Part shown: positions 1-64,000 of the stretch, in pieces
How positions within the stretch are numbered: the stretch's first letter is position 1
How the letters are laid out: every line of letters begins with the position of its first letter
Assembly: GCA_029861865.1 (NCBI GenBank)
Contig: JAOTYL010000002.1
Location: forward strand, 62,001-126,000
DNA length: 64,000 nucleotides
DNA from: Myxococcales bacterium
GTDB lineage: Bacteria > Myxococcota_A > Polyangia > Polyangiales > Houyiibacteriaceae
Direction: 5' to 3'
The notes under the pieces: generated by a model
The model's database searches: none
What the model saw: only the letters and a program-made list of their open reading frames with translations
What the model was told of the DNA's origin: nothing
Program-made: the position numbers and the translations under genes

Positions 1-493
1 GAAAAATGTTGTCGAGGTAGTCATCGCGTAGCCACTTGCGATCTTTTTCGCGAAGGGATTCGTAGGATGCGACCTGTACGCCAGCATCGGAAAGCCTCCG
101 TCGAAGCTCTACCCAGAGGGCCTGTTGCTCGACGGCCAGAGGTCGTATGACATCGTACGCCTCTGAGATCTGTTGAATCGGAGTGCGCCCATCCACGGTG
201 AGCTCGTGAACCCCGGCGGCCACCTGCTGCTTCAAACCTCCGACGCGCTTCATGAAGAACTCGTCGAGGATCGAGCCCGTGATCGCCAGAAACTTCACTC
301 TCTCGAGCAACGGGGTGCGCGTGTCTCGAGCCTCATGCAACACCCGCTTGACGAACTCGAGCCAAGTCAGCTCGCGGTTGAGGTAGTGTTCTGGCGAGTC
401 GAGGGCTACTTTGGGTAAAGGTCGACCGTCCTCGTCGGGAGCGGTCTTGGTTTTGGCTGGGTGGCCGTTGGTAGTGCCAGTGGGTGAGCTCAT
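1..493 (-). CDS. ppk1: Polyphosphate kinase 1, N-terminal part (runs off left edge)
   Basis: I translated the minus strand by hand: 164 codons are open from an ATG at 493 to the window edge. The protein has the PPK1 N-terminal domain signature, with YLNRELTWLEFVKRVLHEA near residue 38 and LLERVKFLAITGSILDEFF near residue 63. PPK1 polymerises the gamma-phosphate of ATP into polyphosphate; the catalytic His domains would lie beyond the edge. An in-frame ATG at 511 is an alternative start, but a TATAAT-like -10 box overlaps it at 510-515, which favours 493. The gene is divergent from the TetR gene at 613. Identity is confident; the start is not. Confidence 0.9.
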   Translation of the reverse strand, partial: MSSPTGTTNGHPAKTKTAPDEDGRPLPKVALDSPEHYLNRELTWLEFVKRVLHEARDTRTPLLERVKFLAITGSILDEFFMKRVGGLKQQVAAGVHELTVDGRTPIQQISEAYDVIRPLAVEQQALWVELRRRLSDAGVQVASYESLREKDRKWLRDDYLDNIF

Positions 494-612
494 GCTTGCT
501 GAACTTTTCATTATAGCCTGCTTTTTCAGTTACGAGCTAGGTCCCAAATTGCGCTCGTAGGGCAACCCCCGTAGGCTGGCCGCTCAGCCTTCGAAAAGGC
601 TGCCGCAGTCAC

Positions 613-1263
613 GTGCCTTCGAAAACCGAACCACTCACTCCGCGTCGGCGACCGAGCCAGGACCGCTCGAGAGACCGCGTGGAGCGCATCCTCGAGGCGA
701 CCGCGCAGCTGCTCGGCCAAATGCCGGTCGACAAAATCACGACGGCTGCGATCGCCGAGACTGCGAGTGTTCCGATCGGATCGATTTATCAGTACTTCCC
801 CAACAAGCTCGCCGTACTTGCCGACCTCGCGCGACGCGTCATGGAGAAAGTGGACTCGACGACGGCAAGCTTGATCGCCGAGGACTTTGGCGTTTTGCCC
901 TGGGATCAAGCGATCGATCGCGCGGTCGACGCAACCATCGAGGGCTACGCGCAGCAACCCGGTTACGTGCAGCTCCTCTTGAGCATTCGACCAACCCCCG
1001 AGTTCCGGGAAATCACCGACGAGTCGAACGACCGAGTCGCAGCGATGATGGCTGCTCACCCCGCATTGCAAGCGGTCATCCCGAGCGATCGAGTTGAGCT
1101 GGTCACCCGTGCTGCGATTAAAGCAGTCAATGCGCTACAAGACTGGGCGCTTTCGACGGATGACCCAAAGCTCGCCGCTCAGATCATCGACGAAATGAAG
1201 ACTTTGCTGAAGGGCTACCTGGCGGTCTACATGGGCGAGCCGGACTCTGGCCGCAAATCCTAA
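613..1263 (+). CDS. TetR/AcrR family transcriptional regulator
   Basis: This 216-residue protein has a TetR-type DNA-binding domain at residues 15-65. Its recognition helix region is IAETASVPIGSIYQYFPNK, the classic GSIYxYFxNK motif, followed by an all-helical ligand/dimerisation domain. The start is GTG. It is divergent from ppk1 and upstream of the beta-helix/cytochrome operon, so it could control either or itself. Two inverted repeats in the downstream gap (1295-1311 and 1352-1365) are candidate operators. The ligand cannot be inferred. Confidence 0.9.
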   Translation: MPSKTEPLTPRRRPSQDRSRDRVERILEATAQLLGQMPVDKITTAAIAETASVPIGSIYQYFPNKLAVLADLARRVMEKVDSTTASLIAEDFGVLPWDQAIDRAVDATIEGYAQQPGYVQLLLSIRPTPEFREITDESNDRVAAMMAAHPALQAVIPSDRVELVTRAAIKAVNALQDWALSTDDPKLAAQIIDEMKTLLKGYLAVYMGEPDSGRKS

Positions 1264-1294
1264 CAAAAGATAGGTGCTTACAAGAAGAGCAAAT

Positions 1295-1311
1295 AGTGAG
1301 CGATGCTCACT
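1295..1311. promoter_or_regulatory. Inverted repeat, TetR operator or terminator candidate
   Basis: AGTGAGC-GAT-GCTCACT is a perfect 7-bp inverted repeat with a 3-bp centre, starting 32 bp after the tetR stop. It resembles TetR-family operators in size and symmetry. It is also followed by TTTT, so it could be a weak terminator of the regulator gene. Confidence 0.4.
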
Positions 1312-1351
1312 TTTCAAACAGGACGGTTGGTGTTACATACCAGGGGTTCGT

Positions 1352-1365
1352 GTCACGTCCGTGAC
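1352..1365. promoter_or_regulatory. Inverted repeat GTCACG-TC-CGTGAC upstream of beta-helix operon
   Basis: This perfect 6-bp inverted repeat with a 2-bp centre ends 24 bp before the ATG at 1390 and just upstream of a GGAGGAG ribosome binding site. Its position suits an operator for the operon starting at 1390. No binding protein is identified by sequence. Confidence 0.3.
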
Positions 1366-1389
1366 GCACTCTCGAGGAGGAGCCCGAGC

Positions 1390-2952
1390 ATGATTTCAAG
1401 ATACCTTACGAGCGCGGTGCTGGCCGCATCGCTTCTGGCATTTGGCTGCGGTGATGACGAGGGCGGTACTGGAGGAGATGGTGCGACCGGCGGCACGGGT
1501 GGCGCGGGTGCTACGGGTGGCGCAGGCGGAAGCGGTGGAGTTGGTGGCGGTACAGGCGGAACCGGTGGCGGCGCAGGCGGTGCGGGTGGCACGGGTGGAA
1601 TGATCGCCCTGGTCGACTGCAATAACTTGCCGGACCTCACTGCGTACGCGGTTGAAAATGCTCCGCCCACGCCGGCCGGTGACTGTACCGGAGAGATCTT
1701 CATGCCCGGCCTGGACGACGGTGCACGCTTAAATATCCGTCTCGAGAACGCGAACCCCGGGGACACGATCTGCTTGGCGGAGGGCACCTACGAGATGGAA
1801 GTCACCGTGAGCATCACCCTGGTCTCCGGCCTGACACTCAAAGGCATTGCGGACTCGCCCGACAAGACGATTCTCAACTTCGGAGGTCCAGGCACGGGCC
1901 CGGGCATCAACGTGACCGTGGACAATGTCACTATCGAAAACCTCTGGGTCAAGAACACCGGAGCCAATGGCGTCGTACAAGACGGAACGACGGGGTCCCG
2001 TTTCATCAAGGTCCATGTCAGCTGGGAAAACAAGGACAACACCCAGAACGGCAGGTACGGCATTTATCCGACGAACTGCGAAAACACGACGGTTGAGTAT
2101 AGCCACGCTTCAGGTGCCAGCGATGCCGGTATTTACATCGGCAAATGCGGTTATGAGGACGACACAACCTCGGGCGGCGTCGTTCGTTACAACATTGCGG
2201 ATTCCAACGTGGCCGGCCTCGAGGTCGAAAACAGCCTGGATGTCATCGTGCACGACAATTTGATCGTCAACAACACGGGGGGATTGCTGGCCCTGCAACA
2301 GCCCATTTCGGAGACGAAGCTCTCCAACACCAATGTCGAGATGTACGACAACCGGGTCTGGTGCAACAACACCGAGAACTTCGCAACGTCAGGTGTCGTG
2401 CAGGTGATTCCCCCGGGCACGGGCGCGCTCGCCTATGGCGGCGACGGTGTAGACATCCACGACAACGACATTCAGAACAATGATACGGTCGGCGTCGCCA
2501 TCGTCAGCAACTTCCTTCTCTGTCAGCTCACGCAGTTCGAGGATGAACCAAGCGACTGCCCGCCCTACCCCGTGGGTTACGTCCCGTACTCGAAGAACGT
2601 TTACGTCCACGACAACTTCTTCGCGGGCAATGGAACGAACGCAGGGCCGCCTTTTGGTGACTTGTTCAACCTTCTCAACGTGGGAACACCGCAGAGCCCG
2701 CTCGAAGACATCGTCTGGTTTGGCAACATCGAGCCACCGGGCACCGAGGACCCAGGGATCTGCCTCGGCGCGAACAACACCGCAAGCTACCGTGACATCA
2801 CATCGAACGCCTGCCAGGCCGCATGCGACGGCATCGACCCGCCTCCAGGGAATCCAGATGCCGCGGCTCAATGCGACGTCGCGTTCGGCATTTGCTCCGC
2901 TGAGAACACCACGACCGAGACGACAGGTCGAGACTGCGATCCGTCTCGTTGA
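1390..2952 (+). CDS. Secreted beta-helix repeat lipoprotein (TIGR03805-like)
   Basis: I chose the ATG at 1390 because a strong GAGGAGG site lies just before it and a lipoprotein signal peptide with lipobox AFGC follows. After the Cys comes a Gly/Thr-rich linker of about 50 residues, then a right-handed beta-helix region with many short N/V/D repeats such as GVVRYNIADSNVAGLEVENS. The C-terminus is Cys-containing. The protein has 520 residues. Next to a TIGR03806-type diheme cytochrome this matches the beta-helix partner of that two-gene pair, whose function is unknown. It is probably anchored in the outer membrane facing the periplasm or surface. It is the first gene of a three-gene operon. 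Confidence 0.85.
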   Translation: MISRYLTSAVLAASLLAFGCGDDEGGTGGDGATGGTGGAGATGGAGGSGGVGGGTGGTGGGAGGAGGTGGMIALVDCNNLPDLTAYAVENAPPTPAGDCTGEIFMPGLDDGARLNIRLENANPGDTICLAEGTYEMEVTVSITLVSGLTLKGIADSPDKTILNFGGPGTGPGINVTVDNVTIENLWVKNTGANGVVQDGTTGSRFIKVHVSWENKDNTQNGRYGIYPTNCENTTVEYSHASGASDAGIYIGKCGYEDDTTSGGVVRYNIADSNVAGLEVENSLDVIVHDNLIVNNTGGLLALQQPISETKLSNTNVEMYDNRVWCNNTENFATSGVVQVIPPGTGALAYGGDGVDIHDNDIQNNDTVGVAIVSNFLLCQLTQFEDEPSDCPPYPVGYVPYSKNVYVHDNFFAGNGTNAGPPFGDLFNLLNVGTPQSPLEDIVWFGNIEPPGTEDPGICLGANNTASYRDITSNACQAACDGIDPPPGNPDAAAQCDVAFGICSAENTTTETTGRDCDPSR

Positions 2953-2981
2953 CCCCGACCTAGAAAGAAGGGAAGCGCGCC

Positions 2982-4328
2982 ATGAATCGAAAACTTAACT
3001 TGCCGTTCTTCCTCCTCATGGTCGCGGTGGGCTGCGGAAGCGGCGACTCCTCTGGTACGGGCGGTACCGGAGGCGCTGGAGGCGAAGGAGGAGCTTCGGG
3101 CACCGGGGGGAGCGGCGGCGCGGGCGCTTTCGGTGGCGACGGCGGCACCGGCGGCACGGCCGCCACCGGGGGTACTGGCGGGTCCGGAGGCGGCGAAGGC
3201 GGTGTCGGAGGAGGTGCCGTGGCTAGCACTTGTGGTAGCAGCGTGCCTGCGCGCCTGTCCGAGTGGGGCCTTTTTGACAACATTCGGGACCAGGTGCCCG
3301 CGGAAGGCGTCATTCCGTACGAGGTGACGTCGCCCCTGTTCAGCGACGGTGCGCTCAAGCGTCGCTTCGTCACGCTTCAAAAAGGCGGGACGATTACCTA
3401 CTCGAACGACACCACGAGATGGCAGAGCCCTGTGGGCACCATCTACGTCAAGACCTTTGCCTATCCTCCCAATGATCTGGAGAACCAAACGAAGGAGCAA
3501 CTGATCGAGACCCGCCTCCTCGAGCATGTGGCCGCCGAAGACGATCGCTTGGGCTGCAGCGGCGAAGCGTCCTGCTGGAACGTCCACGTCTACGTCTACA
3601 ACGAGGACATGACCGATGCGATCTGTCAGTCCGGCGGTGCTGTCGTCTCGGTGACCTACACCGACGACAAAGGTCAGCAGAAGGAGGTTCCCACCTATGC
3701 GGTTCCCACCAACGGTGCATGCCGCGATTGTCACGGACCCTTTCCCGACAGCAGGACACTGGGCCCATCGACCGGGATGTTCAACCGCGGCAACGACTAT
3801 GGCGGCACGATCGTCGACAACCAGATCGACCAGCTTTTCGACCTCGGCATGTTGGCGACGGTCGAACCACCACCCCAGCCTCCGCCCAAAGAAGAGCGGA
3901 CGACCTATGTCGACCCAATCCCGTATGCGGCTACCTGCCAGACCCCCGACTGCATCCATGACGCGGCGCGGTCTTGGTTCGACGCAAATTGCTCGCATTG
4001 TCATGCACCCGATGGCGAGTTCAAGGAGCAGGGTCTCTACTTGGACTATGCAAGCATGGACCCGACTAACCCCACCGACCTCGACTTCAGGAGCTGGGGG
4101 ATTTGCAAGACTCCAACCTCTGGGGGCTGTGGTTTCGGAGGGTACGATATCCTCGCAGGGGATCCGGACAATTCAATTCTCCTTTGCCGGATCGATCTGG
4201 TCGGCAGAGACCAGATGGCACCGGTCGGGCGTACGCTCATCGACGACGACGGAGTTGCGCTGATCCGCCAGTGGATCACCAACCTGCCAATCCTGTTCCC
4301 AGACATTCCCGTGCTGTGCACCAACTAG
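2982..4328 (+). CDS. Diheme c-type cytochrome lipoprotein (SO2930/TIGR03806-like)
   Basis: This 448-residue lipoprotein has lipobox VAVGC and a Gly-rich linker up to about residue 78. A globular domain beginning near STCGSSVPARLSEWGLF follows. Two heme c motifs are visible, CRDCH at 247-251 and CSHCH at 337-341. The layout fits the family that regularly accompanies the beta-helix lipoprotein encoded 29 bp upstream. A role in periplasmic or extracellular electron transfer is inferred from the hemes; the family's function is not established. A MauG-like peroxidase gene follows 8 bp downstream. Confidence 0.85.
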   Translation: MNRKLNLPFFLLMVAVGCGSGDSSGTGGTGGAGGEGGASGTGGSGGAGAFGGDGGTGGTAATGGTGGSGGGEGGVGGGAVASTCGSSVPARLSEWGLFDNIRDQVPAEGVIPYEVTSPLFSDGALKRRFVTLQKGGTITYSNDTTRWQSPVGTIYVKTFAYPPNDLENQTKEQLIETRLLEHVAAEDDRLGCSGEASCWNVHVYVYNEDMTDAICQSGGAVVSVTYTDDKGQQKEVPTYAVPTNGACRDCHGPFPDSRTLGPSTGMFNRGNDYGGTIVDNQIDQLFDLGMLATVEPPPQPPPKEERTTYVDPIPYAATCQTPDCIHDAARSWFDANCSHCHAPDGEFKEQGLYLDYASMDPTNPTDLDFRSWGICKTPTSGGCGFGGYDILAGDPDNSILLCRIDLVGRDQMAPVGRTLIDDDGVALIRQWITNLPILFPDIPVLCTN

Positions 4329-4336
4329 TCACCGTA

Positions 4337-5455
4337 TTGTACCGCATCGCGGCTCTCACTTTCGTGGTGTTCGTCGGTGCGTGCGGCGATTCGGAGGCGC
4401 CGGGAACACCGGCATTGGGAGCGGCGGGAACGCCGGGAATGGATGGAACCGGCGGGTCGGGGGGATCCCCGACGGAGGTCGCCTTGCCCTGGCCCTTGAC
4501 CGAATTCCCTGAGCTTCCGGACATCGCCAAGGACGTTCCGGAGGCACGGATCGAGCTTGGGCATCTCCTTTTCTTCGATCCGATCTTGTCGATCGACAAA
4601 CAAACCGCCTGCGTGACCTGCCACAGCGAGCAATGGGGTATGGGCGACGGGTTGGCGCGGGCGGTCGGTCACAGTGCAGGCCTTCTTGCCGGCCCGGGCC
4701 GTCGTGGCCCGAACAACCTTCGGCGCAACTCTCCGATTCTCTACAATCTCGTTTTTCGAGAGAGCCTGCTCTGGACGGGTGGAGCGGCCACACTGGAGGA
4801 ACAAGCGCTGATCCCTCTTTTCGCCTCAGATGAAATGAGTGCCGATCCGGATCAAGCCATCGCAGACCTGTCCGCCATTCCAGAATACGTGGACCGCTTT
4901 ACGGACGCGTTCCCCGAAGATCCTAGCGTCACGATCGAGAATTTGGCCTCGGCGCTGGCCGCGTACCAACGCACATTCATCTCCGACGGCTCGATATACG
5001 ACGCGTACGCCGCGGGTCGGCCTGAATTGATGACGGATGACGAGATTGAAGGAATGTTCCGTTTCGCTGAAATGGGATGCGACGGTTGCCACAGTCCCCC
5101 GCTCTTCGAGTCCGAAACGTTCGCAAATCGAAACGTGCCCGAGGTCGAGGGAATTGTCGACCATGGGCGTGAAGAATTCACAGGACTTGAACAAGACCGA
5201 GGCAAATTTCGCGCGGTCACGCTCCGGAATCTGAGGAACTCGGAGCCCTACTTCCACAATGGGACCGGGATAAAGATGGAAAACGCGGTTCGCCACGAGC
5301 TCGAGCAGAGTAGAATGCCGTTCACCGACGACGATGTTCGCCTGATCACTCTGTTCATCGACAAGACGCTCCGCGATGAGAGGCGCGAGGCGATCCGTCC
5401 TGCGAGCGTGCCCAGCGGCCTGCCGATTCCGGTCGACCCGCCTGGCAGCCGCTAG
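4337..5455 (+). CDS. MauG/cytochrome c peroxidase-like diheme lipoprotein
   Basis: The likely start is TTG at 4337, since it directly precedes a signal peptide with lipobox VGAC; no ATG or GTG fits better and the open frame extends upstream. The mature part carries two heme motifs, CVTCH at about residue 92 and CDGCH at about 248. It also has the LGHLLFFDP and SPILYNLVF segments typical of bacterial diheme peroxidases/MauG. Such proteins reduce H2O2 or oxidise partner proteins. Being third in the operon, it may act on or with the preceding cytochrome or beta-helix protein (inference). It overlaps the next, convergent gene by 4 bp. Confidence 0.85.
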   Translation: MYRIAALTFVVFVGACGDSEAPGTPALGAAGTPGMDGTGGSGGSPTEVALPWPLTEFPELPDIAKDVPEARIELGHLLFFDPILSIDKQTACVTCHSEQWGMGDGLARAVGHSAGLLAGPGRRGPNNLRRNSPILYNLVFRESLLWTGGAATLEEQALIPLFASDEMSADPDQAIADLSAIPEYVDRFTDAFPEDPSVTIENLASALAAYQRTFISDGSIYDAYAAGRPELMTDDEIEGMFRFAEMGCDGCHSPPLFESETFANRNVPEVEGIVDHGREEFTGLEQDRGKFRAVTLRNLRNSEPYFHNGTGIKMENAVRHELEQSRMPFTDDDVRLITLFIDKTLRDERREAIRPASVPSGLPIPVDPPGSR

Positions 5456-7122
5456 GGCTCGACCACCATCAACTGGCTCTCGGTCAGCGCAGCGTCGTCT
5501 TCGATTAAGTCCACACGTGAACCGGAGAAGCGCCGGGCCGCCGCCAACGCGCGCGCTCCCTTGTCCTGGTCGAGGCACCACTGGGCGTGTTCGACGAGGA
5601 GCGCGAGCTCGAGGGCGCGGCCTAGCGTCATCGCAAAACGCCTTGCGCCTGCTTCGAGCACGGGTCGGTTTTCGGTGGCGCTCTCGAGCCAGCGTCCGGC
5701 GTGCTCGACCGCGGAGCGAGCGCGGCGGGCGGCTTCTTGAAGACGTGCATCCTTCACCGAACCCAGCAGTCGCTTGATCTCTTCGACGTAGGCGCCCCAA
5801 ATCCCTTCTTGGCGAAGCACCTTCAGCGAGTCGAGCGACAAGACGTTGGTGGTGCCTTCCCAGATCGAAAGCACCTGCGCATCGGCGAGGAGCTGGGGAA
5901 GGCCGGTGTCGTTGACATAGCCGGCGCCCCCGAAACACTCGAGGGCTTCGGACGACACGCTGACCACCTGTTTGCCGGTGGTGAGCTTGGCCAGAGTCGT
6001 GATCAGGCGAAGCGCGAGCTCCTCCGACGGCGTTGCGACACGTGCTTCCGAGCGCCCCAAGAGATCCGCGACGCGAAATGCGAGCAAGAACGCCCCGTCC
6101 GCTTCGGCGACCATTTCCGCCAGCGTGTCGACGTGAAGCGGCATTTCGCTCAGAGGCTGCCCAAATACCTTCCGACGGCGCGCGTAGTCGATCGCGAGCG
6201 CGATCGGCCTTCGCATCCCATAGGCCGCGCCAATTGCGTTCCAAGTCCGGGTGATGTTGAGCATCGGCGTGATGTTACGAACCCCGTTCTCGAGACCCGC
6301 GACCGGGATTGCGGGAGTCCCCTGCAGCGTGAGCTCGGCGGTCGGAAGCTTTCGAGTGCCGAACTTGTCTTTGAGGCGGTTCAGCTGAATGTTTTTGAGT
6401 CGGCCATCCTCGTCGCGGAGCTCGAGATAGAACACGGCAAGGCCACGACCACCAGGGGGGTTGCCTTCCGGCCTAGCGAGCGTGATCGCCATTTCCGACG
6501 TGGTCGCCGATGTAAACCACTTCGTTCCGTACAAACGCCAGGTATCTCCATCAAGACGGGCGACCGTCTCGGTTTGGTTGACGTCTGAGCCACCGATGCG
6601 CTCGGTCATCCACTGGCCCGACGTCCACATCGATGCAGGGTCTCGCGAAAGAAGTCGCGGCAAGGCATGGTCGATGAGCTCCTGGTTCTTCGAATCGAGC
6701 AGCGTGCGTGCTGCGCCATCGGTCATCGCCAATGGGCACGAGTAGGTGTCCATCGATGCCTGTACGAGATAGTTCATCGCGTGCTGATGCGTGCGCGCAT
6801 GCGGTCCCAGCGCCGAGTCATAACCAGCCGCCACCAACCCGTACTCCGCCGAGATCACCTGCGCGCGTTTCCAAACCGATGTGACCTCGATGCGATCGAC
6901 CCGATGACCCCAAGCGTCCCACTCGATGTGGCGCGGCTCGTTCACCCGGTCCTCGAGGGACGCGCGATAGAGCTCCCCGCCACTCAGCTCCCCGAGTGCG
7001 CGGTACTCGGGCTCAAACCGCTTGAGCAGGTCTCTCGGGAGTGATCGCTCGAGGTGTTCTTTCAGGAGCGGATCAGAATCGTATTGATTTCCGAGGGTTG
7101 GCGGATCTTGGTAGAAGTCCAT
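5452..7122 (-). CDS. AidB-like acyl-CoA dehydrogenase
   Basis: This 556-residue flavoenzyme is larger than typical 380-400 residue acyl-CoA dehydrogenases and has the AidB-type N-terminal extension (HIEWDAWGHRVDRIEV). It shows the FAD-binding segments MTERIGGSDV and KWFTSATTSEMA, and the catalytic Glu motif SIWEGTTNVL. AidB-like members oxidise acyl-CoAs and some protect DNA from alkylation; which applies here is unknown. It is divergent from nadE with a 72-bp gap. Confidence 0.88.
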   Translation of the reverse strand: MDFYQDPPTLGNQYDSDPLLKEHLERSLPRDLLKRFEPEYRALGELSGGELYRASLEDRVNEPRHIEWDAWGHRVDRIEVTSVWKRAQVISAEYGLVAAGYDSALGPHARTHQHAMNYLVQASMDTYSCPLAMTDGAARTLLDSKNQELIDHALPRLLSRDPASMWTSGQWMTERIGGSDVNQTETVARLDGDTWRLYGTKWFTSATTSEMAITLARPEGNPPGGRGLAVFYLELRDEDGRLKNIQLNRLKDKFGTRKLPTAELTLQGTPAIPVAGLENGVRNITPMLNITRTWNAIGAAYGMRRPIALAIDYARRRKVFGQPLSEMPLHVDTLAEMVAEADGAFLLAFRVADLLGRSEARVATPSEELALRLITTLAKLTTGKQVVSVSSEALECFGGAGYVNDTGLPQLLADAQVLSIWEGTTNVLSLDSLKVLRQEGIWGAYVEEIKRLLGSVKDARLQEAARRARSAVEHAGRWLESATENRPVLEAGARRFAMTLGRALELALLVEHAQWCLDQDKGARALAAARRFSGSRVDLIEDDAALTESQLMVVEP

Positions 7123-7194
7123 GTTACGGATGATAGCAGTGTCTGCAGATCATTGAAACCTCCGAGATCCGGTCGTAAGTGCTAGAGATCCCGC

Positions 7195-9150
7195 ATGATC
7201 CCGATCAAGGCCGCGACCGCGTCACTGAATCAGACGCCCCTCGATTGGGCCGGCAACCAGAGCCGGATCGAGGAGGTCCTGCGAAAGGCCCGCGCCGAAG
7301 AGGTGTCGCTCCTCCTCTTGCCGGAGCTCTGCATCACCGGGTACGGCTGCGAGGACGCGTTCCTCGGAACCGATGTCGCTGCAAGGGCTTGGTCGATGTT
7401 GATGGCGCTCGTGCCGCAAACGAAGGGAATGGTGGTAAGCATCGGCTTGCCAGTTCGCCGACGGGGTGGGTTGTACAACACCGCCTGCCTCGTCGCCGAC
7501 CAACGCATCAGAGGCTTCGCTGCCAAAGAACATCTAGCGGGGGAAGGCCTCCACTACGAGCCGCGCTGGTTCAAGTCGTGGCCGAACCACAAGGTGGTGA
7601 CGTTGGAACACGAGGGCCAGAGCTATCCGTTTGGCGACGTGTTCTTCGACTTCGAAGGCGTGCGTATCGGGTTCGAGATTTGCGAAGATGCGTGGGTCGC
7701 CCAGCGCCGTGGCGCCTTCGACGGTCATGCCATGGACATCATCTTAAACCCGAGCGCCAGCCACTTTGCATTTGGCAAGCACGAAGTTCGCGAGCGTCTC
7801 GTGCTCGAAGGCTCCCGTTCGATGGCGGTCACGTACCTGTACGCGAACTTGCTCGGCAACGAAGCTGGTCGAGTCATTTACGACGGCGGCTGCTACATCG
7901 CGCAAAACGGGAAAATGCTGGCCGGCTCGCCTCGGCTCACCTTCGACGATTGGGTGCTGACGACCGCGACGGTCGATGTCGACGCATCGAGGACCGAGCA
8001 GGTGCGCACGACGAGCTTTGAGGCCGACAGCACGGACCCGGGCGAGAAGCGAGTCACCGTCGATTTCGCGTTTCCCAAGGCGAAAATGCAGCGAACGACG
8101 CCCTCGGTAGCGCCATGGGAGACCAGCAAGAGCCACAAAGAAGAAGAGTTCGTGAGGGCGATCACGCTCGCCCTGTTCGATTACCTCCGAAAGAGCCATT
8201 CGCGCGGCTTCGTTCTCAGCATCAGCGGCGGGGCCGACTCGGCTGCGGCCGCATGTTTGGTTGCCTTGATGGTCGACCGGGCGCTCGCTGCGCTCGGAAA
8301 CGACGTCGTTGCGCGCAAGCTCGGATGCGAGCCTCAACCGAGCGCTCGGCAGTGGGTGAGCAAGTTGCTCTGCTGTGCCTACCAGAGAACCGACAACAGC
8401 ACCGAGGTCACTAGGGACGCCGCGGCTGGTATCGCCAATGCGTTGGGCGCTACGTTCTACTTGCTCGACGTGCAGAAGATCGTGGATGACTATGTAAGCC
8501 TGATCTCCGAGGCGACGGGCCGCACGCTGACATGGGAAGACGACGACATCACCCTGCAAAACATCCAGGCCAGGGCGAGAGCACCGAGTGTTTGGATGCT
8601 TGCAAACCTGCGCGGGGCGCTTCTCCTCTCGACGAGCAATCGTTCGGAAGCGGCTGTGGGCTATGCCACGATGGATGGCGACACGGCAGGGGGCCTCAGC
8701 CCAATCGCAGGGATCGACAAGGCGTTTCTAAGACATTGGCTCAGGTGGCTCGAGACCGAGGGCCCCATGGACATGGAACCGATTCCCGAACTTCGCGCCA
8801 TCAACGAGCAGACCCCCACTGCAGAGCTCCGCCCCAAAGACAAACATCAAACCGATGAAGAAGACCTGATGCCCTACCCGGTGCTCGACTTCATCGAACG
8901 ACTCGCGATCGGCGACAAGCTCCCACCCGCTGACTGCCTCGCAATGCTGCAGAGCGAGTTCACAGACTACGACGAGGAGGCTCTTCGCACCTGGGTTAAA
9001 CGGTTTTTTCGGTTGTGGTCGCGAAACCAGTGGAAGCGAGAGCGGTACGCGCCGTCCTTTCACGTCGACGACAAGAACCTCGACCCCAAGACTTGGTGTC
9101 GGTTTCCGATCCTCTCTGGCGGGTTCGAACGCGAGCTCTCAGAGCTTTGA
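7195..9150 (+). CDS. nadE: Glutamine-dependent NAD+ synthetase
   Basis: This 651-residue two-domain enzyme makes NAD+ from deamido-NAD+ using glutamine and ATP. The N-terminal nitrilase-type glutaminase has the expected triad: Glu44 in LLPELCITGYG, Lys111 in AAKEHL and Cys163 in EICEDAW. The C-terminal synthetase has the P-loop SISGGADSAAAACL near residue 342 and STSNRSEAAVGYATMDGD. Length and domain order match the long NadE type. It ends overlapping the convergent hydrolase gene by 12 bp. Confidence 0.96.
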   Translation: MIPIKAATASLNQTPLDWAGNQSRIEEVLRKARAEEVSLLLLPELCITGYGCEDAFLGTDVAARAWSMLMALVPQTKGMVVSIGLPVRRRGGLYNTACLVADQRIRGFAAKEHLAGEGLHYEPRWFKSWPNHKVVTLEHEGQSYPFGDVFFDFEGVRIGFEICEDAWVAQRRGAFDGHAMDIILNPSASHFAFGKHEVRERLVLEGSRSMAVTYLYANLLGNEAGRVIYDGGCYIAQNGKMLAGSPRLTFDDWVLTTATVDVDASRTEQVRTTSFEADSTDPGEKRVTVDFAFPKAKMQRTTPSVAPWETSKSHKEEEFVRAITLALFDYLRKSHSRGFVLSISGGADSAAAACLVALMVDRALAALGNDVVARKLGCEPQPSARQWVSKLLCCAYQRTDNSTEVTRDAAAGIANALGATFYLLDVQKIVDDYVSLISEATGRTLTWEDDDITLQNIQARARAPSVWMLANLRGALLLSTSNRSEAAVGYATMDGDTAGGLSPIAGIDKAFLRHWLRWLETEGPMDMEPIPELRAINEQTPTAELRPKDKHQTDEEDLMPYPVLDFIERLAIGDKLPPADCLAMLQSEFTDYDEEALRTWVKRFFRLWSRNQWKRERYAPSFHVDDKNLDPKTWCRFPILSGGFERELSEL

Positions 9151-10017
9151 GCGAACCGTCTCGACCATTCGGTGGATCTCGTCACGGACGACGTCGGGGC
9201 GCTCCATCGTCATGAAGTGGGACGCGCCCTTTAGTTTGACGAGCCTTGTGTCCGGCCGTGCGCGCACGAAAGCGTTGCACGATTCTTCGGTGAGCGGCGG
9301 GCCGGAGCTTTCACGGGCGATCAATGTCGTTGGACACCTGAGCCGCTTCACGTAGCCAAACGAGCGAGGGGTAGCTTTGGCAAAAGTCCGGCTCTCCCAC
9401 GCCCTGTCGCAGCTCAGTCGAACGCCATCCTCGGTCGGAACGGTGCCTCCCTCCACGTACGCTTCGATCCACTCTCGAGGCCAAGTGCGAAAGGCGCCCT
9501 TGTTTTCGAAGTTGTCGACCGCAGCTTTCTTCGACGAAAACTCCATGGTCCGCTTCGCCGCGGCTCGAGCGATAGGCAGCCGTCGCGTCCACCCGACCGC
9601 ACGGGCGGCAGGCAGCCACCAACCCATGCTAGGCGGTGGCAACACCGGGTCCACCAGGACCAGGCCCGCAACCCATTCCGGGTTCGCCGCGGCGAGCTCG
9701 AGGCTCACGGTTCCGCCCATCGAATGCCCGACGAGCACGGTGGGTCGTGGGATCGTCGCGACCAGGCTTTCGAGGTCACGCACGTACGGCTTCCAGCTGC
9801 GAAGTGTTCGGGGATTCGCAGGCGCTTTCGACAGGCCATGCCCGCGCGCATCCATCGCGTACACGTCGATCGTGAGATCGAGACTTTCGAGTAGCGGAGC
9901 GTAGGTGTTCGCGTTGAAGCCCGTGGCATGCGCGAAGTGCACCGCCACTACGTTTTCACCCCGAGCCGACCGGCGAAGAAGCGAAAACTCTCCGAACCAC
10001 TCCCGCCGAAGACTCAC
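9139..10017 (-). CDS. Alpha/beta hydrolase
   Basis: This 292-residue alpha/beta hydrolase has the nucleophile elbow GHSMGG and an oxyanion region around HFAHATGFNA. A charged DARGHG segment precedes the elbow, and a C-terminal GASHFM supplies the catalytic His. The substrate is not predictable. The start overlaps the stop of the upstream SDR gene by 4 bp, so the two form a translationally coupled minus-strand operon. Confidence 0.9.
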   Translation of the reverse strand: MSLRREWFGEFSLLRRSARGENVVAVHFAHATGFNANTYAPLLESLDLTIDVYAMDARGHGLSKAPANPRTLRSWKPYVRDLESLVATIPRPTVLVGHSMGGTVSLELAAANPEWVAGLVLVDPVLPPPSMGWWLPAARAVGWTRRLPIARAAAKRTMEFSSKKAAVDNFENKGAFRTWPREWIEAYVEGGTVPTEDGVRLSCDRAWESRTFAKATPRSFGYVKRLRCPTTLIARESSGPPLTEESCNAFVRARPDTRLVKLKGASHFMTMERPDVVRDEIHRMVETVRSKL

Positions 10018-10835
10018 GGCTCGAGATTGATTCGCTTGAAGACGCGCGCAACGATGCCATCCGCGGTGGCTGGCATGAAGCGTTTTAGCGCGTCGGCTAC
10101 GCGGGTCTCGGTGGTGATCAGCACCCTCGGGGAATTGTATTCGATGGCTTTGACCACGCGGGTCGCTACGACATCGGGCGAGGTCCCGAGACGATCGAAG
10201 AGCCGCTGCGTGTTGGTGCGCACAGCCTCAGACGTGGTGACCAATCTGGCGTCACGTAAGATGTTGGTTTGAATCGTGCCCGGATGCACCGAGGTGACGC
10301 CAATGTTGAGCCCGGCCAATTCTGCCCGGAGCGACTCGCTGAAGCCCCGTATGGCAAACTTGGTCGCCACATAGCTGGTCTGAAGCGGCGGTGCGATGAT
10401 CCCGAGCACGCTCGACAGATTCACGATGTGACCCTCGCCTGCGGCCTTAAGATGGGGGAGAAAAAACTTGCAGCCGTGGATGACACCCCAGAGATTGACG
10501 CCAACGATCCAATCGAAGTCTTCGAGACTCTGATCTTCGAACGAGGCATAAACACTGACTCCGGCGTTGTTCACCAGGATGTGTACGGCGCCGTGTGCGG
10601 CTACGACGTCGTTGGCAAAGGCCTGCATCTGCGCCCTATCCGCCACGTCCACATGATGCGTGGTCACCGACACCCCTGCCGACTCGAGCTCGGTCGAGAG
10701 CTCGTCGAGCGAGTCTTGGTTCACATCGCATAACGCAAGTCGGCATCCCTTGGCGCCGAGCGCAAGCGCGGTCTCGCGTCCAATCCCGCTTCCCGCCCCG
10801 GTCACGACAGCAACCTTGTTCGTCAGCTCACGCAT
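10014..10835 (-). CDS. Short-chain dehydrogenase/reductase
   Basis: I chose the internal ATG at 10835 because MRELTNKVAVVTGAGSGIG gives the normal SDR N-terminus; an upstream ATG at 10880 is possible. The 273-residue protein has the cofactor motif TGAGSGIG, NNAG, and the catalytic Ser plus SYVATK (YxxxK). Its substrate is unknown; the next gene is a hydrolase in the same operon, so lipid or ester metabolism is plausible. Confidence 0.9.
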   Translation of the reverse strand: MRELTNKVAVVTGAGSGIGRETALALGAKGCRLALCDVNQDSLDELSTELESAGVSVTTHHVDVADRAQMQAFANDVVAAHGAVHILVNNAGVSVYASFEDQSLEDFDWIVGVNLWGVIHGCKFFLPHLKAAGEGHIVNLSSVLGIIAPPLQTSYVATKFAIRGFSESLRAELAGLNIGVTSVHPGTIQTNILRDARLVTTSEAVRTNTQRLFDRLGTSPDVVATRVVKAIEYNSPRVLITTETRVADALKRFMPATADGIVARVFKRINLEP

Positions 10836-10891
10836 ACGACTCTGCCGTACAGACCCTACAAGCGCCTGCCTAGAGCGCAACCCGCCCTCAA

Positions 10892-10912
10892 AAAAGGGGA
10901 CTGTCCCCTTTT
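10892..10912. repeat. Dispersed palindrome, GGGGACTGTCCCC core, copy 1
   Basis: AAAAGGGGAC-T-GTCCCCTTTT is a perfect palindrome in the gap between the divergent SDR gene and the lipoprotein gene at 11007. An AACCCGCCCTC stretch precedes it, resembling the TTAACCCC flank of other copies. As RNA it could fold as an 8-bp stem with loop ACUGU. Confidence 0.85.
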
Positions 10913-11006
10913 GTCGAGAATTGTAAATCCGTCAGGAATCTTTTGGGGTGATCCGCCACTGTGCTAGGTTGCTAGCCGCTGGGGAAGCAAACAAGGAGAA
11001 GTGGGT

Positions 11007-11507
11007 ATGAGATTTTTGGTAGCGTTAGTATTAACGGGTGCACTCGCGGTCGTGGGCTGCGGTGACGATGAAACGAATGGCACCGGGGGAGATGGTGGCG
11101 GCACAGCCGGGACGGGTGGCGCAGGCGCCACGGGCGGCACGGGCGGCACGGGCGGTGGAACCGGCGGCAGCGGCGGCGGAACTAGCGCCTCCCCGGTCAT
11201 CGAGAACATCGCATGGGAGACTGGGGCCGGCTGCCAACAGTTCACGGCCAGCGATTACACCGTCACCGTGACGGCCACCGACGCCGACAACGATGTTTCG
11301 GAGCTTACGTATTCGGGAAGCGTGACAACGTGCACCCCCGGGATCACGGCTGACGAGTCGACGATCAACTGCCCGAACAACGCGCTGTACGCGGGCACCG
11401 TCACGGTGGAAGACCCCCAAGGCAATACGGCTTCGGCGAGCTTCTCCATCGATGTCTGCGAATCCAGCAGCTGTGACGGGAACCCTTCTGTCGCTTGCTC
11501 ACTCTGA
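11007..11507 (+). CDS. Small Gly-rich-linker lipoprotein
   Basis: The ATG at 11007 follows an AAGGAG site by about 10 bp. The 166-residue protein has a signal peptide with lipobox AVVGC, a Gly/Thr/Ser linker to about residue 58, then a domain of about 100 residues. That domain has six Cys after the lipobox (for example GAGCQQF, TTCTPGI, STINCPNN) and beta-rich sequence. I do not recognise the domain. The linker is like those of the lipoproteins at 1390, 2982 and 4337. Confidence 0.8.
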   Translation: MRFLVALVLTGALAVVGCGDDETNGTGGDGGGTAGTGGAGATGGTGGTGGGTGGSGGGTSASPVIENIAWETGAGCQQFTASDYTVTVTATDADNDVSELTYSGSVTTCTPGITADESTINCPNNALYAGTVTVEDPQGNTASASFSIDVCESSSCDGNPSVACSL

Positions 11508-11537
11508 GCCGCAGGAGCGAGATACGATAGTCACCAA

Positions 11538-11569
11538 CGCCGGCGCCAGCACTCATGCTGGCGCCGGCG
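11538..11569. terminator. 13-bp perfect hairpin after lipoprotein gene
   Basis: A 13-bp inverted repeat (arms 11538-11550 and 11557-11569, 6-nt loop ACTCAT) begins 30 bp after the stop at 11507. No clean T-run follows it; TTTTA appears 8 bp later. It may terminate the lipoprotein transcript. Its arms contain GCTGGC/GCCAGC units and it merges directly into the hexamer tract downstream. Confidence 0.55.
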
Positions 11570-11656
11570 CTGACATTTTAGCTGACACTGGCACAGACAC
11601 TGGCACTGGCGCTGGCACTGGCGCTGACGCCGACACCGCCGCTGACACCGGCACCG
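11569..11656 (+). repeat. Degenerate hexamer tract RCTGDC, site 1
   Basis: Units GCTGAC, ACTGGC, GCTGGC and related variants repeat with a 6-bp period in the gap between 11507 and 11682. The tract carries a few interruptions (ATTTTA, ACAG). One of six such sites in the window. Confidence 0.85.
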
Positions 11657-11681
11657 TCCCCTGGTATGCTCGCCTCCCTTC

Positions 11682-13307
11682 ATGGCGGGCAACGGCAAGT
11701 ACCAAGCTGACATCGTCATCATCGGTGGCGGGCTCGCCGGAATGGTCGCGGCGCTCGAGCTCCTCGATGCCGGCAAGAGCGTCGTCCTGTTGGACCGCGC
11801 GTCCCGAGACCGCTTTGGTGGTTTGGCCCGATGGTCGTTCGGCGGGATCTTTTTCGTCGATTCCCCGGAGCAGCGCAAGAACGGCATCAAGGACTCGGTC
11901 GACCTCGCGATGCGCGATTGGGTGCGTTACGGCGAGCTCGATCCCAACGATGTCTGGCCGTATCGGTGGGCGGAGGCCTACGTCAACCGCTGCACCGAAG
12001 AGGTTCGCGGATGGCTCCACGAGCGCGACGTCCGCCTCTTTCGCGCGGTCGGCTGGACCGAGCGAGGCTACTTCGTCCCCGGAAACTCCGTGCCTCGCTT
12101 TCACATCGTCTGGGGCACTGGCGAAGGGATCGTCCTTCCGCTCATCCCGCGGCTCGAGGCGCACGAAAAAGCCGGTCGGTTGCATCTTCACTTCAATCAC
12201 AGCGTGGCAAGCCTGACCCGGGAAGGCGGCGCAGTGGTCGGATGTCAAGGCACGAGCGGCGGCGGCGCATTCGAGGCACGAAGCGATGCGGTCGTGATCG
12301 CAGCCGGCGGCCTCGCTGGGAGCCACGACAAGGTTCGTTCGATTTGGCCTAGAGACCAGTGGGGCGAGCCCCCGGAGCCGATGCTCAACGGCTCGATGCC
12401 TGAAGCGGACGGGCGTCTTCTCGATTTGGCCGAGGACCTCGGGGCCAATATCACCCATCTCGAAAAGATGTGGAACTACGCCGCAGGCGTGCGCCATTGG
12501 GAGCCGCTCTTTCCAAATCATGGCCTGAGCCTCGTCCCTGCGAAGTCTCCGCTTTGGGTTAACTACCAGGGGCGCCGCTTCGTCGACCCACCCCTCGTGG
12601 GCTCGTTTGACACCCTGCTTCTGATCGACCGCATCTGCCGGGAAAAGAAGAAGTACTCGTGGCAGATCATGAACCGGCGAATCGCCAACAAAGAGTTCGC
12701 CGTTTCGGGGGCCGAATTCAACCCGGCGGTACGGGACAAGAAGCTCGGAGCGTTCATTTTACGACTGCTTCGCGGCAATGGCGACCAGGTTCAGGAGTTC
12801 ATCGACCACTGCCCTGACTTCGTCACCGCACAAAGCGTACCCGAGCTCGCACAGAAAATGAACGCGCTCGCCGGCACGAATGACGTCGATCCCAAGGTGC
12901 TCGAACGCGACATCGCCGACTACGACGCCAACATCGAGCGCGGCGCGCGCCTACAAAACGACGATCAGCTTCGACGTATCGCGCATTGCCGGCAGTATCT
13001 CGGGGACAGGCTTCGCACCTGCAAAAACGCCAAGATCGTCGACCCGAGCTCGATGCCTCTGATCGCGATTCGAACTCAGATCCTGACGCGCAAGAGCCTC
13101 GGTGGCATCCAGGTCGATCTAGATGCGAGGGTCCTCGACAAGACTGGCAACCCGATACCGAATCTTTTCGCCGTCGGTGAGTCGTGTGGCTTCGGCGGGG
13201 GCGGAATGCATGGGAAGCGGGCGCTCGAAGGTACTTTTCTCGGTGGATGCGTGTACTCCGGGCGCGTAGCTGCGAGGGCGATAAACACCGGCCGAGGTGT
13301 GAGGTAG
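11682..13307 (+). CDS. FAD-binding dehydrogenase, 3-ketosteroid-dehydrogenase/fumarate-reductase-like
   Basis: This 541-residue flavoprotein starts with the dinucleotide-binding motif DIVIIGGGLAGMVAALEL and an acidic LLDRAS. It ends with the second FAD motif NLFAVGESCGFGGGGMHGKR. Architecture and length match FAD-binding dehydrogenases of the KstD/fumarate reductase superfamily. It may act on a steroid or another enone, but no substrate residues can be assigned by eye. Its promoter would lie in or beside the hexamer tract just upstream. Confidence 0.85.
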   Translation: MAGNGKYQADIVIIGGGLAGMVAALELLDAGKSVVLLDRASRDRFGGLARWSFGGIFFVDSPEQRKNGIKDSVDLAMRDWVRYGELDPNDVWPYRWAEAYVNRCTEEVRGWLHERDVRLFRAVGWTERGYFVPGNSVPRFHIVWGTGEGIVLPLIPRLEAHEKAGRLHLHFNHSVASLTREGGAVVGCQGTSGGGAFEARSDAVVIAAGGLAGSHDKVRSIWPRDQWGEPPEPMLNGSMPEADGRLLDLAEDLGANITHLEKMWNYAAGVRHWEPLFPNHGLSLVPAKSPLWVNYQGRRFVDPPLVGSFDTLLLIDRICREKKKYSWQIMNRRIANKEFAVSGAEFNPAVRDKKLGAFILRLLRGNGDQVQEFIDHCPDFVTAQSVPELAQKMNALAGTNDVDPKVLERDIADYDANIERGARLQNDDQLRRIAHCRQYLGDRLRTCKNAKIVDPSSMPLIAIRTQILTRKSLGGIQVDLDARVLDKTGNPIPNLFAVGESCGFGGGGMHGKRALEGTFLGGCVYSGRVAARAINTGRGVR

Positions 13308-13380
13308 AATAGAAGATGAAACAAAGCGGTGCATGGTTAACATGTGTGCTCAAACGCCATACCATCGGATAAGGGCCGTC

Positions 13381-13986
13381 ATGAAACACTGCGTACCATC
13401 GATCGTCTTCCTGCTCACACTCGTCGCGATATGGCCCGCTCGGCCGGTCGCGACTGCCGACACGGGAGTCGACAAGCCGGCGGCGCCCAAGCAGATCGAT
13501 GTCACCCCACCGCTCATTCCCATCCCGGGCGCGCGCGTCACCAAGACGGGTCTTCTGGTCGGCGGGCAGCCCAGCCCCGAGCAACTCAAGGCGATTCACC
13601 GGGCCGGGTATCGCACCGTCATCAGCCTCCGCGCCCCAGACGAGCGTGGCGCTGCGGGCGAGCGTGCAGCCGTCGAGCGCTTGGGGATGACGTTCGTTTC
13701 GATTCCAGTTCGGGGTGCGGCGGGTCTCACCGAGGACAACGCCCGCAAGCTCGGACAAGCTCTCGACAAACCGGACGTTCTTCCGGCGGTGGTTCACTGT
13801 GCGTCAGGGCAGCGCGCCAGCGCCATGTTGGGCCTCGAGGCCTTCGTCGTCGATCGTGTCAGCGCTGCGGCCGCCATCGAGTTCGCGAAGGTACTCGGAA
13901 TGAAGAAACACGAGGCAGCTCTTCGGAAACGGATTGCAGAGATCTGCAAAGCGGACAAGTCGCGCCATTGCGAGGGCGTACGATGA
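13381..13986 (+). CDS. Secreted phosphatase-like protein (DUF442/dual-specificity fold)
   Basis: The ATG at 13381 starts a signal peptide that ends near ARPVATADTG. The mature domain has GLLVGGQPSPEQLKAI and the Cys-phosphatase loop VVHCASGQRASAM (HCxxGxR). These features match the DUF442/beta-lactamase-hydrolase-associated phosphatase-like family. It is likely periplasmic. The stop overlaps the next start by 4 bp. Substrate is unknown. Confidence 0.82.
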   Translation: MKHCVPSIVFLLTLVAIWPARPVATADTGVDKPAAPKQIDVTPPLIPIPGARVTKTGLLVGGQPSPEQLKAIHRAGYRTVISLRAPDERGAAGERAAVERLGMTFVSIPVRGAAGLTEDNARKLGQALDKPDVLPAVVHCASGQRASAMLGLEAFVVDRVSAAAAIEFAKVLGMKKHEAALRKRIAEICKADKSRHCEGVR

Positions 13987-14552
13987 CCGAGAAAGCGAGA
14001 GCGCTGGTGCTGCTAGCCCAAGGGAACGAAGAGATGGAAGCGGTCATCGCCATCGACGTGATGCGCCGCGCCGAGATCGACGTGACGGTAGCTGGGCTCG
14101 ACGGGGCGGGTCCGATACGCTGTAGCCGTGGCGTCGTGATCACACCGGATGTGGCGCTCGAAGAGGTCTCCGGCGAATACGATATCGTCGTGCTTCCAGG
14201 TGGTGCGGAGGGCGCGCAGCGACTTGCCGAAGCCCCAGCCGTCGGCGAGCTCCTCCGCAACCAAGAGAAGGCGGGGCGCCGGGTGGGTGCGATCTGCGCG
14301 GCACCGGTTGCACTCAAACAACATGGCGTGTTCAAGGGGCGCCGAATGACCAGCCACCCGAGTGTCCGGACCCTGCTCGAGGACTGGGGCGAGTACAGCG
14401 AGCACTCCGTCGTCGAAGACGGCAACTTGATCACGAGTCGTGGTCCAGGAACGGCCTTCGCGTTCGCGCTGCGCATCGTGGGGGCGCTCACCGACGCCGA
14501 ACGCATGGCACGAGTCCGGGCGCCGATGATGTTTCCCGTTCAGGTTTCCTGA
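13983..14552 (+). CDS. DJ-1/PfpI family protein (YajL/ThiJ-like)
   Basis: This 189-residue protein has the DJ-1 features: the acidic residue in NEEMEAVIAIDV, the reactive Cys elbow GAICAAPVAL and a TSHPSV region. YajL/DJ-1 members act in oxidative or carbonyl stress as chaperones or glyoxalase/deglycase-like enzymes; the exact reaction is debated. The gene is translationally coupled to the upstream phosphatase-like gene and abuts the convergent GNAT gene with no gap. Confidence 0.9.
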   Translation: MTEKARALVLLAQGNEEMEAVIAIDVMRRAEIDVTVAGLDGAGPIRCSRGVVITPDVALEEVSGEYDIVVLPGGAEGAQRLAEAPAVGELLRNQEKAGRRVGAICAAPVALKQHGVFKGRRMTSHPSVRTLLEDWGEYSEHSVVEDGNLITSRGPGTAFAFALRIVGALTDAERMARVRAPMMFPVQVS

Positions 14553-15236
14553 CTACTCGGGCTCGGGCGGTGGGCGGGTCACGCGCGGCCGCACGGTGAC
14601 ATCCGCCCCTGCCACCTGGGCAAGCACGCGATACAACGCCGTCCCTTTCAAGAGCCCAGGCGCTGTCGGCGTCTGGTCAGGCTCCGGCACCGGAAAAGTG
14701 GCCACGATGCATCCATCTCCCGACGGTCTGATCTCGATTTCGGGGCTCAGCGACGCCGCCAGGCCCCTCATCGCGACGTTCCCGGCGAGAAGCTCCGAGC
14801 GGAACCAACGGACATCGCGCTCCCAAGCGGCTTCGAGGAGGCGCTGCAGCAAGAGCGTGCCCAAGCCCTTGCCCTGAAACCCGTCGAGGATCGTCACGGC
14901 TGGCTCGGCGGTGTCCGGTTGGTTGGCGAGGCGCACGAATCGGGCAGAGCCGACCCCCTCGTCTCGAGACACCCAGTGACGCCGCACCGCGCCAAGTGCA
15001 AAGTGGTCGAACCCGTCGACCTCGGTCAAATAGCGAAGCTCGCTTTCGCTGAGACTCTTCTTCGGTGTCATGAAGCGGGCGTATCGAGACTGCGGCGAGA
15101 GTTGCTCGAACCCCTCGAGGAGCATTTTCTTGTCGGACGGCTGGATCGGCCGTATCTGAACGCGTTGGCCGTCCGAAAGCTCGACCGTTTCCTGGTACGA
15201 ATCGCCGTAGCGGTACTGTCGCGCGTCCTCCCCCAT
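14553..15236 (-). CDS. GNAT-family N-acetyltransferase (Pat-like)
   Basis: This 227-residue protein has a GNAT fold with the acetyl-CoA-binding motif DGFQGKGLGTLLLQRLLEAA. The opening section (QIRPIQPSDKKMLLEGFEQLSP) resembles GNAT domains of protein lysine acetyltransferases such as Pat, but no ligase or cNMP domain is fused. It lies 12 bp downstream of a sirtuin gene on the same strand, so the pair looks like a writer/eraser operon for protein acetylation (inference). Confidence 0.85.
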   Translation of the reverse strand: MGEDARQYRYGDSYQETVELSDGQRVQIRPIQPSDKKMLLEGFEQLSPQSRYARFMTPKKSLSESELRYLTEVDGFDHFALGAVRRHWVSRDEGVGSARFVRLANQPDTAEPAVTILDGFQGKGLGTLLLQRLLEAAWERDVRWFRSELLAGNVAMRGLAASLSPEIEIRPSGDGCIVATFPVPEPDQTPTAPGLLKGTALYRVLAQVAGADVTVRPRVTRPPPEPE

Positions 15237-15248
15237 GGAGCCGGAACC

Positions 15249-16013
15249 CTAGGCACGATCGAGCGCTTCGACAACCGCTTCCATGGTCTCCGCTGCGCCC
15301 GCGCGCAATCGATAGTCCACGATGTGTGAGACCTCGCTGGCGTCGGGGTTGATTTCGACCGTAAGCGCGCCGCGCCTCCGCGCATCGAGGACCGGCTCCG
15401 CGATGTATGGAAAAACACTGGTCGTTCCAATGCTGAACACCGCATCGAAACCGCGCGTCAATTGCTCTTGTAATAGCTTGGTGCGGTCCAACGGCAACAT
15501 TTCACCGAACAACACGACCTCGGGGCGCACCAAAGAATTACACTCGGGGCACGAGGGCGGAATCTCAATCCCATCATAGCTTTCGACACGCCACCGATAA
15601 CCACATCGGGTACATACGAGATGATGCACGTCGCCGTGGATGTCGATCACCCGTTGGCTGCCAGCGGCGCGGTGCAGGCCGTCGACGTTCTGGGTCAAGG
15701 TCCACACGCGATTCAAGCGGCGCTCGAGCAGCGCGATCAGCTCGTGCGCCCGGTTTGGCCGGGCATCGCGACAAGAGCTCTCGATCTGGTGAATGTACTT
15801 CCAGGTGAGCGCAGGATCGCGACGAAACATCTCGCCGGACAGAGCGACTTCGATCGGGACGCCATCGTCGGTCGTCTCTTGCTCGTAGAGCCCTCCGATC
15901 CCGCGGTAGGTGGGCAACCCCGAGTCAGCCGAGATCCCCGCCCCGGTGACGAAGAGCACGCTGTGGCAGGCCGATAACTGCCGCGCAATGTCGGAGACGT
16001 CCCGATCCAGCAC
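15249..16013 (-). CDS. NAD-dependent protein deacylase, Sir2 family
   Basis: The 254-residue sirtuin has [15 protein letters not shown] for NAD binding, TQNVDGLH with the conserved Asn/Asp, and catalytic His in DIHGDVH. A four-Cys zinc site is present (CTRCGY and CPECNS). It removes acyl groups from lysines using NAD+. It is first gene of a minus-strand operon with the GNAT acetyltransferase. CobB-like function is likely. Confidence 0.93.
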
Positions 16014-16084
16014 GGGGATGGGTTATCCCATTAATTGAAGCCGCGCCACTACCGGCATCGGCCAGCGCTCTCTATACACGGCTC

Positions 16085-16732
16085 ATGCTGTTCTCCACGT
16101 CCAAGAAGCTACGCATGCCCACGCCCGACCAAGCCCCACCCGGCCGCGCCTTGGAGATGCCCGTCCCGGAGCGACACTTCGTGTTGGACGCGCCCCTCAA
16201 GGGACCCTTTCCCGGCGATACCGAGCAGGCGATCTACGGGCTCGGGTGTTTCTGGGGTGCCGAGCGAAAGTTTTGGGAAGCCCCCGGTGTCTACACCACC
16301 GCGGTTGGGTACGCCGGAGGCTACACGCCTAACCCAACGTACCAAGAAGTCTGCTCGGGTCTCACCGGACACAACGAAGTGGTGCTGGTCGTCTATCGAC
16401 CTTCCGAAATCGGCTATGACCAGCTGCTCAAGATTTTTTGGGAGAGCCACGACCCCACTCAAGGCATGCGGCAGGGGAACGACACCGGCACGCAGTACCG
16501 CTCGGGGGTGTATTACTTCGATGATTCGCAGCACCAACTGGCGATAGCATCGCGAGATGCGTATCAACGCGCGATTGGTGGCGCCGGCTATGGCGACATC
16601 ACGACCGAAATCGTTCTGGCGCCGCCGTTTTACTATGCCGAAGATTACCACCAGCAGTACCTCGCGAAGAATCCCGGCGGCTACTGTGGGCTGGGCGGCA
16701 CCGGCGTAGGATGCCCGACGGGCGTGACATAG
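16085..16732 (+). CDS. msrA: Peptide methionine sulfoxide reductase A
   Basis: MsrA reduces methionine-S-sulfoxide in proteins. The catalytic motif [15 protein letters not shown] is present, then [22 protein letters not shown] and the resolving region [16 protein letters not shown] with two C-terminal Cys. The length of 215 is typical for the class with an N-terminal extension. MsrB is not fused. A CCGCAG/CTGCGG hairpin follows the gene. Confidence 0.96.
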
Positions 16733-16743
16733 ACACGACTCAA

Positions 16744-16759
16744 CCGCAGTAAGCTGCGG
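16744..16759 (+). terminator. Short hairpin after msrA
   Basis: CCGCAG-TAAG-CTGCGG is a perfect 6-bp stem with a 4-nt loop, followed by ATTT, 12 bp after the msrA stop. A weak intrinsic terminator is likely. Confidence 0.5.
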
Positions 16760-16801
16760 ATTTCACCTGGATATTTGTGCATCGTCCAGGGGAATTATTG
16801 G

Positions 16802-16830
16802 TTGACCTATCAGCCGGTTTTCCCTGTATC
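16802..16830 (+). promoter_or_regulatory. Possible sigma-70-type promoter for the FadL-like gene
   Basis: TTGACC at 16802-16807 is separated by 17 bp from TGTATC at 16825-16830, about 40 bp before the ATG at 16872. The -35 match is good and the -10 match weak. Confidence 0.35.
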
Positions 16831-16871
16831 CTGGCCAGCCTCCCGACCGACGGGCGGAGGAGCCCCTGATC

Positions 16872-18293
16872 ATGAAGCACAAACTGATGACGGTATGCCT
16901 CGTCGCAGGCCTGCTCACGCCAGCATCTGCCAGCGCAAATCCCGAACCAACGGCATACGACTCACGAAGCATCGCCATGGGGCTCACTGGCGTGACATTC
17001 CTGGATCGACCCGCGGCCCTCGTGCTCAATCCAGCCAACCTGGAAGGCATCGAGAACCTCGGCTTCACCTTCAACTTCACTGCATTGTTCACGAACCAGC
17101 GGGCGCCGGTCGCGGGCCCCAACACGCGGGTCGACTCCGGGGTCGGGTTTGGCCCGATTCCATCCGGCTTCATCGCCGGGAGAATTGCACCTCGGGTGGT
17201 GTTTGCTGGAGGGATTTACATCGAGACCGGTTACGGGTCGTCCTTTGATCAGGTGAGATGCGTGGATGGTGATCCGGTGGGACCTGGGCCTGAGTACGCT
17301 CCCAGCACCCCTCCCAACTGCACCAACCCCGATCCTCAGAACCTCGACGTGACCTTCTTTGTCGGCGAGTTCTCGGCAGGCTTATCCATTCGCGCCCACG
17401 AGAAGTTTTGGCTAGGTGTTGCACTGCGGTTGCCGTTCTCGAAGCAGACCGCCGACCTCTGGCAGAATAGCCTTGCAGCTCTACCCGGATATACGCCTGG
17501 CAATCCCGGCTACGGGCGCGTGAAGAATGACATCGGAGGCGTGGGTTTTCCGTCGCCCCGATTCGGCTTCACCATCAAACCGCACCGTAAGGTCAGGATC
17601 AGCGCGATGTACCGCATGTATTCGAAGATCAGGCTGACGGGCACCACCGAAACCGACCTCTTTCCGGAGCCCCTCAACGCCGAAGCGGATTGGTTCATCC
17701 CTCACGCGTTGGCCTTCGGGGTCTCCTATCAGGCCAACAGCCACCTGCTGCTGGTTTTTGAAGCACGAGTTCAGTTTCATGAGGCTGAGAAAACGGGGAA
17801 TAAGAACCAGACTGTCGTCGCCTCGTTGGCTGACGGGACCGTATTGAGCGAGATCGTGGTCCCGTTCGGCTGGCAGAACGCCTGGAGCCTCAAGATCGGG
17901 TTCGAGTATCGCTTCAAGAAGGAGTTCTTGGCGCTCAGATTGGGCACCAACATCTCTACGGGCGCGACCACCGGGGAGTTCGCCCAGTATTTCACTCCGC
18001 CGCCGAGTTCTTTCAATATCTCCACGGGCAGCGCTGGTCTCGGCTTTTATTGGAACGACCGAAACGACCCGAGCATCAAAGACAAGTATAGGCTCGATCT
18101 CGCGGGCCTCTTTTCCTCGACGGGCAAGACCTTCGGCAACGAGTTCATCGGCACTACCGCGCAGGTTCCGGGAACGGACCCGCCCCAGGACGTGGTGCTC
18201 TGCTCCGACCAACAGGTTGTGCGTACCGGCTGCCCGGGACGCTACCGGGTGTTGAGCTTCTGGGCGTCGGTGTCGTTCACTCTGCAGTACTGA
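16872..18293 (+). CDS. Outer membrane transport protein, OmpP1/FadL/TodX-like
   Basis: The protein has 473 residues with a Sec signal peptide ending near ASASANP and a strong GGAGGAG site upstream. The mature start, DSRSIAMGLTGVTFLDRPAA followed by LNPANL, matches the FadL-type plug region. Long amphipathic beta strands follow and the last strand ends in aromatic/Tyr (SFTLQY), as outer-membrane barrels do. It probably imports hydrophobic molecules, which suits the lipid-rich gene content. It overlaps the convergent gene by 17 bp. Confidence 0.83.
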   Translation: MKHKLMTVCLVAGLLTPASASANPEPTAYDSRSIAMGLTGVTFLDRPAALVLNPANLEGIENLGFTFNFTALFTNQRAPVAGPNTRVDSGVGFGPIPSGFIAGRIAPRVVFAGGIYIETGYGSSFDQVRCVDGDPVGPGPEYAPSTPPNCTNPDPQNLDVTFFVGEFSAGLSIRAHEKFWLGVALRLPFSKQTADLWQNSLAALPGYTPGNPGYGRVKNDIGGVGFPSPRFGFTIKPHRKVRISAMYRMYSKIRLTGTTETDLFPEPLNAEADWFIPHALAFGVSYQANSHLLLVFEARVQFHEAEKTGNKNQTVVASLADGTVLSEIVVPFGWQNAWSLKIGFEYRFKKEFLALRLGTNISTGATTGEFAQYFTPPPSSFNISTGSAGLGFYWNDRNDPSIKDKYRLDLAGLFSSTGKTFGNEFIGTTAQVPGTDPPQDVVLCSDQQVVRTGCPGRYRVLSFWASVSFTLQY

Positions 18294-19743
18294 CCGGCTG
18301 CACGGATAGGACGGGTGCGTAGAGCATCGAGTCGCCGCGCTTCCACCAGTGCCCGTTTTCGCGGCGCTCGTCGGGCGACGTGAATTCGTACTCGTAGATC
18401 AGGGCCCGGATCAGCGTCGGAGGCGAGTCTTCAAACGGGTTTACGTCGAGGAGCGCGACGATCGAGGGTTCGTCGGCGAGGAGGCCCCGCATGAAGCTCG
18501 CGAGCCAGGCGTTTCGCCGGAAGTCGCCAAGGGCCGCGAACCACATCTGCCAGTCGAGACGCGGTTGGTGAGGAGCGACCCAACGCGGCGCTTCCTCGAG
18601 CGGCCCCGGCTTGTAGCGGAACGCGTAGGGCTCCCAGTGCTCGCCGTCGCGGCTGCCCTCGATGATGATCTCGGGCCTACTGGTCGTCATAACCGAGAAC
18701 AAACCGTAGTTGTTGAAGGTGCTGAACGGGTAGATTGGTCGGAGCCAGCCCGGCATTCGTCGCTCTCCGAAGGTTCCTGTGTAAAAGATGATCGCGCTGA
18801 GGGCGATCACGATCGCCGGTGCGACCGCGGCTCTCGGTCGCCAAGTTGGCTCGTCCCGGGCAGCGAGCCGCTCGAGGATGCGCTTTGGGACGAATCGCTC
18901 GAGGAGCTGATCGTCGAGAACGGTCAAGCAGAGCAGAACCGTGAGCAGATTGAAGAACCCGTAGTTCCCTGTGATCGCAATCAGCGTCATCAACCCGATG
19001 ATCAGCCCTGCGCCCGTGCGCCGCGCCGCGACGAGAGGAACCCAAATGAGAACCGGCGCGCCAAACTCGATGATGAACATCAGCAGACACGAAAGCTCGT
19101 GGAACCAGCGAGGCAACAGATTGGCGTACCAGGCGAGCGCCGTCGGCAGAGGCTGGGTCCAGTAGTGATAAGTCAGCGCGGTGAGATCAGCCCAGGTCGG
19201 ATCGTGACTCGCGAGCTTCACCCACGCCGAACGGAAGACGAGGCGCGACAGGAGAAACCAAAGCGCCCATCTGGCCACCTTGTTGGGCTCGGCATGGGTA
19301 TGAAGCCTGTCCCAAGAGCGCCACGAAACGAAGAAGACCGACGTAAAGCAGGTCTCGAGAAGAAGCGTGTCCCACTGAAAAGACATGAACGGCCAACCGA
19401 CCGTGACGAACGACATGTATGCCAGCCAGCAAACCAGTGCCGCGATCTTGGGCAGCCACCCTACGAGCAGGGCGACCGAACCGATCACTCCGAGCATCCA
19501 GACCGCCGTGATCATCGCGTCGCTTGCGCCGAACCAGAGCAGGGTCGGGTGATCGAAAAAGCTATGGCCAGCGCGATGAGCGGAGTCGACGAAGGCTGCA
19601 ATCGGCGCCACGCCGCGCTCGCCGAACAGCCCCTGCGCCTGCACGCCCAATGAAAGGAACGCAATGAGAAGCGCCGCCCCGAGCGCACGCGCAAACACCC
19701 ACGAGGAAATCACGAAGGTCGACTTGCCACGCTCAAGAGTCAC
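18277..19743 (-). CDS. Lipase maturation factor (LMF1)-like membrane protein
   Basis: This 488-residue protein has many hydrophobic segments in its first 330 residues. A C-terminal soluble part contains the family signature PRWVAPHQPRLDWQMWFAAL, plus EGSRDGEHWEPYAFRYKPGP. In animals LMF1 helps fold lipases in the ER; the bacterial role is unknown, though secreted lipase maturation is a reasonable guess. The gene is divergent from the PHP hydrolase, with a hexamer tract between them. Confidence 0.88.
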   Translation of the reverse strand: MTLERGKSTFVISSWVFARALGAALLIAFLSLGVQAQGLFGERGVAPIAAFVDSAHRAGHSFFDHPTLLWFGASDAMITAVWMLGVIGSVALLVGWLPKIAALVCWLAYMSFVTVGWPFMSFQWDTLLLETCFTSVFFVSWRSWDRLHTHAEPNKVARWALWFLLSRLVFRSAWVKLASHDPTWADLTALTYHYWTQPLPTALAWYANLLPRWFHELSCLLMFIIEFGAPVLIWVPLVAARRTGAGLIIGLMTLIAITGNYGFFNLLTVLLCLTVLDDQLLERFVPKRILERLAARDEPTWRPRAAVAPAIVIALSAIIFYTGTFGERRMPGWLRPIYPFSTFNNYGLFSVMTTSRPEIIIEGSRDGEHWEPYAFRYKPGPLEEAPRWVAPHQPRLDWQMWFAALGDFRRNAWLASFMRGLLADEPSIVALLDVNPFEDSPPTLIRALIYEYEFTSPDERRENGHWWKRGDSMLYAPVLSVQPVSTAE

Positions 19744-19771
19744 GGCGGCCTAGCTACCACAGGATCGGGGG

Positions 19772-19823
19772 CAGTGTCAGCGCCAGTGCCAGCGCCAGTG
19801 TCAGCGCCAGCGCCAGTGCCAGC
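19772..19823 (-). repeat. Degenerate hexamer tract, site 2 (minus orientation)
   Basis: CAGTGT/CAGCGC/CAGTGC units repeat with 6-bp period, the reverse complement of RCTGDC, between the divergent starts at 19743 and 19858. Confidence 0.85.
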
Positions 19824-19857
19824 GGATTTGCATTTGCTCCTTGAATCAGGGGCCGAG

Positions 19858-21414
19858 ATGCGCTCCAATCGCCAGATGCTCTGTCGAGTCTTGCCGCTGG
19901 CGTTGTGCTTGAGCCTGGCTTTCGGCGTCGCGCGCGCGCAAGAGACCATCCACTTCGAAGGTGATGTGCCCGAGGGGCCCAACACATTCTTCTTTTTGGA
20001 TTTCGAGGTCCCCGAGGGGATTGTCGAGATCGAAGTTGCGCACGTCCACGTTCCCGAAGACACCGGCAATGTTCTCGACTGGGGAATCGACGACCCGAAC
20101 GGCTCCCGCGGTTGGGGGGGCAGCAACCAAGAGAACGCGATCGTCGGGATCGAGGCGGCTTCACGGAGCTACATTCCTGGGCCGATGCCGGCGGGGACTT
20201 GGCGTGTCACCGTCGGCAAGGCGAAGATCGTGCCAGGCGAGCCCGCAGGCTATTCGGTAGACGTCACGCTTCGAACGATTGCGACCCAAGAGCCCCAGTC
20301 GCGCAAGCCCTATCAAGACCCTGGGGCGCTGAAGAACGGAGCGCGATGGTACGCGGGGGATTTCCACGTTCATACGAGGGAGAGCGGTGACGCTCGCTTT
20401 ACCCTCACAATCGACGAGGCGCTCGACTTCGCGGAGGGACAAGGCCTCGATTTCGTGATGCTCTCCGAGCACAACACCAACAGTGGGTTGACGCTGTACG
20501 CCGATGCACAAGCGGGGCATCCGGATATCTTGATCTTCCCCGGGCAGGAGTTCACCACTTATCGGGGGCATGGAAACGCGCTAGGCGCTCTCGACAACGT
20601 CGACTACACGATCGACACCGATGGTTACACGATCGCGCAAGCGATCGAGGCATTCCACGCGCAGGGGGCGCTATTTTCGATCAATCATCCAAGTAACCCA
20701 CTGCCAGACTGCCGGGGCTGCGCATGGACGCTCGAAGTCGACCCCACGACCATCGATGGGGTCGAGGTCCAAACGCTGATCTTGCCCGGCGTCGAGTTTT
20801 GGGAAGACTTGTGTGCGAACGGGTCGCACGCCACCGCAATAGCTGGAAGCGACGACCATAGAGCCGGACAGGATCTAGGAACGTTTGACACTCCGATCGG
20901 AACCCCGACGACCATGGTGTTTGCCTCCGAGCTCAGCGTCGACGCGATCTTCGAAGGGGTTCAAAGCGGACGCACGGTAGTCAAAGTCCTCGGCCCCAAC
21001 AGCCCCATGATCGAAACCGAGCTCAGCGGAAAACGGGTCGGCAACACCGTCTTTGCCGACCAAGCGAACCTGAGCGTCGTGGTCACGGGTGCGGACGGAA
21101 TGTCGCTTCGAGTCATCAAGAATGGTGACGTGCTCGAGGTGGTCCAAGTCTCTGGCGATCGCTTCGAACACGAGACTGCCGTAGAAGCACCGCCGGAAGG
21201 CGAGGACCGATACCGCCACGAACTCGTCAAAGGCGCACAGCGACAAAGCCTGAGCAGTTATGTGTGGCTTCGCAAAGCGGACGATGCGCCTGGCGGTGGC
21301 GGTTGCGATTGTCGCACGCCCGGCGCGGAGTGGAGCGATGGCGCTCTGCTGTTCTCCATTTTCTTCCTTTGTGGTTGGTGGCTACTCCGCCACCGTGCCG
21401 CGGGCCGGTCCTAA
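19858..21414 (+). CDS. CehA/McbA-family PHP metallohydrolase with MYXO-CTERM-like anchor
   Basis: I chose the ATG at 19858; the frame upstream is repeat-derived. The 518-residue protein has a signal peptide ending AFGVARAQ and a beta-sandwich-like N-terminal domain. A PHP domain begins at about residue 166 with GDFHVHT and contains SEHNTN, NHPSN and SDDHRAG metal-binding motifs. The C-terminus has a Cys pair (GGGGCDC), a hydrophobic helix and an Arg/His-rich end (LLRHRAAGRS), as in MYXO-CTERM sorting signals. It is probably a surface-anchored metal-dependent phosphoesterase or hydrolase. It overlaps the convergent MFS gene by 33 bp. Confidence 0.85.
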   Translation: MRSNRQMLCRVLPLALCLSLAFGVARAQETIHFEGDVPEGPNTFFFLDFEVPEGIVEIEVAHVHVPEDTGNVLDWGIDDPNGSRGWGGSNQENAIVGIEAASRSYIPGPMPAGTWRVTVGKAKIVPGEPAGYSVDVTLRTIATQEPQSRKPYQDPGALKNGARWYAGDFHVHTRESGDARFTLTIDEALDFAEGQGLDFVMLSEHNTNSGLTLYADAQAGHPDILIFPGQEFTTYRGHGNALGALDNVDYTIDTDGYTIAQAIEAFHAQGALFSINHPSNPLPDCRGCAWTLEVDPTTIDGVEVQTLILPGVEFWEDLCANGSHATAIAGSDDHRAGQDLGTFDTPIGTPTTMVFASELSVDAIFEGVQSGRTVVKVLGPNSPMIETELSGKRVGNTVFADQANLSVVVTGADGMSLRVIKNGDVLEVVQVSGDRFEHETAVEAPPEGEDRYRHELVKGAQRQSLSSYVWLRKADDAPGGGGCDCRTPGAEWSDGALLFSIFFLCGWWLLRHRAAGRS

Positions 21415-22590
21415 TCTGGCCTGTGCGGGCGCTCGTTTTACCACGAGCAAGAGCGCGCCTCCGAACGTGACTGCCCCGGCAATCCAAAAAGCTGTGGCGT
21501 ACCCGATCGATGCCGCAACCATGCCGAGGGTGTACGCGAAGAACGCGTGACCTCCATTGAAAGCGCCGTGCACGATCGATACGACCATTCCCCGGGAAGA
21601 TGCGCTGGCACGTGCAATTCCGAGCGCCGTGAGCGCGGGATATGCGACGCCATGGGCGAGACCCATCGCGGCGCCAACGAGGAAGAGATGAGTCGGACCC
21701 ACGGCTCCGAGCAGCGGCGGAACGGTGGCGTAAAGCGCAACCGAGACGAACGAAGCTCGGAGCACGCCGAATCGATCGATGAATCGACCCCCACCAAGTC
21801 GCACGGTGAGCGCGAGGATCGCAAAGCCCACGAAGAACGAGCGGATCTGGGTGACCCCTTCACCCAAAGCGAAAGGCTGATGAAGGGTGAAGAGTGCAGT
21901 GAATGACGCAGTGATTGCCAGGGTGGCGCCGTAGACGCGCAGCATGGGCATGCCGAGAATGGGCCGGCGCTTTTCCAGGTCCTGCGGGGCATATTTGGGC
22001 GGCTCCTTCAAGAACGCGGCGAGGACCGCAGCCAAGGCTCCAGCGGTCGCGCTGGCGATGAATACGTAGTCCCACCCGACGGTGGTTTCGAGGACTTCCC
22101 CGAGCGCGGGTGAGACCGCATTCATCGCGAGGTTTGCCGCGCCGAAGAAGCCGATCGCTTCGGCCATGCGGCCTTGGGGTGCGATGTCGGCGGTCATCGT
22201 GCCCGCAGAGTTGAAGGTCATGACCATCCCGATTCCCCACATCATCTGCGAGCAGTAGAGAAGAGGCCCCACGTCCTCGACGAAAACGTACGCAATGCCG
22301 GTGAGCATGAGCAGGACGTTGCCGGAAATCAGCCACGGGAGTCGCCCATACCGGTCGACCAGCCAACCTATCAGCGGGGTCACCATGACGGCCGTCAAGC
22401 CTTGGACGCCCACGACCTTGCCGATCCCCGCCGCATCGAGGGAAAGCTCCGTGGCTAAGAACTTCGGGAGGATCAGGTAGAACGACCACGACATCCCAAA
22501 GCACGCCATCATGGCGAGCAGCAGTGCGAACTCCCGCGTGAAGAGCCTTTCGTTCGCAGGAGGCTGCGAGGTGCTGGGCAAATTGGTCAT
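21382..22590 (-). CDS. Major facilitator superfamily transporter
   Basis: The 402-residue protein shows about 12 hydrophobic segments and the MFS loop motif GWLVDRYGRLPWLISG between helices 2 and 3. A second half-repeat contains GGRFIDRFGVLRASF. The substrate is unknown. It ends within the convergent PHP hydrolase gene by 33 bp. Confidence 0.9.
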   Translation of the reverse strand: MTNLPSTSQPPANERLFTREFALLLAMMACFGMSWSFYLILPKFLATELSLDAAGIGKVVGVQGLTAVMVTPLIGWLVDRYGRLPWLISGNVLLMLTGIAYVFVEDVGPLLYCSQMMWGIGMVMTFNSAGTMTADIAPQGRMAEAIGFFGAANLAMNAVSPALGEVLETTVGWDYVFIASATAGALAAVLAAFLKEPPKYAPQDLEKRRPILGMPMLRVYGATLAITASFTALFTLHQPFALGEGVTQIRSFFVGFAILALTVRLGGGRFIDRFGVLRASFVSVALYATVPPLLGAVGPTHLFLVGAAMGLAHGVAYPALTALGIARASASSRGMVVSIVHGAFNGGHAFFAYTLGMVAASIGYATAFWIAGAVTFGGALLLVVKRAPAQARLGPARGTVAE

Positions 22591-22809
22591 CGCAGATCGT
22601 GGCCCAGTCCTTTGGTGCGATTTCTCGTGTCCGTCAATCTTAGGCGCAGTTAAACCCCCAGTTTTTCAACAGATCGCGCGCGTCTGAATTCGACCTTGCT
22701 AAAGAGTTCTACCTCCGTTCGCGGGGGTTGGAAAAAGGGGGGCGCCTTGGTACTCTCAACGAGATACTTCGTCTGGCTTATTTGCCGGTTATCAGTTGAG
22801 GGGCTCGGG

Positions 22810-23313
22810 ATGCGTGTTGCTGATGTCATGAGTAGCAGGCCGGTGACGATCACCCCGGACGTTCCAGTGTCCGAGGCGCGCCGCGTTGCATCGGAGTCCG
22901 GCGTTCATCACTTGGTCATCACCAAAGGCCGGTTGCCAGTGGGCGTCGTTTGCGTTCGGTGCGACTTGGCCGACGCAATACCGATGCGGCCCGTGAGCTT
23001 CTACATGACCAACCCGGTCACCATTGGCGCCTACGAAACGGCCGAGCGCGCAAGCGTGCGGATGTGCGAGCTCGGAGTGGGCGCGTTGATCGTACGTGGA
23101 GGCGACGCAGGATGGGGCATCGCGACCCGCGGTGATCTACTTCGCGCAGGGTTCCGAGCCGGTGAGGAAGAAGGGCTCTTCTTCTGCGCGGCCTGTGGCA
23201 CGCACATGCACGTACATCCCGTCCCTGGTTGTGAGTGGGTGGCGTTCTGCGTGGATTGCTGGGATCGAGCAGGTCCCCCGGAGCTAGGCGACGATCTCGG
23301 CGTTTCCGACTAG
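22810..23313 (+). CDS. Tandem CBS-domain protein with C-terminal zinc ribbon
   Basis: I chose the ATG at 22810 because MRVADVMSSRPVTITPDVPV is a standard CBS start and GAGGGG precedes it. The 167 residues contain two CBS motifs (adenosine-ligand sensing) up to about residue 115, the second including FYMTNPVTIGAYETAE. A treble-Cys tail, FCAACGTHMH and FCVDCWDRAG, then forms a probable zinc site. It may be a small-molecule or redox-sensing regulator. It overlaps the next gene's GTG by 1 bp. The 219-bp gap before it holds no feature I can identify. Confidence 0.82.
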   Translation: MRVADVMSSRPVTITPDVPVSEARRVASESGVHHLVITKGRLPVGVVCVRCDLADAIPMRPVSFYMTNPVTIGAYETAERASVRMCELGVGALIVRGGDAGWGIATRGDLLRAGFRAGEEEGLFFCAACGTHMHVHPVPGCEWVAFCVDCWDRAGPPELGDDLGVSD

Positions 23314-24173
23314 TGAGGGTTTTCGTCACGGGTGCGACCGGCACCGTCGGTCGTGAAGTCTGTCACGCGCTTCTTGCCCGTGGCGTAGCAGTTCGTGTGG
23401 GTGCACGGCGGATGAAGGAAGTCCCGGCGTTGCTGCCAGACGTAACCGACGTCGTTTCTTTCGACTTCACCAAGCCTGTGCCGCCTTCTGTATTCGCCGA
23501 CGTCGATGCGTTCTTTTTCATGACTCCACTGATCGAAAACCAAGTCGCCGTTTCGCAGGAAGTGCTCGACGCCGCTCATACGGCAGGCGTGCCACACGTC
23601 GTCCGACTTTCTTCTCGTTCAGCCGGTTGGGATCACCAATCGAAGCTCCGCGCATGGCACCGGACGATCGACGACAGCGTACAGCGTTCGAGCATGTCGT
23701 CAGTGATTCTACGTCCGTGCTCGTTCTTTCAGAACTTCGTCAAGTATCAAGCGAAGACGATACGCAACATGTCGTCGATCATCCTTCCGCAGGGCGACGG
23801 ACTAGTTTCATACGTCGATGCCATGGATATCGGCCAAGCTGCAGCGGAGTGCTTGCTCGATCCCAAGAAGCACGACGGACAGACTTACGTGCTGACCGGC
23901 GGTCGAGCGTACGGCGCGAAGGGAGTCGCTGCCGAGATCGGTCGTGTGATCGGGAAGCCGATCATGTTCATCGACGCCGAAGAGGGCCAAGCGCAAGCGG
24001 CGATGCTTCAAGCCGGAAACCCACCATGGCTGGTCGAGGCCGCACTAGCCGTGTTTGCGAGCGCCAAAGCAGGCGCCGAGGCCGCCGTCGATCCAGCGAT
24101 CACCGAGCTGCTAGGACGCCCCGCAACGAGCCTTTCCGAATTCGTCGAACGCAACCGAAACGCGTGGCTGTAG
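23313..24173 (+). CDS. NmrA-like NAD(P)-binding protein
   Basis: The GTG at 23313 overlaps the CBS gene stop and starts VRVFVTGATGTVGREVCHAL, a Rossmann GxxGxxG motif. The 286-residue protein has the NmrA/atypical SDR pattern: ILRPCSFFQNFV and a VDAMDIGQAA region without a classical YxxxK pair. Such proteins act as NAD(P)H quinone reductases or redox sensors. It is translationally coupled to the CBS/zinc-ribbon protein. A hexamer tract follows the stop directly. Confidence 0.87.
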   Translation: MRVFVTGATGTVGREVCHALLARGVAVRVGARRMKEVPALLPDVTDVVSFDFTKPVPPSVFADVDAFFFMTPLIENQVAVSQEVLDAAHTAGVPHVVRLSSRSAGWDHQSKLRAWHRTIDDSVQRSSMSSVILRPCSFFQNFVKYQAKTIRNMSSIILPQGDGLVSYVDAMDIGQAAAECLLDPKKHDGQTYVLTGGRAYGAKGVAAEIGRVIGKPIMFIDAEEGQAQAAMLQAGNPPWLVEAALAVFASAKAGAEAAVDPAITELLGRPATSLSEFVERNRNAWL

Positions 24174-24174
24174 T

Positions 24175-24256
24175 CACTGACGCTGGCACTGACGCTGGCG
24201 CTGGCACTGGCGCTGGCACTGGCGCTGACACTGACGCTGTCGCTGTCGCCGACACT
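24175..24256 (+). repeat. Degenerate hexamer tract, site 3
   Basis: ACTGAC, GCTGGC, ACTGGC and GCTGTC units repeat with 6-bp period directly after the stop at 24173, in the gap between two convergent genes. Confidence 0.88.
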
Positions 24257-24268
24257 ATCGCCGCCCTC

Positions 24269-24685
24269 CTACTCCTTCAGCAGGCCCTTGCCCGGCACGA
24301 AGTTCACCTCCAACCGTATCCCATCCGGGTCCTCGAAGAGCACGGAGTAGTAGCCGGGGGCCCACATGGCCTCTTCGGGACCGTGCACGATTTCGGCGCC
24401 GATCTTCTTTAGAAACTCGAACGCTTCGTCGACGCCGTTGCGCGTACGGGCGCGAAAGCACAGATGGTGGAGGCCCGAGCGACCCTGATCGAAGCCCTCC
24501 GCACGCTTGTCCTCGGGGGCCTCGCGGATCCCGATCGCAGTTCGTCCACCCACACAGTAGTACGTTCCCGCAATGTCCATGACGGGCTTCATCCCGAGAA
24601 ACGGGAGCAGCTGGCCATAGAATGCGCGAGCTCGATCGAAGTCGGAGACGGTCAAGAAGGTGTGCGCAACGCCGTTGATTTCCAT
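24269..24685 (-). CDS. VOC (glyoxalase/dioxygenase fold) protein
   Basis: The 138-residue protein begins EINGVAHTFLTVSDFDRARAF, the usual first metal-ligand His region. A second His follows in GLHHLCF and a late Glu in FEDPDGIRLEVNFVPG. This is a two-module VOC fold. It is downstream of two acyl-CoA dehydrogenases on the same strand, so a role in acyl-CoA (e.g. epimerase-like) or carbonyl metabolism is possible. Confidence 0.88.
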   Translation of the reverse strand: MEINGVAHTFLTVSDFDRARAFYGQLLPFLGMKPVMDIAGTYYCVGGRTAIGIREAPEDKRAEGFDQGRSGLHHLCFRARTRNGVDEAFEFLKKIGAEIVHGPEEAMWAPGYYSVLFEDPDGIRLEVNFVPGKGLLKE

Positions 24686-24697
24686 GTCGTCCCTCCG

Positions 24698-25906
24698 TCA
24701 GCGAAGCTCGGCAGATCGCTTGCCCAGCACCCGCCTCGCGATGATCAGCAGCTGAATCTGCTGCGTCCCTTCGAAGATATCGAGGATCTTCGAGTCCCTG
24801 GCCCACTTCTCGAGAAGCCTTCGTTGGGAGTACCCCTCGCCCCCGCAGAGCTCGACGCAACGCAAGGTGATGTCGTTGGCGACGCGGGCCGCCTTGGCCT
24901 TCGACATCGACGCTTCCATCGAGTTGGGGATTCCGTTGTCCGCCATCCAAGAAGCCTTCAACATCAAGAGGCGCCCCGCCTCCCACTCCGCCTCCATGCG
25001 AACGAGCTCGGCTTCGACCGCGTTCTTGCTGTGGATCGAGCCACGATAGCGAACCTCGATGCCCTCTTTCGCGAGCAGCTCATGTGTGTGATCGAGAGCT
25101 GCTCGTGCGACGCCGACTGCCATGGCTGCCACCGTAGGCCGCGTGTTATCGAAGGTCTGCATCACCCCACCAAAACCTTCTTTGGTATCGATGTCTTCGG
25201 TGCCTAGCAGATTGTCCTTCGGGATGCGGCAATCGGATAACGTGATGCTTGCGGTGTCCGATGCACGAATCCCGAGCTTTCGATCGAGCCGAACCACTTC
25301 CATGCCTGGCGTGCCGTGCGGTACCACGAACGATTTGATCGCCGCCCGCCCGAGGTTGCGGTCGAGCGTCGCCCATACGACCACCGCGTCAGCCCGACTG
25401 CCTGCGGTCACGTAGATCTTCTCGCCGTTGAGCACCCACTCGTCACCGTCGAGACGAGCGGTCGTGCGAATGTTGGCCGAGTCCGAGCCGGCGCCCGGCT
25501 CGGTGATCGCCATCGCCGCCCAGACCCCTTCGAAGCGTTTCTTCTGCTCGGCGTTGGCGACCGCGGCGATCGCAGCGTTCCCAAGACCCTGGCGCGGGAT
25601 CGACAGTGCGAGCCCAACGTCGCCCCAACAGAGCTCGGTCAGCCCCACGCAGGTCGCCATGTTCGCGCCGTTGTTGACCCCATCGCCGCCACGTTCCTGC
25701 TTTAGCGCCGTGACGCCGCCACCGTCTGGGCGACCCCCCCCTGCGTCAAGGCCATCCAACAATGCCGCGAGCATATCGAGCTCCTTCGGGTATTCGTGCT
25801 CGGCCTCGTCGTACTTTTGCGAGATCGGACGGAAGACATTCTTGCCGATCTGATGAGCCTGGTTGGCCAACACGCGCAGGCTTTTGGGTAGTTCCAAGTA
25901 GATCAT
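24698..25906 (-). CDS. Acyl-CoA dehydrogenase (canonical subunit)
   Basis: The 402-residue protein has the standard features: AITEPGAGSDSANI for FAD, a LNGEKIYVTAG loop and catalytic Glu in LDIFEGTQQIQLLI. It introduces a 2,3-double bond in an acyl-CoA. The gene is 7 bp downstream of a second dehydrogenase gene whose catalytic motif is altered, so the two may form one hetero-oligomeric enzyme. Confidence 0.93.
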   Translation of the reverse strand: MIYLELPKSLRVLANQAHQIGKNVFRPISQKYDEAEHEYPKELDMLAALLDGLDAGGGRPDGGGVTALKQERGGDGVNNGANMATCVGLTELCWGDVGLALSIPRQGLGNAAIAAVANAEQKKRFEGVWAAMAITEPGAGSDSANIRTTARLDGDEWVLNGEKIYVTAGSRADAVVVWATLDRNLGRAAIKSFVVPHGTPGMEVVRLDRKLGIRASDTASITLSDCRIPKDNLLGTEDIDTKEGFGGVMQTFDNTRPTVAAMAVGVARAALDHTHELLAKEGIEVRYRGSIHSKNAVEAELVRMEAEWEAGRLLMLKASWMADNGIPNSMEASMSKAKAARVANDITLRCVELCGGEGYSQRRLLEKWARDSKILDIFEGTQQIQLLIIARRVLGKRSAELR

Positions 25907-25913
25907 GACAACC

Positions 25914-27230
25914 CTACAGCAAGAGATTTCCGTCCATCACGCCGATCGAACGCAGCTGGCGATACCAAAGCTCAACCGGGTGGTCCTTGATGAACCCTGC
26001 ACCGCCAAGAAGCTGGACGCCATTGGTACCGATCTCCATGGCCTTGTCAGAGCACAATGTGCGCGCCAAGTATGCTTCGCGTGCACAGGACAACCCGGCG
26101 TCGATTCGCCCAGCCGCCCGATAGACCAGCATCCGCATCGACTCGAGCTCGATCGCGATGTTGGCGATCATGAAGGCGACCGCTTGCCGATGCGAGATCG
26201 GCTCTCCGAATGCCACGCGATCGTTGCAGTAGGGAATCACGTAGTCGAGCAGGGCTTGCGATGTCCCGAGCGCCATGGCCCCCCAGGCGATGCGACCACG
26301 ATCGATCGCGTCGTCGTATGCAGACAAGGCATCGGGTTCCAGGGCTGCTTTCCCACCGAGGAGCGAATCGATCGAAACCCGGACCTTGTTCAGCCGGAGC
26401 CTACCGAGCCCGGCAGAACCGAGGCCCATCGCGGTCTCCTCGGAAACCTCGACGCCCTCGGTCTCGCGCTCGATCAAGATGAAACGCGGGCCGAGCTTCG
26501 GTACCTCGGCCGCGACCAGAAACCACTTCGCATGGTGTGCGAGCGCCACCATCGACTTCTCACCGGTCAGCACGAGCTCCGAGCCCTTCTTCTTGGCGGT
26601 CGTACGCGGCGCGGCAGGATCGAAGAACGGATGCGGCTCTACCACCGCGACGGACGCTCTGATTGAATCCTCTTCGACGAAGGAGCGCAACAGAGCGGTC
26701 TGCTGTCGCTCGTCTCCCCAGTGGACCAGCGCGTTCACGAATGACAGTGGTGAGAGTGCCGCATAGGCCAGCCCCATGTCGCCTCGCGCGAGATCTTCGG
26801 CGATCAGCATTTGCGATACGGCGGACACCCGTTCGGCCGCACCTCCGAGCACCTCGGGCACGGCCATAGAGATCGCTCCGAGATCGGAGAAAGCCTCGAG
26901 CAAGCCTTCTGGGGGCCCCAAACGATCATCGGACTCCCGCGCCGCCGGCTGCATCACTTCGTCCGCAAATCGCCGCAGCGTGTCGCGCATGAGTTGCTGC
27001 TCTTCGGTCAGGCGCAGGTCGAACTTCTGCGAGCGTCTGGACGTCTCCCCGCGCGGGGCTTTCGGAGCGAGGCGTTTCGCGGTTTCGGCCGCGCGCTTGG
27101 CGCCTTCGTATACCAGCTGTCGGGCCCGGTCCTGCAAGCCGAAGCGCTCGACGATGGGCGAGCCTGCCAACTTGTTGAGGGCGCGTAGACCGCCTCCCAT
27201 CACCTCGTTGATGAGCTTCTCGTTGTCCAC
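25914..27230 (-). CDS. Acyl-CoA dehydrogenase-like protein with altered catalytic motif
   Basis: The GTG at 27230 is the most likely start; upstream frame is antisense to the cytochrome b5 gene. The 438-residue protein has a Lys/Arg-rich N-terminal helical extension, then an acyl-CoA dehydrogenase fold (VVEPHPFF, VLTGEKSMVALA, NGVQLLGGAGF). The C-terminal motif that should read (Y/W/F)EGT is VMDGNLLL, with Asp in place of the catalytic Glu. It may be a non-catalytic or modified partner of the dehydrogenase encoded next to it. Confidence 0.85.
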   Translation of the reverse strand: MDNEKLINEVMGGGLRALNKLAGSPIVERFGLQDRARQLVYEGAKRAAETAKRLAPKAPRGETSRRSQKFDLRLTEEQQLMRDTLRRFADEVMQPAARESDDRLGPPEGLLEAFSDLGAISMAVPEVLGGAAERVSAVSQMLIAEDLARGDMGLAYAALSPLSFVNALVHWGDERQQTALLRSFVEEDSIRASVAVVEPHPFFDPAAPRTTAKKKGSELVLTGEKSMVALAHHAKWFLVAAEVPKLGPRFILIERETEGVEVSEETAMGLGSAGLGRLRLNKVRVSIDSLLGGKAALEPDALSAYDDAIDRGRIAWGAMALGTSQALLDYVIPYCNDRVAFGEPISHRQAVAFMIANIAIELESMRMLVYRAAGRIDAGLSCAREAYLARTLCSDKAMEIGTNGVQLLGGAGFIKDHPVELWYRQLRSIGVMDGNLLL

Positions 27231-27261
27231 ATTGGTTATCTGTGCCGTTCGCGCGGCGCGG

Positions 27262-27645
27262 TCAACGGGTGGGCAACAAGCGGCCGACCCGGCGGTACTT
27301 GCCCTCGAACATCTCGATCCACTCGTCCAGCTTGTCGATCTCGTCCTGATCGAGGCCTTCGAGGTCTCCGGTGAAGAGCTCGTCGTCGAACGCCATTTTG
27401 GCGAGCGCACGCGTGCAGTCCTTGCCCGCAAACATGCCGTAGGGGCCACCGGGACCATAGAAGCTCCGCCCCCGGGTGACGTCGTAAACCTCGCCTCGAA
27501 TCCCGATCAGAAGTGGCTTGCCAGGGTCCGAGCCGTCGTACCCTGCCAGCTCCGCAAGTGTGTAGTCCCGCTCCTCCGCTTCAGGCAATTGCGGTGGCTC
27601 GGACTTCTTACCAAATAGGTTGGAAACCCAACGACCTAGACCCAT
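27262..27645 (-). CDS. Cytochrome b5-like heme-binding protein of the MAPR type
   Basis: The ATG at 27645 begins MGLGRWVSNLFGKK, then at residue 27 RDYTLAELAGYDG, GIRGEVYDVT and FYGPGGPYGMFAGKDCTRAL. The YGPGGPY and AGKDCTRAL elements are typical of membrane-associated progesterone-receptor (MAPR) proteins, which bind heme through Tyr rather than His. At 127 residues it lacks an obvious transmembrane helix. It is 1 bp downstream of the ammonium transporter stop on the same strand. Heme delivery or P450 support is a possible role. Confidence 0.85.
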   Translation of the reverse strand: MGLGRWVSNLFGKKSEPPQLPEAEERDYTLAELAGYDGSDPGKPLLIGIRGEVYDVTRGRSFYGPGGPYGMFAGKDCTRALAKMAFDDELFTGDLEGLDQDEIDKLDEWIEMFEGKYRRVGRLLPTR

Positions 27646-27646
27646 C

Positions 27647-28897
27647 CTACTCGACGAGCGCTCCAGAGCCTCCCATGTGGTAGCCCTCCTCGCCGTGGAG
27701 ATTCGTATCGAGGCCTTCGCTCTCCTCGTCATCCGATACGCGGAGCCCGATCGTCAGGTCGAGCGCCTTGAGAATGATGAACGTGACGCCAAAGGAGTAC
27801 AACGCCGCGACGCCCACCCCCAACAGGTTCTCGAGGAAGAGCGACTTGTTCCCGTAGAGTAGCCCGTTTTCCCCGCCCCAGGCTTCGGCGGCGAGAGCTC
27901 CCGTCAGAATCGCTCCGAGCGCGCCGCCCACACCGTGAATGCCAAATGCGTCGAGCGCATCGTCGTACCCGAGCTTGTTCTTCGCGAGGACGGCGCCGTA
28001 GCAAATGAATCCAGCGGCCACACCCATGACGACCGACCACCCGGGGCCCACGAAACCTGCCGCCGGAGTGATGCACACCAATCCAGCGACGAGACCCGAG
28101 GCCACGCCGAGGGCTGTCGGTTTTCCTTGCTTGATCCATTCGGCAATGGCCCACGCGAAGGCCGCAGCTCCCGCCGCAAGATGAGTATTGACCAGCGCGA
28201 GCGCGGCGTTCTCATTGGAGGCCAGAGCGCTACCAGCATTGAACCCAAACCAACCGAACCAGAGAAGCCCTGCCCCGATGAGGGTAAGCGTGAGATTGTG
28301 TGGCGGGCCGGGACGATTTCGGCGACCGATGACGAGGGCGCACACCAGCGCGGCCACCCCGGACGAGAGGTGAACGACAGTGCCACCCGCGAAATCGAGC
28401 GCGCCACGTGCTCGAAGCCAACCATCCGGACCCCAAACCCAATGACAGATCGGGTCGTAGACGAGGGTCGCCCACAAGAGGATGAACAACACGTACGCCG
28501 AAAACTTCATGCGCTCCGCGATCGCCCCCGAGATCAGTGCCGGAGTGATGATGGCGAACATCATCTGAAACGCCATGAACAAGATGTGAGGGATCGTGGC
28601 GTCGGCGTCTGCCGGCTCGAGCCCTACTCCGTCGAGAAAGGCGTAGTCCAGACCACCGATGAGGCCACCGTAGGCGTCCGGACCAAAGGCCAACGAGTAG
28701 CCGATGAGGACCCACTGCAGCGTGATGATCCCGAGGGCGATGAAACTGTGCATCGTCGTCGACAGCACATTCTTCTCGCTGACCATGCCGCCATAGAACA
28801 ACGCCAGGCCTGGCGTCATCAGCAAGACGAGCGCGCACGACACCATGAGCCATGCGGTGTCTGCTTGATTGATGGTTGCTTCGATAGCTGGTTCCAT
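27647..28897 (-). CDS. amt: Ammonium transporter
   Basis: The ATG at 28897 follows GAGGAGGAACCAGGG, an excellent ribosome site. The 416-residue protein has 11 hydrophobic helices and AmtB motifs, including LALFYGGMV, the twin-His regions TVVHLSSG and AFGIHGVGGALG, and FGFNAGSALA. It conducts NH3/NH4+ across the inner membrane. A glnK gene, usually next to amt, is absent here; the MAPR gene follows instead. Confidence 0.95.
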   Translation of the reverse strand: MEPAIEATINQADTAWLMVSCALVLLMTPGLALFYGGMVSEKNVLSTTMHSFIALGIITLQWVLIGYSLAFGPDAYGGLIGGLDYAFLDGVGLEPADADATIPHILFMAFQMMFAIITPALISGAIAERMKFSAYVLFILLWATLVYDPICHWVWGPDGWLRARGALDFAGGTVVHLSSGVAALVCALVIGRRNRPGPPHNLTLTLIGAGLLWFGWFGFNAGSALASNENAALALVNTHLAAGAAAFAWAIAEWIKQGKPTALGVASGLVAGLVCITPAAGFVGPGWSVVMGVAAGFICYGAVLAKNKLGYDDALDAFGIHGVGGALGAILTGALAAEAWGGENGLLYGNKSLFLENLLGVGVAALYSFGVTFIILKALDLTIGLRVSDDEESEGLDTNLHGEEGYHMGGSGALVE

Positions 28898-29030
28898 CCC
28901 TGGTTCCTCCTCGAATGGCGCGAGCTTAGGCTGGTCCTGTTTCCACTGGATGTGGCCTAGGTTTCCGGACGGTTTCAAACGCCTGAAAACAGGTGGCGCC
29001 GACGGCGGATTCACCTACATTCCGAGCACG

Positions 29031-29225
29031 ATGCGAATCGTCCACGACAAAGAGGTCTGCGCGAATCATGGCCAATGCGTGGGCGCAGCCCCGGAGTTGT
29101 TCAAATTCGCAGACGACGGGTCGCTGATCGTCATCGACCCGAACCCCCCGGAAGAGCTTCGTGAGGCCGCCCAAGATGCCGTCGATGTCTGCCCGGTGCT
29201 GGCGTTGGCGATCGTCGAAGACTGA
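29031..29225 (+). CDS. Small [3Fe-4S]-type ferredoxin
   Basis: The ATG at 29031 gives a 64-residue protein. Its cluster ligands are CANHGQC (CxxHxxC) and a C-terminal CP pair (VDVCPVLALAI). This three-Cys pattern is typical of ferredoxins serving cytochrome P450s in actinobacteria and proteobacteria. No P450 gene is in the window. It is 140 bp from SCP2 on the same strand. Confidence 0.85.
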   Translation: MRIVHDKEVCANHGQCVGAAPELFKFADDGSLIVIDPNPPEELREAAQDAVDVCPVLALAIVED

Positions 29226-29365
29226 AATCACTCTACTTTTAGGACTTGCAAGGGGGTGCATGGAGCCGTGATTTCGGTTACAACTCCCCTTCGGCAAATC
29301 GTACCCAAAAGCCGGTGGAAATGGCCGATCACCCTACGGTCGGCATAGCAAGAGAGGCAAGATTC

Positions 29366-29707
29366 ATGGAATCCGTATCCGAGTTCTTCGAGAAGTTCGA
29401 AAATCGAGCTACCGCCAACCCCGAAGCCGCCACTAGCCCTAACGCGGTCTACCAGTTCAACATCACAGGAGATGGCGGGGGCGACTGGGCCCTCGTTCTC
29501 ACGAAAGGCAAGACGGACGGATTCGTCATCGAGGGCAAACACGACAGCCCGGGTGCGACCGTCACGGTTTCGTCCGAAGATTGGCTCGGGATGCTCAATG
29601 GCTCCGTCAACCCCATGCAGGCGTTCATGTCTGGCAAGATCAAGATCGATGGCGACATGACGCTGGCGATGAGCCTACAGCAGGTCATGAACCTGGCGCA
29701 GGACTGA
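29366..29707 (+). CDS. SCP2 sterol-carrier-fold protein
   Basis: I chose the ATG at 29366 (AGAGAGG site upstream) because MESVSEFFEKFENRATANPE is the normal SCP2 start. The 113-residue domain has VYQFNITGDGGGDW, ATVTVSSEDWLGMLNG and the PMQAFMSGKIKIDGDM motif. SCP2 binds lipids in a hydrophobic tunnel. It precedes a TetR gene by 21 bp. Confidence 0.92.
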   Translation: MESVSEFFEKFENRATANPEAATSPNAVYQFNITGDGGGDWALVLTKGKTDGFVIEGKHDSPGATVTVSSEDWLGMLNGSVNPMQAFMSGKIKIDGDMTLAMSLQQVMNLAQD

Positions 29708-29728
29708 GTCACCGGAGCTCGTGAATCG

Positions 29729-30385
29729 ATGGGGTGGCTCGTTAGTCGCGAGGCCGCCCCTTTGTTTCCCATGCCTCGTTCTTCGATCAAACCCGCCACC
29801 GACGCGCGCACCCGACTGAGCCCCGAGGACCGTCGTGAGCAACTGCTCCGTGTCACATCGGAGATCATCGCGGCGGACGGCGTCGACATGGTTCGCATTC
29901 CATACGTGGCCGCCGCTGCCGGTATCACGCGGCCCGTCGTCTACAAGTTCTTCCCCAACCGCCACGAGCTCATCAAGGGCGTTCTCGAAGACTTTCGGGA
30001 GGAGTTCGCGCGAAGAACGCCGAATACCTTGAGCAGTAGGACTGGCGAAATCGGATCGATAGCTCGCGTGTTCATCGACGCGGCATGCGACACGATCGAG
30101 GCAAAAGGCTCCGGCGGGTGGCAGTTGATGCGAACCGTCGCCCCAGACGCCGAGATCGCGGCGATCAGCAAGGATTTCAGGGGTCAACTGGTAGCGCCTT
30201 GGCTTGTCCCGCTCCGGGAGCTCACCGGCGTCGATGATTCCGAAGCGCGCGCGTTGTCCGACATGTTCCTCAGTGGAGCCGGTGAGATCGTGCAGCGTTG
30301 GATCGACGGCGAATTCAGTCGTGAGCAGGTCGCCACCCTTCTCGGCCGGATCATCCTCGCCGTCTTGATCGAGTTTACCGAGTAA
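29729..30385 (+). CDS. TetR family transcriptional regulator
   Basis: The 218-residue protein has a TetR DNA-binding region (LSPEDRREQLLRVTSEII and ITRPVVYKFFPNRHELI) and a helical effector domain. The start at 29729 has a GGAG site; the ATG at 29771 would remove 14 residues and is also possible. It lies between SCP2 and MenB genes in the same direction and may regulate this lipid block. Confidence 0.88.
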   Translation: MGWLVSREAAPLFPMPRSSIKPATDARTRLSPEDRREQLLRVTSEIIAADGVDMVRIPYVAAAAGITRPVVYKFFPNRHELIKGVLEDFREEFARRTPNTLSSRTGEIGSIARVFIDAACDTIEAKGSGGWQLMRTVAPDAEIAAISKDFRGQLVAPWLVPLRELTGVDDSEARALSDMFLSGAGEIVQRWIDGEFSREQVATLLGRIILAVLIEFTE

Positions 30386-30391
30386 ACCGCG

Positions 30392-31288
30392 ATGGTTTCC
30401 AAGCTATTCGACCCATCGAAGTGGACAGAGGTTGCGGGCTTCGATCTCAGGGACATCACATACCATCGCGCAAACGATCAGGGCACGGTTCGTGTCGCCT
30501 TTGATCGGCCCGAGGTTCGGAATGCCTTTCGACCGGGCACGGTCGATGAGCTTTACCGCGTCTTGGAGCACGCGCGGCAGACGTCGGACGTCGGTTGTGT
30601 CTTGCTGACGGGCAACGGACCCTCGCCCAAAGATGGAGGCTGGGCATTTTGCTCGGGTGGCGATCAGCGCATCCGGGGCAAGGATGGCTACAAGTACGAA
30701 ACCGATGCCGGCGGCGAAATCGATCCCGCACGGCTCGGACGCTTGCACATTCTTGAAGTCCAACGTTTGATTCGGTTCATGCCCAAGATTGTGATCGCCG
30801 TGGTCCCCGGCTGGGCCGTGGGCGGTGGCCATAGTCTTCACGTCGTCTGCGACATGACGATCGCAAGCCGGGAGCACGCGCTCTTCAAGCAGACCGACCC
30901 AGACGTTGCCAGCTTCGATAGCGGCTACGGCTCCGCATTGCTTGCTCGTCAGGTCGGTCAAAAGAAAGCGCGCGAAGTGTTCTTCGTGGGGCTCGACTAT
31001 GATGCTCGACAAGCCGCCGACATGGGGATGGTCAACGCCGTCGTGCCCCACGCCGAGCTCGAAGACTTCGCCCTTTCATGGGCCGCTGCGATCAATTCCA
31101 AGAGCCCCACGGCCATGCGAATGCTCAAATTCGGCTTCAACATGATCGACGACGGGCTCGTCGGACAGCAGATTTTCGCAGGCGAAGCTACGCGTTTGGC
31201 CTATGGAACGGACGAGGCTCAAGAAGGACGCGATGCCTTTCTCGAAAAACGACCGCAGGACTACCGGAAGTTCCCCTGGCACTACTGA
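30392..31288 (+). CDS. menB: 1,4-dihydroxy-2-naphthoyl-CoA synthase-type crotonase
   Basis: The 298-residue crotonase-fold protein has MenB signatures: GGWAFCSGGDQRIRGKDGY, HILEVQRLIRFMPK, TDPDVASFDSGYGSA and C-terminal EGRDAFLEKR. MenB cyclises o-succinylbenzoyl-CoA in menaquinone synthesis. No other men gene is in this window, so it is an orphan here. It could instead serve a related ring-forming or cleaving step, but the motifs fit MenB well. It is 6 bp from the TetR stop. Confidence 0.88.
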   Translation: MVSKLFDPSKWTEVAGFDLRDITYHRANDQGTVRVAFDRPEVRNAFRPGTVDELYRVLEHARQTSDVGCVLLTGNGPSPKDGGWAFCSGGDQRIRGKDGYKYETDAGGEIDPARLGRLHILEVQRLIRFMPKIVIAVVPGWAVGGGHSLHVVCDMTIASREHALFKQTDPDVASFDSGYGSALLARQVGQKKAREVFFVGLDYDARQAADMGMVNAVVPHAELEDFALSWAAAINSKSPTAMRMLKFGFNMIDDGLVGQQIFAGEATRLAYGTDEAQEGRDAFLEKRPQDYRKFPWHY

Positions 31289-31391
31289 TCGGGGCGCTTC
31301 CTGACTATTTGTCAAAATTAGGCTACCCTTTACCACTTAGACTCACAATCGGCCCTGACACCGAGGGGCTATTCAGAGAACGGAGCAAGTC

Positions 31392-31826
31392 ATTTCAAGC
31401 AAGATATTCGTAGGGAACCTCGACTTTGGAACCACCGATGAGCAGTTACGCGAGCTCTTCGGAGAAATAGGCGAAGTCGTAGACGTTCACATCCCAAAGG
31501 ATCGCGAAACCGGGAGACCCCGAGGATTCGCGTTCGTTCGATTCGCAGCCGAGGAGCACGCCGCCCAAGCCGTCGAGCAAGTCCACGGACGAGAGGTTGC
31601 AGGCCGTGCGCTGCGCCTAGATATTGCCGAGGACCGTCCGCGCCAACCGCGCCCACGACGCGACTTCGGACCGCCGAGAGACCCTGGCGGCTATGACAGC
31701 CACGGGGGCTACAACGATCGTGGCAGCTACAACCGAGGCGGCCACGATGACCGCGGCGGCTACGAGAAGCCCAAGCGCGCCAAGGGAAGCCGACGCGGTC
31801 TTCGCGGCAAGAAGCGCAGCCTGTAA
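31392..31826 (+). CDS. RRM RNA-binding protein, apparent ATT start codon
   Basis: I found this gene by hand translation. The frame is open from a stop at 31356 and has no ATG, GTG or TTG before the conserved domain. ATT at 31392 lies 6 bp after GGAG and gives (M)SSKIFVGNLDFGTTDEQL, exactly where ATG sits in relatives. The domain has RNP2 IFVGNL (residues 5-10) and RNP1 RGFAFVRF (44-51). A Gly/Tyr/Asp/Arg-rich tail and a basic KPKRAKGSRRGLRGKK end follow (144 residues). Single-RRM proteins of this type bind RNA in stress or cold adaptation. A frame error is the alternative explanation. Confidence 0.88.
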   Translation: MSSKIFVGNLDFGTTDEQLRELFGEIGEVVDVHIPKDRETGRPRGFAFVRFAAEEHAAQAVEQVHGREVAGRALRLDIAEDRPRQPRPRRDFGPPRDPGGYDSHGGYNDRGSYNRGGHDDRGGYEKPKRAKGSRRGLRGKKRSL

Positions 31827-31848
31827 CAACAGCGACGGCTTAAAAAAT

Positions 31849-31876
31849 CTCGGGCGAGGTGTGAACCCCGCCCGAG
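31849..31876 (+). terminator. Hairpin after RRM gene
   Basis: CTCGGGCG pairs with CGCCCGAG. An inner GGT/ACC stem caps with a GTGA (GNRA-type) loop across one A-C mismatch. It begins 22 bp after the stop at 31826. The downstream tail is only moderately T-rich, so termination strength is uncertain. The rest of the 269-bp gap up to 32096 shows nothing I can identify beyond an AGGT-n5-ACCT short inverted repeat near 32023. Confidence 0.6.
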
Positions 31877-32095
31877 TGCCCGTTGTGTTGTACCCCCAAG
31901 GAGTGTGATCTCGATTTGCCCTGTGTCGGAGGGTCGCTGATCAGCCGCCGACAGTTGCACGGTAAAGGTTTGGGAGCACGGTTGTCAAGAAGTATTTTTG
32001 GTCACAAATGTACATAAGTTACAGGTAGTTAACCTGAGCGTGCTCACCGAAGAGGACCGGTACGGGCATGTTCTGTCTGGTATTGTTGGCGACGA

Positions 32096-32482
32096 ATGCG
32101 AGGGGGACCATCGAGCTCAGTAGACCTGGAACTGCGGCACGGGGATGTCGTCGAATTCGTGATTCGCGGCTCCTGCATGCCATCGCTGACGAGCGGCGAC
32201 CCCGTCCGCGTGAAGAAGCGCAAAATCTACGCACCGGGAGATGTCGTAGTCGTGCGCCGAAGCGACTACTGGGACGCACATCGCTTCTTGGGATACGCCC
32301 CGACCGCCCGCGGCATGGTCGTGCTGACACAAGCGGACAGCGCCTTACATCCAGACGTGGTTAGCATGCCAACCGCAGTCGTGGGGAGAGTCGAGTGCGA
32401 TGTCACGCTGGCTGACCGCGGCGGGGCGCTCGGGAAATACGCCAAAGCCATTGTCCGACGGGTCTTTGGAGGCCGTAGATGA
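32096..32482 (+). CDS. S24/S26-type serine peptidase-like protein of peptide-modification cluster
   Basis: The 128-residue protein aligns with signal peptidase/LexA-type folds: nucleophile region VIRGSCMPSLTSGDPVRV (Ser26), then PGDVVVVRR and a DAHRFLGY segment. The His there (62) rather than Lys suggests a Ser-His dyad as in S26B peptidases. No transmembrane anchor is visible. Its stop overlaps the kinase start by 4 bp, making it the first gene of the cluster. It may cleave the leader of the precursor, but RiPP-cluster members of this family have no settled role. Confidence 0.75.
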   Translation: MRGGPSSSVDLELRHGDVVEFVIRGSCMPSLTSGDPVRVKKRKIYAPGDVVVVRRSDYWDAHRFLGYAPTARGMVVLTQADSALHPDVVSMPTAVVGRVECDVTLADRGGALGKYAKAIVRRVFGGRR

Positions 32483-33345
32483 GCACGCTCACCCTCGAGT
32501 TCGCTCATTGCCGCTATCGGCTCACAGGGTTGTTGCCCGAGCAAGAGAGGCACGTTCGGGCACGTTTTGGTGCGCTCGAGTGCCCGGCGGCGCTGGCGCC
32601 GGATGTCGAGATCGAAGTCGTCCAGAGTCCAGAGCCCGAGCGTTTCATGGCTAGGCCCATCGGCCCGGTCGAATACCGGGTGGAGATGGCATACGGGGAG
32701 AGGCAAATCGCCATAGCGGGGATTGGCTTTTCAGCGGCCATCGAGCGAGCGTCGTTTCGGACGCAAATGCAGACATGCCTCGGTGACGAATGGTTCTTGA
32801 GCGCGTTTGAGAACCTGCTCCGCGTCGTGGCTGCGTATCGCCTCTTCAGCGTTGGCGCGCTCGTCATCCACAGCGCTGCCTTGTCCGATGGCGAGCGCGG
32901 GTTTCTGTTCTGTGGTCGATCCGGGGCGGGCAAGACTACGATTTGCGTCCTCGCGGACACCCTGCGACTGACCATCTTCAGTGACGAGCTGAATGCGATC
33001 GTGCCGAGCGGTGAATCCTTCTCGCTACAGGCGATGCCGTTCGCAGGCGATTTCGGCGGGACGCCTATCCGGCACCCCCCTTTTCCGCTCACCGGCTTGC
33101 TCGGTCTCGAGCACGCATTGGTGGCACGTCTCGACACCTGCTCGCAAGCCCAGGCGGTTTCGCGTATCGTTGCGTCGTGCCCGTACCTGAACGCGGATCC
33201 CATGGTGTCGGAGCAACTGACCGAGCGTGCCGTTCAGCTCGTCGATCGGATTCCCTTGCGCGTGCTTTCTTTTGCGACGGACACGACCTTCTGGAGCGTA
33301 TTGGATCATGAATACAGAATTGCCCAAGCAGCACTACCGCGTTGA
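32479..33345 (+). CDS. HprK-like kinase of peptide-modification cluster
   Basis: The 288-residue protein has a P-loop GRSGAGKTT at about 146-154, preceded by LVIHSAALSDGERGFLFC and followed by the acidic FSDELNA. This resembles the HPr Ser kinase C-terminal domain and the HprK-related kinases of RiPP (especially lasso) loci. Some of these phosphorylate a C-terminal Ser of the peptide; the precursor here ends in Ser-Ser. It overlaps the PqqD-like gene by 38 bp, so expression is tightly coupled. Confidence 0.82.
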   Translation: MSTLTLEFAHCRYRLTGLLPEQERHVRARFGALECPAALAPDVEIEVVQSPEPERFMARPIGPVEYRVEMAYGERQIAIAGIGFSAAIERASFRTQMQTCLGDEWFLSAFENLLRVVAAYRLFSVGALVIHSAALSDGERGFLFCGRSGAGKTTICVLADTLRLTIFSDELNAIVPSGESFSLQAMPFAGDFGGTPIRHPPFPLTGLLGLEHALVARLDTCSQAQAVSRIVASCPYLNADPMVSEQLTERAVQLVDRIPLRVLSFATDTTFWSVLDHEYRIAQAALPR

Positions 33346-33589
33346 CCCGCACGCTCGCTTTCGTGTGCTGGATGGCGAAGGCATTTTCGTTTTGCAGAAG
33401 GCAGGAGAGGTGTTGGTCATCAACCAGGTTGGCGCATTCATCGTCGAACAGCTCCAAGCTGAACGAACCCTCGACGACGTGGTAACCGCCGTCACCGAAC
33501 GTTACTCCGTGGACCGCGCGCAGGCGCAGACCGATGCTGGCTCGCTCATCGAGGCACTCCTCGAGGCGGGTGCACTCGCAGCCTCATGA
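33308..33589 (+). CDS. PqqD-like RiPP recognition element protein
   Basis: The ATG at 33308 gives a 93-residue protein with a winged-helix PqqD pattern: VLDGEGIFVLQKAGEVLVIN, then QVGAFIVEQLQAERTLDDVV and a helix SLIEALLEAGALAAS. PqqD-like proteins bind the leader of a precursor peptide and present it to the modifying enzyme. It overlaps the kinase gene by 38 bp and the radical SAM gene by 4 bp. Confidence 0.88.
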   Translation: MNTELPKQHYRVDPHARFRVLDGEGIFVLQKAGEVLVINQVGAFIVEQLQAERTLDDVVTAVTERYSVDRAQAQTDAGSLIEALLEAGALAAS

Positions 33590-34641
33590 GCTTCTCTAAC
33601 ACGATCAAGCGCAGCTGGAACGAGAATCGTCTCGTGTCGGTGCTTCTCGAGCTCACTTACGCGTGCAATCTAGACTGCTCGTTCTGTTACAACGACCTCG
33701 CCCTCGAAGGGCAAGAGCTCAGTCTAGCGCAGTACCGGGCGCTGCTTGACGAGCTCGCATCGCTTTCAGTGCTCAACTTGACTCTGAGTGGGGGGGAACC
33801 ACTCGCCCATCCTCACTTCTACGAAATCGGAGGCTACGCACGGAAGCTCGGCTTCGTGGTGCGTCTGAAGAGCAACGGGCACGCGCTCAAAGAGTCGGTG
33901 GCGCGCAGGATCCAGAACGAGGTCGACCCGTTCATCGTCGAGGTGAGCCTCCATGGTGCGATCGCGGCCACCCACGACCGCCAGACCCGTGTCGTAGGAA
34001 GCTTCGACCGTCTCGTGTCCAACGTGCGGGCAATGAAATCGCTCGGCATGCGCCTGAAGGCCAACAGCGTACTAACCCTCTGGAACGAGACCGAGGTCGA
34101 GGCGATGTTCGCGCTCTGTGACGAGCTTGGCGTTCCGCTTCAAATCGACGCCGAGGTAAAACCGAGGGATGACGGCGATGCGAGCCCGCTCGAAATCGCT
34201 GCAAGTGCCTCCGGGTTGGCGAACTACTCGAAAGCCCTTGCTTTACAGCTCAAGGGGGACGAAACGGTCGCTAGCGTGGTCGCCTCTACGCAACGGGAGG
34301 CCAGGGTTGGGACCGAGAAGCATTGCGGTGCCGGCTCCAACCACCTGAGCGTCGATCCCTATGGCAATGTGCTGCCGTGCGTGCAATGGCGGGCCCCCGT
34401 CGGCAATCTGCATGAGCGCGGCATCACCGAGATCTGGGCCGAGTCGATCACGCTTCGAGACGTGCGGCAAACCACCATAGCAGCCCGACGCATGCTGGAA
34501 GATCTGGGCGAAGCGAGTTTGGTCGCGAATTTCTGTCCCGGCGCGGCCCACACGCATTCGGGTGATCCGCTGGCGATGTATCCGGCGGCCCAGCAACGAA
34601 TTGAGCCGGGTCGCGCACGGGTCCGACTTCCTGTATTGTAG
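33586..34641 (+). CDS. Radical SAM/SPASM-like peptide-modifying enzyme (PqqE-like)
   Basis: This 351-residue protein has the radical SAM cluster motif ACNLDCSFC (Cys27, 31, 34), SAM-binding LSGGEP (about 67-72) and EVSLHGA. The C-terminal Cys set HCGAGSNHLSVDPYGNVLPC plus NFCPGAA suggests a SPASM or twitch auxiliary Fe-S site. Enzymes of this type install C-C, thioether or ether crosslinks in RiPP precursors. It is coupled to the PqqD gene and followed 14 bp later by the precursor gene. Confidence 0.9.
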   Translation: MSFSNTIKRSWNENRLVSVLLELTYACNLDCSFCYNDLALEGQELSLAQYRALLDELASLSVLNLTLSGGEPLAHPHFYEIGGYARKLGFVVRLKSNGHALKESVARRIQNEVDPFIVEVSLHGAIAATHDRQTRVVGSFDRLVSNVRAMKSLGMRLKANSVLTLWNETEVEAMFALCDELGVPLQIDAEVKPRDDGDASPLEIAASASGLANYSKALALQLKGDETVASVVASTQREARVGTEKHCGAGSNHLSVDPYGNVLPCVQWRAPVGNLHERGITEIWAESITLRDVRQTTIAARRMLEDLGEASLVANFCPGAAHTHSGDPLAMYPAAQQRIEPGRARVRLPVL

Positions 34642-34655
34642 CCGCGAGGGGCGAA

Positions 34656-34838
34656 GTGGAACGCAAGACCAAGACCGAACAATCCGAATCCGACTCAGAA
34701 TCCGTCGAGCGCGAGCCGTACGAGACGCCACGTGTCGTGTACCGCGAACCTTTGGAGGCCGTTGCAACCGTTTGCACGCCCGCACCACCTGCCAAGAGCA
34801 CTGTGATGGTGTGCCCGAGCGGGCCCATCAGCTCCTGA
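34656..34838 (+). CDS. Candidate RiPP precursor peptide
   Basis: A GTG start with GAGGGG 5-10 bp upstream gives 60 residues. Residues 1-20 are acidic and Ser/Glu-rich. Two YxxP motifs follow in tandem, YETP (22-25) and YREP (29-32), then EAVATVC. The C-terminal 20 residues contain Cys53 and Cys40 precedes them; Pro and Gly are frequent, and the end is GPISS. YxxP is the known recognition motif of lasso-type leaders for PqqD/B1-like proteins. Its position directly after the radical SAM gene makes it the substrate candidate. No homologue is recognised. Confidence 0.72.
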   Translation: MERKTKTEQSESDSESVEREPYETPRVVYREPLEAVATVCTPAPPAKSTVMVCPSGPISS

Positions 34839-34845
34839 TCGCACC

Positions 34846-35673
34846 TCACCAGTGCCGAAGGATGACCGCCCTGACCCCCGAGCGCACGCCGCGCGGGAGC
34901 GAATCGTTCAGTAGGTGAGCGGTGATCGCGCCGATCCGCGAGTAGGGTCCGGCGTTGGCCAGCACGGGGCGTGCGATCGCGGCGACCTTCTCGCCGATCG
35001 GGTCTGGGGGGAGGTGACGGAGCACCCTGGCCGCGAACGGGTCCCCCACGGTTTCGCTTACCAGCGGAAGGACGTACCGGGCGACTCGGCGCATGCCACA
35101 GCGGACGAGATGGCGCGCGACGAGCTCGGGCGACGCTTCGATTCGCCTCGGCATGCGGGCGATTTCATCGAGACGGTCCGTGGACCCCGCGTGCAGATGG
35201 TCGCTCCCGAACTTGCCGATCAAGTGCGCATACGCATCGAGCGGAGACGGGAGGCGCACCGCGGCTTCGAACAGGGCTCGGTCGGGCGAGCTTCGCGAAA
35301 AGACATCCGCGGTGGGCAGCTTGTACCGGGCCGGATCGAAAAGGTGTGGATGCAGATCGAGCGCCAAGCCGAGGGGGCTCCGCATCACGAACGCCCCGAC
35401 GCTGCTACGCCCCATAGGGCGGTAGCCCGCTCGCTCGAGGACATCGTGCACTGCCCAAGCCTGGTGGGGGCGGACCAGTACGTCCACATCGCTCATCGCG
35501 CGCTCCGCCGGGTCGTCGTAGAGCCAGTGCTGAAGAAGAGCGCCCTTGACCGGCATGATGTCGATCCCCGGACGCTCGAGCCTCTGGGCCACGTCGCGAA
35601 CCAACTCCGACGCGATGATCGAGGTAACGGCCCGCCGGCGCATTCGCGCTCTCTCTGCGGTGGTCTGCAGCAC
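34846..35673 (-). CDS. Nucleotidyltransferase-like protein (PF14907 type)
   Basis: The GTG at 35673 (GGGGAG upstream) is preferred because the ATG at 35766 would overlap the divergent gene at 35732. The 275-residue protein has the family motif MPVKGALLQHWLYDD and then ERAMSDVDVLVRPHQAW, with metal-binding Asp pair SDVD (62, 64). Members of this nucleotidyltransferase-fold family occur with HprK-like kinases in lasso and related RiPP loci. Here it is convergent with the precursor gene, 7 bp away. Its substrate is unknown. Confidence 0.82.
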   Translation of the reverse strand: MLQTTAERARMRRRAVTSIIASELVRDVAQRLERPGIDIMPVKGALLQHWLYDDPAERAMSDVDVLVRPHQAWAVHDVLERAGYRPMGRSSVGAFVMRSPLGLALDLHPHLFDPARYKLPTADVFSRSSPDRALFEAAVRLPSPLDAYAHLIGKFGSDHLHAGSTDRLDEIARMPRRIEASPELVARHLVRCGMRRVARYVLPLVSETVGDPFAARVLRHLPPDPIGEKVAAIARPVLANAGPYSRIGAITAHLLNDSLPRGVRSGVRAVILRHW

Positions 35674-35731
35674 TTGGTTGGTCTCCCCGGGGCGTATATA
35701 AAACAATGCGGTTCGGTGGTATAGAGCGCCG

Positions 35732-36415
35732 ATGGGGATAGACCAAAAGCTCGGTGAATTGGCCAATGCGCTCGAGGCACGAGGGGCCGACGAGCTCCGT
35801 GTTCAAGTCGTGCGGCGCGCCCGCGAGTTCAAGCGCTCTTGGGTCATGATGGCGGAGGCGCTGGTCGAGGTTCGAAACCGCGAGGCCTACGTGAAGTGGG
35901 GCTACGACGACTTCTACAGCTACTGCAGTCTCGAGCTCCACATCAAGCGAGCCACTGCGGACAAGCTCACCGGGTCGTACATCGCCCTGAAGCGGCACGC
36001 GCCCGCCATCCTGAAACGAGACGGCCTCACGGAACGGATCCCGACCTGCGATGCGGTCGACTATTTCGCCAAGGCGCTGCAACGGGGCGATCGCGATGAT
36101 GCGATCGAGCCACGCGCGGTCGATGAAGATGTGGTCGATGAGCTCCGGCACGCCGTTTTCGAAGAAGGGGCCCCGGTCACCGAGCTGCGCAAGCGCTTCA
36201 ATCCTGTCTTTCACCCGAAACCCGAAGGCGCCGAACAGATCGAAGAGATTCGGCGGGCGATGACTACCGCAAGAAGACTCGAAAAACTGATCGAAGAGAT
36301 CGACGGCCTCCACCGGCCGACCGTGCGCGCGACGTTGGATAGCCTCGAAGCGTTGCGCGAAGACCTCACCGACCTGCTGGAGCGCACCAAGGCAACCTTT
36401 GCGAGGACCGGATGA
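35732..36415 (+). CDS. Unknown helical protein
   Basis: I do not recognise this 227-residue protein. It is charged and mostly helical. A middle section KWGYDDFYSYCSLELHIKR (near 57-75) looks like a helical DNA-binding or scaffold element followed by a RATADKLTGSYIALKR helix. The C-terminal 60 residues look like a coiled coil (LEKLIEEIDGL...LEALREDLTDLLER). It overlaps the DUF35 gene by 4 bp and so is likely co-transcribed with it and the thiolase-like gene. Confidence 0.7.
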   Translation: MGIDQKLGELANALEARGADELRVQVVRRAREFKRSWVMMAEALVEVRNREAYVKWGYDDFYSYCSLELHIKRATADKLTGSYIALKRHAPAILKRDGLTERIPTCDAVDYFAKALQRGDRDDAIEPRAVDEDVVDELRHAVFEEGAPVTELRKRFNPVFHPKPEGAEQIEEIRRAMTTARRLEKLIEEIDGLHRPTVRATLDSLEALREDLTDLLERTKATFARTG

Positions 36416-36858
36416 AAGCCAAGGTCCCAGCCGTCGACGGCCTCTTCACCATGGACCCGGCCGAGCCGCGGCTGCTTGGAACCAAGTGTCGCTCTTGCGG
36501 AACCTATTTCTTCCCCGCGGAGAACACCTGCTGTCGAAACCCGGATTGTGACGAGGGTGAACTCGAAGAGGTGCGGCTGAGCCGAACCGGCACGCTGTGG
36601 TCATACACGAGCGCCAACTACCAGCCTCCGGCACCCTTCGTCGCAAAGGATCCGTTCGAGCCCTTTGCGATCGCAGCCGTGGAGCTTGAGGCCGAAGGGA
36701 TCACGATCCTCGGACAAGTGGCCGACGGCATCGGCGTCGACGCCCTCGAGACCGGAATGCCGATGGAGCTCGTGCTCCGCGAACTCTACCAAGATCAAGA
36801 CCACGTCTATTTCACCTGGAACTGGAAACCAGCCGACGACGCAGCAGGTGGAGAATGA
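36412..36858 (+). CDS. DUF35 zinc-ribbon/OB-fold acyl-CoA-binding partner
   Basis: The 148-residue protein has a zinc-ribbon CRSCGTYFFPAENTCC plus PDCDEG (rubredoxin-like Cys set) and then an OB-fold section (SRTGTLWSYT, GITILGQVADG). Such proteins pair with thiolase-like proteins; in steroid catabolism the ChsH2-type DUF35 domain binds the Ltp2 aldolase. It overlaps the thiolase-like gene by 4 bp, supporting a stable complex. Confidence 0.9.
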   Translation: MKAKVPAVDGLFTMDPAEPRLLGTKCRSCGTYFFPAENTCCRNPDCDEGELEEVRLSRTGTLWSYTSANYQPPAPFVAKDPFEPFAIAAVELEAEGITILGQVADGIGVDALETGMPMELVLRELYQDQDHVYFTWNWKPADDAAGGE

Positions 36859-38042
36859 GCAAGGACGTCGCGGTTCTCGGCGTTGGCATGCACCCCTGGG
36901 GCAAGTGGGGGCAGAGCTTCGTAGGCTACGGAGTCAAAGCCGCGCAAGATGCATTGCGCGACGCGGGCCTCAGGTGGCGGGACATCCAATTCGTTGCCGG
37001 TGGCGACACGATTCGCAATGGTTACCCCGGCTTCGTCGCAGGCGCTACGTTCGCGCAGGCTCTCGGGTGGTCTGGCGCGAAGGTGTCGAGCTCGTACGGC
37101 GCGTGTGCGACAGGCGCGCAGGCGATCGGTGTTGCGCGCGCACACATCCTCGCGGGGCTCTGTGACGTCGCTCTCGTTGTCGGTGCGGATGCCGCGCCAA
37201 AGGGTTTCTTCGCACCCACCGGCGGAAAACGTCCCGACGATCCGGATTGGCTTCGCTTCCACATTCAAGGCATCACCAACCCGACTTATTTTGGGCTGTA
37301 CGCGCGGCGACGGATGGCCGTGCACGGGGCGACCCAACGAGATTTCGCGGCGGTCAAAGTCAAAAACGCCAAGCACGGGCTGCACAACCCGAATGCGCGG
37401 TATCGCAAAGAGGTCAGCGTCGAAGAGGTGCTGGGCTCGGCGTTGGTGGCAGACCCGCTCCATCTGCTCGACATCTGCGCCACGAGTGACGGGGGCGCGG
37501 CGCTGGTTCTTTCGAGCATGGATTTCGCGCACAAGCACACCACCGACCCCGTGAAGATCGCGGCGGTGTCGACCGTCACCCCGATCTACCCGAATACGAT
37601 CATCGAAATGCCGAACCTCTCGACCGACTCCAAGGCCGGGGTGGACCTTCCGGAGCTCGGCTTCAAAGAGTCGATCGCGCACGATGCGTACGAGGAAGCG
37701 GGGCTCGGGCCCGAAGACATGAACCTCGCAGAGGTATATGACCTCTCCACTGCGCTCGAGCTCGATTGGTACGAGCAGATCGGCATCTGCCCGCCGGGCG
37801 ACGCGGAAAAGCTATTGCGCGATGGCGAGACGACCTTCGGCGGACGCATCCCGGTGAATCCGAGTGGCGGCCTGGCTTCTTTTGGCGAAGCGGTCCCCGC
37901 CCAGGCGATCGCCCAAGTGTGCGAGCTCACCTGGCAACTCCGAGGCCAAGCCGAAGGTCGCCAAGTCGAAGGCGCAAAGGCGGGGGTGACGGTGAACCAG
38001 GGCCTATTCGGGCACGGGTCATCGGTGATCTGCACGGTTTGA
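36855..38042 (+). CDS. Thiolase-like lipid-transfer protein (Ltp2/SCP-x type)
   Basis: The 395-residue protein has the thiolase fold start SKDVAVLGVGMHPWGKWG and retains a Cys in SSSYGACATGAQA, where thiolases have their nucleophile. The NxxGG segment is NPSGGLASFGEAV, so the GHP catalytic His of thiolases is missing. That points to an aldolase-type or degenerate member, as seen for DUF35-partnered steroid side-chain enzymes. The C-terminus VNQGLFGHGSSVICTV is typical of the family. It is third in the operon with DUF35. Confidence 0.85.
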   Translation: MSKDVAVLGVGMHPWGKWGQSFVGYGVKAAQDALRDAGLRWRDIQFVAGGDTIRNGYPGFVAGATFAQALGWSGAKVSSSYGACATGAQAIGVARAHILAGLCDVALVVGADAAPKGFFAPTGGKRPDDPDWLRFHIQGITNPTYFGLYARRRMAVHGATQRDFAAVKVKNAKHGLHNPNARYRKEVSVEEVLGSALVADPLHLLDICATSDGGAALVLSSMDFAHKHTTDPVKIAAVSTVTPIYPNTIIEMPNLSTDSKAGVDLPELGFKESIAHDAYEEAGLGPEDMNLAEVYDLSTALELDWYEQIGICPPGDAEKLLRDGETTFGGRIPVNPSGGLASFGEAVPAQAIAQVCELTWQLRGQAEGRQVEGAKAGVTVNQGLFGHGSSVICTV

Positions 38043-38061
38043 GTCAGGGGCCGCACCAACG

Positions 38062-40521
38062 ATGAAAGAGACGCGCCGTGATGCCATTGCAGGCCTGAGC
38101 AGGTTCTTTCGAGCGATCTCGGCGTGGTCCTACGATCACCGGTGGCTCGTGCTTATCGCGAGCTTTGCCGTTTGGGGGCTTGGCGGGTATTTGGCCGGCA
38201 GCGCACGCATCGACAACAGCTTCGAGTCCTTCTTCGATACGGACGACCCGACCTATGGGGCGTACCAGCGCTTCCGCGAAGACTTCGAGTCGGACGAGAT
38301 CGCGTACATCGTCTATCGCGCTACCGAGGGACCATGGGACATCGACGTGATGCGCAAGATCGAGCGGCTCACCAAAGCGCTCGAAGAGGAGGTTCCTTTC
38401 GCCGAAGAGGTGACGAGCCTTTCGAACGCCGAGTTCATGGAAGGGGCGCCCCCGGACGACATTCTCGTCTACGACCTCTTGGCGGACTTCCCCAAAAATC
38501 AGGAGGAGCTCTTCATCATTCGAGACAAAGTGATGAAGAAGCCTCTCTATTTGAGCGGGCTCGTCAGCGCCGACGCAGAGCTCGGCGCGATCATCATCGA
38601 AATGAACCGCTCGAGCATCGACTCGGTGGAAGAGATCAGGCTCGATCCGGAAGGCGGAGACGGCCTCGACAACCTCTATCCGCAGGTCAGCTTCGACGCG
38701 ATCGAGGCAGTGATTCAGCGTCCCGAGTACTCCGGCATCGAGTTCTTTCATACCGGAGACGTCGCGATCAACGCGACATACAACCGGGTCTTCATCGAAA
38801 AAGACCTCCCGCTGGTCCTGAGCCTCACCGTCGTGGTGATCGCCATTGGTCTGGGGCTGGTGTTTCGGCGAGCGATTGGCGTGATCGGTCCTTTCATGGT
38901 GGTGGCTTTCGCGATGGCGATTTCCGTTGCTGTCATCGGCATCCTCGGCTGGCGCATCGATTTCATGTTCGGCTTGATGCCGGCCCTCCTGATCACCGTC
39001 GGCGTTGCGGACTCTGTCCACATCCTGTCGGAGTTCGGCCTCTACCAACAGCGTCTTGGGGACCGTCGTAAAGCAATTCAGGAGACGCTCTATCTGGTAG
39101 GACCTCCGTGTTTGCTCACCAGCCTCACCACGGCCGCCGGTTTCCTTTCACTTTCGTTCTCCCCGGTGAAGTCGGTGTCGCATCTCGCGGTGTATAGCGC
39201 GGCGGGCGTCCTCGCGGCGTTCCTTGCATCGATCACCATCTTGGTGGCCTTTCTTTCGTTCGGACGCCGCGTGCCAGACACGGCTTCATCGGAGAAGGAG
39301 CGAGCCGGAGCCAAAGGAGGTCGGTTCTCTGCTGCGGCGTTGCACGGCGTTGCGTCTTTCGTGATCCGTTTTCGGAACGCCATTTTGGTGGTGTCCGCTC
39401 TCGTGTTTATCGCCTCCGCCTGGGGGATCTCAATGATGACCGTGGATTCGAATTTTCTGAACGAGTTCTCCGAGCGTGTTCCGATACGCCAAACGACGAG
39501 ATTCGTCGACGACCACATGTCGGGGGCATCTTCGATCATTTACCTGTTCGATAGCGGCGAGCCGGACGGCATCAAAAACCCTGCCGTGCTTCGGGAGATC
39601 GAACGCGTGCAAAAGGTGGCCGAGCAAAACCCTCTGGTGACCAAAACGTATTCCGTCGTGGACTTCATCAAAGAGATCAATCAGAGCTTTCACAACGGAG
39701 ACCCTGCGTATTACAGAATACCCGAGAGTCAGGAGCTGATCGCGCAGTACTTACTCGTGTACGAATTGTCGGGTGGCGCGGAGGTCAAGGACTACGTCTC
39801 GATCGACTACGCGCGCACGAGCCTCGAGCTCCGGTGCAAGCTCGCGGAGACGAGTCGGCTCCAAGGGGTAGTCGATGGAATCAGCGCCCACCTCGACGCG
39901 GAGCCGTTGAACGCCACGACGGTCAGCAAGACAGGCGTCGGCGCGTTGTGGCTCAAGTTCGTCGAGTACATCACGTGGAGCCAGATCCAAGGCGCACTGC
40001 TCGCCTTCACCGTGGTCAGCCTGATGATGATCCTCGTCTTCCGCTCGGTGAAGATCGGTCTCTTGTCGATGATCCCCAACTTGTCGCCGGTGCTTCTCGT
40101 GCTTGGCGGCATGGGCTGGGTGGGTACGCCGCTCGACTACTATCGATTGCTGATCGCGCCAGTGGCGATTGGAATTGCAGTCGACGACACGATCCACTTG
40201 ATGACCCGCTATCATCACGAGTTCCTGAAGGCTCGCGACTACAAAAAGGCCCTCTACGCATCGATGGACGGCGTGGGCCGCGCGGTTTTCATCACCTCGG
40301 TCCTCTTGGTCGCGGGCTTTTTGATGAACCTGTTCTCGTTGATGGACGGTCAAAAGAGCTTCGGCGTGCTGATCGCCGCGGTCATCGCGACAGCCCTCAT
40401 CGCCGACTTCCTCTTGATGCCGGCTCTGATCCTCTGGCTCAAGCCCTTCGGCCCCGAAGCCCCGGCCAATTCCACGGCTCAAGGCTGTTTCGCCTATTCG
40501 GAATCGGAACGCCGTTCCTGA
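38062..40521 (+). CDS. RND/MMPL-family exporter with SSD-like domains
   Basis: The 819-residue protein has two large periplasmic loops and two bundles of hydrophobic helices. The N-terminal start is AWSYDHRWLVLIASFAVWGL, and later segments read FGLMPALLITVGVADSVHIL and LLIAPVAIGIAVDDTIHLMT with conserved Asp. This is the MMPL/RND permease (sterol-sensing domain) pattern, often moving lipids such as hopanoids. It follows the DUF35/thiolase-like operon by 19 bp, consistent with lipid handling. Convergent overlap with the sulfotransferase is 28 bp. Confidence 0.88.
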   Translation: MKETRRDAIAGLSRFFRAISAWSYDHRWLVLIASFAVWGLGGYLAGSARIDNSFESFFDTDDPTYGAYQRFREDFESDEIAYIVYRATEGPWDIDVMRKIERLTKALEEEVPFAEEVTSLSNAEFMEGAPPDDILVYDLLADFPKNQEELFIIRDKVMKKPLYLSGLVSADAELGAIIIEMNRSSIDSVEEIRLDPEGGDGLDNLYPQVSFDAIEAVIQRPEYSGIEFFHTGDVAINATYNRVFIEKDLPLVLSLTVVVIAIGLGLVFRRAIGVIGPFMVVAFAMAISVAVIGILGWRIDFMFGLMPALLITVGVADSVHILSEFGLYQQRLGDRRKAIQETLYLVGPPCLLTSLTTAAGFLSLSFSPVKSVSHLAVYSAAGVLAAFLASITILVAFLSFGRRVPDTASSEKERAGAKGGRFSAAALHGVASFVIRFRNAILVVSALVFIASAWGISMMTVDSNFLNEFSERVPIRQTTRFVDDHMSGASSIIYLFDSGEPDGIKNPAVLREIERVQKVAEQNPLVTKTYSVVDFIKEINQSFHNGDPAYYRIPESQELIAQYLLVYELSGGAEVKDYVSIDYARTSLELRCKLAETSRLQGVVDGISAHLDAEPLNATTVSKTGVGALWLKFVEYITWSQIQGALLAFTVVSLMMILVFRSVKIGLLSMIPNLSPVLLVLGGMGWVGTPLDYYRLLIAPVAIGIAVDDTIHLMTRYHHEFLKARDYKKALYASMDGVGRAVFITSVLLVAGFLMNLFSLMDGQKSFGVLIAAVIATALIADFLLMPALILWLKPFGPEAPANSTAQGCFAYSESERRS

Positions 40522-41375
40522 AGTTTGGTCTGGATCAGTCTCCTTCGCTCGAGCTGGGCTTGCGCCGTTTCTTTGACGGCGGTTTGGATTCTCTCGCTGA
40601 GCCGCTCGTTTGTTTCGTTGAGCCGATCGACGAAGGCCTGTGTGAGTGGCTCCTGAGTGCGGACGACCTGGTAGAGCTGGTCGAAGACCCCGATGGTCTC
40701 CGGCTCAAACAGGCCTTCCTCCTCGACCGCGAGGTCATCGACTGCCTCATCTTGGGTTCGGAGCGACGGTTCCACCTGGGAGATGGCTGCTTCGACGTCG
40801 CCGTACTTCAGCCACTCGAAGACACCACGCACGGATTGGTCAGGCTCTTCGAGCACCGACTCGTAGGAGACCATGTAGAAGGGATAGCGGCGCGTGACGA
40901 TGTCGCTGATGAGAGAGAAGTTCTCCATCCACCACTCGAGTACCGGGGGCAGGAATGTGGCGTCCGGTATGTCGTTGTCCGCGCCCCGCTCCGCTCGCGC
41001 CTTATGTCGGGCCTGTCGCTCTATCGTGTACAGTCGGTGCACGGATCGCGCGTACTGGCGCCAAGGCCGAACGGTCGCAATCACCCCGTCGATGAAGGCC
41101 CGATCGGTCCTGATCAGTCCGGGAATAAAAACCTTGACGGCGTGGCGTCGCGTGTCCTCCGGAAACAGATAGACACCGGTCTTTGGGTCTGGGTTCGTAG
41201 CGTAGTAGATCCCTTTGCGGAGCTCAGACTCCCAAAAACCAGCGGGGTTGGCGCCCTTGAGGGTTTGTTCCCAATCGCGCGGAAATGCGCTGCCAATCGG
41301 CAGAAGACCAGCAGCGCTGAGGAGCTGCATCCACATGGATGTGCCCGAACGCTTCGTTCCCGTAACGATAATCAA
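40494..41375 (-). CDS. Sulfotransferase family protein
   Basis: The 293-residue protein begins MIIVTGTKRSGTSMWMQLL, the 5'-phosphosulfate-binding loop of PAPS-dependent sulfotransferases. FWESELRKG follows, then a later VSYESVLEEPDQSV segment that fits the 3'-phosphate side. The C-terminal helix is charged. The acceptor is unknown. A second, unrelated-looking sulfotransferase lies at 43774. Confidence 0.85.
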   Translation of the reverse strand: MIIVTGTKRSGTSMWMQLLSAAGLLPIGSAFPRDWEQTLKGANPAGFWESELRKGIYYATNPDPKTGVYLFPEDTRRHAVKVFIPGLIRTDRAFIDGVIATVRPWRQYARSVHRLYTIERQARHKARAERGADNDIPDATFLPPVLEWWMENFSLISDIVTRRYPFYMVSYESVLEEPDQSVRGVFEWLKYGDVEAAISQVEPSLRTQDEAVDDLAVEEEGLFEPETIGVFDQLYQVVRTQEPLTQAFVDRLNETNERLSERIQTAVKETAQAQLERRRLIQTKLQERRSDSE

Positions 41376-41421
41376 GCGTGCGCTACCAGGGAGCTTGGGT
41401 GCCTGCCGCTAGCGGGTCTCA

Positions 41422-41757
41422 TTAGCACCGGTCGTAGACAGGCTCGTACACGTCGTAACAAGCAGTGGAACCGGCGTCGATCTGCTCGCAGCTGAGCCCT
41501 GAAAGGCAGTTCGCGTAGCTGACGATCGCCCCGTAGCATTCTGGGGTGGCATTCGAGCTATTTACGAGCGCAGTGTAGTACTGCGTGCACTCCTGCATCG
41601 TGTAGCCGATGTCGCAGTTGGCGATTTTCATGCAGAACGCGTCGATCGCGGCGTCTACTTGTTCTCGCGTCGCCCCGTCATCCCCGCAGGCCTGCGCTCC
41701 GGTTAGCGCGACGAACGCGCCCGCAAGCTTTGGAATCGTCTTCTTTGGATTGATCAT
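41422..41757 (-). CDS. Small Cys-rich lipoprotein
   Basis: This 111-residue protein has a signal peptide with lipobox TGAQAC. It then has eight more Cys, spaced in AFCMKIANCDIGYTMQECTQYY, CYGAIVSYANCLSGLSCEQI, ACYDV and a C-terminal Cys. The even Cys count suggests four disulfides. I do not recognise the domain. Similar small Cys-rich lipoproteins are common in myxobacterial genomes, from memory. Confidence 0.78.
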   Translation of the reverse strand: MINPKKTIPKLAGAFVALTGAQACGDDGATREQVDAAIDAFCMKIANCDIGYTMQECTQYYTALVNSSNATPECYGAIVSYANCLSGLSCEQIDAGSTACYDVYEPVYDRC

Positions 41758-41914
41758 GCCCCTTACCGCTCCTTTTCGTGAGCGTGGACGATATCAAAAA
41801 GGACTATCGATGGCAACGCCATCCCAGGCAGGACTGGGCTCAATTGAGCCGGTCGCGTTCTGCACGCTGGTACTGCCTCCGCGGCGATACTACGCACTAG
41901 GCGACGGGCCAGTG

Positions 41915-42293
41915 TCAATCGAGCAGCGCAAGCTCTTCGTCTAGTCGGGTGTCTAGCGCATGATCTTCGCGTGTGTGTGGCTTGGAACGTTGCCGCGAGC
42001 GCAGGCGAAACCTTCGCGCCATCGCGAGGAACCACAACGTCGACAAGGCGACGGCCGCAACTGGGATCACCCAGCCTGACTTCACCGGTCGCATGCTCAG
42101 GTCGAAACCAGGCACCCGCGCCTGCAACCGCTCACGGACAGAAGGGACTCACAGTCGTGCGGACGATCGTATGCACCCCGCGACTTTCGTTTGCCTCGCT
42201 TTGCTCAGGCGGAGACGCGCAACCAAGCGCCAAAAAGAACGACAAGGCAAATCCGATTCTGCAGATAGAGACCATCCCAAATTGGATAACCAT
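41915..42293 (-). pseudogene. Frameshifted small lipoprotein/membrane protein
   Basis: Frame 1 starts at the ATG at 42293 with a lipobox-bearing signal (FFLALGCAS) and ends at a TGA at 42132. Frame 2 then reads RERLQARVPGFDLSMRPVK, one hydrophobic helix VIPVAAVALSTLWFLAMARR, and an acidic end (LDEELALLD) to 41915. Removing one C from CCC near 42143 fuses the two as TTVSPSVRERLQ. This could be a decayed gene, a sequencing error or two genuine small ORFs. The rest of the 639-bp stretch 41758-42396 holds only the hexamer tract and no other supported gene. Confidence 0.4.
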
Positions 42294-42331
42294 CCGAATC
42301 CCACGACGTAAGGCGGCAAATTGTCGCACCA

Positions 42332-42396
42332 CGCTGTCACTGACACTGACACTGACACTGTCGCTGTCGCTGTCACTGACACTGACACTGTCGCTG
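42332..42396 (+). repeat. Degenerate hexamer tract, site 4
   Basis: GCTGTC, ACTGAC and ACTGTC units repeat with 6-bp period, ending right at the CNT transporter stop (42397-42399, minus strand). Confidence 0.88.
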
Positions 42397-43674
42397 CTAA
42401 ACTAGCATCCCTGCCACCGCCGCCGTCATCAGCGACGCGAGCAACCCTCCGAACATCGCGCGGAGCCCGAGCCTCGCTAGATCATGGCGTCGGCTCGGCG
42501 CAATGCCCCCGATGCCGCCCAGCTGAATCCCGATCGACCCAAAGTTCGCGAAGCCGCAAAGCGCATAGCTCACGATCACCAGAGTGCGCGGCGAGAGGTC
42601 GGCAACACCGGTAGACAACTGCTCGGAAAGGTGAAGGTATGCGATGAATTCGGTGAGAACGACCTTTTCACCAAGAAGGATTGCAACCATCGTGCACTCG
42701 GCGACGGGCACGCCGATGAGAAACGCGAGGGGCCAGAAAAGCCATCCAAGGATATCTTGGATCGTGAGCGGCTCGAGCGCGGCACCCGCCTCGAGGCCCG
42801 CCCAACCGTTGTAGAGATCGACGGGTAAGCCGAGGAGCGCGTTGGCAAGCGCGATCAACGCGATGAACACCAGCAACATCGCGCCGACGTTCAGCGCGAG
42901 CTTCAGACCTTCGGAGGCTCCACGGGCCGCAGCATCGATCATGTTGACGTCGGTACGTTCGACAACTGGGGCGGCTTCGTTCGAAATGTCTGTTTTCTCA
43001 GTTTCGGGCCACATTACCTTCGCGATCACCAGCGCGGCCGGCGCGCTCATCACGCTTGCCGCGATCAAGTGACCGGCGATGTTCGGCACTACGTCTTTGA
43101 GCATACCCACATACGCCGCAAGGACGCCGCCGGCGACGGTCGCAAAGCCTCCCGTCATGACGGCCATGAGCTCCGACATCGTCATCGCGCCGATGAACGG
43201 AGCGATCATCAGCGGCGCCTCAGTCATCCCAACGAACGAGTTGGCCGCAACCGAAAGCGTCTCCGGTCCCGAGGTGCGCATCATCCGACGCATGATCCAG
43301 GCGAACCCGCTCACGAGTTTCTGCATGACACCGAGGTAGTAGAGGATGGTCATCAATGAAGAAAAGAACACGATGGTGGGCAGAACGTTGAGCGCGATCG
43401 TGAACCTCTCGGATGCGTAGTCGCCAAACACGAACTCCGTACCTGCGGCCGTAAAGTCGAGAAGCGCGATTACTGCGTCGTTGAGGATGCTGAAGATCAG
43501 CAGCCCGGCGCGTGTCTTGAGCACGAGCACCCCAAACAACAACTGAAGCCCCAGCCCCCAGCCGATCGCCCGCCATGGCATCGCGCGCCGATGCTGCGAC
43601 ATGAGCCATGCGATCCCGACCATCGCAAACAGCCCGACCAACGACATCAGGCGCTGCCAAACCGGCACCTCCAT
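42397..43674 (-). CDS. Concentrative nucleoside transporter (CNT/NupC family)
   Basis: The 425-residue protein is hydrophobic throughout with CNT signatures: the [25 protein letters not shown]-type segment (positions near 125-150, including [11 protein letters not shown]), [14 protein letters not shown] and [20 protein letters not shown] proteins import nucleosides with Na+ or H+. The stop lies at the edge of a hexamer tract. Confidence 0.93.
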
Positions 43675-43696
43675 CGCGCGGATACTAACCCCAATG

Positions 43697-43717
43697 AAAA
43701 GGGGACTGTCCCCTTTT
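43697..43717. repeat. Dispersed palindrome, copy 2 (tandem with copy 3)
   Basis: AAAAGGGGAC-T-GTCCCCTTTT preceded by TAACCCCAATG, 22 bp before the CNT start on the minus strand. Copy 3 lies 39 bp downstream, so the pair looks like a REP-type doublet. Confidence 0.88.
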
Positions 43718-43755
43718 TCGGCGGCCAGGAGGCGCTCCTGAAATTAACCCCGGGA

Positions 43756-43776
43756 AAAAGGGGACTGTCCCCTTTA
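43756..43776. repeat. Dispersed palindrome, copy 3
   Basis: AAAAGGGGAC-T-GTCCCCTTTA preceded by TTAACCCCGGGA. The sulfotransferase stop codon (TAA on the minus strand, 43774-43776) is contained in its last bases. It could act as the terminator of that gene. Confidence 0.88.
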
Positions 43777-45057
43777 TTCGTACGGGACTTGGAAGCGGGC
43801 GCGATAGGAGGCCATTCTTGATTCGATGTCGTCTCGGGTCATGCCGAAGTCTTCTAGCGCGTACTTGTGGCGGCCGTATTTGTGTTGCTTGTTGACGTTG
43901 CGTGAGGCCTCCATGGTTGCGCGGGCCTCCGGTGTGAGCTCCATTCCCGCAGTCGCGTAGATCCGCTCGACCTCGGCGATCGGATCCTCGATGAGGTCGT
44001 AGTACGAGACGTCCACGAACCCGTCGTCACGAACTCGGGCTCTCGTGGCCATCGCCCGCTTCGTCATGAGCTCGATCTTGTTAAGCCAATGGCTCGCGAC
44101 TCGATCGGGCTCGACCTCGTCGCTAAAGATCCCTTGAAGGTGGGTCAGCATGCTGAAGAGTGAGGGGCTAGTCTTGAGCGGGTCGCGATGCGTATGCACG
44201 ATAATCGCTTCGGGAAACACCTCGAGCAGCGGGTCGAAGTACTCCTGGTGGTGCGGCGTCTTGAGGACCCAGCGTGTTGCCTGCCCTACTCCCGGCCTCT
44301 GCCAGTGGAGGTACTGCATCATGCGCTTTAGCGACTTGTATGCCGGCACGTGGTCCTGCGCCTCGAGCCATCTGGAATAGATCGGCACCCGCATCATCGC
44401 CTCCGGCGTCGTCGTCAAGAATGACTGCTCGAGAAGGATCACGTCTTCCTCGGGTGCATCTGGCTCCGCGGGATGGATTGCGAAGAAGCCAGGCGACATG
44501 TACTGCAAGCCTTTGGCGGCCAACGCGGCCTGCGCAAACCGTGGGTCGGTCTTACGCCATGATCTTTTCTTCGAGGGAGCCGGGCTGATCGCCTCCCATG
44601 ACGCAAGCGATCGGATACGCGGATCCTGCGCGATGAGCCGATGTAGCATCGTGGTACCGGTGCGAGCCAGACCGGCGATGATGATCGGAGCACTGACGGG
44701 AATGTCGAGAATCTCCGGGTGCTTCTTGATTGTGTCTTGAGCGATGAGCTTGTTCACCAACACTCCGGAGATCCGCCCGTGAATGATCATGCGTCCAACC
44801 GGATGAAGCGCCGCCTCCTCGTTGATCGAGTTGACGAGCACCTCGAGAGGCTCGAGGAAACGCTGGTCGCCGAAATCGCTCAGACCGGTCTTCCGGATCG
44901 CACTGGAGAGCACGCCTTCCACCGTGATCGGACCGCCACCGATTCCAACGACAGAGAGCGCTCTCCCCAGCCGGTTGGCGATTGCGATCGCGGTCGGTCG
45001 GTAGGGGGTCGCGAGGCTGCTCGAGATGGTGACATTCGAGGACATCGCCGCATTCAT
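43774..45057 (-). CDS. Sulfotransferase family protein
   Basis: This 427-residue protein has the PAPS loop IIIAGLARTGTTMLHRLIAQD at about 125-145, RWVLKTPHHQEYF and VHTHRDPLKTSPSLFSM (Arg/Ser for 3'-phosphate binding). This is the long bacterial sulfotransferase type. The substrate may be a lipid or glycan. It lies next to a DUF1214 protein and an SDR on the same strand (gaps 2 and 9 bp), so the three form an operon. Confidence 0.9.
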   Translation of the reverse strand: MNAAMSSNVTISSSLATPYRPTAIAIANRLGRALSVVGIGGGPITVEGVLSSAIRKTGLSDFGDQRFLEPLEVLVNSINEEAALHPVGRMIIHGRISGVLVNKLIAQDTIKKHPEILDIPVSAPIIIAGLARTGTTMLHRLIAQDPRIRSLASWEAISPAPSKKRSWRKTDPRFAQAALAAKGLQYMSPGFFAIHPAEPDAPEEDVILLEQSFLTTTPEAMMRVPIYSRWLEAQDHVPAYKSLKRMMQYLHWQRPGVGQATRWVLKTPHHQEYFDPLLEVFPEAIIVHTHRDPLKTSPSLFSMLTHLQGIFSDEVEPDRVASHWLNKIELMTKRAMATRARVRDDGFVDVSYYDLIEDPIAEVERIYATAGMELTPEARATMEASRNVNKQHKYGRHKYALEDFGMTRDDIESRMASYRARFQVPYE

Positions 45058-45059
45058 CG

Positions 45060-46160
45060 CTAGAGCTCGGACAACTTCAAGACACGTGTTTGCGGCTCCG
45101 GATTCTCATCCGCACGGACCCACCGCCAACACATCGTGCCCTCGGTGTGTCCGACCGTGTCGATCCAGTTATCGAACCCCTTGTTCTCGGCGGCCACGAC
45201 CACTCGAACGGACCCATCGGGCCGATAGTGGGCCGTATGTTTGTTCACGTGCACGGGGTAGTACCGGTAGTCGAGCGACTCCATCCAATAGTTGTTGAGC
45301 TGGAAGTTCCAATGCTCGCACTTGGGCGGCATCGCCTCGATGACCAACGCCTCGTCCGGCGCGAGCTTCCAGTAGCTGTGGTAGTAGGCGATGTCTGGAA
45401 CGCCTCCTGCCTGGTTTGACTTTTCTTGATCGAAACGCGGCAGTTTGTTGGTGTGCGGCTTGAAGCCCTCTGCCCAGTTTGCAAAGAGCATCGCCGCTCC
45501 GGCAACGAGGCTCGCCGACATCTGCATGCCATCGGCGCAACGCACGGGGTCGAACGGAGTCGGCTTCCCGTCTCCACCGATGCGCTCGATGTCGAGCTCG
45601 GCGAGCTTTTCGGTTTCGCGGTCCAAGAAGGTTTGCCGGACGATCAGTGTCCCGGTTTCCTTCTTCATCGGTAGCCAGTTTCCAGGCTTCTTTTCGGTGC
45701 TGACGATGATCTCGAAGCTCCCGTCCTCGTCGACTTCGAGCGACGACGCCTCGATGTACCCGGACGGCGGCATCCCACGGCTCTGCCCATAGTTGCCGAT
45801 CTGGGTGAAGAAGCCGAGGTAGTGCACCGTGCCGCGATTGCCCCGGATGCGGTACTCGTGCTCGCCGCTGATCGACGCATTCTGATAGTAGTTGTCGGGA
45901 TGGTCGGCGCCCATCTTGGCTGTCTCGTGGACTACCCGCATCAGGACTGGAGCGAGCGGGTCATTGTGCTCGACGAAAGCTTTCAGCGCGGCGCCGGTGA
46001 TGCGACTGAGATAGCGAAATCCTTCCATGCGGTTGAGTGGATCGGACGGCGCATTCGGGCCCATCACCACGTTGCCCGCCATCTTAAGCGTGTCACAGAA
46101 CTCGTTCCAAACCGTCCCGTCTACGATTTCTCCTTCTCGTTTGCTGAGCTCGTCGGTCAT
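45060..46160 (-). CDS. DUF1214 domain-containing protein
   Basis: The 366-residue protein has the DUF1214 pattern: NYYQNASISGEHEYRIRG and GTVHYLGFFTQIG early, and a C-terminal HWNFQLNNYWMESLDY followed by the AHYRPDGSVRVVVA strands. The function of the family is not known. It is between sulfotransferase and SDR genes in one operon. Confidence 0.85.
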   Translation of the reverse strand: MTDELSKREGEIVDGTVWNEFCDTLKMAGNVVMGPNAPSDPLNRMEGFRYLSRITGAALKAFVEHNDPLAPVLMRVVHETAKMGADHPDNYYQNASISGEHEYRIRGNRGTVHYLGFFTQIGNYGQSRGMPPSGYIEASSLEVDEDGSFEIIVSTEKKPGNWLPMKKETGTLIVRQTFLDRETEKLAELDIERIGGDGKPTPFDPVRCADGMQMSASLVAGAAMLFANWAEGFKPHTNKLPRFDQEKSNQAGGVPDIAYYHSYWKLAPDEALVIEAMPPKCEHWNFQLNNYWMESLDYRYYPVHVNKHTAHYRPDGSVRVVVAAENKGFDNWIDTVGHTEGTMCWRWVRADENPEPQTRVLKLSEL

Positions 46161-46169
46161 GGCGTTCCT

Positions 46170-47180
46170 CTACAGCACACCCTGTGTGCGCAAGAGCTCT
46201 TCGGTCTTGCTCCACAGCAGCGCGCCCTTTTTCGGGTCCATCGAAGCTTCGGACGATTCTTTCATGCGCATCATATGCATGAATCCGCCTGTCTTGCGGC
46301 CCATCTCATCGGAGACGACGAGGTAGTCTACCGGGAGCGATGCCTTCTCAGGGCTCTGGAAGAACAACGCCATCACAGGCTTGAGAATCGGCTTCAACCA
46401 AGCAGGGGCTTCGCGCGCCATATTGGAGTTGATCGCGCCCGGACAAAGCGCGTGCACACACACGTCCGGGCTTCCGTCCACTCCCTGGTTGAGGCGACGT
46501 GAAAGCTCGTGAAAGTACGTAGTGAGGTGCAGCTTGCTCAGCCCGTAATACTTCACCCCATCTGATATCCCATACTCGACGGGCTCGCCGAAATGATCGA
46601 AGTCGATCGGGATCGAGGAGCGGTGCGTTTCCGACGACACGAAGATCACCCGAGGTGGATCGTCGGCACGCGAGTTGTTGCCGTAAACCGCATTCGGAAT
46701 GACCCCAGCGCGAAGCAGTCGATCGAGCAGCACGAACTTGGCGACGAAGTTCACGGCAAACATGAGGTCGAGCCCGTGCTTGTTCGTCCGAGATGTCGCT
46801 GGAACGACTCCCGCGTTGAACACTGCGACATCGAGTGTAACGTTTCGGTTACGCAACTCGTCGCAGAATCGGTCGATCGACTCGAAGTCACTCAAGTCGA
46901 TCTGCATCATTTCAACTTTGTCGTTTACGCTTTGACGCTTCACGTCTTCGCCGGCTTCGGGGATCCCGCTTCGGCACGCCATGATCACGTGCGCGCCGCG
47001 TTTCGCGAGTCGAATCGCGGTGGCCTTTCCAAGACCGCTGTTCGCTCCCGTCACCAGACAGGTCCGTCCGTCGAGTCGAACGTCCGAAGGCACGGGCGTG
47101 ACGCGCGCTTCATTGCTTCGCTGGTCGAGCAGCCCGCTCAAGACCGCGCTGAACGGGTTGCCGTGAGATCTGCCGCCCAT
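46170..47180 (-). CDS. Short-chain dehydrogenase/reductase (retinol-dehydrogenase-like)
   Basis: The 336-residue SDR has TGANSGLGKATAIRLAKRGAHV for cofactor, DLSDFESI, VFNAGV in place of NNAG, and the catalytic YGLSKLH. The overall pattern matches the retinol-dehydrogenase-like SDRs that often act on lipids or steroids. First gene of the operon with DUF1214 and sulfotransferase. Confidence 0.9.
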   Translation of the reverse strand: MGGRSHGNPFSAVLSGLLDQRSNEARVTPVPSDVRLDGRTCLVTGANSGLGKATAIRLAKRGAHVIMACRSGIPEAGEDVKRQSVNDKVEMMQIDLSDFESIDRFCDELRNRNVTLDVAVFNAGVVPATSRTNKHGLDLMFAVNFVAKFVLLDRLLRAGVIPNAVYGNNSRADDPPRVIFVSSETHRSSIPIDFDHFGEPVEYGISDGVKYYGLSKLHLTTYFHELSRRLNQGVDGSPDVCVHALCPGAINSNMAREAPAWLKPILKPVMALFFQSPEKASLPVDYLVVSDEMGRKTGGFMHMMRMKESSEASMDPKKGALLWSKTEELLRTQGVL

Positions 47181-47213
47181 AGCCGCCGCACTCTAGAAAA
47201 CCCGGACAGGCTG

Positions 47214-47951
47214 TCAACGTGATGTAATTCGAAGGTATTCGGAGACGACCTCGCCGAGGCCGACGAAGAGCGCACGGGAGATCAGCGCATGCCCAATCGA
47301 CACCTCCTCGACGTGCGGTAACCCCAAAAACGTCCGCAGATTCTGGAGGTCGAGGTCATGGCCGGCGTTGATCCCGAGTCCTAGGGCGTGGGCATGCCGG
47401 CACGCGTCGCCAAAGCGTTCGAGGGAGACCGCAAGGGCGCGCCCCCCCTGCTCGAAGGCCCGCGCATAAGGTTCTGTGTAGAGCTCGACCCGGTCGGCCC
47501 CAAGCTCCCGAGCCCAGTCGATCGGCTCGGGGTCCGGATCGACGAACACGCTGACGCGAACGCCGGCCTCCTGAAAACGAGCAATGATCTCGCGGAGCTG
47601 CTCTTTCGGGGTGTCTGCGGGCCAACCCGCCTCGCTCGTCAGTTCCCCTGGACGCACCGGAACGAGGGTGCATTGGTCTGGCCGCACGCGCTCCACCATC
47701 TCGATCAGCTGAGGGCGCGGGTTTCCTTCGATGTTGTATTCGACTCGGTCGCGGACCGCTTCTAGCGCCTCCGCTACCGCATACACGTCGTCCGGTCGGA
47801 TGTGCCGCTCATCTTCGCGCGGATGGACCGTGATCCCGGGGGCGCCGGCCGCGACACAGACTGCGACAGCCTCGAGCACGCTCGGCACCTCGCCACCGCG
47901 GGAATTGCGAAGGGTGGCAATCTTGTTGAGATTGACGCTGAGCCGAGGCAC
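47214..47951 (-). CDS. pdxJ: Pyridoxine 5'-phosphate synthase
   Basis: PdxJ condenses 1-deoxyxylulose 5-phosphate with 3-amino-2-oxopropyl phosphate in vitamin B6 synthesis. The 245 residues begin RLSVNLNKIATLRNSRGG, followed by GITVHPREDERHI, EYNIEGNP, CTLVPVRPGELTSEAGW and GLGINAGHDLDLQNL. Catalytic His and Glu positions are in these motifs. Length is standard. Confidence 0.97.
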   Translation of the reverse strand: MPRLSVNLNKIATLRNSRGGEVPSVLEAVAVCVAAGAPGITVHPREDERHIRPDDVYAVAEALEAVRDRVEYNIEGNPRPQLIEMVERVRPDQCTLVPVRPGELTSEAGWPADTPKEQLREIIARFQEAGVRVSVFVDPDPEPIDWARELGADRVELYTEPYARAFEQGGRALAVSLERFGDACRHAHALGLGINAGHDLDLQNLRTFLGLPHVEEVSIGHALISRALFVGLGEVVSEYLRITSR

Positions 47952-48050
47952 AAGGGCAGTCTTAGCCTCGCTCGAACGCTCTGTCAGCAGGGGTTGGCCT
48001 TGCTGTCGGGGTTCGTTCTGTTACTCCCGATAGCGCTCTTCAAAGAATGG

Positions 48051-48062
48051 CGTAATATTACG
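48051..48062. promoter_or_regulatory. 12-bp palindrome at the start of the PaaX-like gene
   Basis: CGTAATATTACG is a perfect palindrome ending 3 bp before the ATG at 48066. It could be an autoregulatory operator or overlap the promoter -10 (TAATAT). Confidence 0.35.
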
Positions 48063-48065
48063 GCC

Positions 48066-48857
48066 ATGGATGTCAGCGCGAAGGCCGTAGTCCTCGAAGT
48101 GCTGTCCGCGGGTGAGTCGATCGCCCAGGGCACGCTTCCGGTGCGTTCGCTCGTGCAAGCGGCATCGGCATTCGACATTGCGGAGAACAGCGTCCGCGTC
48201 GCAATCGTCAGACTCCGCGCAGAGGGCCTTCTCGATTCGCCGGGTCGTGGCGAGTATCGCCTCGGTCCCAGCGCCCAAACGGTAAACGAGAAAATTCATG
48301 GTTGGCGGACGGTGTCGACGCGTGTCGGCGACTGGGATGGGTCCTGGCTTGCGGTGTTCACAGCCGATCTTTCGCGGACCGATCGGCCTGCCCTGCGTCG
48401 TAGGCTCCGCGCGCTCCGATTTCTCGGGTTCAAGGAGCTTCGGCCCGGCCTCTTCGTCCGCCCCAACAATCTCAAACCGGGGCTCGAAGGCATACGCAAC
48501 GAGCTGGTCGCGTTCGGGCTCGAACCGGACACGCTGGTATTTCGGCTGGAGGACCTCGAAGAGGAAGAGGAAGAAAGTGCGAGGGCGTTGTGGGACAGTC
48601 CGACTCTTGAGCAGACGTACGTGCGGCTCCACGGGGATCTGACCGTGAGTCTCGATCGCCTAGAAGACCTCCCTTTGAATGATTCGGTCCGCGAGGCGTT
48701 CCTCCTCGGCCGAGAAGGGATCCGCCAAGTCGTGTTGGACCCACTCCTTCCAGAGCCCCTCATCGACGAAGACAAACGCTCCTCCATGGTCGGTGCCCTG
48801 CACGAATACTGCGACAAGGGCATCACTCTATGGACCCGCTTCCTAGATCTGCACTAG
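48066..48857 (+). CDS. PaaX-like transcriptional regulator
   Basis: The ATG at 48066 starts a 263-residue protein. Its winged-helix DNA-binding domain includes AENSVRVAIVRLRAEGLLDSP at about residues 39-59. A PaaX-type central region with WDGSWLAVF and FLGFKELRPGLFVRPNNL follows, then an acidic stretch. PaaX represses phenylacetate-degradation genes in other bacteria, sensing phenylacetyl-CoA; none of those genes is in view. No clear Shine-Dalgarno precedes the ATG. The stop abuts palindrome copy 4. Confidence 0.82.
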   Translation: MDVSAKAVVLEVLSAGESIAQGTLPVRSLVQAASAFDIAENSVRVAIVRLRAEGLLDSPGRGEYRLGPSAQTVNEKIHGWRTVSTRVGDWDGSWLAVFTADLSRTDRPALRRRLRALRFLGFKELRPGLFVRPNNLKPGLEGIRNELVAFGLEPDTLVFRLEDLEEEEEESARALWDSPTLEQTYVRLHGDLTVSLDRLEDLPLNDSVREAFLLGREGIRQVVLDPLLPEPLIDEDKRSSMVGALHEYCDKGITLWTRFLDLH

Positions 48858-48878
48858 AAAAGGGGACAGTCCCCTTTT
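48858..48878. repeat. Dispersed palindrome, copy 4
   Basis: AAAAGGGGAC-A-GTCCCCTTTT starts at the base after the PaaX-like stop. The flank on the other side is CTCGGGGGTTAATT, matching the reverse complement of the copy 3 flank. It can form a terminator hairpin for the regulator gene. Confidence 0.88.
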
Positions 48879-48911
48879 CTCGGGGGTTAATTCGCCTATG
48901 CTCCGGCGCAG

Positions 48912-49844
48912 ATGAACTCGGCGGATTTCACATTCCAAACGGTTGACGGAACCAAGCTTCACGTCAGCGGCTGGACGATCGACAACCCGAAAGCGGTCGT
49001 CCAAGTGCTTCACGGCATGGGGGAGTACGGCTCGCGATATGCACGCTTGGCCCAAGCGCTCGGGGACGCTGGCTACGACACCTACGCGCACGATCATCGC
49101 GGCCACGGAAAAAGCATCGCAGAGGGCCAGCCGCCCGGGCACATGGCCGACGAAGATTCGTGGAACCGCATCGTCGAGGATGCCCACGGCGTCAATCGCG
49201 AGATCGCCAAGCGCCACCCGAGCTTGCCAATCATCATCCTCGGGCACTCGATGGGCTCGTTCGTGCTTCAGCAGCTCTTGTTCGAGCACCCCAACGACAT
49301 GATCGCCGCGTGTCTTTCCGGGTCGAACGGGAAGCCCCCCCCCATAGCGAGCCTCGCAAAGGTCATCGCCAGAATCGAGCGGCTTCGCGTGGGGAAGCGA
49401 AAACCGAGCCCTGTACTGCAGAAACTGACCTTCGAGGACTGGAACAAGGCATTCAAGCCCAACCGCACCACGGCCGATTGGCTGTCGCGTGACGAACACG
49501 AGGTCGACTTATACGTAGCCGATCCGCTCCTCGGATTCGCCGTCTCGACACAGACCTGGATCGACATGTTCGACGCGCTTGGACGCATCGCCAACCCCAG
49601 AAACATCGCCAAGGTGCCCCAGGGCATACCGATCTATCTATTCGCCGGGTCCGAGGATCCAGTCGGCAACAAAGGCAAGGGAGTGCGCAACCTCTACGAC
49701 GCCTACAAGCGCGCAGCGATCTTCGACGTGCGTCTCAAGTTGTACGAGGGCGCGCGCCACGAGACGCTCAACGAAACCAATAGGCAAGAGGTGACCAACG
49801 ACTTCATCGCCTGGTGCGACGAAGTCGTCGCCGCCCGCGCTTAG
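48912..49844 (+). CDS. Alpha/beta hydrolase, monoacylglycerol-lipase-like
   Basis: The 310-residue protein has the serine-hydrolase elbow LGHSMGSFVL, the oxyanion HGMGEYGSRY, AHDHRGHGKS, catalytic Asp in FAGSEDPVG and His in GARHETLNE. The pattern is that of monoacylglycerol-lipase-like hydrolases. It overlaps the convergent BpsA-like gene by 4 bp. Confidence 0.88.
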   Translation: MNSADFTFQTVDGTKLHVSGWTIDNPKAVVQVLHGMGEYGSRYARLAQALGDAGYDTYAHDHRGHGKSIAEGQPPGHMADEDSWNRIVEDAHGVNREIAKRHPSLPIIILGHSMGSFVLQQLLFEHPNDMIAACLSGSNGKPPPIASLAKVIARIERLRVGKRKPSPVLQKLTFEDWNKAFKPNRTTADWLSRDEHEVDLYVADPLLGFAVSTQTWIDMFDALGRIANPRNIAKVPQGIPIYLFAGSEDPVGNKGKGVRNLYDAYKRAAIFDVRLKLYEGARHETLNETNRQEVTNDFIAWCDEVVAARA

Positions 49845-50740
49845 GCGTGGGGTGAACGGCTCGTGTAGAGCGGTCCTTCGACCTCGCCCGTGACCAGCGC
49901 CTTGGTCTCTGGTGTCACGCGGCATCGCCACAGCCCGCTTTGTGAGCCGATCGCTTCGGCGCCCTCGTATTGATTGAAGCCCTCGAACACGGCTTCGACG
50001 AGAAACCCCGCCTCACTGAGGGCCCGTTGTTTTTGGAGGCCTCGTTCACTCGCGCGTCGGCTGTACCCAAAGCAAACGTAGAGCCGTCCGTCCGGCTTGA
50101 GCAGGTCGACCGCCCGACTGATGAAGAGCCGAAAGCCTTCGACGGCGTAAGGCGGGTCGGTAAATACGGCCCCAAAACGACCCCGCATCGACCGAGGCAT
50201 GGGCTTGCACAGGTCATGCGGGATCGTCACGAGCTCCCAATCGTGCTCTTTGGCGGCGTCTTTCAGTACCTTCAGAATGTGTGGGTCGGTGTCGACGGCG
50301 GTCACCCGACGCGCCGCGCCAGCGAGCTGCACCGCGGCGCTCGTGAGATCGTCGTCTCCCAGGAAAATGAGCCCTCGCTGATGATCCCCCGCCTCCACCA
50401 AGAGCCTCGCCCGTCGGACAGCCGTATCGGTGGTCACGTACACCTGATCGAGTCCGCGTTTCGGGTCGCCCCGTTTGCTGGCAAGGCTTTCGTACGCTTG
50501 GCGCCACGTTACCTCGTCCTCCGCGATGGGGCTTCGCGCCACCAGCTCCCGGGCCAACGCCGCAAGCCCGCACTCCGAGCATCGGAGGCCATCATCACCC
50601 TTATCGAACCACTTCGGATAGCGCTCGATCACTTCGCGCACGACCGACGCGCTTTCCCGGGCAGCGCGAACCAGCTGATCCTGGGTGAGCGACCGACCGT
50701 CGCCGAGTGCCCTGAGGATGCGGAACGCTCCTTCGTACAC
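49841..50740 (-). CDS. Branched-chain polyamine synthase (BpsA-like)
   Basis: I chose the GTG at 50740 because it falls just after the IF-1 stop; an upstream ATG inside IF-1 is less likely. The 299-residue protein has a winged-helix-like N-terminus with a Cys pair (LRCSECGLAALA). A Rossmann-type C-terminal half contains IFLGDDDLTSAAV and VFTDPPYAVEGFRLF, the GDDD and DPPY motifs of N4-bis(aminopropyl)spermidine synthases. This enzyme makes quaternary polyamines from spermidine and decarboxylated SAM. It is 5 bp after infA. Confidence 0.82.
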   Translation of the reverse strand: MYEGAFRILRALGDGRSLTQDQLVRAARESASVVREVIERYPKWFDKGDDGLRCSECGLAALARELVARSPIAEDEVTWRQAYESLASKRGDPKRGLDQVYVTTDTAVRRARLLVEAGDHQRGLIFLGDDDLTSAAVQLAGAARRVTAVDTDPHILKVLKDAAKEHDWELVTIPHDLCKPMPRSMRGRFGAVFTDPPYAVEGFRLFISRAVDLLKPDGRLYVCFGYSRRASERGLQKQRALSEAGFLVEAVFEGFNQYEGAEAIGSQSGLWRCRVTPETKALVTGEVEGPLYTSRSPHA

Positions 50741-50745
50741 GTGGA

Positions 50746-51024
50746 CTACTTGTCGCGGAAGACGATCATGCCGTGCGTGAGATCGTACGGCGACAGGGCA
50801 ACCGTGACACGGTCGCCTAGGATCACGCGGATCCTGAACTTTCGCATTCGCCCGCAAAGCTGCGCCCGAACGGTCGCACCGGAATCCGCCGTCACCTCGA
50901 ACTGGCCACCCGCGTAGACCTGACTCACCACGCCGTTCAGCTTGATGTGGTCATCACGCTTGTCTTCCTGCTCGAAATTGCGTTCGAATCGCTTTCTCTT
51001 TCCTCTGGGCCTTCGTTTCGCCAC
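50746..51024 (-). CDS. infA: Translation initiation factor IF-1
   Basis: The 92-residue protein has the S1-like OB fold: HIKLNGVVSQVYAGGQFEVT, AQLCGRMRKFRIRVILGDRV and LSPYDLTHGMIVFRDK. A basic N-terminal extension (MAKRRPRGKRKRFERNFEQ) of about 20 residues makes it longer than the usual 72. It may be one of several IF-1 copies, as is common in myxobacteria; no ribosomal operon is nearby. Confidence 0.92.
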   Translation of the reverse strand: MAKRRPRGKRKRFERNFEQEDKRDDHIKLNGVVSQVYAGGQFEVTADSGATVRAQLCGRMRKFRIRVILGDRVTVALSPYDLTHGMIVFRDK

Positions 51025-51159
51025 TCAAACTCCTTCGTCGCAACCTAAGTCTTCGATCCTGCCGTCGCCACTTTCGGCGTCGGAATCGTATCTAGATTGA
51101 TACCTAGGGCGTAAAGCTTTTTGTAGCACCCCCCGTGGAAAAGTCAGCCGGAAGGCATC

Positions 51160-51696
51160 ATGGTGACGAGTCCGGTGCTCCAACGACATCCCGACGACAG
51201 TTGGACGCTCGCAGCCCCCCGAACGGTGAACCCGCGGACGCAGCGAGTGTTGCTCGCTCTGGCGGACGCGATCATGCCGGCAAGCCCGCGAACCGAGACG
51301 ACCCTCGAGGACGTCACCCGCCATGCGCTCGTGTGCCTTCAATACATGCCCCGGTCGTCAGTCATGGCATTTGTCGCGGGGATGCGGTTGCTGAACTGGG
51401 CGCCGCTCTGGCGGCTGCGAGGGCTCCGTCTCCTCACCCGCCTGAGTCGGGATGAGGCGCGCCGCCATCTGGTGGCCGTGACGCAGAGCCGGTGGTTGCC
51501 GGTGCGAATGCTGATGTACGGCCCACTCGGTTTGTTCATGTCGACCTATTTTGATCAGGACTGCGCGCATCGGGCGATCGACTACGACCCCGTGCCGTTC
51601 GTCGAGGAACGGATCGAGCTCCGTCGGAAATGGCTCGAAGGCGAGGAGCCGGGGGCAGATCAGGAAATCCATCACCTTCCGGTGGTACCGCCATGA
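51160..51696 (+). CDS. Small partner of GMC oxidoreductase (gluconate-dehydrogenase-subunit-3-like)
   Basis: The ATG at 51160 follows GGAAGG. The 178-residue protein has RVLLALADAIMPASPRTETT near its start and a long helical body, as in the small subunit of flavin/GMC dehydrogenases. No Tat or Sec signal is visible. Its stop overlaps the GMC start by 4 bp, so the two form a coupled pair. Confidence 0.72.
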   Translation: MVTSPVLQRHPDDSWTLAAPRTVNPRTQRVLLALADAIMPASPRTETTLEDVTRHALVCLQYMPRSSVMAFVAGMRLLNWAPLWRLRGLRLLTRLSRDEARRHLVAVTQSRWLPVRMLMYGPLGLFMSTYFDQDCAHRAIDYDPVPFVEERIELRRKWLEGEEPGADQEIHHLPVVPP

Positions 51697-53198
51697 GCAT
51701 CCTCGCGCATCGCGACTACCACGCACACCAGACGTTCGATGCGGAGGTCGTCGTCGTCGGAACCGGCGCTGGCGGAGCAGTGGCCGGAGCAGAGCTCGCT
51801 GAGGCTGGGCGTGACGTGTTGTTCGTCGAAGAAGGCGGCTATCACCCGACCTCGAGCCTCAATCCGTACCTCACCGAGTCGATTCCTAGGCTCTATCGCG
51901 ATGCGGGCGCAACCATGATCATGGGTCGTCCGCCGATTCCCTATGCTGAAGGACGCTGCGTCGGAGGCAGCACGCTTGTCAACGGCGGAATGACGTGGCG
52001 TGCTCCCGAACGGGTACTGAAGGAATGGCAGGACCTCACCGGACAGCCGGATCTCGGTTCCAAAGCGCTTGCGCCGTTCTTCGATCGCGTGGAGGAACGT
52101 ATTCACGCAAAGCCTCAACACCCGGTGTCGGTCGGCGAAGACAGTCGCCTTCTCGAAGAAGGCGCACGGCGACTCGGATGGCGGTACGAGCACAACCGAA
52201 GGGCACAAGACCGGTGCGTCGGCTCGAACCAATGTCTCACAGGGTGCCCGACGGGAGCCAAGCAGTCGACGCTTCTCAGCTACATGCCTCGGGCTCTGTC
52301 ATTCGGAGCCCGTTGCTTGACCCAGGTGCGCGTTCACGAGCTTTGGATTGAACGCGGCCGCTGCGTCGGGGTGATTGGAAAGGCGGTGAACCCCCGAACG
52401 CGTCGATGCGATATCGACGTTCGGGTGCGCTCCAAAGTGGTCGTGATCTCGTGCGGGGCGGTGCAAACGCCCTACCTGTTGCTCAGGCATCGATTGGGAC
52501 GCCGAAACTCCCAACTCGGAAAGAACTTCCTTTGTCACCCGAACGCGAAGGTCGTCGCCATTTATCCCTTCGATCTCCACGCGTGGCAGGGGGTGAGCCA
52601 AGGAGGGCAGATCCGCGAATTCCTTGAGGAGGGCGTCGTCATGGCCGAAAACGCAGTACCTCCGGGGACCGCTGCCGCTCAGATCCCCGTCCTCGGCGAA
52701 GAGGCTCTCGAGATGATGAGGCACTACAACCGCATGGCGATGACCGGCGTGTTAGTGGAGGACTCACATGCAGGAACGGTCACGCGCGGCTTCGATGCGC
52801 CGCTCGCGAGGTACAGCATCAACGCGTACGATCACGAGCGTTTCTTGCGTGGCGTACGACTTTTGGCAACTTTGCACTTCGAAATGGGGGCAAAGCAAGT
52901 CGTTCTGCCCTTCAGTAACATGCACATCGCGAACAGCGTCGACGACCTGCGCCAGATCGAGCAGACACAACGGTCGCGAAGCACGATCGAGCTCTTTACC
53001 GTCCATCTGATGGGTACCTGCCGCATGGGGAGCGATCGACGCTCCTCGGTCGTTAACCTTCGTGGCGAGCTTTGGGATCTACCCGGTTGTTACGTAGCCG
53101 ACGCAAGCCTCTTCCCGACGGCCGTGGGTGTGAACCCGCAAGTGACGATCATGGCGCTCGCCACCATGGTCGCGCAGCGGGTCGAGGTTCCAAATTGA
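51693..53198 (+). CDS. GMC-family FAD oxidoreductase
   Basis: The 501-residue protein has the FAD-binding start FDAEVVVVGTGAGGAVAGAEL, the substrate-domain motif GRCVGGSTLVNGGMTWR and a Cys-rich insertion DRCVGSNQCLTGCPTGAK. The C-terminal end has LMGTCRMGSDRRSS and SLFPTAVGVNPQVTIMALA, where the catalytic His/Asn should lie. It is an alcohol, sugar or sterol dehydrogenase/oxidase of the GMC type. The substrate is not determined. Confidence 0.88.
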   Translation: MSILAHRDYHAHQTFDAEVVVVGTGAGGAVAGAELAEAGRDVLFVEEGGYHPTSSLNPYLTESIPRLYRDAGATMIMGRPPIPYAEGRCVGGSTLVNGGMTWRAPERVLKEWQDLTGQPDLGSKALAPFFDRVEERIHAKPQHPVSVGEDSRLLEEGARRLGWRYEHNRRAQDRCVGSNQCLTGCPTGAKQSTLLSYMPRALSFGARCLTQVRVHELWIERGRCVGVIGKAVNPRTRRCDIDVRVRSKVVVISCGAVQTPYLLLRHRLGRRNSQLGKNFLCHPNAKVVAIYPFDLHAWQGVSQGGQIREFLEEGVVMAENAVPPGTAAAQIPVLGEEALEMMRHYNRMAMTGVLVEDSHAGTVTRGFDAPLARYSINAYDHERFLRGVRLLATLHFEMGAKQVVLPFSNMHIANSVDDLRQIEQTQRSRSTIELFTVHLMGTCRMGSDRRSSVVNLRGELWDLPGCYVADASLFPTAVGVNPQVTIMALATMVAQRVEVPN

Positions 53199-53234
53199 CA
53201 AGGCACGGGCTTTTGCGCACAAGCTAACGTTCCC

Positions 53235-54239
53235 ATGCTCGATCTTCCTCGCCTCCAGCGGATCCGACTGATGCCGCGGCCCATCGGGCAAATCTTTTTC
53301 GGCTGGACGGTGCTCGCGCCCAACTACCAACTGCTACCAGGCATCGACATCGAGATCGAGAACATCGAAAGGATTCCACGAGAGCCTGTCATTTTCGCAA
53401 TGAACCACACAGACCGCTTCAACTACTTTCCGTTCATGTACAAGCTCTGGCGAAAAGAGGGCCGCTACATGACGGTCTGGGTGAAGGGCAAGTACTACGA
53501 GACCAGAAATGTGGGCATGTTCATGGAGCTCACCAGCAACATTCCGACCGTATCTCGCGGGTACATCATCACCAAAGACTTCGTACTCACAATGGGCCGG
53601 CGACCGACCGAAGCCGAGTACGATACGCTGCGCGCCCGGGTGAACGCGGAAGCTGACCCGAGTTTGGACCCGAGCTCGGTCGACATCTCGCAGATGCCCC
53701 AGCGGCTGCTGAAGACGAAACGCGACATCCTAGGCGTCGAGTTCGACCCAAACCGGGAGTCTTACGCGCGCGGTATCAACAATACATTTGCGGCGATGAT
53801 GCGCGAGTTCGTCAAGCTCAACGAGCGCTCCTTCGACCTCGGGCTCGACTTGCTGGTCTTCCCGCAGGGTACCCGTTCGATCCGTCTCCCGCGGGGTCGT
53901 ATCGGCATGATGGAGATCGCGCTTCGCTACAAGAAGACGATCGTGCCTGTCGGCTGCAACGGATGTGACCTCATTTACCCGGGCTCGGTTCCGATCGCCA
54001 AGAAGGGCACCGTGGTGTATCGCATCGGCGAGCCGATCCGGTACGAAGAGCTTTCTGCGTTTCACATTGGCGAGCCTTTCGAGCCCTTCTCAGCGGAGGC
54101 AGAGCACAAATACCGAGACAGGTTTCAGGGCGCGGTAGACGTCGTGATGGACCGCATCAACGCGCTGCTCGACCCGCAGTATCAGTACAGCGACGACTTG
54201 AATAGCACCGGCGTCCGCGGAACCTCACGTTTCATCTAA
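53235..54239 (+). CDS. PlsC-like 1-acyl-glycerol-3-phosphate acyltransferase
   Basis: The 334-residue protein has the acyltransferase NHxxxR-type motif FAMNHTDRFNYF, the second block LVFPQGTRSI and PVGCNGCDLIYPGS. These are the acyl-acceptor motifs of the PlsC family. It lacks obvious transmembrane helices beyond a hydrophobic N-terminal patch. It probably acylates a lysophospholipid or related lipid. The next gene begins 54 bp later. Confidence 0.83.
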   Translation: MLDLPRLQRIRLMPRPIGQIFFGWTVLAPNYQLLPGIDIEIENIERIPREPVIFAMNHTDRFNYFPFMYKLWRKEGRYMTVWVKGKYYETRNVGMFMELTSNIPTVSRGYIITKDFVLTMGRRPTEAEYDTLRARVNAEADPSLDPSSVDISQMPQRLLKTKRDILGVEFDPNRESYARGINNTFAAMMREFVKLNERSFDLGLDLLVFPQGTRSIRLPRGRIGMMEIALRYKKTIVPVGCNGCDLIYPGSVPIAKKGTVVYRIGEPIRYEELSAFHIGEPFEPFSAEAEHKYRDRFQGAVDVVMDRINALLDPQYQYSDDLNSTGVRGTSRFI

Positions 54240-54293
54240 CGCGTGAGGTTGCTTCGTTTGTTCGAAGCGGCAAAACCGGCTAGAGGAGCCGAG

Positions 54294-55631
54294 ATGAATG
54301 CGCTTGAGGCCCTGCGCGACGCCGCCGAACCAAGACCCGTGGTCGCGATCATCGGAGGTGCTGTCGCAGGTTCCGAGGCTGCTGCCGCCTGCGCTCTGCG
54401 CGGAGCAATTCCAGTGGTGTTCGAGCAAGGCGAGCGGCCATACGGCAAGATCGAAGACGGCCTGCCACGCTGGCACGTGAAGCTCCGCGACAAAGAGTAC
54501 CAGAAGATCGACGAGAACCTTGGAGGAGATGACGTAGTCTTCGTGCCCCGCACCGAAATCGGAGCCGCCCTTTCTTGGCAAGAGCTCTACGGTGATCTCG
54601 GATTCAGCGCGATCGTGCTCGCCAACGGCGCATGGCGCGATAGAGGGCTGCCGGTGGAGGGCGCGGACGAGTACGACGGTCGCGGCCTCGTCTACCAGAA
54701 CGAGTTCGTGTACTGGTTCAACCACTATGAAGACGAGGGCTACGACGGGCCGGTCTTCGAAGTTCCGGACGGTACCATCGTCATCGGCGGTGGGTTGGCC
54801 TCGATCGATGTCGTGAAGATCATCAACCTTGAGCTCTACGCGCGCGCCCTTCGTGAACGCGACCTAGAAGTCGACATGGTCGAGTTGGAAGTCAAAGGGA
54901 TCCCGCGTGTGTTGGAGGCCCATGGCATCACGCCCGAGGAGCTCGGTATTGAGGGCTGCACCCTCTACTACCGCCGCGGCAAGGAGGACATGCCGCTGGC
55001 GAGCGCCGATGACCCGACGCCCGAGCAGCTCCAGAAACTGAAGGTCGCGCGAGTTAAGATCATGGATCGGGTGATGCGCAAGTACCTCGTGAAGTTCGAG
55101 CCCCTGAGTCGGCCGGTCGGGCTCATCGTCGAAGGCGATAGGCTGGTCGGGATCCGGTTTCAAAAAACGGAAATCGTCGACGGCCGCGTGAAAGGGCTCG
55201 AGGGCACCGAGTTCGAGGTGCGAAGCCCGATGGTCATCAGCTCGATCGGAAGCATCCCAAAACCGATCGAAGGGATCCCGACGAGGGGTGAGCTCTACTA
55301 CTTCGACAACTGGGAGACGGGTGAGCTGCACGAGCTGCCAGGTGTGTTCGGCCTTGGCAACGTGCTTACCGGCAAGGGCAACATCAAGGACAGCCGAGAG
55401 AACGCGATCGAGATCATCGAAAAGGTCGTCGCGGCTTACCTTGGGGTTGGTGACGAGCCGGACGAAACCCCCGGCCGAGCGTCCGACCGCGCCCGCCAAG
55501 TCGCTGAAGGGGCGACGGCGGGGGCGCCGATGATGCCCGAGGCCATGAAGGCGTTGGCCGAGAGAATCGAAAAGCGGCACGCCGAAATCGGCTACCAGGA
55601 CTACGCCACTTGGATCGCGGCCCACACTTAA
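54294..55631 (+). CDS. FAD-dependent pyridine-nucleotide oxidoreductase, ferredoxin-reductase-like
   Basis: The ATG at 54294 follows GAGGAGCC. The 445-residue protein has two nucleotide-binding loops, VVAIIGGAVAGSEAAAACA near residue 17 and GTIVIGGGLASIDVV near 160. A C-terminal GVFGLGNVLTGKGNIKDSR closes the FAD site. It resembles adrenodoxin-reductase/glutamate-synthase-small-subunit oxidoreductases. The last 60 residues form a charged helical tail. Its electron acceptor is unknown. The stop is next to palindrome copy 5. Confidence 0.85.
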   Translation: MNALEALRDAAEPRPVVAIIGGAVAGSEAAAACALRGAIPVVFEQGERPYGKIEDGLPRWHVKLRDKEYQKIDENLGGDDVVFVPRTEIGAALSWQELYGDLGFSAIVLANGAWRDRGLPVEGADEYDGRGLVYQNEFVYWFNHYEDEGYDGPVFEVPDGTIVIGGGLASIDVVKIINLELYARALRERDLEVDMVELEVKGIPRVLEAHGITPEELGIEGCTLYYRRGKEDMPLASADDPTPEQLQKLKVARVKIMDRVMRKYLVKFEPLSRPVGLIVEGDRLVGIRFQKTEIVDGRVKGLEGTEFEVRSPMVISSIGSIPKPIEGIPTRGELYYFDNWETGELHELPGVFGLGNVLTGKGNIKDSRENAIEIIEKVVAAYLGVGDEPDETPGRASDRARQVAEGATAGAPMMPEAMKALAERIEKRHAEIGYQDYATWIAAHT

Positions 55632-55633
55632 TA

Positions 55634-55646
55634 GGGGACAGTCCCC
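55634..55646. repeat. Dispersed palindrome, copy 5
   Basis: GGGGAC-A-GTCCCC sits between the two convergent stop codons at 55631 and 55649. Flanks are TTAATA and AATTAG rather than the A/T runs of other copies, but the core is identical. It could serve as a bidirectional terminator. Confidence 0.85.
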
Positions 55647-55648
55647 AA

Positions 55649-55966
55649 TTAGTTGAGGGCGCGGCTTCGTACGTAGTGGCCATTCTCGAACGCATCGAAG
55701 AAATCGTCGAGGAGGGGGTGCTCGATCGGCGCCCCGAGCACGTCTTCTTCGAGATTCCTCTCCGCCACGTAGGTCTCATGGAGCGCGCCGCCCACCAAGA
55801 CGCGATACCACGGCGCATCCTTGGGAGGTCGGCTCTTCGCGACCTGCTCGTACCACTCCTCGCTCAGCGAAAACACGGGGTCCACATCGATCACGACGCC
55901 ACGATAATCGAAGACCTTGTGATGAACGACTTGGCCGATGCCGTACTTGGGCTTGATGAGAATCAC
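55649..55966 (-). CDS. hspQ: HspQ-like heat-shock / hemimethylated-DNA-binding fold protein
   Basis: The 105-residue protein has YGIGQVVHHKVFDYRGVVID, VDPVFSLSEEWYEQVA and PWYRVLVGG, then YVAERNLEEDVLGAPIEHP. These are the HspQ/YccV motifs. In gammaproteobacteria HspQ is a heat-shock protein that helps Lon-dependent proteolysis. It is convergent with the FAD reductase and shares a palindrome at the ends. Confidence 0.9.
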   Translation of the reverse strand: MILIKPKYGIGQVVHHKVFDYRGVVIDVDPVFSLSEEWYEQVAKSRPPKDAPWYRVLVGGALHETYVAERNLEEDVLGAPIEHPLLDDFFDAFENGHYVRSRALN

Positions 55967-56012
55967 AGACTTGCCGAGGGTCTACCCCCCCGGCAGCGCC
56001 GAGTCCAGCCCC

Positions 56013-56039
56013 GTGCCAGTGTCAGTGTCAGCGCCAGCG
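56013..56039 (-). repeat. Degenerate hexamer tract, site 5 (minus orientation)
   Basis: Units CCAGTG, TCAGTG and TCAGCG recur with 6-bp period, between the divergent starts at 55966 and 56082. It is the shortest of the six tracts. Confidence 0.75.
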
Positions 56040-56081
56040 GGCCGTTGCCAGGGGCGGCTCGGACCGATAAGGTGCGGCGAC

Positions 56082-56747
56082 TTGGACGCTTGGATCAGGA
56101 AGATAGGCTTGCCGCTCGCGATGATTGGCTTGTGTTCAACGCTCAGCGCGACAGCGTTCGCCCAGAAACGGCGGGTCGAGCTCCGCTTTCAAGGCGGCGT
56201 GGACGTCAGCGTCCCCATTTTCCTCAACGTGGATCGGAACATCGTCAAGCCCGGGGCGGGCGTAAGCGGTTGGGGTGGCTTGGATATCGGTTGGATCGTG
56301 TTCGACTTCGGCCTCGGCCTCATGGGCAACACGATCAAGACGGACAACATTCCAGAGATCGAAGCGGCGGGAGGGGGCATCGGGGACCAGCCTCTCATCC
56401 GGTGGCACTTCTCGCCCGGCATCCGTCTCCAGGTACCGACCATCGATGCCGTCCTTCCCTATGTCACAGGCTCCTTCGACGCCAACCTTTGGGCCTTCGA
56501 GGCGCTCGCCGTCGACTGCGGCTGGTACTACTGCCGAGGAGAAGGTCGCTTCCGCTTCGCCCCTGGGTTCACCGGCAAAGTCGGGGTGGGCATCCGCCTC
56601 AAAGGCCCCTTCTATCTCGACGTCGGCATGAAGTACGCGATGAGCGGGAAGGGTGAGTTCTTCGTACGTAAGCAATGGTGGCTCGAGCCGTTCGTCGGGT
56701 TCCTGTTCAGAGGCGGCAGCGATCGTTTCGACGGTGTCGGATATTAG
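56082..56747 (+). CDS. Outer-membrane beta-barrel protein
   Basis: A TTG at 56082 with AAGGTG upstream gives a signal peptide (LDAWIRKIGLPLAMIGLC then ATAFAQ) and a mature beta-rich protein (221 residues). It has alternating strands such as RVELRFQGGVDVSVPIF and a final aromatic Tyr (DGVGY). The ATG at 56121 would cut the signal short. This is probably a small outer-membrane barrel; no specific family is recognised. Confidence 0.75.
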   Translation: MDAWIRKIGLPLAMIGLCSTLSATAFAQKRRVELRFQGGVDVSVPIFLNVDRNIVKPGAGVSGWGGLDIGWIVFDFGLGLMGNTIKTDNIPEIEAAGGGIGDQPLIRWHFSPGIRLQVPTIDAVLPYVTGSFDANLWAFEALAVDCGWYYCRGEGRFRFAPGFTGKVGVGIRLKGPFYLDVGMKYAMSGKGEFFVRKQWWLEPFVGFLFRGGSDRFDGVGY

Positions 56748-56769
56748 CCCCACCTCCGACCGACAACGA

Positions 56770-57159
56770 TCAGGACGCCGCCGGGATCAACGCCCAGAGA
56801 ATGGCGCCGCCAAGCGCAATGCCGAGCAGGCACCACAGCCGCACCACGATGGGCGGACGCTCCACGCTCCATTCGATGAGCTTGGTGAACCGGTCTAGAC
56901 CGATCATCGGCAGTGATACCCCCGCGAGAATCGTGAGGATACCGAGGACCTGAAGGAACAGGGGGGCGCGCGACGCCGGCGCAGCAAACCAAAGCGCGAT
57001 GCCAAACGTTACGCGAAGCAATGCAGCAACCCATAGGCCTTGGCGGTTGGTCCATCGTGTCGCGAAAGCGACGATGCGGCTCGGTACGAGCACGCCCCAC
57101 GTGCACAGCAACAACACGAAGACGGCGAAGATTCCAGCGACTTCAACAGCGAGCTCCAT
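56770..57159 (-). CDS. Small four-helix membrane protein
   Basis: The ATG at 57159 follows GGGAGG. The 129-residue protein has four hydrophobic helices: FAVFVLLLCTWGVLV, a middle pair around LLRVTFGIALWFAA and VLGILTILAGVSLPMIG, and LWCLLGIALGGAILWAL. Basic residues lie between them. The family is unknown to me. It follows the YbjN-like gene on the same strand by 70 bp. Confidence 0.75.
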   Translation of the reverse strand: MELAVEVAGIFAVFVLLLCTWGVLVPSRIVAFATRWTNRQGLWVAALLRVTFGIALWFAAPASRAPLFLQVLGILTILAGVSLPMIGLDRFTKLIEWSVERPPIVVRLWCLLGIALGGAILWALIPAAS

Positions 57160-57229
57160 AAGCCCTCCCGCGTCGCGGAGAATATGCGGACGTGCCACAG
57201 AGGGCAATCTTCGATGGAGCGGTAGATGC

Positions 57230-57664
57230 TCAGGGCAGCTCGTTGGCAAGACCCGGCATTGAAGCTTGCGCGGGCTCACTGCGCTCGAGCGACTGTTCGA
57301 TCTGATCGGCGGCGCGGGCGACCGAGTGCATGTGGATCTGCAAGTCGTCGGCAGCGAGCTCATCGAGGAGGACGGTGTGGCGCACGACATAGACGTCGCC
57401 GTCGAGGCAGATCGCGCCCACGGCGAGGTTGAAGCCTTGTTCGAGGGCCTCACGAGGGTCCATGCGGTCGATCCGGCAACACGCAGACGAGAAGTCGACC
57501 CAAACCCGCCCCATGGCTTCGTAATGGGACACGATCACCGCCTGGAGGCGGCCGCCGGGGTATTTGAACACGACCTTGAAGCTGTGGTCGCGCTCATCGG
57601 CCAGCCTGTAGCTCTTGCTGGCATGGCGCTTGAGCTCGGTCCAGGTCGACACGGGGTCTGTCAT
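57230..57664 (-). CDS. YbjN-like (T3SS-chaperone-fold) protein
   Basis: The ATG at 57664 gives 144 residues. A beta-sheet/helix pattern has VVFKYPGGRLQAVIVSHYE, then LAVGAICLDGDVYVVRHTVL and LQIHMHSVARAADQIEQSL, as in YbjN/T3SS-chaperone-like proteins. These small proteins have poorly known functions. It is divergent from the acyl-CoA synthetase. Confidence 0.75.
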   Translation of the reverse strand: MTDPVSTWTELKRHASKSYRLADERDHSFKVVFKYPGGRLQAVIVSHYEAMGRVWVDFSSACCRIDRMDPREALEQGFNLAVGAICLDGDVYVVRHTVLLDELAADDLQIHMHSVARAADQIEQSLERSEPAQASMPGLANELP

Positions 57665-57723
57665 AGCACAGGAGCCCCGAAAAACCGCTCGAATCCGCCC
57701 GGATAGGTCGTAAGCTGCCGACA

Positions 57724-59508
57724 ATGTTGAAGCGCCTGACGTCTCGATCGTGGCGAGCGGCGGTGATCGAGGAGCTACGCGCCGGCCCACGCGCGCTTCG
57801 CGGCACAGTCCCCTGGCTGATGCGCATGCGTCGCAAACAGATCGGCAGCCTGGTCGACGTGGTGATCCAAAACGCCAAAGACATCCCGCACGACCTGGCG
57901 TTCGAAATGGACCAAGAACATCTCACGTGGTTAGGGCTCGACGAGGTGACGTCGCGAATCGCGCACGTGCTGGCTTCCGCAGGCGTTCGGCCGGGTGGCG
58001 TGGTGGCGTTGCTGGCCGAGAACTCGCCGTTCTACATCGCGTCGGTGCTCGGCATCACACGGGTTGGCGCAACCGCGGCCCTCATCAACAACAACTTGCG
58101 CGGTCGACCCCTGGCGCACGCGATCGAGGTCTCCAAGGCGACAGCGGTTCTGGTGAGCAACACGCTCGAACCGGGACTCCGTGACTGCGAAGAAGTCTGC
58201 CAGAGGCTCGATCGGATTCTGGTATTCGACGAGGATCCCTGGCACGGTTTGTTCGCCGACACACCATCGACCCCCTACCCCGCGGTCAAGGTGAGGGCAG
58301 GCGACGACTTCGTCTACATTTATACTTCGGGCACTACCGGGCTTCCCAAACCCTGCCGGGTTTCTCATGCGCGGGCGATCCTCGCCGGCGCGGGCTTTGG
58401 CGCGTTGATGTATGAATTTCGTCCCGGCGACAAGCTTTACTGTGCGCTGCCTCTCTACCATTCCAACGGGTTGCTGTTGGGGGCAGCGGCGACGATCATC
58501 GGCCGCGTCCCGATGGCTGTGCGCCGCTCGTTCAGTGCGAGCGCCTTTTGGGATGACATCCATCGATACAACGCGACGGCGATGCTCTACATCGGGGAGC
58601 TCTGTCGCTATTTGGTCAACTCGCCTCCGCACCCCTCAGAGCGTCCGAATCCCATTCGAGTTGCGGTGGGCAACGGCCTTCGTCCCGACATTTGGCCTCG
58701 ATTCCAGTCACGCTTCGGGATCGAGACGATCCGCGAGTTCTACGGTGCCACCGAAGCGCCTGGCTTCATCGCCAACCTCAGCGGGAGAGAGGGCTCCGTG
58801 GGTCGCGTGCCGTTTGCGGGGTTCAAGGGTTACTTGAGCTTGGTCCGCTACGACGTCGACCGCGATGAGCACCTTCGTGACTCGAACGGGTTCTGTATCC
58901 CCTGCAAGCACGGCGAGCCCGGCGAGCTCTTGATCGGAATCTCCAATGTTGCCGGCGGTCTGGAATATCGCGGCTACACCGACGAGAGCGCGACTCAAAA
59001 GAAGATCCTCCGCGGCGTTTTTCGACAGGGAGATCGATACTTTCGAACCGGCGATCTTCTCAGGCGAGATGACGAGGGGTTTTATTACTTCGTCGACCGC
59101 ATCGGGGATACCTTTCGTTGGAAGGGTGAGAACGTGTCGACCGCCGAAGTTGCTGATGTGATCACGCAAAGCGACAAAATCGCGGAAGCTACGGTGGTTG
59201 GGGTGCACGTGCCCAACATGGACGGCCAGGCGGGCCTGGCTGCAGTAGTCCCAGTCGACGGTTTTGATCCAAACGGGTTTTGGCGCGTCGTCTCTGAGCT
59301 TCCATCGTATGCGCAGCCTCGCTTCGTACGGGTGATGAACGATCTCGCGAAGACTGGCACCTTGAAGATTCAGAAGACTACCTTGAGAAAAGAAGGCGTA
59401 GACCCCGCCTCGATCTCGGATGCGGTATACGTTCGCACCGATGCCGGATATGAGAGGCTCACGCGGGAGCGATGGATCGACCTCAAGGAAGGCAACCTCA
59501 AGCTCTGA
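57724..59508 (+). CDS. Long-chain acyl-CoA synthetase, FATP/FadD6-like
   Basis: The 594-residue AMP-forming enzyme has FVYIYTSGTTGLPKPCRVSH for the P-loop, FYGATEAPGFIANLSG for the acyl-AMP site and the hinge YFVDRIGDTFRWKGENVSTA. It activates fatty acids (or bile-acid/steroid-like acids, as in FATPs) to CoA thioesters. This fits the several acyl-CoA dehydrogenases in the window. Confidence 0.92.
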   Translation: MLKRLTSRSWRAAVIEELRAGPRALRGTVPWLMRMRRKQIGSLVDVVIQNAKDIPHDLAFEMDQEHLTWLGLDEVTSRIAHVLASAGVRPGGVVALLAENSPFYIASVLGITRVGATAALINNNLRGRPLAHAIEVSKATAVLVSNTLEPGLRDCEEVCQRLDRILVFDEDPWHGLFADTPSTPYPAVKVRAGDDFVYIYTSGTTGLPKPCRVSHARAILAGAGFGALMYEFRPGDKLYCALPLYHSNGLLLGAAATIIGRVPMAVRRSFSASAFWDDIHRYNATAMLYIGELCRYLVNSPPHPSERPNPIRVAVGNGLRPDIWPRFQSRFGIETIREFYGATEAPGFIANLSGREGSVGRVPFAGFKGYLSLVRYDVDRDEHLRDSNGFCIPCKHGEPGELLIGISNVAGGLEYRGYTDESATQKKILRGVFRQGDRYFRTGDLLRRDDEGFYYFVDRIGDTFRWKGENVSTAEVADVITQSDKIAEATVVGVHVPNMDGQAGLAAVVPVDGFDPNGFWRVVSELPSYAQPRFVRVMNDLAKTGTLKIQKTTLRKEGVDPASISDAVYVRTDAGYERLTRERWIDLKEGNLKL

Positions 59509-59555
59509 GCCGCCAGTCGCACACGCCACGGTCACCTATTCGATCCCGCCCGGCT

Positions 59556-60140
59556 CTACGAAGCCTTCAGCGCCTTCTGAATGAGCGCCAAGTCTTCGGG
59601 CGCATAGTCGAGGCGGAGCGCCGCTTCGTGACCCTTTTCGGTCATCTTCTTCCAGGTCTTTTGCACGATGGTGATGAGCTTTTCTTCGGGGTGCTGCTTG
59701 GCGAAGTCGTGAAAGTAGTGCTGGAGAAAGACGAGGCAGATCACGTCTTCGAGAAGCTGCACGTCGGGGTCGGTCTTGAGCCCGCGCTTGCGAAGGAGCG
59801 TCTTCACGCGTTCGATCGTGGTGTCGTCATAGCCGACGTCCTTCAGGATCGCGCCCGCAATATCCCCGTGCCGCTTGTAGAGATCGGTGCGCCACTTCAG
59901 GTACCCCGCCCTTCCCTCCGGATACGTGTCCCGCGGCACTTCCCAACGCCGAATGTGCTGCGCACGCGCGGCGAGCTTCACGGTCTCGGGAGCATCGGGA
60001 GCGAAGACCGCGAGGCGTGTGGACATGCGTTGGCCGTAGACGAGCTCGCTGGGCAATGGCTGGCCATTGACCATTTCGCTGCGCGGATCCTGAGCGTTCG
60101 CCTGGTCAAACCGGCGGAATGCTTCGTCCAGGCGAGACAT
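59556..60140 (-). CDS. DUF4202 domain-containing protein
   Basis: The 194-residue protein has the DUF4202 pattern: FRRFDQANAQDPR, QRMSTRLAVFAPDAPE, AQHIRRWEVPRDTYP, WRTDLYKRHGDIAG and LLEDVICLVFLQHYFHDFA. His/Asp residues suggest an HD-like metal-dependent fold. The function is unknown. Confidence 0.88.
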   Translation of the reverse strand: MSRLDEAFRRFDQANAQDPRSEMVNGQPLPSELVYGQRMSTRLAVFAPDAPETVKLAARAQHIRRWEVPRDTYPEGRAGYLKWRTDLYKRHGDIAGAILKDVGYDDTTIERVKTLLRKRGLKTDPDVQLLEDVICLVFLQHYFHDFAKQHPEEKLITIVQKTWKKMTEKGHEAALRLDYAPEDLALIQKALKAS

Positions 60141-60161
60141 GGGGAGACTCTATCACGCCGC

Positions 60162-60227
60162 CGCTGGCGCTGGCGCTGACACTGGCACGGACGCTGTCGC
60201 TGGCACTGACACTGTCGCTGGCACTGT
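60162..60227 (+). repeat. Degenerate hexamer tract, site 6
   Basis: GCTGGC, GCTGAC, ACTGGC, GCTGTC and ACTGTC units repeat with 6-bp period in the gap between the DUF4202 start and the VapC-like gene stop at 60229. Confidence 0.88.
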
Positions 60228-60228
60228 T

Positions 60229-60654
60229 CTACGCGAACGGATTCTCGATCTGCACGCCCGCAATATTGCTCCCGCTTTGCAGGTCCTCGGTCAACAAGCG
60301 TCGGCAGCCGGACGCCGCTGCGGCTTTGACGATGAGAGCGTCCCAGAAGCTCAATGCGTGCAGCCGGTGCAGATCGATGGCCTCGAGGATCAAGGAAGGC
60401 TTGATCGTCACGACGTCGAGCCGGGCGAGGAGCTCGACTTTTCGTCTCGCGATTTCGGGAGCCCCGCCGAGCTTGCGGGTCGCCGCCACGAAGAACTCCT
60501 GAAGCACCTGGGTCGAGAGGACGCCGTTCCCATCGATGAACAGTTGGTGGATGATCTCCTGGGCGCGATCGCGTTTTGGGCCGGCGTCGAGGTCGTCGGC
60601 ATACAAGAGAACGTTGGTATCGACGAATACGCGCTCAGCCAATCCGGTCCTCAT
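60229..60654 (-). CDS. PIN-domain toxin (VapC-like)
   Basis: The ATG at 60654 gives 141 residues with the PIN-domain Asp motif RVFVDTNVLLYADD, an STQVLQEFF element, HALSFWDALIV and the late LLTEDLQ. These carry the conserved acidic residues of PIN RNases. Start overlaps the antitoxin gene by 20 bp, a normal toxin-antitoxin layout. Confidence 0.87.
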   Translation of the reverse strand: MRTGLAERVFVDTNVLLYADDLDAGPKRDRAQEIIHQLFIDGNGVLSTQVLQEFFVAATRKLGGAPEIARRKVELLARLDVVTIKPSLILEAIDLHRLHALSFWDALIVKAAAASGCRRLLTEDLQSGSNIAGVQIENPFA

Positions 60655-60874
60655 AGAGCTCGTCGCGACCGATCTTTCGGCCGCCAGACCGACCTCCATG
60701 GTCACGCATCAGCATCAAGAGCTCATCGGCCGAAACCTCACCCGGTTGCTTTCCGACGAGGTTCTCGAGATAGCCGCGCAGAAGCGCATTCAAGCTCGTG
60801 CCCTGCTTCCGCGCCACCGCCCGCGCGCGCCTCAGAAGGCCCTCATCGACCGATATCGTGAGGTTTTTGGCCAT
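60635..60874 (-). CDS. RHH antitoxin (VapB-like)
   Basis: The 79-residue protein starts NLTISVDEGLLRRARAVARK, a ribbon-helix-helix pattern, with a helical C-terminus that would block the PIN toxin. It precedes and overlaps the toxin. A CACAGG-A-CCTGTG palindrome 16 bp upstream may be its operator. Confidence 0.85.
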   Translation of the reverse strand: MAKNLTISVDEGLLRRARAVARKQGTSLNALLRGYLENLVGKQPGEVSADELLMLMRDHGGRSGGRKIGRDELYEDRIG

Positions 60875-60890
60875 ACACGGATTATGTGTC

Positions 60891-60903
60891 CACAGGACCT
60901 GTG
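60891..60903. promoter_or_regulatory. Palindrome upstream of the VapBC-like pair
   Basis: CACAGG-A-CCTGTG is a perfect 6-bp palindrome 16 bp before the antitoxin start, with ACAC...GTGT flanking it. RHH antitoxins usually repress their own promoters at such sites. Confidence 0.4.
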
Positions 60904-60921
60904 TGTCAATCGGCCTCTACG

Positions 60922-61353
60922 TCACCCGCCCCCAATGTCCACGTGGTACCCCTCGTAGACGAGATCGGCACCTCGCTGACGATGGCGAACTATGGAAACC
61001 AATACCGCCAGAACCTGACTTCTCAGATCTTCGGCACCGGATGACCCCTTGGCGCTGGCGATGGCGTCGGCAACTTGCTGAGTGAGTTCGGGGTGCTCGT
61101 CCCGAACCCGATCGATCTTGTTGATAAGCCGTGGTGCATCGTCTCTCAGCTGGGCGAGGAGGCCCTCGGCACCTTCTACCTCCTTAACATGCTGTTCAAG
61201 AGCGATCCGTAGGCTCTCCAGTTCGGTTTGTAGGTTGGAACGCCAGTTTGGCCCTCCAATCGGGGCTGAAGCGGCGATCTCAACACTTGAAATCGCTTCT
61301 TTCAACTCAACTCGGCGTTGCCGAGCGGCCTCGAGTGCATGCTCATGCTGCAT
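60922..61353 (-). CDS. Unknown helical protein
   Basis: The ATG at 61353 follows the upstream stop by 1 bp; a GTG at 61383 is an alternative. The 143-residue protein is highly charged and helical (EAARQRRVELKEAISSVEIA, LQTELESLRIALEQHVKEVE), probably a coiled coil. A C-terminal YEGYHVDIGGG follows. I do not recognise a family. It is coupled to the large lipoprotein gene upstream. Confidence 0.65.
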   Translation of the reverse strand: MQHEHALEAARQRRVELKEAISSVEIAASAPIGGPNWRSNLQTELESLRIALEQHVKEVEGAEGLLAQLRDDAPRLINKIDRVRDEHPELTQQVADAIASAKGSSGAEDLRSQVLAVLVSIVRHRQRGADLVYEGYHVDIGGG

Positions 61354-61354
61354 C

Positions 61355-63322
61355 TCACTTTTGCTCACGTGTGTCATCTCCACGAGGCATTTCGTCGTCC
61401 GACCAGAACCTCAAGAAACCGCGGTAGGCCCCGAGGTAGACGGTGTTGTCGGGGCCGAAGGTGAACGTGCCCCAGATGTTGTTGAACACCTTGCGGTCGT
61501 AGTTGCCCTTGCCAAGGGCAGCGCGCTGCACGATGCGCGTGACATTGTCGTCGAACTCCCCCTTGTTGAAGTAGCCCTTGATCCGGAACACGCGCCAGCC
61601 AGTCCGGAAATCGATGGCGGTGAGCATCCAGTCGTGGTGGCCGTTCACCGGCTCGTCGTCGCGTTGATAGACATAGATCAACCCGCGCGGCGTCGAGAGC
61701 TTGGGAGTCGCCGTCTTCGCGTCGATGTGGCCTGCCGCCGGCCAGCCTTCAACCACTTTGTATTCTCCTGCCTCGTGGTCGAAGTCAAACCGCATGATCC
61801 CACCTGCCGTAGGGTTCTCCTTGAACGGATCGACATAGCCATAGGTATTGCCGACGACGAGATGGTCTTTGTAGGCCACGACCGAGTTTTCGACGGCGCC
61901 TTTGCCAGCCTCGAACAGGGGCAACTTGCTGACCAGCGAGCCATCGTTCTGACGGAATACGTTCAGGTGTACCTGCTCGGGGCCGTTGTCGACGATCGCG
62001 ACAAACCGGTCCCCGATGAGTGTCGGCGTGGTGCCGCTCCCGTCGTTGAGATGGCCGGGCTTGATCTTGCGGTCGTTGTCGTAGACGAGGTCGCCCTGTA
62101 CATAGGTCGGTTTCCAGGTCGGATCGAGCTCGATTTTCATGGAATCCGTGTTGAAGCGCAGCTTGTAGAGCGCGATGTTCGAAACGATATACACGCCGTC
62201 GGGGCCGACGGAAAACGAGTTCTGGATCTGCTCCGCAAAGCTCGATTTCTCCCCGAGGAACAGCTCCCGAAAGCGTTTCCGAATCTCGGGGAACTTATCG
62301 ATATCCTGGTCGTCTTGCGCCTTCTTTGCGTCGGCAAAGAATTCCTCCGCGCCTTCTGGAAGCGGCACGAAGAGCTGTCGGATCTTGTCCTCGGCCGCAA
62401 ACAGTTGGATCGCCACGGCGTAGATCCGGGGACACCCGTCCTCAGTCTTTTCGCCCAACGTATCGATCACGCCGACCACGCCGTACTTCGAGGTGAACCA
62501 AACCCGGCCGTCTGCGTCGGGCATGATCGCGGTGAGCTTGTTGTCCTTCGGTTTCTTGTCGAGGATTTCCTCGACGATGGTCCCCTTCCCGACCGCGATG
62601 CCGAGGTTCAAGTAGACCATCTCGTCGCGAACGACCCGGCGATTGCGGATCGGAATACGGACGATCGTGTCGTTGGCTCCAGGGACGTAGACGTCGCCAT
62701 TGCTCGCCAGGTACGAATAGGCGCCCCCCGACGTGTCGCGAAAGACTGCGATTCGCCCCTTGGTGCCGGCGACCTGTCGCATCTTGTTCCCCCGACCGGG
62801 GATCTTGACGGAGTCGAGAACCCGGGGTGGCGGACTGGAGATGTCGATCACGATCAGCGTCGCCGCGTCCCGCCCAAACGAAATCGTCACGACCGTTTGG
62901 TCATCGAGGAACGTGTAGAGCGGCGCCATCCCGGAGAGATGCTTGCCTTTCTCCAGCACGTGAAAGTAGCCAACCTTGGCGTTGGCGGGGATGGGCCCTG
63001 GGAAATGGCTCACGTCGGTCGCAAAGCTGTCCTCGTGCATGGTCCCCGCATAGCGGTTCGAGAGGATCGGGTGCTGCCAGTTCTCCTGGGGCGGAAGCGG
63101 CTCGGGTAGCGTCTCGCCGTAGCGCGACGTCCACTCCTCAAACCACTTCACCTCCACATTGGCCAGTTGCGGTTTGAATTTGAAATCTTTGTCTCCAACC
63201 GAATACGTCGAGCAGGGCTCGTCGGCTCCAGGCCCCCTCGACGCACAGGCGCCAACAAGCAAAATGAAGAGGGGATACAGTCGTCTCGTCGAGGCGAGCC
63301 ATCGGGCAGAGCGGCGATTCAT
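61355..63322 (-). CDS. Large secreted beta-rich lipoprotein
   Basis: The ATG at 63322 gives a signal peptide with lipobox LVGAC and a 655-residue mature-type protein. It is rich in short beta-strand repeats such as FGRDAATLIVIDIS, VGPDGVYIVSN and FGPDNTVYLGAYRGFL, which suggests a propeller-like or repeat fold. It has no known catalytic motif. An enzyme or cell-surface role is possible. It is the first gene of a two-gene unit with the helical protein. Confidence 0.75.
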   Translation of the reverse strand: MNRRSARWLASTRRLYPLFILLVGACASRGPGADEPCSTYSVGDKDFKFKPQLANVEVKWFEEWTSRYGETLPEPLPPQENWQHPILSNRYAGTMHEDSFATDVSHFPGPIPANAKVGYFHVLEKGKHLSGMAPLYTFLDDQTVVTISFGRDAATLIVIDISSPPPRVLDSVKIPGRGNKMRQVAGTKGRIAVFRDTSGGAYSYLASNGDVYVPGANDTIVRIPIRNRRVVRDEMVYLNLGIAVGKGTIVEEILDKKPKDNKLTAIMPDADGRVWFTSKYGVVGVIDTLGEKTEDGCPRIYAVAIQLFAAEDKIRQLFVPLPEGAEEFFADAKKAQDDQDIDKFPEIRKRFRELFLGEKSSFAEQIQNSFSVGPDGVYIVSNIALYKLRFNTDSMKIELDPTWKPTYVQGDLVYDNDRKIKPGHLNDGSGTTPTLIGDRFVAIVDNGPEQVHLNVFRQNDGSLVSKLPLFEAGKGAVENSVVAYKDHLVVGNTYGYVDPFKENPTAGGIMRFDFDHEAGEYKVVEGWPAAGHIDAKTATPKLSTPRGLIYVYQRDDEPVNGHHDWMLTAIDFRTGWRVFRIKGYFNKGEFDDNVTRIVQRAALGKGNYDRKVFNNIWGTFTFGPDNTVYLGAYRGFLRFWSDDEMPRGDDTREQK

Positions 63323-63535
63323 GGTGAGGTTCTCCCTCAGAGGGCGCTGAACAGTCAAGCCCACCGGAGGACGGTATGGGAACCCAAAGGCGTAAGAATG
63401 GCAAGCGCCAAATCTGCATCGGAGCGAGCTCCGAGCCAATGCCTCAGAATTCCATACACATATGTACGGAGGATCCTGACAGCTTGCTCAGGATCGGGTA
63501 TCCCTGGCACTGGAACTCGTGTCATGGGTTCAGGT

Positions 63536-64000
63536 ATGAGGCGCACCGCAGGTCTTACTCTTCTGTTCGTCCTCGCCGCAGCCCCGGCGCCGGTGGCTGC
63601 TGGCGGCCTAGGTTTGGAGGGCGAAGACAGTCAAGGGCGACTCAATGGTTGGTACGTCACGATCGGTATCCACTTGAGTTTCCTCTCAGATGTTCGGAAC
63701 CGATCGAACGTGCTCCCGACCTTCGGGTACGCCGTCGACGTGGGACACAGGTGGAATGACAAGGCGTTCTTCGTCCACATCGAGCACAACCTCTGGATGT
63801 CGACCGAGCTCAAGCGTAAGGTCGAGCTCGGTGCGCTGAGCATTGCACCGGGCTTCGACGCGATCTACGCCGACGGATTCGTCCACACCAGTGTGGCACT
63901 GGGTCCTTCGATTCTTCTTTTTTCGACGCCACTCGACGATGCGGGAAGCGTGGGTGTCTTCTTTGAGCTGCGGCCGGTGGGCTTGCGCTGGAAGGCAAAT
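63536..64000 (+). CDS. Outer-membrane beta-barrel protein, 5' part (runs off right edge)
   Basis: I translated this by hand: 155 codons are open from an ATG at 63536 to the edge (an in-frame ATG at 63524 is possible). A signal peptide ends near APVAAGG. Alternating-strand sequence follows, such as NGWYVTIGIHLSFLSD and VGHRWNDKAFFVHIEHN. This is an outer-membrane barrel or porin-like protein; the family is not identifiable from the fragment. Confidence 0.72.
   Translation, partial: MRRTAGLTLLFVLAAAPAPVAAGGLGLEGEDSQGRLNGWYVTIGIHLSFLSDVRNRSNVLPTFGYAVDVGHRWNDKAFFVHIEHNLWMSTELKRKVELGALSIAPGFDAIYADGFVHTSVALGPSILLFSTPLDDAGSVGVFFELRPVGLRWKAN

Follow-up and report, generated by a model that had tools for sequence, protein, structure and literature searches.

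A radical SAM peptide cassette of the Myxococcota with a putative lasso-type C-terminal tailoring module

What might be made by a block of six genes in which the accessory proteins of lasso peptide loci stand beside a radical SAM enzyme and a very short open reading frame (ORF)? The block lies in the window, the whole 64,000-nucleotide stretch of DNA analysed here, which belongs to a 4.2-Mb Myxococcota genome (G000), and is flanked by the gene for an RRM protein and a 227-codon gene. Five genes on the plus strand encode an S24/S26-like (LexA/signal-peptidase-like) protein (32096-32482), an HprK-like kinase (32479-33345), a PqqD-type protein (33308-33589), a radical SAM enzyme (33586-34641) and a 60-residue peptide with a GTG start (34656-34838), and a convergent gene on the minus strand (34846-35673, GTG start at 35673) encodes a PF14907 protein. 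Direct reading of the genes agrees with an earlier sequence-only reading, which had noted five coupled plus-strand genes and a convergent PF14907-type gene 7 bp away: the S24-like and HprK-like genes overlap by 4 bp, the HprK-like and PqqD genes by 38 bp, and the PqqD and radical SAM genes by 4 bp, whilst gaps of 14 bp and 7 bp separate the 60-codon ORF from the radical SAM gene and from the end of the PF14907 gene, respectively. Gene starts are those of the longest ORFs and all of the evidence is sequence-based; an Rfam search of 31,000-36,000 gave no match.

The six genes form a discrete, real and movable cassette. At the same site, congeners carry the block, lack it cleanly, lack it with a relic, or hold a different radical-SAM peptide cassette, and same-genus genomes without the block retain both flanks. 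DNA homology with these block-less congeners stops at ~32,020 and resumes at ~35,710; the sequence-only reading, which delimited the locus as 32096-35673, had the right gene set and a slightly too narrow extent. The site is cleanly empty in two genomes (G008 and G012), another (G016) retains a 50-bp relic of the S24 gene that is 80% identical to 32,234-32,283, and in G017 the PF14907 gene has left a weak trace at the protein level. Two further genomes (G001 and G003) hold, at exactly this site, a cassette with a five-Cys precursor (ASCNPSTCMPGDCNPNGCNPLNCMP), a radical SAM enzyme 25-29% identical to that of the window over the matched part, PqqD, HprK-like and methyltransferase-like genes, and a gene for a secreted protein. 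A PF14907 gene that is only distantly related (31-32%) occupies the convergent position there too. Empty sites, relics and an alternative cassette at one site therefore indicate that the block has been lost or exchanged as a whole unit. The place and orientation of the PF14907 gene are unchanged in close relatives and in two other loci (L039 and L044).

The 60-codon ORF is a genuine gene under purifying selection. Every congener carrying the block has a homologue in place, and six pairwise comparisons with the window give dN/dS values of 0.21-0.38, compared with mostly 0.08-0.35 for the block enzymes and 0.03-0.06 for flanking housekeeping genes compared at full length. These observations, with the co-occurrence of the peptide profile and its partner genes in order and phylum, rule out a chance ORF and uphold the earlier call of a two-Cys peptide directly after the radical SAM gene. 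Among 35 aligned members of the family, P25, E34, C40 and C53 (window numbering) are invariant and Y22 is present in all but one, and the stretch between the two Cys is variable in length and sequence. Two YxxP motifs had been pointed out; YETP is family-wide, whereas YREP does not extend beyond the close clade of the window.

The alignments suggest a leader of residues 1-39 (34656-34772; YETP...PLEAVATV), with Y22 and P25 conserved, and a core, CTPAPPAKSTVMVCPSGPISS (34773-34835), with the two invariant Cys and a C-terminal Ser. The putative boundary lies just before Cys40, where residue -3 is A, S or V in 35/35 members and one of the small residues A, S, T, G or V stands at -1 in 33/35, a pattern that would fit an AxA-type cut by an S24/S26 enzyme; cores predicted from such a cut are 13-21 residues long. 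The locus thus has the general make-up of a RiPP locus, a short encoded precursor with a conserved leader and a variable core beside tailoring enzymes. A search of the 35 members against NCBIfam and Pfam gave no family match beyond one chance-level hit, and the peptide belongs to an unnamed and undescribed precursor family that is phylum-wide. The absence of a curated family match would suit an antitoxin-like or regulatory small protein that is never modified, a reading made very unlikely by the leader/core pattern, the invariant Cys pair and the nearly constant occurrence of the peptide beside PqqD and a radical SAM enzyme.

The sequence-only reading depended on these genes being conserved together in relatives, and they are. 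The peptide profile matches 40 of 184 genomes of the order and 37 of 379 genomes of the phylum. Among 97 relatives, radical SAM homologues occur in 35 and profile matches in 35, with 33 common to both; presence of the two thus agrees in 93/97 genomes, a figure that involves some circularity, since radical SAM loci supplied the 19 profile seeds. Stronger and independent evidence for co-inheritance comes from 20 further loci found by the peptide profile alone, every one of which (20/20) has one or more of HprK, PqqD, radical SAM, S24 and PF14907 nearby; most hold three or more partner genes and the weakest are truncated contigs. Relatives of the whole gene set are spread across the phylum Myxococcota, in loci many of which are MAG contigs and in relatives that are not independent samples. 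Viral contigs contained no relatives. In a MAG labelled Chromatiales (L023), a single radical SAM gene (56% identical) is cut off by the end of its contig, which may reflect transfer or mis-binning; the search outside Myxococcota, in the phylum of this MAG, gave matches in 0/299 genomes, which shows little, since it had no positive control there.

In two genomes (G034 and G019), the cluster consists of PqqD, radical SAM and peptide genes only, and, as predicted, a different contig carries a kinase homologue immediately adjacent to an S24-like gene; in G034, a PF14907 gene accompanies this off-cluster pair. This arrangement suggests that a recognition/radical SAM module is separable from a peptidase/kinase/PF14907 module. 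In the window genome, the cassette copy is the single member of its kinase family.

We read the block as a radical SAM RiPP cassette in which the PqqD protein, the radical SAM enzyme, the kinase, the PF14907 protein and the peptidase act in turn on the 60-residue precursor, a reading to which we assign a probability of about 0.6. The gene set, its co-inheritance and its behaviour as a cassette are observed, and the chemistry is a proposal. In the first step, the PqqD protein would bind the YxxP...LE leader, as is known for its family; consistent with a stand-alone RRE (leader-binding protein), it matches PF05402 with 49.4 bits (E 6e-13), over the Pfam cut-off. In the second, the radical SAM enzyme would modify the core near the invariant Cys pair, with a thioether or a similar Cys-centred cross-link as the likeliest outcome; this is our best guess and the least supported step of the pathway.

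The radical SAM enzyme scores over the Pfam cut-offs for both Radical_SAM (PF04055, 62.9 bits) and SPASM (PF13186, 36.6 bits), with a reduced, SPASM/twitch-like C-terminus. It contains a CxxxCxxC motif (Cys27/31/34) and Cys247, Cys265 and Cys317, and exactly these six Cys are invariant in 11/11 close homologues; distant homologues have a fuller SPASM Cys set. With three Cys, the auxiliary site could house a twitch-like cluster able to bind substrate, as proposed for SkfB and CteB (PMC8326336). A radical SAM/SPASM enzyme with CxxxCxxC and auxiliary Cys, together with a Cys-containing core, is also what marks sactipeptide and ranthipeptide systems (maturases SkfB, AlbA and CteB), and SkfB is among the solved-structure matches of the window enzyme. 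The locus differs from these systems in that the RRE is a separate PqqD protein and a kinase/nucleotidyltransferase module is added, with the thioether itself only a proposal.

The same enzymes might instead yield a peptide-derived small molecule, a cofactor or redox carrier in the manner of PQQ or mycofactocin, with the radical SAM enzyme cross-linking or excising residues before the peptide is degraded. Among named models, those nearest to the radical SAM enzyme are indeed cofactor maturases (mycofactocin, NirJ/AhbD and PqqE), PqqD serves PqqE in PQQ biosynthesis (PMC8326336), and no exporter gene is encoded in the cassette. We nevertheless consider this outcome unlikely: a conserved Ser at the end of the peptide, and the presence of the HprK/PF14907 pair, suggest that the C-terminus is retained, core length and sequence vary between the two Cys, unlike in cofactor precursors, and a same-site swap with a different peptide type is more typical of a bioactive product.

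In the third step of the favoured RiPP pathway, the HprK-like kinase would phosphorylate the side chain of the C-terminal Ser, as judged from its conservation and from the published chemistry of PadeK and ThcoK. Lasso precursors are phosphorylated, while still linear, at the C-terminal Ser by an HPr-kinase homologue (paeninodin kinase), this Ser is described as extremely conserved in kinase-bearing clusters, and some of the kinases attach up to four phosphates (PMC9266682, PMC8498205). The window kinase gives a weak HprK_rel_A match and falls far below the curated cut-offs of the family models. A PDB sequence search found no relative of either the kinase or the PF14907 protein, and the kinase was therefore checked by fold: its predicted model (pLDDT 90) resembles the folds of ATP-dependent PEP carboxykinases (PEPCK) and of HPr kinases. 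Walker A residues G151-K152-T154, S168-D169 and H131 are invariant, and the protein has the HPrK/PEPCK fold, Walker A and catalytic Asp of PadeK-type kinases. The substrate family matches in turn, its last residue being Ser in 32/39 peptides and Thr in 3/39, compared with Ser in 15/155 enzymes of the same loci, counts that come from phylogenetically related sequences and hence not from independent samples.

In the fourth step, the PF14907 protein (NTP_transf_5, nucleotidyltransferase fold; 81.7 bits against a Pfam gathering score of 31.2, which confirms the earlier assignment) would place a further group on the phosphate, by analogy with PsmN, which is reported to attach hexoses to the phospho-Ser of lasso peptides (PMC9266682, PMC8498205). 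The likeness to PsmN is one of described role. Comparable enzymes and the same C-terminal Ser occur here in the absence of lasso machinery.

It is also conceivable that the role of the HprK-like and PF14907 proteins lies in self-protection or regulation, such as reversible inactivation of the product or a target, and that the radical SAM product alone is mature. The PF14907 gene is convergent, outside the operon, and undetected in many distant loci, and the precursor of the alternative cassette in G001 and G003 ends in Gly although an HprK-like gene is present, so that a C-terminal Ser substrate cannot be assumed wherever an HprK-like protein occurs. The prevalence of C-terminal Ser in the window's own precursor family, the published preference of lasso kinases for exactly this residue, and the translational coupling of the HprK gene between the S24 and PqqD genes all speak against such a role, which we regard as improbable.

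Tailoring of the C-terminal Ser by the kinase and the PF14907 protein would be followed, in the fifth step, by removal of the leader just before Cys40 by the S24/LexA-like peptidase, releasing a core of about 21 residues. The S24-like protein, the likely leader peptidase, matches TIGR02228 below cut-off (E 6e-4), and the motifs G-x-[SC]-M, H-R and D are conserved, with His62 invariant. Its AlphaFold model (pLDDT 79) is closest to LexA C-terminal domains and signal peptidases; the E-values exceed 0.001, but most of the top matches have the LexA/signal peptidase fold. The predicted folds support both the peptidase and the kinase assignments. The nucleophile position is Cys27 in the window's clade and Ser in distant relatives; a protein with Cys at this position could be inactive or regulatory.

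Lasso loci are known to use PqqD, kinase and nucleotidyltransferase accessories, the leader here carries YxxP, and the best model for the PqqD protein is a lasso PqqD (lasso_PqqD_Strm, 42.5 bits, below the cut-off of 70), all of which would be expected if this were a degenerate or unconventional lasso pathway with its cyclase elsewhere in the genome. A search of the whole window genome for the leader peptidase family PF13471 (Transglut_core3) found no match, and the best score there for the lasso cyclase model NF033535 is 195 bits against a cut-off of 525, from generic asparagine-synthase-like proteins, two in number and on other contigs; ordinary control genomes score below this cut-off too. 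The core begins with Cys and has no conserved ring-closing Asp/Glu, and almost every complete locus has a radical SAM gene. A lasso locus was accordingly rejected and a hidden lasso pathway seems extremely improbable; the sequence-only reading, which had reported neither cyclase nor transglutaminase-like peptidase in the window, holds genome-wide. An asparagine-synthase-like gene beside the precursor in one relative (L105) was considered as a hidden lasso cyclase and dismissed (220 against 525 bits); its best match is an XrtA amidotransferase model, and it passes the ordinary asparagine synthase cut-off.

Among known systems, radical SAM RiPP cassettes come closest, here with a C-terminal tailoring module of lasso type added. 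The cassette shares with the loci of phosphorylated lasso peptides (paeninodin PadeK, ThcoK and SyanK; pseudomycoidin PsmK/PsmN) a stand-alone RRE, an HprK-like kinase, a nucleotidyltransferase-fold protein, the YxxP leader motif and a conserved C-terminal Ser, but a radical SAM enzyme and an S24-like peptidase replace the cyclase and transglutaminase-like peptidase, and the core has two invariant Cys. The mixture of lasso-type accessories with a radical SAM/SPASM enzyme, as first noticed, is thus a conserved hybrid locus, although the suggestion of a new subtype needs qualifying: HprK-like, PqqD-like and radical SAM/SPASM proteins in one cassette have a precedent named in NCBIfam, SynChlorMet (ScmC/ScmD/ScmE/ScmF), compared here from model names only. 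Some distant kinase homologues match ScmC with up to 39 bits. The window locus differs in having one radical SAM gene rather than two, additional S24-like and PF14907 genes and a different precursor family, and its scores are 11.8 for ScmC (cut-off 125), 22.2 for ScmD (100), 69.5 for ScmE (400) and 72.8 for ScmF (400). The HPr-rel-A system (TIGR04352/TIGR04353) also pairs an HprK-related kinase with a PqqD-family protein, but the window kinase reaches 19.5 bits against the TIGR04352 cut-off of 200. Membership of the SynChlorMet, HPr-rel-A, GeoRSP, mycofactocin and PqqE families was rejected, all scores being below curated cut-offs. No paper joining HprK-like kinases with radical SAM RiPPs was found in the open-licence literature; one RiPP mining paper mentions an 'HPr kinase', concerning lasso clusters.

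More tentatively, and at somewhat less than even odds, the locus may represent a Myxococcota RiPP class in which a two-Cys, radical SAM-modified core is finished at its C-terminal Ser by a lasso-type kinase and a PF14907 protein, with an S24/LexA-like (Ser to Cys variant) leader peptidase. We know of no earlier case in which C-terminal phospho(-glycosyl)ation has moved beyond lasso peptides, and this would be the first; the C-terminal-Ser phosphorylation/nucleotidyltransferase module would then be a portable tailoring unit across RiPP classes and not a lasso peculiarity. The enzymes of this precursor family, its leader, the likely cut site and the modified residue are each directly testable.

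The surroundings of the precursor gene differ among the loci. The window's genus has no gene for a large exported protein within the cassette, and most distant loci have one directly upstream of the precursor, of the FG-GAP/Ig-like or EGF-like kind. The protein upstream of the precursor is a Peptidase_C25 protein in one locus (L102), and in two others (L034 and L036) the kinase or PqqD gene is preceded by one for a C25 protein.

The chromosomal site that holds the window cassette is one at which unrelated peptide cassettes are swapped: two congeners carry an alternative RiPP-like cassette at the same position (L123:1068-6388 and L121:3961-8100). Its precursor has a RRHFLKAAAYTAP leader followed by five Cys at a spacing of five residues (CNPxx repeats), and the accompanying genes encode radical SAM, PqqD, HprK-like, methyltransferase-like, secreted and PF14907-like proteins. 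A relic of the S24 gene persists at the otherwise empty site of a further congener, G016 (L122:4242-4303), and is direct evidence for decay of the cassette.

The left edge of the window cassette is marked by a single-copy intergenic element (window 31835-32020) that is 81-97% identical across 13 congeners, above the roughly 70-72% of the adjoining RRM-protein coding region. It starts with a strong terminator-like hairpin, shows little covariation and has no match in Rfam; it could be an RNA gene, a promoter or an insertion hotspot.

In the S24/S26-fold protein (window 32096-32482), the nucleophile position has changed from Ser to Cys (GSCM versus GSSM), a substitution shared by the window's clade, L031 and L132, the unlinked copy of G034. 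Five loci (L039, L042, L044, L104 and L105) contain two HprK-like genes each, which suggests either that one kinase-type step follows another or that a kinase is paired with a phosphorylase.

A MAG that bears the label Chromatiales also has HprK-PqqD-radical SAM genes (radical SAM identity 56%), located at the end of a contig (L023:4764-6593); their presence there may reflect lateral transfer or mis-binning.

Genes for large proteins that are exported, of FG-GAP/Ig-like, EGF-like or Peptidase_C25 type, adjoin the distant clusters or sit just upstream (L039:8815-12702, L044:8486-12289, L095:994-4731, L102:4882-9024, L106:5436-8642, L034:2435-5851 and L036:3325-5418). Most of these genes are located immediately 5' of the precursor gene, and their products are possible partners or targets of the peptide.
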